Origin: Botrytis cinerea B05.10
Lineage: Eukaryota; Ascomycota; Leotiomycetes; Helotiales; Sclerotiniaceae
Reading direction: 5' to 3'
Length of the DNA: 64,000 nucleotides
Assembly: GCF_000143535.2 (NCBI RefSeq)
Contig: NC_037314.1
Coordinates: 2,356,001 to 2,420,000, forward strand
Shown: positions 1-64,000 of the stretch, piece after piece
How the letters are laid out: every line of letters starts with the position of its first letter
Numbering within the stretch: the stretch's first letter is position 1
Made by a program: the position numbers and the translations under genes
The notes under the pieces: generated by a model
What the model saw: the letters and a program-made list of their open reading frames with translations, nothing else
Databases searched by the model: none
What the model was told of the DNA's origin: nothing

Positions 1-643
1 CAACAGCACAGCTGTTGCAGTCAACAAGGTTCCTATGGAAGATGAGGATGAAAATATTTCTCGCACCACAGCCATCGTTTTACTTCTTCTTTCTACTGGT
101 CTTGTAGCCTGTTGTGCCGAATTCATGGTTGATAGTATTAATGCTGTCGTCGAAGGCAATTCTGGTTTGAGTGAGGCTTTCATCGGTCTCATTATCTTAC
201 CTATTGTTGGTAATGCTGCCGAGCACGTTACAGCTGTTACGGTAGCTAGTAAGAATAAAATGGATTTGGCAATCGGTGTCGCCGTTGGTTCTTCTATTCA
301 AATTGGTATGTTTTTCGATAATGTTTAATAAAATTTGAACTAACTTATCATGATAGCTCTCTTCGTTACTCCCTTCATTGTTCTTCTCGGCTGGTGTATG
401 TCTAGAGAAATGACATTATACTTTACGCTCTTCGAGACCGTTTGTCTCTTCGTCTCGGCCTTTATTGTCAATTTCTTGGTTCTAGATGGTCGATCTAATT
501 ACCTCGAAGGTGCACTTCTTTGCGCAGCTTATGTTATTATTGCCGTCGCGGCTTTCTTCTACCCAGCTGAAGATGATCAAAGTAATTTGGGTGGAAATTC
601 TGATGCAGCTAAGATGTTGGTGAGGAGTATTATTGGAATTTAA
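1..643 (+). CDS. VCX1: Ca2+/H+ exchanger (Vcx1/CAX family), C-terminal part
   Basis: This is the 3' part of a vacuolar cation/proton antiporter that moves cytosolic Ca2+ into the vacuole in exchange for protons. The frame is open from base 2, so the 5' end lies outside the window. Exon 2-305 joins 357-643 across a 51-nt intron (GTATGT donor, CTAAC branch, TAG acceptor), which restores the family sequence GSSIQIALFVTP. Visible family marks are the acidic linker EDEDENISR, the second alpha repeat with GNAAEH (conserved cation-binding Glu), and several hydrophobic membrane segments. The protein stops shortly after YPAEDD, as expected for this family. The next gene (HET) is convergent, 0.9 kb away. 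The family call is firm. Assignment to Vcx1 rather than a paralogue is inference. Confidence 0.88.
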
Positions 644-1174
644 ATTCCATGATCAAATGAAGTATGTAGGCGGAATGGATGATGATTTTATGGTGGGATG
701 AGATGAGCTTTTTTTCTTGATGGGAATTGATTCTTATGATTGAGATGTTATGATGGATGGATGGTGGGTAATGATTGGTTGAATGATATTTTCTTTCGCT
801 TCGAGCTGGCTAGGGGATGGAATTGATGGAATTGGTTTGGTGATGGATGGATGGATTTATGAATGAAGGATTTCGCTTGAGAGTATTTGCTTTCTTGATC
901 AGTCAGGATGATGAATGGATAGTAGCTAGTTTCTTCTCTCTTCTCTTCTTCTCATTTCTTCTTCTTCACCTTCTCTCTTCTTGACTGGCTACTGCTATCA
1001 CTACTGCTACTACCATGGTAGTTAAAGAGTCAAAAAGTCAAAGGGTCAAAGAGTCGAAAAACAATTAACTTGAGATTCTCTCTTTAAATCTCGTTTCCAT
1101 ATTTTAATATGCTTTGCTATGAGGGATGTAATCCTATTAGCTTCTATTTTATTCGCTTCTTATATACATACATG

Positions 1175-1214
<40 letters not shown>

Positions 1215-1570
1215 TTATTAGTGGATCGGATTGTAGATATTATACATTGATAAATAAAGTGTCAAGGGGCTTGGACGCTAATTGCAAGCTTGATATTTTT
1301 CTTGTTTTTACCAACGCTGTTCTATTGAGCGGTGAATATGACTGGTCAAATGTACTTGTTCTTGGGGAATACACATAGAATCCCGGTCGAGCCTACCACA
1401 GAGCATAGGCATAAGTAAATATATAAAAATCCGGTGAGTATTCCCTTTTGATCCTATTATCGATATACAAGGATCAAAAGTATAAATCTATTTCCTTATG
1501 AATATCGAGAGTGCTATAGGCTATAAATCTTAGAGAGATCTTTGACGCCCTTATTAGATATTAATATCTT
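644..1570. other. Intergenic space between convergent genes, with a (TA)n tract and a hairpin
   Basis: There is no supportable gene. The stretch holds the 3' UTR of the exchanger, GATG-rich simple sequence (about 655-860), CTT-rich sequence (about 930-985), a (TA)n tract at 1180-1213, and an 11-bp perfect inverted repeat (CTTTTGATCCT 1445-1455, AGGATCAAAAG 1470-1480). An 89-codon frame over the TA tract looks like chance. Confidence 0.6.
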
Positions 1571-4213
1571 TCAAACTAGTGTAAATATCTCTGATTCCGA
1601 GTAATTTCTTCCTTTCAAATACTCACCATGCATAACACCCGAGACAAAGTACTCCCCAACAAATTCAAATCTCTTCACTTCCTTACTACTATTGCCACCC
1701 TCAACTTCACTGCTCACAGGCCTAAGTAAAAAGGGCACATTACCCCCATGCAAGATCACAATAATGTCACCGTTTCTAGCTGCCCACGGGCAAAGCCCGA
1801 CCAGTCCATTAGAGGCCAAAAAAAAGAAGGGATCAAGGCAAGTTAGAATTTTGTTTGTCTCGCATCGTTTTACCCCCCCTTCTGTCGCTAATAATGAAGC
1901 AAGACATATTGCAGGGAGATGAGGTCGCCTCACATATGCCCAATGAGCTTTGAGATGATCCAGGAATTCTCCGAGGCCGCGCGGATCATCCAACAACCGC
2001 CTCTCTACTGCGACAGGTAGATCGTCGCGATTTTCCCGCGCCCTCTCCGGCTTTGAATTCCATACCTTGTAGTGTCCACACGGATCGATGATCTGATCCC
2101 AGACGGCTAGCAAGTCTTTCAAAGGTTCGCTAATCTCTCTCAAGTCGTGATTCAAGGCGATGTAGGTCATCTCGGTAATGGTAGCCAAGTTGAAGCCCGC
2201 CAGTTTCAGAGTCTCGGGATCTGAGTCCGTGTCGAGATCTATTAGCGATGGGTCTGGGATAGTGGCATTCGATGCAGTAAATTGGAACAAAGTATTCAGA
2301 GTCGTTTTAGCCCAAGCAGCGTTTCCGTCACTGCCTATTGCCCATGTTGGCCTCGATGTTGGGGGTCCAAAGGGGTCATCGTGTAGACGTATCCAAGCTC
2401 GTCCTGGTTGGCCGTGGGTATATGATAGAATGGCTAGAGATTTGTTCTTGCAAATCCACCATTTAGTGAAGTCGGCAAGAACTCTTTTCGAAGATTTGCT
2501 ATAGGAAGGCCGGATTGCAAGGGGCAGTTCATCTGCTATACAGGTTTCTCGACCAAAAGGGAGTAAGGCAAAAAGCTTGTCCCGTGGGTCTGTTGCTTTG
2601 AGCTCCAAACCATCAAGGAAGACATCTAAAATGCCCAGATGATGACCTCCTTCCTGTGAAGAATCACGAGGATCTAGGCTTGCTAGATTACTTTGCTGCA
2701 TTCTCAAACTTGTCCAGATTGAAGGCATCATGGGATGGGCTGGCAGGAATGTCTCTTGGAACCTGTAATCCGTACTGTTGAGCCACATGTTAACATCAAG
2801 AAGTTCGTTCCAGGAAATAATTTCTGGGCCACAGTAAACGAGCGCCGTCCGTGCCCTCAACGCTTCTTGAAGTACCCATATCCGTCGAAACCAAGGGTTC
2901 ATAAAGAGGCATGACATGAGTTCGGATAAGTGAAGACCGAGATGTCCTCCAATAAGCTCTCTAACGCCAGTCACAAATCTGCTTTGATGCGCCGCAAAGA
3001 TTTCGTACATTCCTCTGAACGAGATGGGGGCTCTTGTTTGATCGATTGAGTCCGAGATGTTTGTAGGTATGATAGTATGACAGGTGCCGAAACAGGTGCA
3101 GGCATCACCGCCCTTACAAACTCGCACACTGAAGTTGTGGATGTCCCGAACCACTCTCATTCCAGCTTCGGTGCTTAGGTCTCCATCCCCGAGCCATATA
3201 TTGACAGCCGAAGCATTAGAATAGATCTCAGTCATCATATTTACTTGCTGTGCTCTTTCCTCGATATCATTCTGGTTGATGCACAATTGGTCGATCCATA
3301 TAGACCTAGGTCGATCTCTGTATCGCAGCTGTCTTAAAGCCATGAAGACTGAGCCGGTAGTGGAATAAACCTCAGACGGACCATTCATTTCCGAAGGATA
3401 TAAAATTAGCTCTGAGGAGTCATTTGCATTTCCCCAGCAGTAAGACAGAGCCTCAAATCCCCCCTTGCTTCCGAGGGTGTGAAATCGAATTGAGCAAACA
3501 ACTGGGTCTCCTGCTTCGCCTGGTTGCAAATCCAAGAGCCGGATCTCCTTTTCGGAACTATTGAGTGACCTTGCATAAATATGCTTCTCCATTGAAGGAG
3601 TATTCCTCAACAAGGGTCGCTCGGTGATAGGCTGGTACCCTATTGTAATTCGGGCTGTCCGGATGAAATTGACCCAACCTTGATAAGTCGCACGAGGAAC
3701 AAGCTGGACGACATCTCCAGGCTGGAGGCTCTCGATCCACTTCCACTTGGCTCCCGGGGTAGACTCATCCCATCGAGCTGTGTGATCATGAAACCTGGGA
3801 ACTCCACGGTGATTTTCAAAAAGTGTCATTATACGCAAATCAGTCCGATTGGGAGGCCGCCGAGCGGAAACATCCACCGACTACAAAGTATACGTTAGTC
3901 GTGAACGCTTAGGTATTGATCTACTTCGATAGGGTAAGCAGATAATGCCCAAGAGAGACTGCTGGGCGGCTCTCTTTACTTACGGTGAACGATGCACCTT
4001 CATTGCTGTCGCACCAACCTTACAAGAGTCAGTTGTAGCCATGTAATTCTGCCACGGGTTCGAAACCATACCTTGATCTCGACTTGACACTGCAAAGGCC
4101 ACATATTTGACCGAGTGCACATCTTCCGGGAGGACTAGCTCTAAGTAAGGTCGCTTAGGACAGTTCTGGTGTACCTGCACAAGACCGTGGCGTTCAACAG
4201 AGCTCTCTTTCAT
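1571..4213 (-). CDS. HET-domain (heterokaryon incompatibility) protein
   Basis: Proposed three-exon model on the minus strand: 4213-4072, 3997-3984 and 3880-1571, giving 821 aa. The long final frame lacks an upstream ATG (its first in-frame start-like codon is GTG), so upstream exons are needed. Splicing through a 14-nt exon yields SSRDQGASFTSVDVSARRP, similar to the N-terminal module often seen ahead of HET domains in ascomycetes. Both introns are GT-AG with CTGAC/CTAAC branch sites. Next comes PGDVVQLVPRATYQGWVN (about residues 105-125). The HET domain begins near residue 194 with FEALSYCWG and continues with IWIDQLCINQND, INIWLGDGD-like and PWFRRIWVLQEA-type motifs. HET proteins trigger cell death or incompatibility when unlike hyphae fuse; this one's partner is unknown. 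It sits beside a transposon island. The N-terminal exons are less certain than the HET call. Confidence 0.85.
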
Positions 4214-5295
4214 TGTCTATATTGATAAATATGATACTGAATTCGATGTTCTCACAAGCGCTTCGCAAGGAAAGGTACGCCAGATCAGATCACTTGGCCA
4301 TGTTAGAGATCCAGCACTTCGTGATCCTGTGCCGCAATTGACAATGGGTGAGACTACGGGGCATGTTGTATTACACATCCAATCCAAATATAAAACCTGT
4401 GAGATCCAATATCAGCCCCGAACGAACCCCTGCCTTGATCTTTCGAATTTTAGTCAGCGGCAATCGCAACCGAGGCGCCAGCATGAGCGATCTCATTTTC
4501 AGCCTGGCTCAGGGTACTGCGGATGGGTTCATTTCTTGAACAGCCCAGGGACACAAAGAGATTAAATTTTAACGGGAAATAATAGGCTCGAGATATTTAA
4601 GTATTACGACGTGCCTTTGGAAAGTCACATGGAAGGGTTTATATTGAAAGCGACAAATAGTAGATTGAAATTAGGATAGATTATAACTAATAAGTAATAG
4701 AATTATTATTTAAGTTAAGCATGAAGCTCTATACCTATATTAAAAAAAAAAAAAAAGCTATCTATCTATATAAACCTTCATTCCTATAAAGTAGACTGAT
4801 AAACTTTTAGACTTTCTACCCGGCTACCTTCGGAGAGACCAAGAGACAATCTAATCTCTCTTTCTATATTCCTATCTAAGGTACTATTGTAATAATAGAT
4901 ACCTATTCTATTCTATCTCTATATCAAGAATAAAAACACCTCGATTTTACTTTATCGCATAATAGAAGTTTCTATAGAAAAGCAGAAATATACAATTCTC
5001 CTAAAAGATCTCCTATTCAGAATAATTCATAAACTCGATCTACTAAAACAATCAAGAATGATAATCCTCTAAAAAGGAATCTACAAATTAGAAAGTTATA
5101 TATTAGAAAAGAAACATTGAGAGTATAAAAGAGAAAATATATTATATATAGTCTAGTATATATGCTCAGGATTAATTAATTTTAGTATCTTATTACCTAA
5201 GCTACTAATAAGTTCTCTTAAATCTATTCGATATATTCCCTACTATAGAAACTTAATAAATATTTGATGATTTTCTTTCCTTTCCTTTCCTTTCC
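4214..5295. other. Upstream region of the HET gene grading into AT-rich DNA
   Basis: No gene is supported. GC falls sharply after about 4565, marking the left edge of the AT-rich island. Short frames at 4329-4565 look like chance. A TTTCC run (5281-5295) directly precedes the copia element and supplies its target-site copy. Confidence 0.5.
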
Positions 5296-5790
5296 TATTG
5301 TTTATAATATTGTTTTTTATAAATAAAAATAATAATATAATATAATATTGATATCTTTTAATTTATATATATATATATATATATTCAAGTAAGAATAAAG
5401 TAATTTTCATTATGAATTCGAATTATAATTTAATAATGAAAGATTGAAAGATATATAGATCGATTAGATAAGATCGATAAGATAATAGTTAATCATCTAA
5501 TTGTTATTTCGAAAGAATGAAAGGAAGATTAGATTCTTTATTTAAAGAATGGCTGGATTAGGAAAAGGATTTTAAATAAAGAAAGCTGATTTTAAGCGAA
5601 TAAGTATAAAAAGGGATTTAATCCTTCAAATTGTAAAATAAGAAAGTTAATCTCATATAATTTTTCAATCAAAATCACGTGTCACATCGCTTATACAGTT
5701 CATTAGTCATTCATCTGAGTATACTTCCATTTTATATATATAATATATATATATATATAATTACTTTTTATATACTTTCGATTTATAATA
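5296..5790 (+). repeat. 5' LTR of the copia element
   Basis: It is 495 bp, paired with 13727-14221. It starts TATTG (probably an original TG altered by G-to-A) and ends AATA where the other copy ends GACA. It differs from the 3' LTR by transitions such as G/A at positions near 5300, 5314 and 5385. Confidence 0.88.
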
Positions 5791-5792
5791 GA

Positions 5793-5803
5793 TTATGAGC
5801 CCG
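5793..5803 (+). other. Putative primer-binding site, half-tRNA type (initiator tRNA-Met anticodon arm)
   Basis: TTATGAGCCCG lies two bases inside the 5' LTR and is complementary to the anticodon stem-loop CGGGCTCATAA of eukaryotic initiator tRNA-Met. Copia-type elements commonly prime from such an internal tRNA fragment. The match is seen directly; its use as a primer site is inference. Confidence 0.6.
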
Positions 5804-6308
5804 GTAACTTATATATATGATTAAAAAGCAAATTACCCTAGCATACAATACGATATATGTTGAAAAAGTGATGAAAAAGCTTTCAAGAAAATGTTGAAAA
5901 AGCTTTCGAAAATCTGAAAGAAAATCGATTTTCGAATCCGGAATTAGACACATTCAAAACGCGTCTAAAATCGAATTGAAATTCAATCAAAACCTGATGC
6001 CTTATATGTCATATATAAAAAAACATACGCTAATACAAATCAATATCGATCTCACACCTCTCTTCGAATTTATATAGTTTTCATATATATATATATATTA
6101 TATACACCCCTATCACACTACAAGGTAGTACTACTAGATAAAGCATATTATCGGGAGGCATTTTCTTATATATATATATGTCTGTAATCCCCATATACAT
6201 CATCAATCATTATATATATTGTCAATTATTATATATATATATATATATATATTATTGAAATATATATTATATATATGTCTACGAATCCTATTTACATATA
6301 TATATTAT

Positions 6309-6773
6309 ATGGAAATATTGTAGAGATATTCTGATTGATCAATTGAAGAATGTATAAATATAATTAATAATAAACAATATGATATAATTCAATATAATAG
6401 TAAGAAAACCTATTATATTAATAATTTATATCATTATATTATTTTCAATATAAAAGTCAAATATTATCCAATAGTTTATTAAAATGAAGATTAAAATATA
6501 ATAGATCAATTAGGTATAGAAGATTTTATTTTCAGTATATCTATATATTATAATTATAATATAGAAAATATAAAGAGAAATCCTAATTTAATTATTGAAG
6601 AGTTTTGGTTATCAGAATATATATCGAATGTATATATAACTAAAATACTAAATCCGAATATAAATCTTATCGAACTAAAGAATTATAATTCAGATCTTAT
6701 ATTAAATATATCAAAGAAAAAAAGAATACAATTGAAACAATTCAATATCCCTATCATACTAGAGATTGAATAA
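6309..6773 (+). pseudogene. Decayed open frame in the copia leader, function unknown
   Basis: One reading frame runs from ATG 6309 to TAA 6771-6773 (154 codons plus stop). Only four internal stops occur: TAG 6321, TGA 6336, TAA 6480 and TAA 6492. Each can be explained as a single C-to-T or G-to-A change of CAG, CGA/TGG or CAA. The last 92 codons are entirely open in DNA so AT-rich that a chance stop would be expected about every 8-10 codons. The inferred peptide has mixed, protein-like composition (for example IIEEFWLSEYISN and LNPNINLIELKNYNSD). It lies between the 5' LTR and gag, in a frame different from gag-pol (phase 0 versus 2). I do not recognise the product. Confidence 0.55.
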
Positions 6774-9700
6774 AAAGGATAATATAAAAGAATAAAATAT
6801 ATATATCAAACTTCTACCCCTATAAAAGTATTAGCTCTTTAGCCTTCTCATATATAAGTTTGTATTCTTGAGATTAAATTTAATTAAATGAATAAAATTA
6901 AATCCCTAAAAGTTATACAAATACGTGTACATTATTCAAAGTGAATAATATAGTAAATTATCTCATACAAAAATGCCCTAGTTTAAATAAATTCTATTAA
7001 ATATATATAATAAGATTTAGATTAAGAGGTGACAACTAAATCTAATATGAAATTTGTATTAATATCTGAAACATATAATATAATTTCGCAAAGTTTTCAT
7101 AAAATTAAAAAACACTTCTAAATAAGATTCTAATTCATATAGTACTTACCACACTATATTATATATTTAAAAGATTATTAAATATGAATTACAGAATCAA
7201 ATATATAAGCCCAATTCTGAATGGTCGATTTAATTATATAGAATGGTATAATAAAGCTAAGCTCTTTTTAAAAGTTAATAGCGTTATACCCTATATAAAC
7301 GATTCAAATAATGGTCCTAATAAATAATATTATTTTAAGCCTAATAATACACCTATATTTAAAGAGTTTCATTTAAAATATAATAAAAAATTAAAAGAAT
7401 TTAAAAAAAAATTTAAAAAAGTTTTTGCCATATTAAAATCTATAATATCAATAAAATTAAATAAAAGATTTAAAGAAAAATCTAATTCAAAAAAACTCTG
7501 GGATATTATAAATAAAATATATAATAAAACCTCATTAGATCTAATAGGTTGATATTTTAATAAATTAATAGAATCAAATTATAATGATTTTAATAATATA
7601 AATGAATATATAAATAATATATTATTATTATATATTTATTTAAAAAATTTAAAATTCGAATTACAAAAGGTTTATATAATTTAAATAATATTTAATAACT
7701 TAAATGATTCTTTTGATTTATTTAAATTTAAAAAAACAAAAGAGATTTCTAAAGATTTAATTAATAATAATATTGATTTAGATAAATTAATATCTAAATT
7801 AATATTCGAAGAATTTAGAATGAAAGATTCTATAAAATCTAATAAAATCATTAAACCTCAAAATATTATTCCAAATTGTATATATTATAATAAAAAGAAT
7901 CATTTAAAAAGCAAATGCTTTAAAAAGTATTTCGAATTTTATAATAAAGATTATAAAAGATCTAAAAACTCTAATAAAAATAATAATAATAATAAAAATA
8001 AACTTTATAAAATTATAAAAAAATTAAATAATTTTAAAAAGTTTAATAAGTCCTATAATAAATACAAAAATAATAAAAAAGCTAATTAAAATAAAAATAA
8101 TAAAATTAAAAAAGATTTTAAAAACTCTAATATTGAAGAAATAAATCAGGCCTTTTCAAAAGATTTCAATATTACATCTAGCCCCGAATATAAAAATAAT
8201 ATTATAATTTTATTAGCAAATTATATTATTAAATTTAAAAATAATATTATATTAGATTTGAAAGCTATAAAGCATTACTACCCAAATAAAGAATAGCTTA
8301 TAAATTATAAAACATATAAAGTTCTAAAATATACTAATATAACAAATAAAGAATTTATATTAATATTAAAACATGGGGATATTCTAATTATTATAAATAA
8401 TAAAAGAATATTCATTCGAATAATTAAGTATATACCCTCACTAAAATCAATTCTAATTAGTATTAAACAAACGGCTAAAAAGGGATGGGCTAGCAATATA
8501 TTACTCTTTGATAATGTTTATAATTTTTCAAATAAATTATTAAATATTAAAGTTGAAACTAAATAAATTAATAATGCTTTCTATTTAGAATGTGATATAA
8601 ATTATAAATTAATAAATCAATTAAGTTATAATATAAATATAAATATTATTAATAGAAATATAAATTCTAAAATAGATTTGAAAGATAAATATAAAAAGGA
8701 ATCTGAAAATTCTAAAATAGATTTGGGTGTAGAATTTAAAAAGGAATTGAAAAATATAAATCTTAATAAATTAGATCTTTGATATAAATATTTAAATTAT
8801 ATAAATAAAGATTATATTATAAAAATATTAAATTTAAAAAAATCTAATATTAATCTAAGTTATTGTGAAGCCTACATATATACTAAAATGATTCAAAATA
8901 TTAATAAAACTTTTTCTAATATTAAATTAAATCAATTCGAAAGAGTTAATATTGATATTTGTGGATAATTTAAAATATTAGAATTAAAAGGAAAAAAATA
9001 TTTTATTATTTTTATTGAATGGGTTATGAGAGGTATATGGGTATATTCTATTAAATATAAATCTGATACTTTTATTATATTAAAAGATTTTTATAATTTA
9101 ATATTAAATCAATTTAATAAAAGTATTAAAATAATAAGATTCAATAATACAAAAGAATTTAATTTGAATCAATAGAATCTATTTGCTAAATCAAAAGGTA
9201 TTATATTAGAATTTATAAATCCTCACTATCATTTTCAAAATGAAATAGTCGAAAAATTAAATAAATATTTAATAAAAAGATTATTAATATTTATAAAAGA
9301 TAAAAATCTATTTGTATTTTTATGGTCTAATATATTAAAGGATATAATTTATATTAAAAATAGGTATTATAATAGAATTATAAAAAGCTTTCCTTTTAAA
9401 TTAATATTAAATAAAGAATTTAATTTAAAAGAAATTAGAGTTTTAGGGTTTCTAGTATATATATTAAAATATAAAGAAAAGAAAACAAATAAACTTAATT
9501 ATAAATCAGAAAAAGGAATTTTAATAGGATTTGAGTTATCTAAGAATTTATTATTTTATATTTCAAATAAAAATAAAATTATAAATTTTAGTGATTATAT
9601 TATTAAAAAAGATATCTTATATTATAATAAAAATATAAATAATAATAATTATTTTATTATAAATGATTTACTAGAAAGGTTAAATATAAAAATTCTTGAA

Positions 9701-9785
9701 AATGAAAATCAAAAAGAAGAGGTAGATATATATAATAATATTTATAATGATTTATAAAATAATAATAATTATAATAATTCTAATA

Positions 9786-9832
9786 ACGTAACGTATGGGG
9801 AACTCGGACATATGGGGAACTCGGACACTTTT
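9786..9832 (+). repeat. Left TIR of the pogo-type element
   Basis: It is 47 bp and matches the reverse complement of 11593-11639. The 17-bp block is repeated at 9794-9810 and 9811-9827, the likely transposase-binding sites. Confidence 0.9.
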
Positions 9833-9869
9833 AGCCCATCACCAACTTGAAACCGCAATAACTTTTATT

Positions 9870-11588
9870 ATGCATACCCAATCACCTTCTACATCTGCTC
9901 AAATTGAAGAGAAGCTTCAAAAGGCTATAATTTCACTTCAATTGAAAGAATTTAAATCAATTAGAAAGGCTGCAGAGCATTTTGAAGTCCCTAAGTCTAC
10001 CCTAGCTGATAGGCTGGCTGGGAAGAAAACACGTTCCCAAACCCACGAAATGGCTCAAATTCTTTCAAACGCAGAAGAAAATACTCTTGTACGATGGATT
10101 TCACGACTTACCATCACTGGATTCCCTGCTACACCTATGTTGGTGAAGGAAATGGCCGACGAAATTCGTCTTCGACGCGTTCGGGTCGCGTCATCTCGAA
10201 ATCCTACCTCGACAGAAATTCCACCTATAGGCCACGAATGGATCTATAGATTCCAAAAACGACATCCAGAACTTAAAACATGCTATTCACGTCAATTAGA
10301 GTCTAATCGGGCTAAAGAAGCAACTCCGGAGAATATTCAGGCTTGGTTTGACGCGTTTCGCACGCGTCTCATTGAGCGAAAGTATGAATTAGATGATATG
10401 TATAATATGGATGAAACCGGATTTGGAGTTGGAAGTACTCAAAGTACGCGCATTATAGTCGATTCTACTCAGAAGTCGAATTGGAAAGTTACAGCTGGCA
10501 AGCAAGAATGGATAACTGCATTTGAATGTATCAATGCAGCTGGAAATGCTCTATCACCTATGGTCATTTTCAAGGCTCAGAATACGAATTCTGCATGGAT
10601 TCCAAAGGACACACCTCAAAGCTGGCAGTTCTCTACTAGTACAAATGGATGGACCTCAAATAGCCATGGATTAGAATGGTTAAAAAGGGTTTTCGAACCA
10701 GAATCCAAGAAAGTGTCAGGTGACCGACCTCGACTTTTGATCATGGATGGCCATTCAAGCCATATTACAGGTAGCTTTATTGCTTTCTGTATAGATAATG
10801 ATATCGATTTACTTATATTACCTCCTCATTGCTCTCACTTGCTTCAGCCACTTGATATTGCGGTGTATGGGCCAATGAAACGATATCATGCTTTAGAGGT
10901 CGATCGATATTCTCGAGCTGGTGTAAAGCGAATCCAAAGAGCTGAATGGGTAGAACTCTTTCAAAATATCAGAAAAAAAGCATTGAATTCTTCTAATATT
11001 AAAGCTGGCTGGAGAGGAGCTGGTTTAGTACCTTTTGCCCCACGAAAAGTACTCGATTCATTACCATTTAACTCCTCCCAGCAACCTTCTACTCCACAAA
11101 TGAGAACCCCCAATCAAGACCTAGACTTGTCTATACTCAGGAGTTCTCCTCCAGATGGAACAGAACTAAGGCAAGCAAATCAGATCTTTAATACAGCTCT
11201 AGCAAGCAGTGGTTCTCCTGCATCGCCAACTCGTCGATATGCCAAGAGAATGACTAGGCTTGTAGAATCTCAAAATGCTGAGATAGCCCTACTTCGGAAA
11301 CAGCTCTCTGATGCTCAGGAGGTAATTGAGACTCGAAAGAAGAGAACTAAAGGCAAAAGAGTCAAATTACAAGGTCAATTTGTCTTTAGTACTAAGGAAG
11401 TATTGAAAATGGTACGTGAGGCGGAGGAAAAACCGAAGGAGAAAAAGCCACGAGGACGGCCACGCAAACGCCCAATTGAAGAATCAGAAGAAGAGATTGA
11501 AGAAGAAGAGCTAGAGAATAGTTCAAGTGATTCGGAATTGGAATTGGAGGATTGTGTGGCTCGTAGAACAAGATCGCGTGTAGAATAA
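9870..11588 (+). CDS. Pogo/Fot1-family transposase
   Basis: This is a 572-aa DDE transposase that cuts and pastes the surrounding element at TA sites in the nucleus. An in-frame ATG at 9795 lies inside the TIR. I prefer the next ATG (9870), just past the TIR. In order: a psq-type helix-turn-helix (SIRKAAEHFEVPKSTLADRL); a CENP-B/Tc5-type second HTH (about residues 60-165, with EWIYRFQKRHPEL); the DDE_1 catalytic domain with its Asp residues in NMDETGFG, LIMDGHSSH and LQPLDIAVYGPMK; a predicted coiled coil (SQNAEIALLRKQLSDAQEV); and an AT-hook-like PRGRPRKRP followed by an acidic tail. All catalytic residues are present and no stop or frameshift is seen, so the element may be active. No intron is needed. 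Confidence 0.93.
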   Translation: MHTQSPSTSAQIEEKLQKAIISLQLKEFKSIRKAAEHFEVPKSTLADRLAGKKTRSQTHEMAQILSNAEENTLVRWISRLTITGFPATPMLVKEMADEIRLRRVRVASSRNPTSTEIPPIGHEWIYRFQKRHPELKTCYSRQLESNRAKEATPENIQAWFDAFRTRLIERKYELDDMYNMDETGFGVGSTQSTRIIVDSTQKSNWKVTAGKQEWITAFECINAAGNALSPMVIFKAQNTNSAWIPKDTPQSWQFSTSTNGWTSNSHGLEWLKRVFEPESKKVSGDRPRLLIMDGHSSHITGSFIAFCIDNDIDLLILPPHCSHLLQPLDIAVYGPMKRYHALEVDRYSRAGVKRIQRAEWVELFQNIRKKALNSSNIKAGWRGAGLVPFAPRKVLDSLPFNSSQQPSTPQMRTPNQDLDLSILRSSPPDGTELRQANQIFNTALASSGSPASPTRRYAKRMTRLVESQNAEIALLRKQLSDAQEVIETRKKRTKGKRVKLQGQFVFSTKEVLKMVREAEEKPKEKKPRGRPRKRPIEESEEEIEEEELENSSSDSELELEDCVARRTRSRVE

Positions 11589-11592
11589 TTGA

Positions 11593-11639
11593 AAAAGTGT
11601 CCGAGTTCCCCATATGTCCGAGTTCCCCATACGTTACGT
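11593..11639 (-). repeat. Right TIR of the pogo-type element
   Basis: Inverted copy of 9786-9832, followed by the TA target duplication at 11640-11641. Confidence 0.9.
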
Positions 11640-13726
11640 TATAAATAATAATAAAAGATTAATAATAGAAATCTTATATAATTCTAATTTATTTATTCTA
11701 ATAAGATAATCTAAACGTACTAAAAAATAAGAACCATTATTAGATATATATAATCTTACTTATATATTATATATTGAATTAAAGAATCAAAATTATAAAA
11801 TTAAATTAAATAATATTGGTGATAATCAATATAAAAATAAAATATTATTATACTTTAGTATAAAAACTGAAGAAAAAGTAATAATAAAAAAGCCTTATAA
11901 TAAAAATTTAATTATTTCTGAATTATATTCAGAAGCTATAAATTTGAATCAAAAAGAAAATTAAGAAAAAGCTATGAATTATGAAACAAAAATTCTAAAA
12001 AAGAATAATACCTGGAATATTATTAAAAAGAATAATAATATTAAAAAGCTAAATATCTTAAAAACAAAATGGATTTATAAAATCAAATATTTATTCGAAA
12101 ATAATATTGAATTTAAAACTAAATATGTAGTTAAAGGATTTAAGCAATTATATAACTTAGATTATTTAAATATATTTGCTAGTGTAATAAAGCAAATGGC
12201 CTGGAAATTAATATTTGCTTTAACAATAAATAAAGGATGGTATATATATAAAATAGATATGATATTAGTTTTTGTTTAAAAAAATATTGATAAAAATATA
12301 TATATTAAATCTTTTAAAATATATTATAATGAAAATATAATATTAAAGTTAAATAAAACTCTATATGGATTAAAATAATCCGTTAGAATATAATATACTA
12401 TATTAAAAAGTATATTAAATAAATTAAATTTTATTAATATAAAATCAGACGAATGTATATTTATAAATAAATATTCAGAATTAATATTAAATATATTTAT
12501 TGATAATATTGTTATTATAAGCTTTAGCGAAGTTTTAATAAAAGATTTTATAAAAAATCTAAAAAGATATTTAGATTTAAAAGATCTAAATCCTATAAAA
12601 GATTATTTAAATATTCAAATAAATTTAAATAAAGAGTTTATAAAACTTTTTCAAGAAGAATATATTGAAAAATGTTTTATAGATTTAAATTTAGAAAAAT
12701 GCATTCTTGTAGTTATTCTTATAATTACTAAAAATAATTTAAAAATAAATCCTAATAAAGCAAATTTAAATGATATTAAATTAGTTCAAAAAATAATAGG
12801 AAAATTATTATATTTAGTATTAGGAATTAGGTGGGATATTGTATTTTCGATTCTAAAATTAGTGAGATATATATCTAATCTTAGTAAAGAATATTTAATA
12901 ACAATAAAAAGAATTTTTAGATATTTAAAAGGTATTAAAAACTTTAAAATAATTTATAAAAAAGATTATAATAGTTTTATAAAAGGTTTTTGTAATTCTA
13001 ATTATATTGATAATAAAAGCTCTACAAAATTTATTAATAAATACATATTTATATATAGAAATGGTCTAATTAGTTGGAGAATTAAATGACAATCAATAGT
13101 AACTCAAAACACAACCGAATTTAAATTAATTGTTATAAATTTAGTTACTAAAAAAGCTATATATTTAAAAAGAATATTAATCGAATTAAATCAATATAAT
13201 TAAGAAAATTTTTTAATATGGATAGACAATATGGTAGCAAAAACTATATCCGAAAATGCTATATATCACAATAAAAGTAAGTATATAAATATAAAATATT
13301 ATTATATAAAAGATCTTATAAATAAAGGATTTTTAAATCTAAATTGAATCTCGATTAATAATCAAATAGCTGATGGATTAATTAAACCATTAAATAGAAT
13401 TAAATTATTTAGATTTATTGATATAATTCAAAATTATAATAATTATTAAATAATTATAAGAATAAAAATTAATACTCTTTTTATTTATTTAAAAAGGTTT
13501 TTTTAATAAGACTAATACTAGAATATATAAATTAATACTCTTTTTATTCTTTTAAAAAGGTTTTTAATAAAACTAATAATATTCTAAAAATAATATATAT
13601 AATACATAAATATAATTTTGTAAAAACTTTGCAAAGTTATATAAAATTATATAATATTGTTTTATTTATTATTTTATTATTTTATATATATAATTAATTA
13701 AAAAGATAATATATATTAAAAACGAC

Positions 13727-14221
13727 TATTATTTATAATATTATTTTTTATAAATAAAAATAATAATATAATATAATATTGATATCTTTTAATTTATATA
13801 TATATATATATATATTCAAATAAGAATAAAGTAATTTTCATTATAAATTCGAATTATAATTTAATAATGAAAGATTGAAAGATATATAGATCGATTAGAT
13901 AAGATCGATAAAATAATAATTAATCATTTAATTGTCATTTCGAAAGAATAAAAGGAAGATTAGATTCTTTATTTAAAGAATAACCGAATTAGAAAAAGGA
14001 TTTTAAATAAAGAAAACTGATTCTAAGCGAATAAGTATAAAAAGGAATCTAATCTTTCAAATTATAAAATAAGAAAATTAATCTTATATAATTTTTCAAT
14101 CAAAATCATATGTCACATTGCTTATATAATCTATTAGTTATTCATTCGAGCATACTTCCATCTTATATATATAATATATATATATATATAATCACCCTTC
14201 ATATGCTTTCGACCTACGACA
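13727..14221 (+). repeat. 3' LTR of the copia element
   Basis: It is 495 bp, the same length as 5296-5790, and ends GACA followed by TTTCC. It carries a different set of transitions from the 5' LTR. Confidence 0.88.
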
Positions 14222-14270
14222 TTTCCTTTTCTTTAATAATTATAATTTTTCATATTCCATTATAGAATTG

Positions 14271-14453
14271 TATTATATTATATTATATTATATTATATTA
14301 TATTATATTATATTATATTATATTATATTATATTATATTATATTATATTATATTATATTATATTATATTATATTATATTATATTATATTATATTATATTA
14401 TATTATATTATATTATATTATATTATATTATATTATATTATATTATATTATAT
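14271..14453 (+). repeat. (TATTA)n pentanucleotide array, about 36 copies
   Basis: 183 bp of near-perfect TATTA repeat lies 50 bp outside the copia 3' LTR. It creates a long spurious open frame. Confidence 0.95.
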
Positions 14454-14719
14454 CTAATCATTTATATATATATATACTACCTATCTATATAAATCTAATT
14501 AAATCTTTCCTACTACTTAAGTAAACTAAAATAAACTAAAATTAAACGAATCCTTGATTCTTGTATATTCTTCACTTAAAAATATTATTTAACTATTTAA
14601 CTATTCAACTACTCAACTACTCAACTACTCAACTACTCAACTATTTATTTAAATATCTATTATCTATCTATCTATCTTACTCACATTCATTTTCCATTAT
14701 ATATAGAAAATATATACCA

Positions 14720-14722
<3 letters not shown>

Positions 14723-14782
<60 letters not shown>
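14723..14782 (+). repeat. (AAT)n microsatellite, about 20 copies
   Basis: Uninterrupted AAT repeat, read directly. Confidence 0.95.
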
Positions 14783-14982
14783 TTCCCAACTTCAAAAAAA
14801 CGAATATCTTAAATCACTACTAAACTTCCTAGCTAGATACTTTAATTTAAACAAGCGAATATAATTTATAGAATATATGTTATTCTACTATATCATATCC
14901 CGTTATATTATATCAAATTCTCAAGTACTATAAATCAATTCTTTAAACACATAGTATTAACATCTCACTATCATCTCTTTTT

Positions 14983-15054
14983 CTCCTTCTCCTTCTCCTT
15001 CTCCTTCTCCTTCTCCTTCTCCTTCTCCTTCTCCTTCTCCTTCTCCTTCTCCTT
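14983..15054 (+). repeat. (CTTCTC)n hexanucleotide array, about 12 copies
   Basis: It is purine/pyrimidine-asymmetric and lies in the 3' UTR position of the minus-strand gene ending at 15079. Confidence 0.92.
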
Positions 15055-15078
15055 CTTCTTCACTTCCCCCAGCAAACC

Positions 15079-18000
15079 TCACATATTAGGACAGTTCCCA
15101 CCTGCCTCCATAGCATTTTTCAAAATATCCATATCAAACCCCCCTGCACCAGCTTCTTCCATCGCTTTGAGATATTCCAAACAATCATCGAATTCCTCCT
15201 GCGCGACCTTCCTGGTGCCCTCGGGATTAAATCCTTTCCACATGTCCCAATACGACTTTTCAAAGAGTTCCTCAGCAGTGGCATCCGGATGCGCCTCGCG
15301 ATATGTCACAATCGAATCGTCCAGAGCATTGGTTTGGCGCTCAGACTCTTCTTCTTCCAACTCTGCTTGCGTCTTGACTGGTGGCGATTCTGTACGCGCC
15401 GAGTATTCCCGTTCGCTTTCGTGTTGGCCGTCGGCATACGTGATGCCCCTATCCGCCCTGGCCAGCTTGTCCAGATCAGTTTCCATAACCTCGTCGTCCC
15501 ACTAATTGAAAATTGAGATAATTAGCCATCGAATCTCAATGTAATTTTTGGCTTCCAAAAAAAAAAGCATCCAAGTAATTGGGGAACTCAAGCAGTCGAG
15601 GATATATTTTGAGCAAGGCTAGGGATTTCAAAAGAAGTTTTACTCACCCGACGCAAAGCCTCATATCCTGCATCCCAATCAATCAGTGATCGACCTTTAG
15701 GTAGAATAATGCCCCTTAGGCTTGATTTTCCACCGATGACTTCCTTGAATTCCGTAATAGTTAATGGTAAGCGTCGGATGATGCCCTTTGGAGCCCAACT
15801 AAAATGAACATTAGTTATCTTCAGATCTCACAAATTATATCGTCACTCACGTAAGTAATGTTCCAACAGATACCACAGTCTGTACTAAATCTTCAAGTTC
15901 TTCTATGGACATCAAACCTAGTCCAATCTTGGTCGCTATTCCATTACCCTGTTTGATATCGGAGTTGAACATGGTAAGGAATGTCTCCATGTCGACGTCC
16001 CAGAAGATAGAATGTAGCCACATCTGATCTAAATAATGCTCGCAGTATCTTGCAAGTATGTCAATAACGGTGCAAAGTCTCATACCTTTGGTGAGTTTCT
16101 TCATAAATGGTTTGTCCTCTATATCTAGTATTTTGATGGGTGGAAGATCCGTCTTTGGCCAGCTTGAAGCATGGAGTTGGATGGAGCCACGATAAGTCGA
16201 GGTGTCACGACATCTTCCATGCGCCTCGAATCTTACACACCATTAGCATCTGCGCCTGATTTGAAAGCAATAGAAATTACCTGAAGAGATATGGGGCGGC
16301 TTCGCAATGAAGGAGATACGCACGCCATTCTTGGGCACTAATTTTCAGCTCACCAAGTCGTAGAATGTAATCACGCTGCGCGTAAAATTAGCTTTATGAC
16401 ACTGTCAAAATCGTGATCGACGGCCCAAGACTGAAGGCTATTCTTACCAGTGTATGCTCAGGCATGGCGAAACACATTGTGTGCAGGGCTAACTGACAAC
16501 GATTATCGATTAAATACGCGCTAATCTCGTCGAATCGAGGGCATGGCGGTAAATCTTGATCTTTGAATTCAGAAAGCGTGTCAATCTGTGGTTTTATTTC
16601 CTGGATGTGCCTTGGTGGTCCTTGGAAAGTATGAGCCCTTCGCACAACGGCAGCTGGGGCGGTTGGGACCCTCTGTCGTTTGCGAGGGGGCTCTGAAGTA
16701 TCCGAACTGTCCGACCTTAGCCCAGTATGTTGATTATTGTTTGGTATGCCCTCAAACTCGGTGAACGGATCCCTTGAAAGAGTGAATCTCATACCATTTT
16801 CCTTGAGATGATTGTCTTGACCTGTGACCTTTTTATATTTCAAAGTTCGTGTTCCATATCTGTTGATTTCAGCTTTTCACTCATAGTAGCAACTTTGGAG
16901 GAAAAGTAAATTGGACTCACTTCCTAACAAAGCTTTCAAATTTGACTTTGCTTCCCATATCCACTAAAATGTGTCAACATGTCGACGATTTATCAAACGA
17001 TTGAGGGGAACAAGCCATATAAATTAAAGGAGAAAAAGACCAATCTCAAAATATGTAATTCATTGTATAGCGATGAACAAAGAGCAGCGCAGTACTTACT
17101 ATACCAGGAAACAGAAAGAGGCCAATATATAGCTTTATAATAGTCCTATATGATTCGATGCTAAATCAGCATTGCCAAAATTTATTGTGGTACGTTGAAT
17201 GTGGGAAGAAACAGCTCGAAGAGATGGGATAATCACCGGTGGTTTGCTGAGTAGGACTGGGTTCCCTTCATTACCTTGAGTGCCGGCGTTGTTTATATCA
17301 CTGCTTGGAGTAAGACAAAAGGAATTGTTGTTGTTAGCAGCGGTTGCTTACCTAAACACAACCCCCCCCTCTCAACAATGAGTTAGTGTGAGATGATTAT
17401 GGCCATTGAAATATACTTCTTGCCAAGGGCCATACAGACTAGGGTATTAGATTGTATGAGAATATTAAGTATGCTTACCCAAATCAAGCAGCGAATCTTC
17501 TTGTGCATCACGAAGAGCCCGTGTAGTCCCGCCAAATAACTGAATCAAAATTAATATTTGCGAATGTTTTCCTCGGATAGGGATCCACCCACAGTCTGCT
17601 CCAGCTAGAAGAGAATGATGACACATCAGTAATTTATAGCTATTAGCACTCAGCGGACACTCACCGATATCCCCCTAGAATAGTTAGTAAAAAGCTCAAA
17701 GTAGGTAATGGTTTACTTACATTTCAGAAATTACTTCCTCATGAAAATATATCTCAGTGCCATTATGGCTGGGCAAGCAGGCTCTGTATGCCTGCTGAAA
17801 CAGTGCATGCTATCCCAAGTTAGAGCAAGACGAAGGAAGGACTTCCAAATCGAGGCCTTAAAAAATAGCTTACACCAAGCTCATGTATGATAGTCTTTGC
17901 AACTTCTCCTTCGACCAAACGTCGTTCTGCAGTATTCAATTTTTCCACACTTCCAGGAAGCAAAGGTGCGAGGGCATAGAAGCCAACGACTATAACAGAA

Positions 18001-18963
18001 TCATTGCTTATCTTGCTGGTCAACGTTTGTCCAGCAACACTTCCCATTTGGTAGTCTACTGCTTGAACACCGCTTGCTGCATCGGCAAAAGAGCTTGTTA
18101 GACGGAAATATATATTCTTAGAATAGCTCAATATTTTGTTTCGGACATTTCTTCTACCCTCTTCAGTTCCATACACTAGAGGATCTCTAGTATTGAATCT
18201 TTTCCAGCCTCCATGTCGACCAAGCAATGCATGGGGGGCCTCTGATTGTGGAATATCAGTCCACTCGGCGGCAAGCAGACCATCAACCCTGTACAGGCAA
18301 ATTTAGTGGGAAAAACATAGAGCTGAGGGTATAATTACCATGGCCACAGATCCGCATGCGAAATATACAAGCTTGCTATTCGAATGGATGGAAGTATGGC
18401 TTCCCACGCAATGTCGTCTGTACACTGCCATCATCATCAGTACCGCCAATTGCACTAGCCATAGGAAGCCTTTCACTTACAGGATTCCAGTACCCATCCA
18501 AGTCTCCCCCCAAAGGAAATTCAGCTAAGTGTTTTGGCATCGGGTAATTCCACTTATTTCTTTGCATTACAGGATGGATGGTAATGTCAGCATTTGGATT
18601 AATCGCAGTTTCGTCTTCATGGATATTGTAAAGTGGTGCCAAGGCATCCAATCTCTCCAACTCTGCAGCGGTAAAATCTGGAGGCAGAACATATTAGAAA
18701 AGATCTGTAATCTAAAGTGAGAATTACACACTTCCATAGCTCCTTCTCTGTAGCCAGCGCACATCATCGGCAAATTTTCTCTCACGATCGGTAGGATGCG
18801 GTTTCAAAGTTACTGGCGTGAGGGCGCTCTTCAATGGTATGATACCTTGAATTTCTGGCTCAAGGGGATGGCCGTATATATTCGCAAGCTCAGTACGAGG
18901 TATTTGCGGTCGCCAACATCGAGGAGGAGGAGGAGGAGGAGGAGGAGGACGACGAGGAGGCAT
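15079..18963 (-). CDS. Putative zinc metalloprotease-like protein (HELGH), 17 exons, unknown function
   Basis: Hand-built model: 18963-18732, 18677-18481, 18424-18339, 18288-17874, 17809-17721, 17674-17665, 17604-17593, 17539-17479, 17438-17417, 17300-17237, 17145-17100, 16963-16921, 16859-16448, 16375-16281, 16231-15851, 15798-15657, 15501-15079. It totals 2730 nt (909 aa) with GT-AG introns and phase kept at every junction. Two micro-exons are 10 and 12 nt. The exon 4/5 junction creates AKTIIHELGHALFQQAYR, an HExxH zinc-binding motif, followed after a short gap by YFHEEVISEMG and LEQTLFGG, where a Glu could be the third ligand. The N-terminus is proline-rich, encoded by a GGA-repeat-like tract at 18918-18962. 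The C-terminal half (GIILPKGRSLIDWDAGYEAL) shows no domain I know. A protease function is inference from the motif alone. The middle exons (17237-17604) are the least certain, and it could be two genes. Confidence 0.6.
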
Positions 18964-19301
18964 GTTCAATAGTAGGACAAGAAGTTTTCGTAAGAAGTTT
19001 CAATATAGCTTAGTTGCCTTGCAGATTAATATAATCGAACGCATGCTGCGATAACGTTTGCTGTAGATGCAGAGAGAGAATTGATGATTGTTATTCCAAC
19101 CAGCACAAAGAAACAAAGAAAGCATACAACCAATGGTTGAGATAAATATACAACAACAAGGATCAAAGACGAATTCGGCCAATGACTACAAATCCGTTCC
19201 AGGATTGATAGCACCCAAAAAATTTCTTCTGTAAAAATCGCAAGCTTAGAAATATACAGTATTTGCAAAGATCGCTCCGCTTGGAATGAAATGAAAAGCC
19301 A
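18964..19301. other. Short intergenic region between two minus-strand genes
   Basis: This is the 3' UTR of the lactamase-fold gene and the promoter region of the HELGH gene. No clear element or gene is seen; small frames here appear to be chance. Confidence 0.5.
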
Positions 19302-20360
19302 TTATATCAAAATTAAACTCTCGCCATTCCCTACTTCCAAAAACTTAATATCCCCTACCTTTTTTACATCACCACTCTCTCCATTCTCCGCAACTTCTCT
19401 CTCCAACGCTTCCTTCAGCGTCACAACCTTACGATTCAGAAACCAGCTCACAATTCCTCCACCCACCTTGACCTCATCATGCGTACCAACCCAGTACTTT
19501 GCATTTAACAGCCTTTGAACCTTCAATCCATTATATGCTCCTTTATTCAATTGTGCTCGAGGTAACGAAATATCTTGTAATCCATGTAGTAACGCGAGGG
19601 TTCGAATAGGCGGTTGAGCATTTCCCACCAGTGTAAGATCTCCAGGGTCGATTCCATGAGGTGTATATATCACTGCTTCAGGAACATTATCGTTCGCATC
19701 TCCACCTGAAGTATTCCTCTCCGAAGATGTCGAGAACGTAATCATGATAGCAGAATGGTAATAGAGCAAATCCTCCCCCGCTTTCGCAACCCTCGATATA
19801 CCCACCCAACCCGGTAAACACTCTGTAGAAGATTCTTTCCAATCACCACCAAACCGGGGTATTTCTTCCACGTGGTCGAAGTGTTCCCAAGACGTTATCG
19901 CCGCCGCAGCTTTCGAAGTCGCAAATACCGGAACTGTATGCGCAATTTCGAGTAGAGTTTCCTTGTGCATATGGTCTGTGAATTCATGGCTCACCACTAC
20001 TGCATCAATCCAGCTTCTATCGCTCACAATTTCCTTTTTATGCACAACTTCTTCAATATTCTTGATGAACCCTTCAATCTCTGCGATGCTTTGCACTGCG
20101 CTGGGATTGGCATGCCATTGCTGACTGAAGAATGCAGCAACATCACTTTGACCACCACGTAACCATGGGTCGATTAATATATGATAATATGCTTTCTTGA
20201 ACAAATTTTCCGCTGCGTCGGGGTAGGGTATTGAAAGAAGCCATGTGGTGTCAGCATTGAGATGAGTGATGAGGGGTCGAGAAGTATCGAGAGTATCGCG
20301 GATAGACTCGTTGAGAGTGGTTCGGTGCAGCGCAGAAATCAAATTGATGGGTTGATTCAT
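19302..20360 (-). CDS. Metallo-beta-lactamase-fold protein (Lactamase_B_2 / UlaG-like)
   Basis: Intronless, 352 aa from ATG 20360 (two codons after an in-frame GTG that is not a likely start). The fold signature is visible: HLNADTTWLLSIP near residue 32, a short beta-rich segment with ILIDPWLRGGQSD, then DAVVVSHEFTDHMHKETL, the equivalent of the HxHxDH metal-binding loop but with the second His replaced by Phe (H-E-F-T-D-H). Later come AKAGEDLLYYHSAIMITFS and AVIYTPHGID, the usual position of the distal His ligand. Members hydrolyse esters, lactones or phosphodiesters; the substrate here is not predictable. No signal peptide is seen. It is preceded by its own promoter region and lies in tandem with the HELGH gene. 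Confidence 0.8.
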   Translation of the reverse strand: MNQPINLISALHRTTLNESIRDTLDTSRPLITHLNADTTWLLSIPYPDAAENLFKKAYYHILIDPWLRGGQSDVAAFFSQQWHANPSAVQSIAEIEGFIKNIEEVVHKKEIVSDRSWIDAVVVSHEFTDHMHKETLLEIAHTVPVFATSKAAAAITSWEHFDHVEEIPRFGGDWKESSTECLPGWVGISRVAKAGEDLLYYHSAIMITFSTSSERNTSGGDANDNVPEAVIYTPHGIDPGDLTLVGNAQPPIRTLALLHGLQDISLPRAQLNKGAYNGLKVQRLLNAKYWVGTHDEVKVGGGIVSWFLNRKVVTLKEALEREVAENGESGDVKKVGDIKFLEVGNGESLILI

Positions 20361-21914
<1,554 letters not shown>

Positions 21915-22240
21915 TTATTTGTTACGACGGATTAGTAACAGGCTGTAGAATCACCAACGTATAGGCTATAATGGTATTATAGGCCTCAGTGATTCAGCTG
22001 CAGTATACCGGGGGACACTAGGCACCCAAGGAAAGCCTCAGGCATGTATATAGTATTAGTCATAGGATATCCTAGAAACGTAGGATACAGCTCCTAGGAC
22101 AATAGGTCCTAGGAAGCACTGAACATAACTTTGCAAACTTTTCGCGAAGTTATATTAGTAATATCCCAGGGGATTAGCCCCAGGATAAAAGGATAAGCTA
22201 GGACAATAGGAATCACAGGACAAGTGTCATGTGATCAAAA

Positions 22241-22288
22241 GCCGATCGACTTATCGATCGACTTGCCGATCGACTTGTCGGTCGACTT
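22241..22288 (+). repeat. Four tandem 12-bp units in the LTR, just upstream of TATA
   Basis: The units GCCGATCGACTT, ATCGATCGACTT, GCCGATCGACTT and GTCGGTCGACTT end 13 bp before the TATA box, where an enhancer or factor-binding array would sit. The same array recurs at 28281-28328 in the 3' LTR. Confidence 0.85.
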
Positions 22289-22301
22289 CAGGACGAAGGT
22301 C

Positions 22302-22308
22302 TATATAT
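22302..22308 (+). promoter_or_regulatory. Probable TATA box of the gypsy LTR
   Basis: TATATAT lies about 240 bp upstream of the gag ATG. A start site about 30-37 bp downstream would fall at 22332-22340, close to the putative self-primer at 22339-22347. Confidence 0.55.
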
Positions 22309-22489
22309 GGAATGGGTTTCATTACAATGTAGAGCTTCGTGCTCAAGAACAATCATTAGTTTCATTACTATAGTTACGAGAATTGCAACCAGTTACAACC
22401 TTATTGAATTCCTACTTGAAGTCTAGTCTAAACCACCTCGAGAGATCTCTAGACACTTCCACGTGACCCTAGAGGCAGCTCCCGTAACA

Positions 22490-22501
22490 CTTTGAGCACC
22501 A
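22490..22501 (+). other. Putative primer-binding site of the gypsy element (self-priming type)
   Basis: The bases directly after the LTR are CTTTGAGCACCA. There is no TGG start as in tRNA-3'-end sites. TTGAGCAC (22492-22499) is exactly complementary to GTGCTCAA (22339-22346) at the predicted 5' end of the transcript, with one extra G-U pair. This arrangement resembles the self-priming of Tf1/sushi-type elements. The function is inference. Confidence 0.4.
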
Positions 22502-22540
22502 TTTCTGCTTCAAGTACCGATTCGATAACCAACCGCTAAT

Positions 22541-25500
22541 ATGGCATCCAGAGCCACCGCCACAGGTCAGTCTACCGGAGATACCAACGATATCGAGATG
22601 ACCGATGCCCCAAAGGAGATCACTATCAACGAAACCCTTAAGATCGCCTTACCAGACAAGTACCAAGGTAGTCGACAAGAGCTCGATACTTTCCTCTTAC
22701 AACTTGAGATCTACTTTCGATTCAATGAGGACAAGTTCACTACCAAGGAATCCAAGAGTATATGGGCCGCATCATACCTTCGAGGTGAAGCAACCAAATG
22801 GATCCAACCATATTTGCGCGACTATTTCGAGCATGACGATAAGGATCGCATGCAACCCACCCGAACAATCTTCAATAGTTTTGAAGGATTTAAGACAGAG
22901 ATTCGCAGAATCTTCGGAAATTCCAACGAGTTAGAGGTAGCGGAAGATAAGATCTTCAATCTCAAGCAGACAGGATCAGCATTGAAATATGCTACGGAAT
23001 TTCGAAGATATGCTGGAACAACCAAGTGGGACGAAATCGCTATCATGAGTCACTACCGCAAGGGACTCAAACCAGAAGTCAGACTGGAATTAGAAAGATC
23101 TGCCGAGAGTACAGATCTGAACGATCTAATTCAGGACTCCATCGAATCAGATGATCGTCTCTACAGATATCGACAAAGCCAGAGATCATACAAACCCCAA
23201 GGAAATCAGAAGCAAGGGCGTTACCGCAAGAATGAGGGTAGACCACGTTACAATCCACAAAGATACGGAGACCCCATGGAACTAGACGCTACGCACTACA
23301 CAAACGGGAACGATGACTCAGAAAAGAGACGAAGACGAGAAAACAACTTATGCTTTGAATGTGGAAAAGCAGGGCACCGAGCAGCAGACTGCCGAAGCAA
23401 GAAGACAGGAGGAAAAAGGGGCAACTTCAAACCTAAGTTCGGCAAAGGCCAACTTAACGCTACCTTTACAATCCCAGAAAACCCAACTAAATCCGAAAAT
23501 ACTGAGACTTTCACCGTTGAGGAATTTCAGCAATTACTAAAGGAATTATCACGAAATCAAGAGGGCATGAATGCAATAGATGTATGGGAACAAGAGTATT
23601 ACCGAACCCCAACACCCTCTGTAACAGAAGAAAGTCACCAGGACGAGACAGAAGCAGACCATGCCACGATGAGCTGGACAGCTTGCTATGATGAATTCTG
23701 CGGAATCCATCGATCAGATAAAGAAGCAACCGGATGGTTCCCTAAGAAGAGAAAGACGAAGGACCATCAGAATAATGTAACATGCGAGGATTTAACTCCC
23801 AATATAACTTCGCAAGAAGTTCGCAAAGTTACTCAGCAGTTGAATGCTACGGGACAGGCAGGACAGATATACTGCAAAGTTCAGATAAATGGACACATAC
23901 AATCAGCCATGATAGATTCAGGGGCTACAGGAAATTTTATTGCACCGGAAGCTGCAAAGTACTTGGAAATACCACTTCAAACGAAACAACACCCCTACCG
24001 ATTGCAGTTAGTTGACGGACAGCTAGCAGGGTCTGACGGAAAGATTTCGCAGGAGACAATCCCAATACGAATGGGCATAACCCAACATACAGAGGTTATA
24101 CAGCTTGACGTTGTGCCATTGGGCCAACAACAGATCATCTTAGGAATGCCATGGTTAAAGGCACATAATCCGAAAATAGATTGGGCACAAGGAGTTGTGA
24201 CATTTGATCAGTGCAAAAGCGGTCACAGGGACACGCTAGAGGCGTCCGCGAGACGTAACACGCGCCAAGGAGAGTTGAACGCGAACAACACCGGCGACGT
24301 AGGACACCCAGTCCAGGGTCCTCCATTAAGAGCGAAGGCCAGTACACCTCCTCTACAAATGCAGAAGCCAACGACACGGCAGGAAATCGCAATCAAGGCA
24401 AAGGAGCCTATGATACCAGAACAGTACAAGAAGTACGAACATGTTTTCAAAGAACCAGGGATCCATGAGGCTTTACCAGAACACAAGCCATGGGATCATG
24501 AAATAATATTGGAGGAAGGCAAGATGCCTGTGCACACCCCAATTTATTCAATGTCAGCCGATGAGCTAAAAACGCTCAAGGAATATATCGACGACAACTT
24601 GGCCAAGGGATGGATCAGAGAATCCACGTCCCAAGTGGCAAGTCCAACTATGTGGGTACCTAAGAAAGATGGTACTAAGAGACTAGTTGTGGACTACAGA
24701 AAGCTCAACACGCTTACAAAGAAAGATCGATATCCACTTCCATTAGCTACGGAACTAAGAGATCGATTAGGCGGAGCAACAATATTTACCAAGATGGACC
24801 TACGAAACGGGTACCACTTAATTAGAATGAAGGAAGGCGAGGAATGGAAAACCGCTTTTAAAACAAGATACGGGCTATACGAATATCAAGTTATGCCATT
24901 CGGGCTAACGAACGCACCAGCTACTTTCATGAGACTTATGAACAATGTGCTGTCGCAATACTTGGACACCTGTTGTATATGCTACTTGGACGACATCCTA
25001 GTATATTCAAACAACGAGGTCCAACACATCAAAGATGTCAGCAATATTCTTGAAAGTTTAGCCAAAGCCGATTTGCTATGTAAACCAAGCAAATGTGAAT
25101 TCCATGTTACGGAAACGGAGTTTCTAGGATTCACCGTATCAAGCCAAGGGCTCAAGATGAGCAAAGATAAGGTCAAGGCAGTGCTTGAGTGGAAGCAGCC
25201 AAATACAATTAAAGAATTACAGTCCTTTCTAGGATTTGTCAACTTTTACCGAAGGTTTATTAGAGGATATTCAGGGATTACAACATCCTTAACCAACCTA
25301 ACCAAGAAGGATCAAGGAAGTTTCGAATGGACCACCAAGGCGCAGGAGTCATTCGATACACTCAAACAAGCAGTAGCGAAAGAGCCAATATTGTTAACAT
25401 TCGACCCTGAGAAGCCAATCATAGTGGAAACGGATTCCTCAGATTTCGCTATAGGCGCAGTTTTGAGCCAACCAGGCCAGAAGGAGAAATGACAACCAAT

Positions 25501-27391
25501 CGCATTCTACTCTCGAAAACTATCACCAGCCGAATTAAATTATGAAATATACGACAAAGAATTACTGGCAATAGTCGATGCATTTAGAGAATGGCGAGTT
25601 TATTTGGAAGGATCAAAATACCCAGTACAAGTGTACACAGATCATAAGAACTTGGTTTACTTCACCACAACGAAGCAGTTAAACAGACGACAGGTCAGAT
25701 GGTCAGAGACCATGGCCAACTACAATTTTAGAATTTCATATGTCAAAGGATCAGAAAACGCTAGAGCCGACGCTCTTAGCCGAAAACCAGAATATCAAGA
25801 AAACAAAACGTACGAGTCATACGCTATATTCAAGAAAGACGGCGAATCACTGGTTTACAATGCACCACAGCTTGCAGCAACACACCTGTTGGAAGACAAC
25901 CACCTCAGGAAACAGATCCAATCACACTACGACAAGGATGCTACTGCCACACGCATACGCAAGACAATAGAACCAGGATTCACTATAGAAAATGATACCA
26001 TATACTTTCATGGAAAAGTATACATTCCGAGTCAAATGACCAAGGAATTTGTGACGGAACAACATGGGTTGCCGGCACATGGACATCAAGGAATTGCAAG
26101 GACATTTGCAAGAATACGGGGAATCAGTTACTTCCCACGAATGAGAACGATAGTTGAAGAAGTTGTTGGAAATTGTGACGCCTGCATACGAAACAAGTCA
26201 TCACGACATGCACCGTATGGTCAGCTCCAGACCCCAGACATGCCTTCTCAGCCATGGAAGTCCATCACATGGGACTTTGTGGTCAAACTACCACTCTCAA
26301 AGGATCCTACTACAGGAATTGAGTACGACGCGATACTCAATATAGTAGACAGGCTAACGAAATTCGCATATATGATACCATTCAAGGAAACATGGGATGC
26401 TGAGCAACTAGCATATGTGTTCCTAAGGATCATAGTAAGCATACACGGAGTACCAGATGAGATAATCTCGGATCGAGACAAGCTCTTTACCTCGAAATTC
26501 TGGACTACCTTATTAGCACTTATGGGTATCAAGAGAAAGCTATCGACATCTTTCCACCCACAAACAGATGGTCAAACAGAGAGGACCAATCAGACAATGG
26601 AAGCATATCTTAGATGCTATGTAAATTATCGACAAGACAATTGGGTAGAGCTATTACCCATGGCACAGTTCGCATACAACACATCGGAAACGGAAACCAC
26701 GAAAATCACACCAGCACGAGCTAATTTTGGGTTTAATCCACAAGCGTATAAAATCCCGATACCACAAGAAGTTAATGCCGAATCAGCGATAGTACAAGTC
26801 GAACAGCTGAAAGATCTCCAAGAGCAACTGGCTCTTGATCTAAGATTCATATCTTCCAGAACAGCAGCGTACTACAATACGAAACGTAGTATGGAACCTA
26901 CGCTTAAAGAGGGGGATAAAGTTTATTTGCTACGACGAAACATCGAAACCAAGAGACCAAGCAATAAACTCGACCACAGGAAACTAGGACCATTCAAGAT
27001 TGATAAGGTAATAGGAACGGTTAATTATCGATTGAAATTACCAGACACAATGAATATCCACCCAGTATTCCACATATCCTTGCTCGAACCAGCACCACCA
27101 GGAGCGCCAAATGCGCCATTTACAGAAATTGAACCAGTCAACCCAAACGCCATATACGATGTAGAAACAATACTAGACTGCAAATACGTCAGAAACAAGG
27201 TCAAGTATTTGATCAAATGGTTAGACTACCCACATTCAGAAAACACATGGGAACTCAAGGAAGATCTCAGCTGCCCTGAGAAACTACGGGCATTCCACCT
27301 GAAGTACCCACATCTGCCAACAAAGCCTCAAGCTCCGCATCAGACAATAAAGGCAACGAAGGGTCGAAGAAACCAAAAGAAGAACCACTAG
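22541..27391 (+). pseudogene. Gypsy gag-pol polyprotein with one internal stop (TGA 25490-25492)
   Basis: A single 1616-codon frame starts at ATG 22541. Gag comes first, with zinc knuckle CFECGKAGHRAADC at residues 271-284. Protease follows (MIDSGATGNFI, about 457). Reverse transcriptase has RLVVDYRKLN, TKMDLRNGYH and YLDDILVY (815). The stop TGA at codon 984 falls between RT and RNase H. RNase H continues (FYSRKLSPAELNY, YTDHKNLVYF), then integrase with an HHCC zinc finger (HGLPAHGHQG...CDACIRNK) and DDE core (SDRDKLFTSKFW, HPQTDGQTERTNQ), then a chromodomain near 1540-1600 (YLIKWLDYP, NTWELKEDL). The TGA is most simply a CGA-to-TGA point mutation, because everything after it stays in frame. 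The 3' end overlaps the antisense ORF by 125 bp. Confidence 0.93.
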
Positions 27392-27863
27392 GAGTAGACG
27401 TAGTAACAGCGGTTGCTGTCTCTTTCTCCGCACGCTCCTTTTCCAATTTTTCCTTTTCCAACCTTTCATTCTCCTCAGCTAGATCAAGCTCTTCTAGCGT
27501 ACGAAGATCTCGACGAATCATCTCCTTTTCACGCTTGCGAAGAAATTCTTGTTGCTTGCGCAATCGAAGAATCCGGGCATTAATCTCCTGCGACTGAGCG
27601 AAAGCCTTTTCTTCCTCCAAGCGCAGCAACTCCTGCTGTCGCTCCAAAGATCCATAATTTGTAGGCATCTCTGACCCAGGACGGCAACGACCTTTTTTGT
27701 GACGGATACACTCGGCACAACGCTGTGATAAACTATCGTCAACAATGCAACGACGATTGGATTTGATGCACAAATCGCAAGAATCTCTTTCAGTACCAGA
27801 ACGCTCGACGCGGCGAACCAAGTTAAGAATATCGTGAACAGAAGCTGTCCGTGTAGGAGGCAT
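27267..27863 (-). CDS. Antisense ORF of the gypsy element: Zn2Cys6-like cluster plus coiled coil
   Basis: 198 aa from a genuine ATG (27863), intronless, encoded opposite to gag-pol between its 3' end and the 3' LTR. Cysteines at 29, 32, 39, 49, 52 and 60 give C-x2-C-x6-C-x9-C-x2-C-x7-C, matching the fungal Zn2Cys6 (Gal4-type) consensus. They are surrounded by basic residues (IKSNRRC, IRHKKGRC). Residues about 72-150 form a long charged heptad-rich segment (RQQELLRLEEEKAF onward), a likely coiled coil for dimerisation. The C-terminus is Ser/Gly/acidic (FGFFDPSLPLLSDAELEALLADVG), similar to an activation-type tail. The ATG is 97 bp from the 3' LTR, so antisense transcription would have to begin in that LTR. 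A DNA-binding regulator carried by the element is the best reading; no experimental basis is seen. Confidence 0.7.
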   Translation of the reverse strand: MPPTRTASVHDILNLVRRVERSGTERDSCDLCIKSNRRCIVDDSLSQRCAECIRHKKGRCRPGSEMPTNYGSLERQQELLRLEEEKAFAQSQEINARILRLRKQQEFLRKREKEMIRRDLRTLEELDLAEENERLEKEKLEKERAEKETATAVTTSTPSGSSFGFFDPSLPLLSDAELEALLADVGTSGGMPVVSQGS

Positions 27864-27959
27864 ACTGAAGAAGAAAACATCACAATCATTTAAGTAAACG
27901 AAAGGGAAGACGTACTAATATAAACGCTTGGGACAAGCGCTAGGCTAAGAAGGGGATAG

Positions 27960-28529
27960 TGTTACGACGGATTAGTAACAGGCTGTAGAATCACCAACGT
28001 ATAGGCTATAATGGTATTATAGGCCTCAGTGATTCAGCTGCAGTATACCGGGGGACACTAGGCACCCAAGGAAAGCCTCAGGCATGTATATAGTATTAGT
28101 CATAGGATATCCTAGAAACGTAGGATACAGCTCCTAGGACAATAGGTCCTAGGAAGCACTGAACATAACTTTGCAAACTTTTCGCGAAGTTATATTAGTA
28201 ATATCCCAGGGGATTAGCCCCAGGATAAAAGGATAAGCTAGGACAATAGGAATCACAGGACAAGTGTCATGTGATCAAAAGCCGATCGACTTATCGATCG
28301 ACTTGCCGATCGACTTGTCGGTCGACTTCAGGACGAAGGTCTATATATGGAATGGGTTTCATTACAATGTAGAGCTTCGTGCTCAAGAACAATCATTAGT
28401 TTCATTACTATAGTTACGAGAATTGCAACCAGTTACAACCTTATTGAATTCCTACTTGAAGTCTAGTCTAAACCACCTCGAGAGATCTCTAGACACTTCC
28501 ACGTGACCCTAGAGGCAGCTCCCGTAACA
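27960..28529 (+). repeat. 3' LTR of the gypsy element
   Basis: 570 bp, apparently identical to 21920-22489, followed by the TTATT duplication. Confidence 0.95.
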
Positions 28530-28534
28530 TTATT

Positions 28535-29585
28535 ATTTCCTCTCGAACGATTGTTCTTTCTAATCAATCATTACATCACATATAACACAAATATCTCAAT
28601 CACATCACATCATACATGCACAACCGCAAAAATCCCAATGTCTTCTTTCAAAAGATGCTGTTCTTGTTTTCACTCTCAATTATTACAAATGATTTACCCA
28701 GGGTTCATATCCCCCAATCCATCATCATCTTTCTCCCTTTCTCTCTTCCCTTTTTCTCAGTTCTCTTCTCTACTCTTCTCTACTCCCCTCACAACCTTCC
28801 CCTTTCCTCCATCACAAAGTCTCGCTTTTGAAGTCTCAAGTTTCAAAATCCATCCCCCTCCACACGCATGCTCTATTTCTCATTCCACCTTCAATGTTGT
28901 AGACCCGCCAAATCTAGCATTGATCTCCATCCAGGAACCAAGCACACGCGTATTTTCCTCCCTCAAAAGGAACCCATTATTCGAGACTCCACCCACTATC
29001 ACACCACCCAATAAGATATCCCTCTTCCCTTTCTCATCTCATTCCCCACACCACCAAATTAATAGAGAAGAGAAGGCAGAAAAAAAGCGAAACAACAACT
29101 TTAAAAAGCTAAAGGTAAGAGAAAAATAAACTATTCGACTACTCTTCACAATCAGACAACACAAATGCTACTCAATTCAACTCCCATAACCCCAAGATAT
29201 AATCTTATCCACAGCGAAAGCAAAAATAAAAACGAGTCAAATATCTCGTCCATCAATGATGAGACTCGCGATCCACCAATCCAGGTCCAGGTCCAGGTTG
29301 AAATCGAGTTGAGCGCGAGAAGATATAACAAGCGAACCATATGATGAAATGCCAACGCCTGCCCACACTCCACCTCCATCCTCCCGCACCAAAATCCAGC
29401 AGGCCCGCCAAGCCGTTCTAGAGAAATGAAAGCAAAGCTTGCTGTCAATCAGACCAAAAGCTGAATCGCAAGTTTCCGGTACTTTCGCTGAAAGCTTATG
29501 CATAAATCCAGAATTGAACAAAGTTTTTATCGTGTATATGTCGAAGTGATATCATTTAAAAAGGAAGATTATCTTGAGACGACTT
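28535..29585. other. Intergenic region, CT-rich, downstream of the kinase gene
   Basis: No gene is supported. A 208-codon frame beginning inside the 3' LTR (28503-29129) has no in-host start and is low-complexity Ser/Pro/Phe from CT-rich DNA. The right part is probably the 3' UTR of the kinase. Confidence 0.5.
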
Positions 29586-32500
29586 TCACTCTCCACGAGC
29601 CTTTCCACGTCTTCGGAAAAAGTCCATGACCTTTCTAGCGGCACCACTACTGCCACCATGATCATTGTGTGCATGCTCTTGATCATAAGCATCAGCAAAC
29701 TTGCGGTTGTTCTTCTGTAGTACGCCTCTCCCATTATTACGTCCTGCTGGTCGTCGCGAGTCTTCATATGAGTTATTATTTTCATTTTGATATGGACCAC
29801 GTCGACTTTGACCAAATGAAGATTCAGAATCAGTCGTCAATGCCGATTCATCCTGGCGGAAGTTTGCAGGTGGCAAGAATTGTGGTGGGCCACCCATCCT
29901 AGAATCCGGGTTTTGCTGTTGTGGTTGAGCGAAACGCTGTCTTTCTTGTTGTGACGGGCTAGCGCGGTTTTGATCATATGTCATATCCGCATGCTGATAT
30001 TCGGCTGTGCTTCCACTAACATTTCTGTTATCCTGCGACACGTCGAGATGATCCCCTTGCATTTCGGGGTATGGCTCATAGTGACCATCGGTTGGAGTGC
30101 TAGCAGGTGGAGTATTTGGGTCTTTACCGATACCAATGGATTTTAAGGAGAATGATGCCGGGAGAAGAGAAAATCTTCTTGAAGCCTTCTCCTGAGAACC
30201 TGTTTGCGATCGCCCAGCTATACTTCCACTTCTCTTTTTACCAAATCCAAATGATATGGAGCGTCTGGAGTCTATCGACTGTCTCGAGTCATCGGTATTT
30301 ATGACATTGGCATTTGACATGCTGACTGGAGGATATGACTTCTTTGGTTTTTCTGAAGATTTCTCTGCGTGTGACTTGCCCCCAAAGAGCGAATTTGTTC
30401 TGCTGAATATGCCACCAATCGTGTTTGATCTCTTGTGAGTTTTGCTACCCTCAGAAGGTACGTTTGCAGTTCCCGCTGGAAGTCCTGCGACTCTAGCGAA
30501 TTTTGGAGCTATAGGTTGAGAAGTTGATTGAGGAGGATATTCAAAGGTTTGTTCGCCTTGAATCATAGGAGGGGATATATTGTAGCTATTTGAGCTCTTT
30601 GGTTGAGGTTGAGACATACGGCCATGGGCATTAGTTCCAGCGACGGTTGGCGCTACAGGTTGGCTGTACGATCCTCGGGTTGGGAAGCCCATAGATCCAG
30701 ATCTATTAGAAGTCATGGAACCACCGGTGGTTGGTCTTGCGATTGATGGCTGGCCAGTCACTGAGGTCGTATGGTTAATGTCTGATGCTGCGCGGTGATC
30801 TCGAGTAGGTCGAGGAGGTGGAACCATACCTTGTTGTCGCTGTGAGCTTCCCGTTCGTCTTGCCGAGGCTGCATTTTGGGCTTCTCTCGTCATTGAAGGA
30901 TCCTGAGACGATTGCCTCTCTCCTGCAGGGACGTTTCTTCTAGAACCTTGAGGAGCTCCAGAAATCTCGACTGGGCCTTGGCTACCAGCACGAGCGCGTG
31001 TTCTCGAACCAGATTGAGCACCGGACGAGTTGGTAGAAGGCTCGCCTCTTTGTGTTTGTGACCTTGGAGCCACATATTCGACCTGGACAGTTCGTCTCTT
31101 GTTATCCTTTGAAGTTTTGGGAGGAGCCTCTTCTCCATCTTGATCCACATGCCCATGTTTCCTACTAAGATCCCCAACGGCTGCGGGTGCCTTTTGTGAT
31201 TTGGGTTCCCGAACCGAAGCACTTCTAGCAAGTATGGGAGCCTCTTGAGGTTCATCAGATGGAACAGTAGTATTGGCAATCTCCACAGTAGTTGTTGTGC
31301 TGCTAGTAATAAAGCCAACGACATGCGCATACTCACTCAACCAACTATGTCGAGCAACTTCAAATAAATCTGCACGTTTGCGTGGGTCTGGAACGAGAAT
31401 ACGACGGAGAAGGTCTCGAGCATGCGGTGTAACATATTCTGGAAAGGTAAGTGGTGTCGAAACTATATATTTGTAGAGAAGGTTAATGTTGTCGCCCTCG
31501 GGATTGGCTGGATCATCATCGAAAGGTAGATACCCGGCAAGCATTGCGTACTGACTTTGTGTTAGTGGTACCACTATCAACAGGTGCAAAAAAACCACCC
31601 CCCAAAACTTACCAAGATTACCCCGCAACTCCATACATCGACCTTGCGGCCGGTGTACAGAGAATCACTCACAACCAATTCTGGAGCTGCATAGCACGGA
31701 CTGCCACAACTTGTCTGCATCAGATCTCCTCTCCGCGAGCCGCCGGGTAAAATCTTATCCAATTCCATACGCTTGACGTAATCACGACTAGCTAAGTTGT
31801 ACTCGATTTCGTCTCCGAGCTCATCGTCTGGGTTAAAGGTGTTTGCAAAACCAAAATCCGTAATGATAATGTTGCGGTTGCGATCTAGCAGAAGGTTCTC
31901 CAGCTTCAAATCCCGGTGAACAATTCCCTTTTTGTGTAAATATCCAACACCAGAAACCAATTGAGCAAACAGGCGGCGAGCAGCGTTATCCTTGAGGTAT
32001 CGGTGATTGAGAATGTAATCAAAGAGTTCCCCCCCTGAAGCATACTCCAGGATAATACCAATTTGCTTTTCTGTCTCAACCATTTCATGTAATTGAACAA
32101 TATTGGGATGGGATATCTCGCGAAGAATAGCGATTTCTCTGTAAATCTTTGCAAGTCTCGTAGGGTTCGTTCCTACACTATCGCGGCGGATGAGCTTGAT
32201 AGCGACCTAGGGGGATAGGGTTAGTATTAAAAATCAAATCAAGATTTAGGGAAGACTTACTTGAGTACCACCTGCTTGTTTCCAGCCCATTTTCACCTTA
32301 CCAAATTCTCCCTCTCCAAGCGTATTGCCCAGATAGTATTCACCAAATTTGCTGTTCTTTTCACGTTTCCCAGAGTTTGCTGAGTGATCATGACGGGATC
32401 TCTGCTGCCTAGGAGCCTCTTCCACCACTGGAGGAGCTGCGACGGCACTAGGTACCGCCTCGGCCATTCGTTCCCTCTCTCGCTCCATATCCACCTTGGG

Positions 32501-33295
32501 ATCGCTGACAACCACACGATTCAACACTTCGCTTGCCTCGTGGGACAGCCCAGCAGGTGAAGTGGTGCCGGCTGGATGTGATCTATTTTGTGCATTAGAA
32601 GGTGGACCAGCTCTCTGTTCACGACCTCCACTCGGTCTATGCGGTAACGCTTCAGGTGATTGTTGAGCTCTGCGTCTGGCTCGGGTTGCCGCCGTGGCAG
32701 CAGCTGTTGCATCCTCATGGCTCGTTCCATTGGTTTGGATATTCCTCCTCTCGTGATATTGGTTCTCCTGTGACTGTGCCCGACGTGGAGCATCTCTCGC
32801 CCGCTGCTCGTCCGGATGCTCACCTCGTCTCGAACTCGAGCTACGATTTGTTGCCGACGTTGCAGCCGCTACTGCTGTGCTCGGTCTGTTGGAAGAGGAT
32901 CTTTCCGAGACGATCGGGGGCACACCTCGTTGATGATCGCCCGGAGCCATTGGAGCAAAACTCGAAGGGGATGTTGCGGTGGTTGGGGATATTTGGGTTG
33001 AAGGATTATTAGTGCGAGAGTTTACTGGAGCGGTGGTGGTGGTTGTTACCAAAGGTGAGGTGTACTGGGGTTGGGGAGGTGTGTTTGTAGATGCGCCATT
33101 GCCGCTCGGCCTTCGAGATGGTTTTCGTGCAGAAGAGGGAGACGCGTTGGTGGTGGATTGATTATAGTAAGGGTCTCGAGATTGCTGTGAACCCGAAGTG
33201 TAAGGTCTCCCCGAGGACGATGGTGCTGCCACTGGAGATTGCGATCCTATTGATGTTGGTTGATGAGGGGCGGTCTGCAAAGCGGCTGAAGACAT
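29586..33295 (-). CDS. KIN4: Kin4/Ppk1-type serine/threonine protein kinase
   Basis: Exons 33295-32261, 32206-31613 and 31550-29586 (phase 0 junctions) give 1197 aa. The first ATG in frame is MSSAALQTAP (33295). A Ser/Thr/Pro/Arg-rich N-terminus of about 315 residues precedes the kinase domain: glycine loop GEGEFGKVKMG, catalytic VAIK Lys349, HRDLKLEN Asp444, DFG 462-464, T-loop Thr510 in QTSCGSPCYAAPELVV, then RKVDVWSCGVIL, AMLAGYLPFDDDP and LVPDPRKR. These match budding-yeast Kin4, the spindle-position checkpoint kinase, and fission-yeast Ppk1. The activation loop carries about 35 extra residues before TSCGSP compared with yeast Kin4. The C-terminal 600 residues are disordered and basic, rich in Ser/Gln, ending in VMDFFRRRGKARGE. 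A role in mitotic exit or polarity is inference from homology. Confidence 0.87.
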
Positions 33296-33820
33296 ATCTT
33301 GACAATTTTGCGCACTGTTGTCAATCGCAGATTGGGTGTCTAGCAAGCGGAAATTACAACAACCGTTGCTGAGGCACAATTCAGAAGGTGCTATTGTGAT
33401 TGCGAGGTTTTCGCCGGTCTATCACCTATTTCCACCAACTAACATCATGGGAGGGGGGAGGATCGAGGAAAGTTAATTGCACCGTGGGGACAGGGAGATA
33501 GTAGGAACGCTGGCGATAACAATTATCCAGAAGAGGATTGTTGGAATTTTTTTAGAGTTTGGACAAAATTTCAAAAAGAGTATCGCGGCTGGCGCTGAAT
33601 TCGGGGCGACTATTATGTTAGATATTGCAGCTCCCGAACAAAAAAGCAGGCGGTCGAGGAATCTGGGCTCTGGCGGGAAAGGCTCCTTGGGTTAGCGTCG
33701 ACCCTCTTCTTTTCCCTGTGGTGTATGTGTATCAAGCGCAAGTGTAGGTGTAAGTGGATGTCAGTGGATGTAAGTGTATTGTATGTATGTATGTATGAGT
33801 GTGAGTGTGCGTGCGATGTA

Positions 33821-33851
<31 letters not shown>

Positions 33852-34425
33852 GTGCGGTTGTTGGCGGATCAATTGAGCCCAAAGTTTTGGTTTTGATTGA
33901 TCGATGGATGGATGGATTGTAATTCGCAGGTAGAGAGCGTGTAATTAAATGTGGGTGGCTGGGGAGAAAGGAAAGCAAGACCCCCAAGATTGGAAATTGA
34001 AATTGAGATTGGAGATTGAAATGAATCGAATTGAGTTTTTTGTTTTGGATTTGGGGATTTGGGGACTTTTTGTTTTTCGGTCGAATCTCGATGTGGATGG
34101 AGGCAAGAGAGGAGAGGAGGGAGGGATGGAGCCTTCTTCTGCTCGTTCTGCTCGTTCTGCTCGTTCGTCGTCGTCTTCTTTCTACCTCTGGTATGGGACG
34201 AACTGCAAGGTAGACCAGGTCGACAAGCTACGTGAGGTGCGTTGGGCGAATTGGGCGAATTGGGTGAAGTGGTGGTAAAAAGGTGAGATGGTAAAAGGTA
34301 AAATGTGAATGTAATTGTAAATTGTGAAGGGTGGTAATCTTCTTTGGCGATGTCTTATTGGCTGTTACGAGTGATTCTCTTCTGTATTTTTCTTTTCCTT
34401 CGTCGGGAGGGATTTATGGACTTGT

Positions 34426-34470
34426 TCTCTCTGTTCTCTCTGTTCTCTCTGTTCTCTCTGTTCTCTCGGT
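34426..34470 (+). repeat. 9-bp tandem (TGTTCTCTC)n, about 5 copies
   Basis: Direct reading; located upstream of the kinase gene. Confidence 0.9.
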
Positions 34471-35084
34471 TCTAGCTCTAACGACAGTGTGTAAGTTGGC
34501 TTGTCTGTGGTGAGTATTTTTTTGTGTTTTTTTTTTTGCTTTTTCTTTGCAATATACGACGAGAGGGTTAAATAGAGGGAGGGCAGAGAAGGAGAGAGGG
34601 GGAGAGCGCGCGCGAGAGATTGCGAGCGAATGAGTGTCAACGGCAAGGAGGGAGGGAGGGAGGGAGAGTGTGCAAGCAAGTGAGTGAGCGAAGTGGTAGA
34701 GTGGTAGAGTGGTATAGTCTGGTAGTCTGGTAGTGTGGTGGATTAAAGAAAAAGGAACAACAAGGTGAGCAAGGTACATCAGGCACGCCCTGGGTGAGGA
34801 GCATAAGGCATAAGAGCGAGCAAATAGAGTGAATAGAGTGAATAGAGTGAATAGAGACCCCCGAGCGAGAATTGTACAGAGGAGATCGGGATATGTCCAG
34901 GGGTGCAGAGAGATCCCTAGAGATGTGCCCAGAGACCGCTACCACATGGAAACAATCGTCCTAACCATCTGGTCCCATCCCCTGTACCCAGAGCATAAAG
35001 CTGGAGAGCATGAAGATGCGAGATTATGTGCTGGAGAGATTGGCCGCGGGTTTGCAGGTGTGACGCTGGGCTGATCGGACGAGG

Positions 35085-35140
35085 GATGTGGTGGATGTGG
35101 TGGATGTGGTGGATGTGATGGATGTGATGGATGTGATGAC
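35085..35140 (+). repeat. 9-bp tandem (GGATGTGGT/GGATGTGAT)n, about 6 copies
   Basis: Three GGATGTGGT units followed by GGATGTGAT variants. Confidence 0.9.
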
Positions 35141-36572
35141 ATTGCCCAGGGAGTGCTGGGAGCTGGATGCTGGGTACTGGCTGGGTGCTGGGTGCTGGAT
35201 GCTGGGCTGTCGACCGACTACTGACTAGGTATATTGACTATTGACTGTAGCTGCCACTGTGACTGTGACTGTGACTGCTCGGTACTGTCCTCTGTAGGTA
35301 CCGAGTGTGGGTGGGTGCTAGGTGCGAGCAATCCCCACATTCCCTGTATTTGGGCCCTTGAGACCTGGAATGCCTGGGTAATTACACTGTGTAGATAGAC
35401 ACTGTCGATACCGTCTGTGTATGAAGACAGCCTAGGGACGACTCTCGCGCGGTGCAGATGGCGAAACTTGACACCAAACAAAATAAATATGCATTGGGAT
35501 CATGACTTACTTACTATTCTGTCCCCATCGATTTTCCTTTCTTTTTCGCCTCTTGCTTTTTTCCCCTTCCTGCCTTTTCTTTTCCCTACGTGGACGGGAT
35601 GGGATGGGTTATGTACTCTCGTCCTATAAGGTCATGTAATGAATGCAATGAATGCACTAACTGTACTATAATCCCATATCATACATAATAAGTCGGCAAG
35701 TCGGTACGTTTTTCTTTTCTTTTCTTTTCTCCTACTTACCGCAGCGCAAACACCACTCTTCCTTCCCTCGGAGAGATGAAACCAGCCCTTAAGATTAATA
35801 ATAATAATAATAATAAAGACTCGCTCTTCCCTTCCCTTCTCTCTCGTTCCGTTCTTCGTCTCAATACTCACGTTCCTCCCAATTCCCCCAAGTCCAACCT
35901 TTCTCTGGGTCAGCCGAAACCTTCTCGCGACAAAGTAATTTCCTTTTTGCTCATTTAGCGAGGGTGGATGGGAGGGATGGGAGGGGAGGGACCTCCAAAG
36001 TGGTCAGGAAAGAAAAGGAGAAATGAAAAGCCCAGGGCCGTGGATGAACGGAGCGGGATACTTGAACAGGGCAAGGGAGGGAAAGGTAAGCCGTCATGTG
36101 GAATTATGATGCTGGAAGAGAAATGCAAGCTTGCACTACCTATACATATATACAAGGCAGCTGGACTTGGACCCCCGTAAGATATGAATAGATAAATTGT
36201 GTTTGCTGTTTGCGTGTGGTGGTATGTATGGATGGTATGATAGTTTGATACTTTTGAGATTGATACTACCCGAGAACCAGAGGGGAAGACAATGAATGAA
36301 GAATGAATGAATCATGCATAACATACCTATATGAAAGGAAATAGAGCAAGCTGTAAAATCACTATGGTATGATTTGGATCTAATTCGATAGCTAGGTGTC
36401 TGACAGGCTGATATTCAAGATTCGTTTGCGTGTGCTACTACGTCCAAGTCCGTCCTCGTTCTCGGCTTGTTGGATGGATATCAGATGGGATGGGGGGAAG
36501 CGATCGATGCGGGAGATGTACCGAATTGGATATTTTGAAAGGCGCGGTCAGTAGAAGGGTAGATGGATAGAT

Positions 36573-36630
36573 GAGTAGATAGATAGATAGATAGATAGAC
36601 AGGCAGGCAGGCAGGCAGGTAGGTAGGTAC
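36573..36630 (+). repeat. Compound tetranucleotide repeat (ATAG)n(GCAG)n(GTAG)n
   Basis: Three adjoining tetranucleotide runs that differ by single substitutions, typical of slippage followed by point mutation. Confidence 0.88.
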
Positions 36631-39600
36631 ATAGACCACACTCAAAGCCAAGGCAAGCAAATTCCACAAGAACAAATCCAATCTTCACAACCAAAATATC
36701 AATCTCACAGAACAAGACACTCTTTTGCTTCTTCTACTCTACATTACTACACAGCCGGATCACACAAACTTCTCATCACCCTCACCATCCAGAACTCTCC
36801 GCATGAACAGTCCTCGAAACACCATATTACACCTTAGATACCTATCTCCATTGCATCTGCCCTCCCTTCACATAGATACACACCTCGGACAGGAAAAGGA
36901 GAAGAGCGAAGAGAAGAATCAGGTCACCCCTTGATAGATCAGACGAACCGAACAAATGGAATTCCCCACGAACATTAGCATGAGCATTAATGATCATCTT
37001 CCATCGTCCAATGATCTGCACAGTCGCTCTCGCGTTTTCTCTGGCATAATAATGAGGTACGTACCGGGTAGGGAGGGAGAGAGGGAGGGGGTTGGTTGGG
37101 AGGGAGGTGACAAACTTTCGCTCGGCAATGGAGTGCATATGATAGGATATCGAGGAAACTCACTAATAACCCACTAACTAACGGTGAACAAAGCAACGCA
37201 ACGCAAAGCAATGCAAAGCAAAGCAAAGCAAAAGATCTGACAGCCTTCTAGCTCGCTCCCCCGAAGAACAAACGCCGGACCCGCGAATGAGGGGGGACCA
37301 CCCTAGAAGAATGGCATTCTTGGAAATGCGACGGGATGGGATGAGAAGGTTCGATATGCATGCACATATGCATGCTAACCAAATAGCATAAACACACATC
37401 ATAACATCATCATGATCACAAAACAAACAAAAAAAACTCTGTTTCCCTTTGCATTGACGTGGCAAGCTTAGATCCTGGAGAAAGAGATATGCACTTCTGG
37501 TTCTGGTTCTGATACTTACTCACTAGACTCTTAGGTTTTCCCTCTGGAGTCTGGACTATCCTATCCATCTCTGTCTGTCTGTCTGTCTGTCTGTCTGTGA
37601 GTAAGGACTCAGGAGAGGAGGAGTCGGTATACGAATATTCAGATCGCGATTGGTCTATTCTATCCACCCGTCTCTCTGTCTATCCGATGCGTGTTCCTCT
37701 CCAGGATCCCCCAGTCAGTAGGAAATCGAATCCCTCTCCTCATGTACGAAGTACCGGTGAATCATTCCCTAGGTATTTCGGAATCGCATTGGTACACCGT
37801 CCAAAGTATCAGACTATCAGCACGGAGTGTATCTATCTATTTAGTAAAAGCCTAGAAATCGATCCCAAAGGAAGAACCTTGAAAGTTCTCTCTTACTTTC
37901 TCCCTTTAGCATAACAAAACGCGTCGTGAAGTCATCATCATCATCATCATCATCATCGGCGAATTTTTCCTTAATTACTCTTAATCTATCTTCTATCACT
38001 TATTTGTATTTGTATTTGTATGTATGTACGGACTCGGTAAATTCCAATTCTAATGCGAGTATCAACAAAGAAGCCAGCCACATCTACACATCAACATCAC
38101 ATTATCCATTAATTATCACCCCTTCTCTCCCTCCCTCCAAAAAAGAAACAAGAAAGAGATCATCATCCTCCATCTTATTCTTCCCCACTATCCGCCCATT
38201 CATCAACATGAAAGGAGATATAAATATAAACAAACACACAGTACCAACCACAAACAAGACAAACAATATTAATCAGAGCGTTGAATATACTCGGATACAT
38301 ACTTCCTTACTCTTGCATAGGTAGGTGCGGTGCATAGGGACCATCACGGAGCGGGCGTTTATTTCCAGATACACTAACACACCACACTAACTCACTAGAT
38401 AAATGAAATGATTGGCTTCATCTCCGATGTTTATGCAAGTCATAATCGACTAGCTATCACTATAGATAGATAGATAGATAGATAGCCTCGAGATAGATAT
38501 AACTAGCAATCGAGATGGAGATAGCATAGATGAAATGCAATCTGAGGTGATAGAATGAGACGAACGGATAAATAGATAGACAAGCCAATTCTTCTTTTTC
38601 TTCTTGTTCTTCTTCGTTGTTCTTCTTTGTCTAATACCCACGCACCCACCCGACCAAATATTTCCTCATCCAGAACCAAGAACCAGAACCGGAACCGGAA
38701 CAGAAGACTCGTCCCAAAATTTCGAACAATAGAGTGGGTAGCTAATCTAGACAGACAGACAGACAGACAGATAGAGACCACACTTTCAAATCCGGTACCG
38801 TATGTATATATATATGTATGTATGTATATATGTATATACTATATTTGGACACTGAACACTGAACACTGAACCAAACCAGCGTCTCCCTGTCTGCCGGGTT
38901 GATATTGTTTTACATCGTGATGCGATCTTTATGATATGATATGATGTGATGTGATGTGATGTGATATGATGGGAGAACTTCGAGACGAGATAGATAGAGA
39001 GATATGTGGATAGCTACCTACCTCGACAGGCAGACGGCAAAGAAAGAAAGAAAGAAAGAAACAAAGAACGGGAAGCGAAATGCGTAAAACACACGTAAAT
39101 AAGTTATCCAAAGTAAATAAAATAAACTATCTAGATAGGTAGTTGGATCGGACCAAGACCAAGACCAAGACCAGACCAGACCAGATCTCGAGGTGAGGTG
39201 AGGTGAGGTGAGCGATGGCTGTGTGTGCTATATTATATCTATCAGGTATATCCCGTAGGTGATTGATTATATTATATTATTACGTTGGTTCCACCCCAAA
39301 TATTCTTTTCCCTTTTCCCTTTTCCCTTTTTCTTTTTCTTTTGGTGTTTATGTTTATGTTTATGTTTATGTTTAACTATGTTTATACTTCGGGTAGGTGG
39401 TGGGTAGGTGAATGGGGGAAGGAGGGAAGGAAGGCAGGAAGGAAGGAGGTTTCGCGGAAACTATCACATACATACATACATACATACATACATACCTATC
39501 CACTCTCCCTCGCAAGCGATGGATTTTCAAAGCTCGAGAAGGGAAATTCGGGGCCGGAGATTTATATATATATATATATATAGTTATATCTATCTATCTA

Positions 39601-41166
39601 TCTGTAGTTATATATATATATCTCGATGAAAGACATCACGGATATATAACACATACACACACACACATACCTGCCTGCACACAATATAACAATATAAATA
39701 TAAATAGCCCTCAACCCAATCCACCAACCCACTCATTCATTCATTCATTCATTCATTCCTCCTCCCCAAAACCAAACCAAACCCACTCTCTGAAACACCC
39801 ACCCCTAAGATAGATCCCAATCCAGAAGAGCAACGGGGGGGGGTCCACAGAAGATCCAAAGAATCCTGAAATTTTATTTTCTCTTCTCTTCTCTTCTCCC
39901 GATGGATGGATGGATGGATGGATATTGTTTCACTGCATATCATGTCATATCATCTCATCTCATATCCCTCAACATTAAAGACTTCCCAGGACATGAATGT
40001 GAATGTGAATGTTAACATTAATATCAATTCTAAGAAAGAAAGAAACATTAGTATTTCCAGGTGTGGATGGTATGCTCACAGCACTATGGTGTGTGAGAAT
40101 TAGAATTAGATAAGTACTGATGTATGTACATGTACAATGCCCATCTACACATCAAAATCGAATACCCCCAAAAATCCAGCTGCATCTCCATCTCAGATAT
40201 AGATATAGAAAACCCCAAGCAACAAATCTATCCTCGGGGGAAGAAAAAAGTAAAAATCAAGAAACAAGAACCCCCAAAAAGCACACCAACACCAACCAGG
40301 AAAGATTCAGGTACCACACACCACATACCCACCCACTCACCCAGCACACACGCAAATCACGATTCCGGCCGCAACTAGTCAACGTCGTATTGGCATGAAT
40401 GGCATGCATGCATGCATGCATGTAAAAAGCCAGGGACCTTGCATCGTCCCATCCCATCCCATTCCATTCCACTTCCCTCCCCTCTCTCTCCTCGAGTTTA
40501 CGAATCACACCTTGAAAAATGGGAGATCCACGACGAGGAAAAAGTTGGCTTGCATGTGAAAGGTGCAAGGTGCATGTGTTTCAGGCTTTCAGCATCCATC
40601 CCGATGCGATGAACAAACCTGATGATCATCACCAGGCTACAATATAGTACAATACAATACAAATACAATATAGTACACAGTCTTTGAGGCGGCCTGACGA
40701 GTATAGTATGTATGTGTGCGGAATCATTGGTCAAGGTTGTATCTTTGGAGGGTAGTTTATCTTACTGTAGAGTCTCATGCTTGGGATTGCTTGGTCGATT
40801 GATTGATTACCTGACTGTCACTTGATTTTCTATCTGTAAAGGAGACAAGAACATTGGCTACACCGATCTGATCTAGCCGACTCTGATGTACGTTTAGCTT
40901 CTAGTATATGCATCGAGAGATACATGAATCAAATTATTGCAGAGGTCGAAACTTTGGATTTGTTTGCTTCATTGTCTCATCTACCCGTACGGTACGGTGG
41001 ATATATATTCAGGTTCACAGCATCGGAAAAGCAAAGCAGGTATCAAATGTCAAAGTTTGTGTACAAGGTTCATCGATGCTTTCGTCAGGCACGGGAGTTG
41101 CAAGGCAAAAGCTGTGCTCAGCGAGATTGCAGATTACTGTGCTGCTTAAACAATCCCCATCCGGGA

Positions 41167-42727
41167 TTACATTTTGATGGAGATGTCGTATACATCCAAA
41201 CCTACGGCAAGTCCTGTCAAAGCAGAGGCATAAAGTAGTAATATCCCCATAGCTTGGAGATTGCTGACAAATAAAGTTGGGATGGTCAGGTTGACGAGTC
41301 CTGTGAGTAGATTTGCAGCCAAGAAGATGGCCAGGCCATTTCTGTTAAATGCTTCAAGGACTCGACTTGTTGAGAGTTCGTAATTCTCCTTTTCCGTCTT
41401 CGCATCCATGCTTTTATGAGCCGCCGGGGAGAATATCGTTTCCACCAAACAAAATGCAGTCAATTGTGAGCAATTGAAAGCTGAAACCCATAGGAAATAC
41501 GGAAGGTTCGCAAGGCGGCGTGATACACTTAATGCCATTCCATATCTGTAATTTGTCGTGAAGAAGTAGAGGGCAATCCACACTCCTGACCATGTACCCA
41601 TTTTCATCAAGAGGCGTTTTCTCTGAGCAACTGGACCTCCCGTGGGTATAGAATTGCGTGGTAATACAAACATTCCAGTTGCTTGACCCGCCAGAAATAT
41701 TGCGAGGTAGCCAAAGAAACTAAAGATTCCTTCACGATTCTTCGAAAATAGATCTGTTCTTGGTGCTGTGAGTATAAACGCTTTGAGGCTGGTATATTCG
41801 AGCGTAACTTGATACAAGGAGCCGAGGATTACGGCCAACAGGGCGTATGACGGGATGAGCTGAAACGCAGACTGAAATATCGCTACGAATGGAGGAATGA
41901 ATGCAAGGGTAAAGAAGAAATTCCAGTGCACTCCATATTCAGTAACATGCTCCGCATAGTCCAATCCTTTGACACTGTATAAACGTATGGTCCCGAGAGC
42001 AATCAATGGTAGTGCATGGCGTATCGAGTTGTATAAGCGTGTGCTGAGCTTCGTTGTTCGACCAGCATTCTGTTCTTTGAGTATCGGACGAGCGCCCACA
42101 AGACCACCTGAAAATACGAAAGATCCTACTCCCATGTCCATTAACGACGTTCCCCAGTTTTCTACCTTAGCAAACCTTCGTGGGAAAATCCTGAAATCGA
42201 CTGCAAGTATAGCTATACAAGTGATAACCATCATCGCCCCTCTATAGATGGTAAGGAAAGGTTTCTTTGGAAGAGGATTCAATTCGTCTGAAGGCTTCGC
42301 TTTTGATTGTGGCATTCTTGATTTCTTTGGCGGGGCCTTTTGTGTAGTCTTCTGTGGTGGAATTGCATATAACAATGGAACTGGCGCAAGGAGTAAGAGA
42401 TTCAATATGAGAGGCATATCTGCGTAGACAGAAATCGCAAGAAGAATAGCCCCGACATTGAGGAGGAAGTCGACAGCGAAAGCAATTGGGGTATATGGTG
42501 CGAAAAAATACTGGCGGCTCTGTAAAGCTGACCAAAGGATAACTGCGACCTGTTCCAGTACGTTAGCTCGCTGTGGAATAACAATTGTTTGCATTGCTCA
42601 AACATACTGGAGCGACAGCAGTAACCATATTAATTTCTCCAATTCCTCCACCTGTCAAATTTGACACGAACTCCTCCTTCAAGCTTTTATAACTAGCAGC
42701 CATAGCTGCTTCCGCTGCCCGCGACAT
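41167..42727 (-). CDS. GWT1: GPI-anchored wall transfer protein 1 (glucosaminyl-PI inositol acyltransferase)
   Basis: Exon 42727-42608 (40 codons) joins 42549-41167 across a 58-nt intron with a CTAAC branch, giving 500 aa, close to yeast Gwt1 (about 490). Gwt1/PIG-W acylates inositol of GlcN-PI in the ER during GPI-anchor synthesis. The splice restores the conserved start [15 protein letters not shown]...VTAVAP and [13 protein letters not shown]. The hallmark [20 protein letters not shown] followed by [14 protein letters not shown] is present. Other family marks are [30 protein letters not shown] and [21 protein letters not shown]. About a dozen hydrophobic membrane segments are visible. A Lys/Pro-rich loop ([12 protein letters not shown]) sits between early segments. 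The transcript is divergent from the Clp1-like gene, with about 1 kb between starts. Confidence 0.95.
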
Positions 42728-43711
42728 ACTGGTAACGCTGGGCTTTTGATATCAATGATACCAATTGGATGAGAAGGTCAAAAACTATGTTGCAATTTTT
42801 GATGAGGCCAGACAATCCGACGCAATGTGGCTACGACAGCCCCGCCGCTCGGTTCACCAAACACATCACTTCACTCTTCCAACTTCACAACTTGTGAGAC
42901 ATTTCTTTCCTCGTGTGTTCCATTGAGATTCTGCAATGATTGGAGTGCATTTCAGTCTCGATGAAAATCACGATTCGTGTTTCTGAAAGTTAAGCATCCC
43001 AGGGACAACTGAGAGAAAGTTCTGACCGGTTTAGATCCCTAGCGCACAGCCACAAGCACTTATTTTATGAGATGTCTCGCGGATACTTGAAACAGCTTCT
43101 TTCTTTCTGCAAAAGTATCAATCTTTCTGGTGACTTCTCTTCTCTAGAGCCACTCGTGGGTGCGCGTTAAAGCCGCATCCGGCCTATCAGGCCATGTGTG
43201 ATCGAAACACACCCGCAGTTCGGTTCAACGGAGTTTCTGTCAAAAGCCTGTGGCTACCCAGTTTTGAGAAGGTCTCGGGTCCCCATGGGAACTTGCATAC
43301 TGTGGCGATACAGATCTCCCCATAGTTACAAGCGGCTTGATGTTAAGAAGCTGAAAAGGGAGACTCAAGGGGTGTTATAGTTCAGACATTCTGTAACTCG
43401 TTTCCTTTCAACGTGAGTAGTTGACGTCTCGTTTGAGCGAAGGCAGGCATGAGGATATCAGTTCATATATTTTGATTTCTTTTAAATCATATAGTATTCA
43501 AGCTCTTCGCCCAACTTGCTCTTGGGATTCTTCTTGAACCTCATCCATCAATAGAGCTGATATCTTTTGACATCACAAAAACGATTGACTATAAGCACTG
43601 GCATTTAAACTTGCTATCTCTCTACTCAATATATTTGGTCGCTTCTAGCCAGGCTTCTGCTTTATCCTCGGGCCTTCCTTCAAGTATTATCCGAAACTAG
43701 CCTAGTCTACC
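42728..43711. other. Divergent promoter region of GWT1 and the Clp1-like gene
   Basis: About 1 kb of GC-balanced DNA between divergent start codons. No gene or recognised site; a 60-codon frame at 43198-43380 has no support. Confidence 0.55.
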
Positions 43712-44887
43712 ATGCCGGAGATCTTTCGCTCGCAGAATAAGCAGCTGCAGCATCTCGAATTGCATCCGCAATCTGCGCGAAATCGTGAGCGTGAGCGTAG
43801 CGTTCCATCCCAGGGCGCTGGGTCCATATCCCCGCTCACACAACTCCCCAGTCCCAGCCTAGTGGCAGCACGAGCTTATGCCTCACAATACCAAAAACCA
43901 ATCGGCTGGAAATTTGACGCGTGCTCGCGGCATAATGGCTCAATTCAAGCACAGCAAACCCCTAGGAGGCACTCTACAATGGCGACCCTGGCGAAATGCA
44001 CACCTTCCTTGGACAAGGCATCTTCAAGTGTAATCTCCCCATCGTCACAGATGGTTCCAGGGATTCGACTCACCAATGAGAAGATAGGAGAACCTGACAC
44101 TTGCCCCATTATTCGTACCAAAAATTCATTGAATTTCAGCATGTTCGATGTTAGGCGGCATTCCGAAACTCCAGCTTCTTCCACTCCAACACCCTGTGTC
44201 CCCTTTCAGTATACCCATGACCGCTTGCAGATCTGGGGTCACGTTTATTTTGGAAATGTTGTCTCCGCTGATGCTTTCGTTAATGCAGTCAGTCTAAGGC
44301 GACCAAGCTTTGGAATTACTAAAGAAAAGGATGTGCATGAGCCTATCAAAGTGTCGGATCAGGTGACTATACGTGCTAGAGTATTACCTAGAGAAATTGA
44401 ACGACAACCTTTTTGGATTCAAAGAGAAATTGATATTCGACAATTGCGAGACAGCATACCAATACCTCAGTCCAATCAAGATCATCCAAGGGATTCCACA
44501 ATCGTCAGAAGGTCTAGCAGGCTTCGACGGTTATCTTTGCAGCAAGTTTCCATTCCAGATCGACGCGGGACGCACCGTATTAGACGGCAGATCAATTCAA
44601 ATCACGTGGTAGTGCCGATCCGTGAGTGTCTTGTGTACAATGACGCTGTATCTCATGGCTAACAATTCATTCCAGACATAGAATATGCTTTACATTATCT
44701 CCCAGTATTGGCTGCTCTGATGCTTTCGGGGCATATTCGTAATGGCGATTTCATTGATCTTCCTTTACCCAGCCCGGAAGCATGGGTGGATACAATCGCC
44801 TATGTTTATACCGGCCAAGGGGAGATCACGCCGGCTATGAAGGAAAACATTTCATTCCTAGCTGGTCGGGTAGAGAGCGAAGGCTGA
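43712..44887 (+). CDS. Clp1-like (clampless-1 family) protein
   Basis: Exon 43712-44621 joins 44676-44887 across a 54-nt intron (GTGAGT donor, CTAAC branch, CCAG acceptor), giving 373 aa. The N-terminal 150 residues are basic and Ser/Pro-rich. The C-terminal part has HDRLQIWGHVYFGN, then across the splice IEYALHYLPVLAALMLSG, IDLPLPSPEAWVDTIAYVYTG and ITPAMKENISFLAGRVE. This pattern matches proteins annotated as Clp1-like in fungi, named after a basidiomycete regulator of clamp-cell and dikaryon development. No DNA-binding motif is seen, and the role in ascomycetes is not something I can state. I recognised the family from memory of its C-terminal block only; a distant BTB-like fold is the alternative. 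Confidence 0.68.
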
Positions 44888-47800
44888 TACTTTCACGCGG
44901 GTCTTTTAAACCAGGGGAGAACGGGACCACGATCCGATCGGACACAGCCTACGATTGTAATATCTCAAACGAAACATTAAGGGATACATGTCGGGATTTC
45001 ATGCATGGCTGCGTGGGTTTGTTCTAGGCCACGTGGTGCACTGGTGCGGCAACTTTAAAGATATCACGCTGTGCATTTGATGGAGGAAGCTTAGTGACGA
45101 CACTTCCGTTCAGGGTCTACTATTTCTTACTAAAATGCGACAGTAAGCACTCTATTGCGATCCACGGTACTCTGTACTTGAAACAGGATAAAGTCAAATC
45201 CTTGAGTGCTACTCATACCTGATCTTTCAAAGCCTCATCGGGCAATCATTGGTCTTGATTATCGACGGAGGGGATTTCATTTACTCCGTAACATGATTGA
45301 ACAACTAGGACCGAGATTCCATGCGCGGCCATTTTCATATGTCGCATGAATGAAATACATGACGCTATTGACGGCCAAGGTACATAAATATGAGCAAGGA
45401 TGATTAAAATCTCAATTTTTGACCATTGACCGAGAAAGGCGCGATAAGGAAAGAATTCAGGGTTTTTGGCTCGCAGTGTTGAGTCATGAAGCCGTGCATC
45501 GGTAAATTCACATATTGTTCGGCTAGATAATTGTACTTGATTGACCGAAGAGCCGATGGCTCTCTTAGCAGGTCTTGTCTTTCCAATGACTTAATTCAAT
45601 CTTCAAAGACCTCGTATGTTCTACTGATTTTTTTGAATGGTTCGTATGAAGAGGGTCCAATCGATGCGCATACCATGATATTCAAATTGAACTAGTGGAT
45701 GATTTGAAGAGTCTTGCCCTCGGTATTGATCTATTTGAAGTCGGCCCAATTACTTAATTCCCGTCTAGTTCATCATCTATAATACCCTGCCGCGTCTAAA
45801 GGTCGTGAAAATTTAAAATGCCCCAAAGGGCTTGAAATCATGGTGTTAGTATCCTTACTAGTATATCACTATGCTTCATTTCAACCGCAAGTTCTGACAA
45901 ATAGATAAATGACTGCCTCGCAGGATGTACCTACACAAGCGCCTCAATATCAACGAAGAAACGGTCCCAACCCCCTTTTCTCTATAGCTTCCTTCCGTAA
46001 TCAAGTAGTCTCCCACAGGTTCCCTGCATTCACACTGACTAGACAAATCTTTAGGCGAGATAAACCGTGGTAAAATCATTCTTTCCATCACCAACAATTG
46101 TGACATATGCAGACACGCCAGAAATGATACATCGTCTCCACGTACCGTAAATACCTCCCAGTTTAACAGATGGCTTCCAAATTCTGGAATTCCTCAATGA
46201 CAGATATTCAAGTGTTTCCCCAGATCATATACATTTTCACAGGAAGCACATGTAACACCTAGACGCCATCCATGCAGGTCCATCCGATTCAAGCTTGCTA
46301 CCTAAGATTCCAACTGTCCTCAGTTTATCTTCTCTTGCTCATACATCAAACTTCGCGTGCTAACCCTTACCACAACACCCTCGCTGTTGAGATAATGTGT
46401 GAAAACCTCATGCTTCATGAAACTCACATTTGCCAAAAAAAAAATATAAGCCATATACGGAGTGTGCCCCCATTTCCCCACCTTCTCCAATCATCTACAT
46501 CTTCTCGGATCATATGTCGTGGTTTCGTCATATTGATCCAAGGTTTTTCATTTCCGGACAGATAAAAGCCAAACATGTGAATATGACATTTTGCATTCTC
46601 TGCATCTATTTCACCTAATTTTTGTCCCCTATCAACATCAAAGACACAAAAATAATGATGAAACTTATCCAGAAAGTCTGAATTTTCATGGTGCGTTTCG
46701 GCTTCCATATTTAGATCCTGTTCACTCATTCTTACGAGGCATGAACATTGCCTATCTACGCCAGGCGAGTTTTGATATAGCCTGAACCTCGCTTCCTTGC
46801 ACTCCCCCCCTCCAACTCCACTTGCCTACTTCCTGATAATATCATACTTTGAACACAACGTATAGGAAGTTTCACTGCATCCTTAATCTCATCATACTCA
46901 AATGGAACAAGTCAAATTACCACTCGGCCCCACAATCAGAACGGGGCAATCACCTCCCTCATACATATATTATCTCATCCAACCCTCTTTTCGGTCCCGG
47001 GCCGGATAAATATCCATCTTGGCGACCAACCTCCGATCATATGGGAAACATCATCGACTGACGAAAAGGGCACCTAGATGCCGAGTGACATTCGGATGTA
47101 ATGTATGTAATTGCATGAGTGATTTGCCGATTGCAACGCAAGATCCCATTTCTCCCATTTCTCCGTTTTCCGTACACCCTCGCATGTTCTCGATGCTCAT
47201 GAAGTCCCGAGCGAATACCGGTTTGGCTGGCACACTCCGTCTTACCATGCATATGCCTAACGAAACGGACAGTGTGAAAAGTGTATATTCAACATGGCCC
47301 TAAATAATTCCGCTCCTGTTTCTCCGTTTGTCGAAAGTATTTACCAGATGCAACGCAAGACAATCGGAAAACTGCCATTCCCTACAAAGAAATCCTCCAA
47401 CATGCACACCGTATGTATGCTTGAAGATACCTATGTGGTTCTTCAATCACTTATCCACCTCAGTCCAGAACATAATTCGAGACCACATAAATACCTGGGT
47501 AATCACTCAACACCCCAGCGCCATTCCTTCCACACAAATCACAAACCCCGAACCGCAACACCCTTCCCCTGTAATACACTGCATATGCATGCATACTGCA
47601 TAAGCGTTACAACGGCTCATGAATGATGAACACCTGTCTGGTCTTAACATCTTTCCACCTTTTATGGGAATCTTCTCAAAACGTCTTTCCAGTTCCGCAC
47701 ATCGCATCATCCTTTCCCAGTCCAACATGCTGCCTTTCCATTCCAGTCCAGATCCATCAAAACTCAACGCAACATTGAGCAAATGAAATACCCACCTCCC

Positions 47801-49037
47801 CACCATCTGGGTAACTTCCGATTAGACACGCCAATGCCAAGGAATATGCCATTGTCATTCAAGCATATGCAGGTAGCAGTACATATATATGCATATGCGT
47901 CACACACCCATACTCTTCAAACCTGCCTCCTTCATTATCTAACCGTTTCATCCCAACTTGCCTTGCGTTCTTTTTTTTCCCTGGCTTGCCGCATTTGGTA
48001 GACTCTGGCACCTAGCTTTGCTAATCGGACAGGCCGAATCGTCTTTCCAACAGTTATCTCTTACCACAGAATGAACACGCAAGGTACTTATGTACATATG
48101 AGACGGTGAAATATGGTGTCTATTTGAGCACTTTTCTATAGGGTGCGGAATGAGTATGTAATAAAATTGGGCCAAGATTTATGGGCTGTCGATAGGTTGG
48201 GTTTCACACGCATCTTCAATCGCCAGTTAATTTCAAGTTTAGACAAACGAACGATAATTTGATATTGAAGATCCAAACTATGTGTTTGTGGCTTCCGAGT
48301 CTCCTATACAGACCATCCCATCTTATCGCATCCATATGCTATGGAGATAATTATGCTTCTATTCTACATGATTTGATTAGATCAGATCAGATCACTATCA
48401 TGCTGCCTTTATTTCCGTGACCAAAAATTATTTTCTCATAGATCCTATTCCCATTTTGATTGTGGACCTCTATATGAGAGTCTTTCCTCCTTCAAACCCC
48501 CCAGATAATTAAGTAAGAAGGAAAAGAAAATGAAATGAAGATATCGGAAAGAATTTTTTTCTTTTTCGACACCGTCCTTAATGCCCGTCACCCCGACACT
48601 TTTGTAGACCGAATTTCCATCCTAGTAAATAAATGGGAAATGAAGAAAATATCAAATTGGGAGTGAACAACATAGAAACAACACATAAATAGAAAAAAAT
48701 AAATAAACAAATTCTGAGGTGTGGGATGTGGGTATGTACATCGATATCCTAAAGCAACTACCAAGTCTTCTCATCTCTTTTCAAGAAAAGTAAATGAAAG
48801 ATAAACTCCAAAAACAAATGCAAGAATATGTTGTGTAGAAATCAATAACCCAGTTAATCTTTTCAATCACCAATATGCTGAATGCACGAGCGCGTACGCC
48901 GGCCGGAAATGTGAAGAAACGTTGAAACAATAAGACAACGCATGTAAATGACAATCAGTAGGAAAGCGATCGCCCCCAGGACAATGCTGCACTAGCGTCT
49001 CAGGGGGGTCCTTTCCTACAACTGCCTCATCAGGAAA
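44888..49037. other. 4.1-kb intergenic region between convergent genes
   Basis: No coding sequence is supported. Frames up to 110 codons (for example 47294-47626) overlap each other on both strands and lack splice-extended continuity or recognisable motifs. The left end carries the 3' UTR of the Clp1-like gene, the right end that of the GT2 gene. Base composition is ordinary with few long repeats. Confidence 0.55.
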
Positions 49038-50820
49038 TTAATGAGAAAGAAAGACATCATCATCATCATGAGAATCATTTGCATCGTAAGAGCCATCGGA
49101 AGCGGAGTCGAGATTACTTTCATCAAAGAAAGTCGCGTTGTACTCATCATCCGAATGGAGATAGGGGTCAAGCTCCGGTTCCACCGCGCAGCTCGACTTT
49201 TCCGATAAGGAGGTGTGTTGAGAGCTCTCAATAGTTTCGGGTGCTTCCATTTGCACTTCGTCTTTATAGCGGACGAGACCGGGGTGGTTGCCCGGTGGAA
49301 GTGTAATGCTTTCGCTGCGGCGTGCTCGAGGACTCATACGATGGCTATCATTGGCATCTCCGTCTGCACGACTACCCCACGAAGTCTGTGCAAGGATTGT
49401 TAGTATCTAAAATTGCATTGGAGCCCAAAAAGGGAAAACATGTGAGAGCGGAGTATTAGCTTACCATCCGAAGTGTCAGCAGTGCATATAATTTAATCCA
49501 CCCATGGAAATATCCAAAGAGAATAGAGATTGGAAGGAATCCAATATCTTTTGGTTCTCGAATGAAGAGGCCGATCAACTTCACGACTTTCGTTAAAAGC
49601 ATGAAAACCAATTGGGCAACCACTGCAATCATCTGATTCTGTGGCGACCAAGATGCAGTGGCCTTCAACGAAAGGTAGATGATGAGAGGATCGAAAGCGA
49701 AGGACAAGGAGGTAAAGGTGGCAATATGCAGAGCATAGACACACCATGGTTGTTGACTGTACGCAGAGATGATCAGCAAAAATATCCACCTCGTGACTTG
49801 ACGAAAAAGAGCCCCGACTTACTGCCAAACATGTCTTTCCGTAACCAAACTAGTATAATTACTTCGCCAATTGCTGCGAGCCCACCTCGAGCATTGGTAC
49901 AAGTACTTGAAATTGTTCTCGAGTGTCGTTTCGATTTCACACTCTCGGTTGTATTGAATCCATGTCGACCATTGATTTGCAACAAGCCATCTCGTAACAA
50001 AGTTATCGTCATCCGCATTGAGTTGATATTGCCCCCATCTCTCTGTTTTAAATCCATCCAAGAAGAGAGGACTTTGCAGAATCTCGGACCTGAATGCACA
50101 AGTTCGCCCAGACATGCAGGAGGTTCCACCGTCAATACCATGGGTTGCCGAAATTTCAAAGTTGCGTCTCTCAATATAAGCAGCTCCAAGCCAATTGAAT
50201 GCACGCTCGGCAAAGGTGCCATTGCGTACTCGCTTGACTCGTTGACATGGCCCAACACCACCAATCTTTGCGTTCTCAAAGGGTGCAAGTAACCAGGGTA
50301 GGATTGTTCTTGGCCACGTGACATCATCGTCTGCCATTACCAAGATGCGCGTCTTCACTTTTGGAATGACCTCGCATACTTGGATACGCTTGTTCGCGAT
50401 TGGTGCAAAGTAAACACTAACGTTGTTAGCCTCCAAAGATTTGGAAAAGTTCCTGAGCTTTTCGTGTTTGTCGGCTGTAGTGACGAGGATAAGCTCGGCT
50501 GGCTGACATGCGAGGATACTCTGCAGAGAATCTCTCAATTCGTCGAAATTATTATGAATCGTAGGTATTATGACGCTCACATCTTTCGATGTGAAAGAAG
50601 GATTCGATGGTATTGGCACTGTTCTGTAAACCCAATGGCTGATAGTATTGACAATAAATCTGACATAACGATGGAGCCTGTTTGTTCCCACAATTAGCTC
50701 TCGACTTGTGTGGCGCAGGAACAGAAATAGAAGCAGGGTAGGCGAGGCTGGGAGATTTTACTGAGCTTACCATAGTATTAAGAAGGCCCATTGCCATATA
50801 TCGAGACTAGGCAAAGCCAT
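49038..50820 (-). CDS. GT2-family polysaccharide synthase (Cps1-like)
   Basis: Four exons (50820-50771, 50704-49823, 49756-49465, 49385-49038; phases 2, 2, 0) give 523 aa. An N-terminal membrane segment (IWQWAFLIL) precedes the GT-A domain. VSVIIPTIHNN, LVMADDDVTWP (DDD at about 142-144), GTSCMSGRTCAFR, NADDDNFVTRW (acceptor-side Asp) and QCSRWARSNW (the Q-x2-RW motif) are in the usual GT2 order. After the catalytic domain come hydrophobic segments (about residues 312-400). The tail of about 116 aa is acidic (final exon, DANDSHDDDDVFLSH). Similar fungal proteins (Neurospora cps-1, GT2 of Zymoseptoria and Fusarium) make an uncharacterised surface or wall polysaccharide and support hyphal growth on solid surfaces. 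The product polymer cannot be told from the sequence. Confidence 0.86.
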
Positions 50821-53800
50821 TTTTGCTACTTAAAATTAAAGTAATAGAGTATGGAGTGAAAGAGAACGAGGAGCTCCCTTTAGACAAGATCCACAGCGGT
50901 CAAGTGAGGAACAGGCTGAACGTCACACGGGATCAGTTGAGTAGGTATGGTAAATTCGTGAGGTATAGGCGTAGGAAGTGGCAAACCGGATTTGGCGTGT
51001 AAGACTCGTATATGTTTCAAGCAAGACAACCGCGGGATAGAAGTCTTTTATGATGAGGTCGAAAAAAAGGGCTTATGGAAGTGGGCGATTTTGACCCGGT
51101 TTGATATGATATTATGAAGAATTTTACAGAAGACCCGTAACACATGTATGATAGGATTCCGTCAATTTCCAAAATTCCTTCAAAAGGGGTGGATTGCAAC
51201 GTATAGAAACAAGATTGGGCCAGTGTCTTCGATGTTGGTCAAATGATGCCAGTATATGTCGTGGAGGGAAGGGACGTGGAATGAAGGTCTCGAGGGCAGT
51301 TTGTGGTGGTGGTGATGCGCGAAAACGGGGGAGTCGTAAGAGGAGGACTGAGCTTGGGTCGTTCGATATGTTTGCCCGTCAGACCAAGTAGAAATAATTC
51401 TTCGTATCTCAGAAAAATTCGGGGAGAAAATCTTCTTTCTTTGGGAGGAATAGTGATTTCACTGGAATCCAGCCATGAAAATCCTCGAATTGTGGTAAAA
51501 AGGATATGGTATGTATGTATGGTAGTTCTTTATTTTGTTTGCTCCCAAAGACCAAAATACAAAAAAACTTTTCCCAAGAAACCTGCCAATATATATTCAA
51601 GCAACCAACGAAGGACAAAGACGAAGAGATCACCAAACGACTGTCATCCTCGTGTACCTGAGTTCAATTGGATCAAATATACAGTTGCGAGGAGCCAGTT
51701 CCCTAAAACAAGAATGACACACTACCACAATAGAAGAGAAAGACGATGAGATGTCATACTGCTCGAAGGTGGACATCAGGGTCTGGACGAGGTCTATATA
51801 TGACTGAGCCAACAAGAAGACCACACGGCTGGACCCGAGCAGTTATAATTTTTCCCTCTTGTCCTTGTCTTCTACTACATAGAAAATCAAGCGTTAGCAA
51901 TTATTAGGAAGACTGGGACGAATGCATCAAGGAATCAGGGATCGAGATGGGTAGAGTGGATCAAAATCTGGAGACAAATAGCAGCGCTTGTTCTGCGAGC
52001 ATTGAGCGAAATGTGCGCCTGGTGTGCCATTTAAGCCGTTTGAGCCATCCATGAATTTGATGAGAATGAGCGATTCGAGCCATGAGAGAGCTTTTTAGTA
52101 CCAGAACTGGTCTGGGTCTGCTAAGCTCTTGGGATGTACTTGTACAATCTGGGTATTTTACTGGGGGTGGGGTGGGGAGTAGAGTTGTTGGACGATTGTT
52201 TTGGGAAGGCAGGAAAAAGTGTACCAGAATTTCATAAACAAATAATACTCGGAATAATGTATTTCGTACAGAGTAATAGTAGTTGGTTAGTTCGTTAGTT
52301 AGTTAGTAGTCTAGTCTAGTCCGTCCGGCTATCTAGCTTGCTAGTCGATTAATCTTTTTAGTCGACTTTTCTTCCCCTTCATCAGTTGTTGAATTACACT
52401 CGGTTCAGTAACGCTTGCCGGGTGCCACTTTTTGGCAATAACGGAGGGGGAAGGGATAAAATGAATCCAATGGTATACACTCTAACTCGATGTGTAAGAC
52501 TGCAAGAATTTAAAATAATTAAAACTGGACCTCAAGCGCGTGTGGTGGGCATTGTGGATGAGAGAGAATGAATGTTGGTGGTGGAGTAAAGTCCTGTGGG
52601 TGGTGTGCGCTAGGTGGATTGTACAACAAGTAGGGGTGGTTCAAAATGCTTAGGGTCTGCATAGGTTCAGGATACCTTGAAAAGTAGTATGGAAAAACGG
52701 AACAAAATATGCATATGGTACATCAATATCTGATATGGTACGTACTTAGGGAAAGGGAAGTCGAGCGAGTCTGTATGGTTAATTCCTAGACGCAATTTCG
52801 CATTTGTTGCAAGCTTGAACGGCCAATGGCCCTCGGATTATCTCACTTGAGATGACTGTCACAATTGTCATAAGATACGAGTCGAATTGACATGATTTTC
52901 AGCCTGAATTCATAGCCAAATCTTGCCAGTTCCTATCTTTCCGCTTTCTATGGATCGTCGACTTGAATAGAATCACCTAGGTATAAAGAACCTAGGTACA
53001 AGTGTACATACGAAAAGTATAGGAACAAGATGCCTGTCTACAACCTGTAATATGCTTGCTCTTATGCTTGCCAAATTGCCTATACAAAATCATACTAGTT
53101 GTCTCGTCAGTGTTTGCTGGTTGGTCTATCATTTGCGCAATTGTGGTCGACCAGGGTATTTTTTAAACGAGAACACATCGGCCGCTGCAGGCGCCTGCTT
53201 TTGGAAAACTTAACCCTCTTTAAAAAGACGCCTGCGACACTTTCATCAATATTAGCGAATATGATCCGAAGCTTCATATACTTCTCCAGTGTTTCTACAG
53301 GGAAGTCTCAACGACGAGGCGTTTCGGATGGTGGAATTTGGACACCCTCCACGGCTCTAACTTTCTCTAACTTTGTCACCTCGAATGCAACTGCCAAAAG
53401 GTGGCCGTAGTTCGATCTCGAGCTACAGAGACCAGGGTATCACGGCATGAAAATGATGAGCATAATTGAACCCTTCCCTCTTCGCGTCCGCAATGAGGGG
53501 CAATTTGGCGGAAATGACGGTCGTGGAGTTTGTAGAGCCGAATGCTACAGATATCAAATCGAAACACTTGCAATCATACGTCGAGGGAGAAGCTTAGTGA
53601 AAATTCGGAGGAATCACGAGCTAGGAATGACCATCTAATAGATGTCAGCTATCGATAACTCTGACACAATCCGGAAAAGGTGCTCGTGGCGAAGCTATCA
53701 CTACTCAAATCATTCACATCATGTGTTGTGGTTACCACTCGTCAACTTCAAGGTTATAGCTAGTTGTTCTCCATGTCGTTCTATCTCCCCCATTTTAACT

Positions 53801-56800
53801 TGATGCAATGTGATCTCTCCATTACCCATAGCTTAGTTTAGGTTAGCCAAGCAAATCCTGATCCTTTCTATATGTGAGGTACTGTACGGATCATTGTCCG
53901 GGCCTCCAGTAGACATTCCAGTCGATTGTTCCGACGGTTTCGTTGTCTCGGAGGAACAAATATCCTGAACATGCTTGCCAAATGCTGGATCTATGCTTCA
54001 ACGTCTTTTTATCCCTTCTCCGATTGTAGGTTATACGACGCCCCAGTCATTCAATGTCGAAACCAATACGAAGCTCGAAAGTGATGTTTATTCTTCTTAT
54101 TTACGCATTTGCCGCCTTGAATCAATTAATTCCGCATCAGTCGTGGATCCCGAGTCTAAATCCAATCTAATACACCATCTTATTAATGGATTAGCTGATT
54201 AGGAGAAACCGAGAGATATGGGATAGACTAGATGACTCGTTGGACGTCCGTGGCACAAAAAACATTATTATTTATTTCCATTTTGGCAGGCCAGGGCCGT
54301 GGATGGGTCGATTGTTCGGCACAGACAAAGTGAGACAAGACCAATTGATTGAGCGGGGTTGGATACCTTGGTAAGCTTGGTTAGCCATGGATTTCACAAG
54401 TTGATTATTCTAATATGCTGACTACAAATTTAAAAAATGCTAAGAATAGTGGACACTATGGTCGAGGCCGAGTCCGTGAGTTCAAGCGCGCGAAGAGTGT
54501 GGAGAAGTTGAGAACAAATCTAACAAATAGACTGATTCTTTTGTTGATGTCGAATTGCCATTGGCGAGAGAATCCTGCCTGTTGTCTTGGATGGATATCG
54601 TTAGCAAACACTCCCTAGTTACATACTCTTTGTACGTACTACTATCAAATACGGTACGTACCGTTGTAGCTAGTAGTATTAGTCAAAAACTGATCATTTC
54701 GGCGGTCGTTCTACATTACTTCGGTATCTAATGAGCACTGATGGCTTGACTTCGTATTCCTTTCCCGTATGGCAATAGGATGGGAAAGATGTAGCCTCGA
54801 GATGGCTGGGCTCTCTCCCATGGTTTACTACTGCTCTTGTACATACGTCTAATGCTAACGCTACTGTGCCTACTTATCTATGGCCATTCACTCTCGTCAC
54901 ACGGCTGGCTGAGCGAAGGTTGACAGCGTGATTTTCAAAACTATGCTTCAACATTGGTCTTCCACTCCAGATAACAGCATGACCCGCCACAAGAATTCTA
55001 GATGAGCTCTGGCATTTTCTATTTTCTATGTTACCAGAGGTTGTGTTTGAATCTGGGTACGGAAGCATGAACTCTGCCTCCCCGAGTGATATAACATGGG
55101 AAGCGACATATTCCCATGTACCTCTAATGTTGTTGTCATGTATAATGTACACATAATGCAGAAAGTATCCATGTTTGTAAGTTGGGGATACCACAACGGG
55201 ACGGCAGTGAACACCTGGTGGCATGTGCTGTTCTCAACTGGCCTATCTAGGATGGATGATCTTGCTTCCTCCACTCCTCCATCATCAATGCATCGTAGCA
55301 TCATCCACTCCTTGGCTGATGCTTAAATCAGAATGTTTAGATTTTGACACTTTGAGAAAGCTGCTCAAATCGACTAGTGTAGGATGTACATGATCTAGAG
55401 CTACAAGCTTCACCCATGCATCGTTGATCCTCATCATCATCATCATCTGCATGTCAACGAGCAATGTGCGGAAATACGTTTGGAATCCTTTCCAAGTGGG
55501 ATGAGCGGAGAGAAGTCCGCCCCAGGGACCACAACAAACTAACAGGCGCCAGCAAGGCGAAGACGGAAGGATCGAGGTAGGTACACAATAATCATGGTTA
55601 TGATTCTGACTGACAGCCTTGCTTGCTGTGCGCCATCTTTGAGCATCATCGTCGCATACGCAATGAAAATGGGGCTCAGGTGAAGAATTTTGCACATGTT
55701 GCAGGAGGTATCCAGTACACCAGTACGAATGCGAAAGTATGTACATAAACTTTCTCGAACCCTCAACCCTGAGGTGAGGAATATCCTTGATACTCCAAGA
55801 TAAGGTAACGGAAGGACACCATGATCCATTACAAAATGGCCTCAAGTCCGTGATCTGCACTCGATTAGTTCCCATTTTTAATTCCTCGACCATCACATTT
55901 CGTCAACAATTATACGTTAGGATTGCGTCTTTTCTTCGGGAGGGTTCGCAAAACGAGAAAACGGAGGCAAGCTCCAACTTCATGCAAGTGATCGATAGAG
56001 AAAACTCTCTCTCCCTAGTCCCCCTCCTTGCCGTCATCGAAACCAGGGAGACGAGAGAAATTACACCAAAGTCCCCAGTGTTTGAACGCCCAAACATGGA
56101 CAGAATCAGGTGAAGGACCCGAGCACGGCCATTGAGTTCATGCAACTTATCCTAGGTACATTGCATTCTTTCCCGTGCAAATACACATATATGTCGTAGT
56201 TTTCCGAGAGTATATAGATGTCCGATGTGAAGACTCAAGGCTCACCCTTTTCCTATGTGACTGTACTCCCTTGCGACCGTTTCCTACCGTTGCACTCTCG
56301 GAAATGCTGCAAAGATTGGATCTACATCGGGCAGGTGACTGGATATTAGATGGTGGAGAGCGGCACTATTGTGTGATAGTGGCTTCGACGGACGTTGGAC
56401 ATTGCATGGAAAGGAATAAATTCCCCGACTCAGTGATACACTTGTTGTGTTGAACGGCCGACCGAATTATACGCACGTTATACGTGAAAATATGCAAAAG
56501 TGCGAGGTCGGAAAGCATGAAGAGTTTTTTGCATGCATTATTATTGTTATCATGGTAGCATCTGCAATGAGCGGCCCTCGAACCATCGGCCGGCCAGAGC
56601 TCGAATATGACTTGACTTGATAGATCATGTTGAAATAAGGTAGAAATAGAAATTATCATGAGACAGCTTGCGTCGTCGTCTTTACCATTTGCTAGGGACT
56701 TTAAATGAGATGTACAAATGCACTTCCGTTCAGAGTTTCAGTTGACCCGGTTTAGGCAATTCATGACCGGTAGATTTCGATCGTCCTGTCGCTTTTCGGC

Positions 56801-59588
56801 TCTTACGGACCTAGGTGGAGGGTGGGTGACTGGGTTTGGAGTTTGACTAGATACATATGTATTGTAGATACTTTGCCTACTCCAGACTTCCGCATAATAC
56901 TGTGACGAGGTACTCCATATCTGCCGGCGTCACTCCTCCTGTATATGATTTACGAGGTATCACACTAGCTAGCGAGAAGTCATCTCGCTGCTTGTTCCTA
57001 CTGATCAAGTTCCATGTCCAAACATGCCCCTTCATCACGCAGTCCAGACAAACGAAGGTGTGGGATTAGAAGCGGATATGTGACCACGACAGAACATTCG
57101 ACCGACATGAATGTGTGACTTGGCCGTTTAAGAATGGTCCGTTGCAGTGCTTCCCCGTATCGGAGAAAAAGGGAAAACGGGCGGTCTTTATCCACCACCC
57201 ACCAGCCATCCACCAACGCACTTCCGAGGTGAATCGACACGACCACGACGGCCACCATCAAATGAAGGGGTCGGTATCAGCCTCATTTTCACATGCACAG
57301 TATATCCATTTCTCCTTAAGTACGTAGCCACAGGTTTGACCAACCGAAGTGGTTAATAATAGATTGAACTGTGTTGTCAACGTGGAGGGGGAAGATGATT
57401 TGATGAATTGATGAGCTGGATGAGCTGGATGAGCTAGATGAATCGAATGGATGGAATGGATGGAATGGATGGCACGAATTGGACGAATTGGACGAATCTT
57501 CACATCTCCATTCAATTGAATCAATCGTACAGTCAATGTAAATGTAAATGTACATGGACACGCTTCCACTCTCTTCTTCTCCTGCCTGGACAAAGTACAC
57601 AACACACAACATAATCATCAACCATGTCGAGATCTTCGTCGCTGGTCCCCACTCTCGACTTTTTTCTTCTCCTTCTCCCTCCTCTCCTCCAAACCTTCCT
57701 CCCACACAGTGCACACAGACATAGCCGGCCATAAGTAGGTTCAACCTAATATAAAGCACCAATGATCTCTGCCTTTATAATCATCATCACATTTCACACT
57801 TATCAACCACTCGTGCTAACCTAACCTAACCTATGACTTTTGGCCATGACCATGACCATGACCTTGACCTTGGTCTTTTTTGTCTTTAAAGAACTAAACT
57901 CCCACTTTCTCCAAACGATTGAAGCCATCGTCTTGTCTTGTATCGTTTCCAATTACAATTTTCATCGCTTATGATTCATGCTGCCATGAAACCAGCCAGC
58001 CAACCAGCCAACCAGACAGCCCGCCCGCCAGCCATCCAACATTTTCAAAGCACAGCACGCATTCGGGAAAGCCGGACACAACATCGATGAGTAAGTGATG
58101 AGTGAGCAGTGAAAAGTCGGGGTCTCGGCCGTTTAAGTCTCTGGGCAAAGGCTGGGGACGAGGACTGCTTGTGAGGCTTGACTGTGTACAGATGAGAATT
58201 AACGCAGCTACTCTTGCTCTGATCACTCTCCCCGATCGGATCGGCTCAGATCAGATCAGAGCAGAGCAGACCAAACCAGACCAGACCAGACCAGACCAGA
58301 CATCTCGTACTCTACCACATAGCATTGCACAATAACCACACAGGACTGGACAGGACGGGGCAGCATCAACGAACGCGTCCACATTGCTCCAAAGTGGGCG
58401 GGAGATGTTGATGGCTTGGAGCGGGGCTTGGAGGGATCTGGCTTAGATGATGAATTAGAAAGTTGGATGGCTTTGGAGCAAAGAAAGAAAGCGTCGTATG
58501 AAAGCCCTCCAAATTCCCTTTTCACTCATACTGCGCCGCTTCGGGTGTGCTGAAAATGCAAATGATAGATTGACTGATTGATTGATTGACTGACCGGTGG
58601 ATGGAGGCTGATGCATTCATTGTCTGCTTCGATTCCACTTTCCCACTCGAATTGTTATCATCGTTACTCCGTCCATCACGACTATACTCGCACATTACCA
58701 TCCTCACAATCACACTCACACTTCACTCAAATCACACTTCACTCAGATCACACACTTCACTCCTCACACTCTCTCTCACTCTCACTCTCACCCTTCACTC
58801 TCTCTAATCCCAAACCCAAATCCCAATCCCCCAAACCCAATCCAACAAATCCAACAATCAAATCAATCTTCACTCGCACTTCACTCCACACACACACTAC
58901 ATCATACAAACAAAAACTTTATCCTTCTTTCTCTAACATCTGGACATAAGAAAAACTAAAAAAAAAATTATAAAAAAAATATATAAAAAACCGCGACAAC
59001 ATCAACATCAACATCGCCATCGCCATCGCCATCGCCATCGACATCAACATCGCCATCAACACCACCACCACCTCCTCCTCCTCCTCCTCCACCGGCACCG
59101 ACAGCTCCACCGAGCACATTTACAGGTATTGGCATTTTTATTCTCTACACCCACCCACCCATCCATTCTTCCATCCATCATCCACCCACCCACCCGTTCT
59201 GCGTTCCCAGGTGCTGGCTGGCATAAGGGGTTATCGTTATCGCAAATCCCGCAGCCCGCAGCCCGCAACCGATTCACCGATTACATTCCAATATCCTTTA
59301 ACCCCATACCGGATTTGCGCAAAGGGGCGGTCGGCGGTCTGGCTCTGCTTCTCGTTCTCGTCCTGGTCTTGTATCGTGCATCAATCAATCTTTATTCACT
59401 TGATTTGTATTGTACAACGTTCATTCTGCAGAGCAGTAATGCAAAGTAGATGATATATAGTGTCTCTGTAAAGGGACTCGAGAGTTGCGTCTCTATTGAT
59501 TTTAATTTGTGTTAGTTATTGCTATTACCTGCCGTTTATCGTTGTTTTTGTTATTGCTTTTGTGCTCTCACCGTACCCAATCGAAACA
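50821..59588. other. 8.8-kb region between divergent genes, no supportable gene
   Basis: No frame shows domain motifs or splice-consistent extension. The longest (55285-55896, minus, 203 codons) is Cys/Trp/His-rich and overlapped by other frames. Features seen: a palindrome ACGGTACGTACCGT (54651-54664), tandem GATGAGCTG/GGAATGGAT-type repeats (about 57408-57472), GACC runs (58266-58300), CACTCT-rich DNA (58680-58800), ATCGCC runs (59012-59055), and a plausible 5'-UTR intron (GTATTG about 59125 to CCCAG 59209) of the next gene. Promoter and long 5' UTR functions are likely for both flanking genes. Confidence 0.5.
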
Positions 59589-60698
59589 ATGTCCAGTTAC
59601 CATGGAGATCATGGATCTAAATCTAGGTCTAAGGTCAAACCCGTTTTTAAGAAACTGATACAGAGCGAAAAGAATTCACTAGACTTGGATCGGCCAGCGG
59701 AGGAACAGCAAGATGGCCTCGGAATATTTGACTATGGCGCTGGCTACAGTTCCCGTTCCTCTCACGACATTGCATACAACAGTCGAGAAGGAGGCAGAAG
59801 AGGGTTTCATGCTCGTTCAACCAGCGGCACATCGCAATTTTCAATAGCGACAACAGGCAGTGCTCAGCGTTCCGGCTCGTTCGTACATCCTTTCCAACAA
59901 ACCCCGCGACCCTACACTCCTCCTTTAGGGACTTCCTACCAAAACTCAATTCGCGAAAGTGAAGCAACAAACAGCAGCATTGCACTTACCGAAGATGAGG
60001 ATCAGTTACGGCATACTTTCCGTAGCACAGCCAATTTGTCAAATCAAGCAAACTCAATGACTGGTTCAACAAATCCTATGCTTCAGCAAACCCTCAGAAT
60101 TCAAACAAAGCTACCTCCGACCTCATCAAGACTTGGTCTGCCAACATCCCGTACAAGTCCTGTTCTGTCCCCTGACGTGACCTCACCACTCGACACCATG
60201 TCGCCCACTTCACCGTCTATCCGACAATCTATGGAAGGATTTCGTCTTCGGAGTCGCAGTGACGTTGATAACCGGCTCCGCTCGGAAACAATACAAGAGG
60301 CACGTCGCAAGTTTCAAGAGAAAGAGAGGGCGAAAGAAGAAAAGGCAGCAAGGGAGGAAATTCGAGCAATGGAAAAGAAGCAGCAAAAAGAAGCAAGACA
60401 GATTGAAAGGGGACATCGTCGTTCTTCTGCTAGCGACAATTTACCTACGCGATCAAAGCGATCTAAGTCTGATCTTACTATACATGAGAAAAGTGAAGGA
60501 ATTTTTGGACAAAATTACAATACTGCATCAATTGCTGCCCCTCCCTTTCTCTCCGAGGAACTCGGTCGTGGTTCACCAAACAGAAGTCATACTGCAATGT
60601 CAAATACCAAAAAGAAAACACATAATGCTTGGACAAAACTCATGATGTGGTTAAAGACTAGGTTCATGCGACTGGGTAAAAAGTCGAGCAAAAAATAA
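59589..60698 (+). CDS. Conserved-looking basic fungal protein of unknown function
   Basis: 369 aa from ATG 59589 (MSSYHGDHGSKSRSK). The frame extends upstream, but only from a TTG, so this ATG is the first real start. The protein is Ser/Thr/Arg-rich and probably disordered: a basic N-terminus, LDLDRPAEEQQDGLGIFDYG (40-60), a Ser/Thr/Pro middle with SP/TP phospho-type sites (RTSPVLSP, TMSPTSPS), a Lys/Glu-Arg coiled coil (about residues 230-285, RRKFQEKERAKEEKAAREE), and a strongly basic tail (WLKTRFMRLGKKSSKK) that could bind membrane or nucleic acid. No domain is recognised. Clean single exon, ordinary codon use. The mRNA may have a spliced 5' UTR. Confidence 0.75.
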   Translation: MSSYHGDHGSKSRSKVKPVFKKLIQSEKNSLDLDRPAEEQQDGLGIFDYGAGYSSRSSHDIAYNSREGGRRGFHARSTSGTSQFSIATTGSAQRSGSFVHPFQQTPRPYTPPLGTSYQNSIRESEATNSSIALTEDEDQLRHTFRSTANLSNQANSMTGSTNPMLQQTLRIQTKLPPTSSRLGLPTSRTSPVLSPDVTSPLDTMSPTSPSIRQSMEGFRLRSRSDVDNRLRSETIQEARRKFQEKERAKEEKAAREEIRAMEKKQQKEARQIERGHRRSSASDNLPTRSKRSKSDLTIHEKSEGIFGQNYNTASIAAPPFLSEELGRGSPNRSHTAMSNTKKKTHNAWTKLMMWLKTRFMRLGKKSSKK

Positions 60699-62024
60699 CA
60701 AACCTATTGTTATTACTTGAGGGAATAGAGATTCAAATGTGAAGAAATCACCAAGCTCTTGGTTGATGACCTACAAGTCTGATACTAGGTATTCTTCACA
60801 TCTCTATTCCCCATTTGTCCTCCATGTATTTATTGGATGACCATCTTCTTACTCTCCTTAAACATGATTTTACGATTTATTTTGTCCTCTGGACAGGCGT
60901 TCGGGCAGGTTCAATTTATGATTTATACCAGAGGACCGGCATCGAGCAATTCGACAGCTTATATTTTTTCCCATCACATGCGACACATCAGCGAGGCGTT
61001 TTTGGATCATTCATTTTTTTACAGTACATCCAAGTACTTCTTTCTGGGAACAGGGCCTCTGGTTAGGGAGAATTTTACATATGGGTGTTTGATGGGCTTG
61101 GATTTTTTGCTTATCGTTTTTCCTACCATTGCAAGGCCGGAATTGCCTTGCTTTGCTTGTTCTTCGCGTGCATGGAGATGGAGATATAGTTTGGAAGTGA
61201 GTTGCCTTCTTGCTGTTTGAAGGGGGGCTTCACTTTATGGGAAGAGAATGATGTTGTTCTTAGATGGTGGGGATTATTGGGGAACAAAAGATCTGATTTA
61301 TTTTTTGCTCGGCGGGGAGAGTTTGTGCCTAGCAGTTACTAGCACACGCTTCCATAAAGCTAGCTTTGGGTGCGCAATTGATGGGACAGGATAAGGTGGT
61401 TTTTTGAGCACAGATAGATTAGGAACAATGGAGAAAACATACTTCAAAATTATTTCATGCCTTGTGTATTTGCGTGATTGAGTGAGCAAGAGTCATATGG
61501 ATCATGCTAGAAAAGTCTCATTGTATCGTATTATCTTGTCTTTGGCTTTGCACTCGTACTGCTTGATTCCTACAGGAGGTTAGAGGTCGAATGGGGGAAA
61601 GCAGAGAGAGGAAAGAAGTTTGTGCGATGGCTGTTAATCTAGAAGTGGGTGTGTGCAAAGTACAAAATACAAAATCTATTGTGATGAGAGGAGAGGGGAA
61701 TAGTAGTGTGATTACCGAAGATGGAACGTCGTACTTTCCTGTCGCGGTTTGATGATTTGATGATATACTATGCGATGCGATGCGCGCATGAGGGAAGTGG
61801 GAGGTATGGTGCAGAAATCGATACTGCAGAATGAATTTTGGATATGTGTAAAAAAAAACTGTCTATCTATCTATCTATCTGTTTGTCTGCCTATCTCGTG
61901 TGTTGGGGAAATGTTGTGTTCGTATTTTTACTGTATTTTATTGTATTTTATTGTATTGTACTGAGTTAGATAGATTAAATAGGGGGTAGCTGGGAATCTA
62001 GCGTTTGAGAATTGAAAAAATTAT

Positions 62025-62026
<2 letters not shown>

Positions 62027-62071
<45 letters not shown>
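62027..62071 (+). repeat. (TC)n dinucleotide tract
   Basis: 45 bp uninterrupted, then an imperfect CT-rich extension to about 62088. Confidence 0.93.
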
Positions 62072-62087
<16 letters not shown>

Positions 62088-62140
62088 AGAAGGATATTAC
62101 ATATATATATTTATTCGGAAGTGAAACCTCTTTCCCACTA

Positions 62141-62190
62141 TACCATACCATACCATACCATACCATACCATACCATACCATACCATACCC
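62141..62190 (+). repeat. (TACCA)n pentanucleotide array, about 10 copies
   Basis: Directly read; lies about 100 bp beyond the stop codon of the minus-strand GT2 gene, in its 3' UTR. Confidence 0.93.
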
Positions 62191-62288
62191 ACCTCCCAAG
62201 CATATTTTCCAACACCATACATACATCCTTCCTTCCTTCCCCAAACCCCAAGAACCTTTCCATCTGCAAGAAATAAAATAAAAGAAAC

Positions 62289-63882
62289 TCACGTCCGCAC
62301 CGTGGCGTTCCAAGCCGAGTACCGCACAATCTGTCGGAAGTGTCCGTACAGCCCAATGCAACTCCCGAGGATGAGGTACAGCGGGTAGAGAAGCGTGAAT
62401 TGGAGCATCATGCGTTTACTGCTGAACTCGGAAAGGAGGAAGTAGGTTATTAGGAGGCTGAAAATGAGGCAGAGGGTTCTGGTGGGGATGGGGGAGTCAG
62501 TGTGAGTGCGTGAGGGTGCGAATGTGATGGAGAGGAAAGATTCACATACCCAATAATGAACAACCATTCCGAAGCTGGAAACTCGAAGAATATCATATTT
62601 TTCAACTGCGTTCCCGTCTGTGGAAACCCGGTGATCAGAAAACTGATCATCAAACATGTGTATTGCGAAACGAGATAATAGCTCAGTTCTCGAATCAGCA
62701 GGAGGGAGAGGAGCCCAAAACGCGTGAGCAGATTGCGTTTCTTGTGGTGTGGAGATTTGCGGTATGTGAGCACGCAGTGACGGTAGCTGGCTTGCGTCCA
62801 GCCTTGGGCCCAGCGTAAGCGCTGTTTGAGAAAGGAGGGGAAGGTTGTGGGTGCCAGTTCGTAGGATATCACGTTCGGTTCGTGCACGCAGATGGCGCCT
62901 TGGGAGAGGGCGCGGAGAGCAGAGTCGATGTCTTCGGTTAGCATGCTAGCGTCCAATTTGAGATCGCGCAGGAGATTAGCGCGCCAGTAGCCGTTGGATC
63001 CTGGAGTGCTGTTAGAGATATTGTGGGTTTATATGTATAGGTTAGAATGAAGAAGAAAATGGGTTTACCGGTGAATAGACCATAGCCAAATAAGGCAGCT
63101 CGCCCGGGATGTGATGTAGCATAGATCTTGTCGAATTCTACTGCAATAATACCAGTTAAGAATGTCGCTTTGGAATTCTGAATGACACATCGTCCTTGCA
63201 CACAATCAACTTCATCGTCGGCTAGAAATCTCTCGATTGCCCATCGTGGGCCATAAGGATGAGTGTAGTGATCGCAGTCGAACAAGGCAATAATCTGTGC
63301 TCCAGTGTATAAGGTAAAGAAGTAATTGAGATTGTGTGCTTTGGAAGTAGAGTCTGGCACTTTGATTATTCTCAACCGGGGAATTTTCGCAGCGAGGTCA
63401 TTCATTTGGGACTCGAGTGGCTCGATGGGTTTGGGTGTATTGTATAATACGTTGATCCGGATCTTATCTTGGGGATAAATGATATGATCTAAAGCGTAAT
63501 GAATTCTATCCATGATAATATCTTGCTCGTTTGGAAGATATGCGACGATGACGAGATCCAATATTAGAAGTTGATCATCGGGAGTGGGAAATTTCCAGCC
63601 CTTTTGCTCCACGTCGTAAAGTGCTTTTCTTGCGATTCTATTGGGCTTCAAACTGCAGATAGCTTCCATAACATTCATGGCTGCTGTGTACGAATTCGTA
63701 GAAAGATAGATGAGCCAGAAAATTTCTATTAACTTTGGTGTGCAAAACATGTAAAGGCATGTCGAGAAGACAAAATAGGAGATAATCAGAATGAATGGGG
63801 TCCAATCCAGTAAGAAAGCTGAAGCTCTAGACACGTAGGTGCACAGAGCAACAGGTTTGGAAGGATCAGATAGCTTTGACAT
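62289..63882 (-). CDS. GT2 glycosyltransferase, cellulose/chitin-synthase-like
   Basis: Exons 63882-63069, 63000-62550 and 62478-62289 (phases 1 and 2) give 484 aa ending ...RYSAWNATVRT. Two N-terminal membrane segments (about 22-65) precede the GT-A domain: IVAYLPNEQDII, substrate Asp in ALFDCDHYTHP (DCDH 202-205), the SNGYWR acceptor region made by the first splice, TED (293-295) and QRLRWAQGW (331-335). This is the D, DxD, TED, QxxRW set of processive beta-glycosyltransferases. Several C-terminal membrane segments follow (about 355-460), which could form the polymer channel. The sugar and product cannot be assigned. An alternative 29-nt intron at the end (GTGAGT at 62292 to CAG) would extend the frame through the pentanucleotide repeats; I reject it as too short. 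Confidence 0.88.
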
Positions 63883-64000
63883 TCTACGAAGAAGGACAAG
63901 AAACGAAAGTGTAAAATTCTTGAAGAAATGCCTACGAAAGAGGGAGTTGTGAAGGAGTAGAATAATAGCAACAGACAGACAACAATCTCCACCTCTCCGT
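63883..64000. other. 5' flank of the GT2 gene
   Basis: 118 bp upstream of the start codon, CT-rich on the coding strand (sense), with nothing further resolvable. Confidence 0.4.

What the first reader, a model, noticed from the sequence alone, without database searches (positions are those of the whole stretch)
27267..27863. Gypsy retrotransposon carrying an antisense Zn2Cys6-like regulator gene
A 198-codon frame with a true ATG lies antisense between pol and the 3' LTR and overlaps the pol 3' end by 125 bp. Its six cysteines fit the fungal Zn2Cys6 spacing exactly (C-x2-C-x6-C-x9-C-x2-C-x7-C), followed by a coiled coil and an acidic tail. That is a full Gal4-type transcription-factor plan inside a chromovirus. 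An element-encoded DNA-binding protein could control LTR transcription (perhaps via the 12-bp LTR array), suppress its own sense strand by antisense RNA, or alter host genes near new insertions. I do not know whether it has been described.
Basis: partly seen in the sequence, partly recalled or inferred. Interest (0 to 1): 0.78.

Follow-up and report, generated by a model that had tools for sequence, protein, structure and literature searches.

The report
Retrotransposon's antisense gene matched to LTR
A jumping gene in a grey-mould fungus carries a known but unexplained backwards gene that looks like a Gal4-type DNA-binding regulator, and each version of that gene comes with its own control box in the element's promoter, which suggests that the element may run its own private switch.

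Summary
The frame 27267-27863(-) is brtn, reported in Boty-like elements of Botrytis cinerea (Zhao et al. 2011; title seen only in reference lists); a 2020 review calls the function of such genes unknown. It is a real gene: 60 matches in this genome, homologues in other Leotiomycetes, six conserved cysteines, dN/dS 0.08-0.32 outside the pol overlap in the two closest type pairs. Inside the overlap the antisense frame, not pol, looks constrained. Profile and fold comparisons of the N-terminus rank Gal4, Hap1 and Put3 (Zn2Cys6) first, all below formal significance.

New here: six gene types sit on nearly identical elements (gag-pol dS 0.06-0.10 among four types; zinc-domain dS above 1 in all 15 type pairs). 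In types A, B, C2 and E the only other comparably divergent stretch is a repeat-rich box just upstream of the LTR TATA box (here the 12-bp repeats); about 300 bp of 94-96% identical U3 lies between. Gene type and box type agree in 50 of 51 copies scored, but copies are clonal: six types are the real sample. Best reading: BRTN regulates, probably activates, its own LTR through this box. DNA binding and expression are untested here.

The parts
21915..21919 (.). target site duplication ttatt, left
21920..22489 (+). 5' LTR, identical to the 3' LTR over 570 bp
22242..22289 (.). 5' LTR copy of the U3 box (four 12-bp repeats)
22302..22307 (+). TATA-like element of the sense promoter, 5' LTR
   Evidence: conserved among types
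22541..25492 (+). gag-protease-RT frame
25604..27391 (+). RNase H end-integrase-chromodomain frame; the pol frame of this copy is interrupted between 25492 and 25604
27267..27863 (-). antisense gene brtn, 198 aa, type A
27684..27779 (-). six-cysteine Zn2Cys6-like cluster, residues 29-60
27402..27659 (-). long helix (coiled coil, inferred), residues 69-154
27270..27392 (-). acidic tail, residues 158-198, overlapping pol; constrained in the antisense frame
27918..27923 (-). TATA-like element before brtn
27925..27939 (.). inverted repeat CGCTTG-N3-CAAGCG
   Evidence: 32 of 34 genomic sites lie before a brtn copy
27947..27959 (+). polypurine tract (by position and composition)
27960..28529 (+). 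3' LTR
28282..28329 (.). U3 box of type A: four 12-bp repeats, proposed BRTN target
28342..28347 (+). TATA-like element of the sense promoter, 3' LTR
28530..28534 (.). target site duplication ttatt, right

Best explanation
BRTN is a Gal4-like DNA-binding regulator made from the antisense strand of the retrotransposon. It dimerises through its long coil, binds the repeat box just upstream of the TATA box in the U3 of its own LTR and, through its acidic tail, most likely activates LTR transcription. Each lineage has its own pair of BRTN zinc domain and LTR box, so each switches on its own copies and little else. Shown by sequence: the gene, its conservation as a protein, the strong divergence of zinc domain and box on a nearly identical backbone, and their pairing. 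Inferred: zinc binding, DNA binding, the box as target, dimerisation, and activation rather than repression (activation alone about 0.4).
For: Purifying selection outside the pol overlap and own-frame constraint in the overlap, where variable sites are 8, 8 and 19 at antisense codon positions 1, 2 and 3. Zn2Cys6 proteins first for the N-terminus and first for the whole model in Foldseek. Six gene types on one backbone. Gene type and box type agree in 30 of 31 copies read directly and 20 of 20 decayed copies scored. Zinc-domain identity and box similarity correlate over 15 type pairs, r 0.71, 5 of 720 permutations as high or higher. Boxes are rich in repeated words and lie directly before the TATA element.
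Against: No expression or binding data. All fold and profile matches are weak, and realignment of the whole model ranks two unrelated coil proteins above Hap1 and Lac9. Copies are clonal, so six types are the sample. One copy (L009) pairs a type-B gene with a type-A box. Types D and C1 differ also in the 5' part of U3, so the conserved intervening stretch rests on A, B, C2 and E. Word repeats are also in excess in the rest of U3 for five of six types. Box pairs C1-E and C2-D show marginal similarity (p 0.010 and 0.024). Pairing was tested in one genome only.
Confidence: 0.55

Rival explanations
1. BRTN is a lineage-specific repressor: it binds the same boxes but limits copy number, like heteroimmunity of temperate phages (analogy recalled). 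Divergent pairs would be favoured because a new pair escapes repression by resident copies.
For: Same pairing data. Diversifying pairs on a common backbone fit escape from repression. The box lies directly before the TATA element.
Against: The acidic, hydrophobic tail is conserved in its own frame, more in keeping with activation. Several types reach 5-7 copies side by side.
Confidence: 0.2
2. BRTN is a sequence-specific anti-silencing factor, like VANC of Arabidopsis VANDAL elements: it binds its motif arrays and relieves chromatin silencing of its own element rather than acting as a classical activator.
For: VANC proteins bind motifs that often form tandem repeats differing between related elements (PMC5735166, abstract and one section); the pattern here is similar.
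Against: No methylation or chromatin data. BRTN resembles Zn2Cys6 factors; no comparison with VANC was made.
Confidence: 0.1
3. The pairing is only physical linkage: the 3' end of the element is exchanged as one block by template switching, and the U3 box diverges without constraint.
For: Gene start and box are about 420 bp apart; copies are clonal; types D and C1 differ through much of U3.
Against: In A, B, C2 and E the stretch between is 94-96% identical while both ends are far apart. Sites variable inside a type and shared between types lie on both sides of the box and a few between. C1 and C2, the most similar zinc domains, share a box core although their U3 differs.
Confidence: 0.12
4. 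The product that matters is the antisense RNA, feeding small-RNA silencing, and the protein is secondary.
For: A TATA-like element and inverted repeat precede the frame. BcGypsy1, which holds brtn, is among the three families with significant small RNAs in axenic culture (PMC8365987, section 5 and passages).
Against: Amino-acid conservation with saturated synonymous sites and conserved cysteines across genera.
Confidence: 0.03

Closest known systems
brtn of Boty-like retrotransposons, Botrytis cinerea (Zhao et al. 2011, Virology 417:248-252; not held, title seen in reference lists)
   Same: Antisense gene between pol and 3' LTR of Boty-like elements; P0016, named Putative BRTN, matches the type-C2 protein of this genome.
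   Different: This copy is type A, 57% identical to P0016. Whether the 2011 paper noted the zinc-cluster pattern or the LTR boxes I could not check.
Zn2Cys6 (Gal4-type) transcription factors, PF00172
   Same: Six-cysteine spacing, fold rank, following coil, acidic tail.
   Different: Far below family thresholds; small; encoded antisense in a retrotransposon.
Antisense aORFs of plant gypsy elements (Grande gene23, RIRE2, Retand, PvRetro13)
   Same: Same position and strand; function unknown (PMC7264820, passages).
   Different: Sequence relation not tested here; fungal host; zinc cluster.
VANC of Arabidopsis VANDAL elements
   Same: Element-encoded protein and target repeats that vary together between related elements (PMC5735166).
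   Different: DNA transposon, other protein, anti-silencing shown by experiment there.
HBZ of HTLV-1 (recalled)
   Same: Antisense-encoded transcription regulator of a retroelement with LTRs.
   Different: bZIP protein; no matched LTR boxes known to me.
Immunity regions of lambdoid phages (recalled)
   Same: Regulator and its sites exchanged as pairs on a common backbone.
   Different: Repressor and operators in a phage.

Membership tests
BRTN family | antisense gene between pol and 3' LTR of a gypsy element | tested here: met
BRTN family | sequence homology to a protein named BRTN | tested here: met
   P0016, named Putative BRTN, 57% identity
Zn2Cys6 (PF00172) | six cysteines with C-x2-C-x6-C-x(5-12)-C-x2-C-x(6-8)-C (range recalled) | tested here: met
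   each cysteine kept in 89-92 of 96 rows
Zn2Cys6 (PF00172) | Pfam gathering score | tested here: inconclusive
   no Zn_clus match for P0001 at E<=1; 9 of 32 relatives match at E<=1, best 0.0077
Zn2Cys6 (PF00172) | fold of the binuclear cluster | tested here: inconclusive
Zn2Cys6 (PF00172) | zinc and DNA binding | not testable with these tools
   needs recombinant protein
VANC-like anti-silencing factors | loss of silencing marks on the element | not testable with these tools
   no methylation or expression data held

The most novel reading that the evidence does not exclude
Fungal chromoviruses carry exchangeable regulator-target cassettes: an antisense-encoded Zn2Cys6 factor and its cognate repeat box in the LTR, kept in matched pairs, older than the host genera, and moved between otherwise nearly identical elements; a retrotransposon counterpart of phage immunity regions.
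Probability: 0.45. Interest if true: 0.85.

Novelty: new variant of a known kind. Interest (0 to 1): 0.64.

Why it matters
Antisense genes between pol and the 3' LTR are known in fungal and plant gypsy elements, but their function is stated to be unknown (PMC7264820, passages). If BRTN reads its own LTR box, one of them gets a directly testable function, and it would show how near-identical retrotransposons in one genome keep separate control circuits. The brtn-bearing BcGypsy1 group is among the families that make small RNAs in Botrytis cinerea (PMC8365987), so its control bears on that biology. The pairs would also be a natural set of zinc domains with different DNA targets.

Tried and rejected

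Rows dropped before counts. Of the 60 matches, two pairs lie in one copy each (C4:2456675 with C4:2457180; C17:316 with C17:557): 58 copies. Three were never fetched (C10:716305, C6:2690227, C13:77367): 55. Four could not be scored for the box: L043, L046, L055 (no box found) and L056 (the score belonged to a neighbouring type-D copy already counted). That leaves 51: 31 (35 rows minus 4 second fetches of the same copy) and 20 of the 24 loci; of these L058 is weak (0.54 against a null maximum of 0.49). L003 printed a wrong frame; its type A rests (91% identity). Decayed copies match their type perfectly or nearly so in purine/pyrimidine letters, so they are not independent lineages. Tree: 31 of the 96 rows, chosen because they were named or close to a Botrytis type. 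One search used 29 of the 31 copies (23 for the pol stretch, 18 for the U3 stretch) and counted L009 as a type of its own, which raises the number of shared sites.

Full report
What is there. The window lies in a 42.63 Mb, 18-contig genome. The best protein match to the frame is 99% identical and named Botrytis cinerea, so the host is B. cinerea or very close (inference). The element is a gypsy chromovirus: 570-bp identical LTRs, gag-protease-RT and integrase-chromodomain frames, 5-bp duplication ttatt. The pol frame of this copy is interrupted between 25492 and 25604; several sister copies have it open over 1621-1626 codons.

The antisense frame. 27267-27863(-) encodes 198 aa with the stated cysteine spacing. 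The own genome has 60 matches: families with open frames at 99-100, 82, 76, 60, 59, 58 and 45% identity, and many decayed copies. A first search found 14 proteins at E<=1; a profile search found 151 at E<=0.01, of which 120 are listed, with named sources in Botrytis, Monilinia, Sclerotinia, Stromatinia, Rutstroemia, Hymenoscyphus, Cadophora, Calycina and Pseudogymnoascus. One is named Putative BRTN (P0016), and one from S. sclerotiorum (P0021) bears a name beginning Zn(2)-C6 fungal-ty.

Already known. Zhao et al. [quoted passage not shown] The paper itself is not held and I have not read it. PMC7264820 says the function of such antisense frames is not known. PMC5987419 reports a Monilinia transcript similar to BRTN (passage). 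Among the listings I saw no title or opening of an abstract that describes matched LTR boxes in such elements; the listings are cut and the library lacks most subscription papers, so this does not prove novelty.

A selected protein. Outside the pol overlap, dN/dS between types C1 and C2 is 0.11 in the zinc domain (dS 2.2, near saturation) and 0.08 in the coil; between A and B it is 0.32 (dS 1.06) and 0.16. Other type pairs are more diverged, often with saturated synonymous sites; the highest finite zinc-domain value is 0.72 (B-C1), and pN/pS stays below 1 wherever it is defined. The near-identical pair B and L009 has 0.44 from about 15 changes. From the two frames, antisense codon position 3 falls on pol position 2 and antisense position 2 on pol position 3. 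In the overlap, variable sites number 8, 8 and 19 at antisense positions 1, 2 and 3 (40 codons, 7 sequences): the antisense protein, not pol, looks like the constrained partner, so the acidic tail seems to be kept for its own sake.

Two variable parts on one backbone. Six gene types exist here: A (this copy), B, C1, C2, D, E. Nucleotide identity of A to B, C2, E and D is 97.8-99.1% in gag and 98.1-99.4% in the integrase region, but 66.8, 43.9, 41.6 and 46.7% in the zinc half of the antisense gene. The coil (84.8, 64.7, 48.2, 56.6%) and the short leader before the gene diverge too. The block with TATA-like element, inverted repeat and polypurine tract is 95.3, 95.3, 92.2 and 67.6% identical; the 5' part of U3 96.1, 94.4, 93.8 and 38.0%; the box before the TATA element 66.7, 40.6, 31.1 and 33.3%; TATA-R-U5 92.9-100%. 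Type C1 was not in that comparison; its U3 also differs. Gag-pol dS among B, C2, D and E (six pairs) is 0.056-0.097, while zinc-domain dS is above 1 or saturated in all 15 type pairs.

The boxes. A has four 12-bp units; B has related 13-bp units with TCGACTT; C1 and C2 share CGCTCC-W-GGAGCG, though their best overall alignment is in reverse orientation; D has seven copies of GGATAG or its complement; E has repeated ATCCCA-type words. Repeated 6-mers exceed dinucleotide shuffles in all six boxes (p 0.0005-0.0045, 2000 shuffles), but also in the rest of U3 for five of six types. Gene type and box type agree in 30 of 31 copies read directly and in 20 of 20 decayed copies scored in purine/pyrimidine letters, one of them weakly. 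The exception, L009, has a type-B gene and a type-A box, the most similar pair of boxes. Over the 15 type pairs, zinc-domain identity and box similarity correlate (r 0.71, 5 of 720 permutations as high or higher; rank correlation 0.59, 12 of 720). The similarity is clear only for A-B and C1-C2; C1-E (p 0.010) and C2-D (p 0.024) are marginal. Copies are clonal, so six types are the real sample.

Age and exchange. In a tree of 31 N-terminal sequences, type B groups with Monilinia fructigena (100/99) and C1 with Sclerotinia sclerotiorum (98/92) rather than with C2; E falls in a clade with an S. sclerotiorum protein (95/93). So several types seem older than these genera, unless elements moved between hosts, while the backbone in this genome is nearly uniform. 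Sites variable within a type with both alleles in other types number 12 of 75 variable columns in the pol end, 1 of 4 in the polypurine block, 3 of 40 in the 5' part of U3 and 5 of 14 in TATA-R-U5. This fits exchange between types, though many are C/T or G/A and could recur by mutation.

Mechanism. The simplest account is that BRTN binds the box at the LTR core promoter, each type its own, and activates through its acidic tail. The box is in both LTRs, so it could serve the sense transcript from the 5' LTR and the antisense gene from the 3' LTR (inference). An inverted repeat lies 1 bp from a TATA-like element about 55 bp before the brtn ATG; 32 of 34 genomic sites of this repeat lie before a brtn copy, against 2 for the reversed control pattern. 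Its arms do not vary with type, so it may serve a host factor or reverse transcription beside the polypurine tract. Repression with lineage immunity, anti-silencing and mere linkage remain possible.

Verdict. The gene is known; its likely nature and its matched LTR box appear new within what I could search. Membership in Zn2Cys6 is probable, not proven; that it works like a Gal4-type regulator of its own LTR is the best reading, at about 0.55.

Noticed in passing
L040:1655-2227 (-) and 688-1617 (-), G000:C14:275600-278600: A different gypsy family has, downstream of pol, an antisense frame with six cysteines (C-x2-C-x12-C-x9-C-x2-C-x6-C, so the second gap does not fit Zn2Cys6), then a second antisense frame with an acidic end. 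17 own-genome matches, 2 without stops; no homologue at E<=0.01; no convincing Pfam match. A third gypsy family (L039) shows no such frame.
   Followed up: partly
27925-27939: Inverted repeat CGCTTG-N3-CAAGCG beside a TATA-like element before brtn, arms the same in all six types even where U3 differs. Function unknown.
   Followed up: partly
24600-25200: The RT stretch of this copy is only 88-89% identical to the B, C2, E and D copies, against 97-99% in most of the rest of gag-pol; exchange with another family or local mutation.
   Followed up: no
L031:2406-2979: An LTR with a type-C2 box lies about 150 bp beyond the type-E element of L031; no internal region is seen beside it in the fetched stretch.
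   Followed up: no
L058 (G000:C17:1-3300): A decayed type-A copy has a shorter box, about two 12-bp units instead of four, so array length varies within a type.
   Followed up: no
9795-11588 (+), 1571-3877 (-), 41167-42594 (-): By Pfam: a DDE_1 transposase with Tc5-type DNA-binding domain, a HET-domain protein, and GWT1.
   Followed up: no
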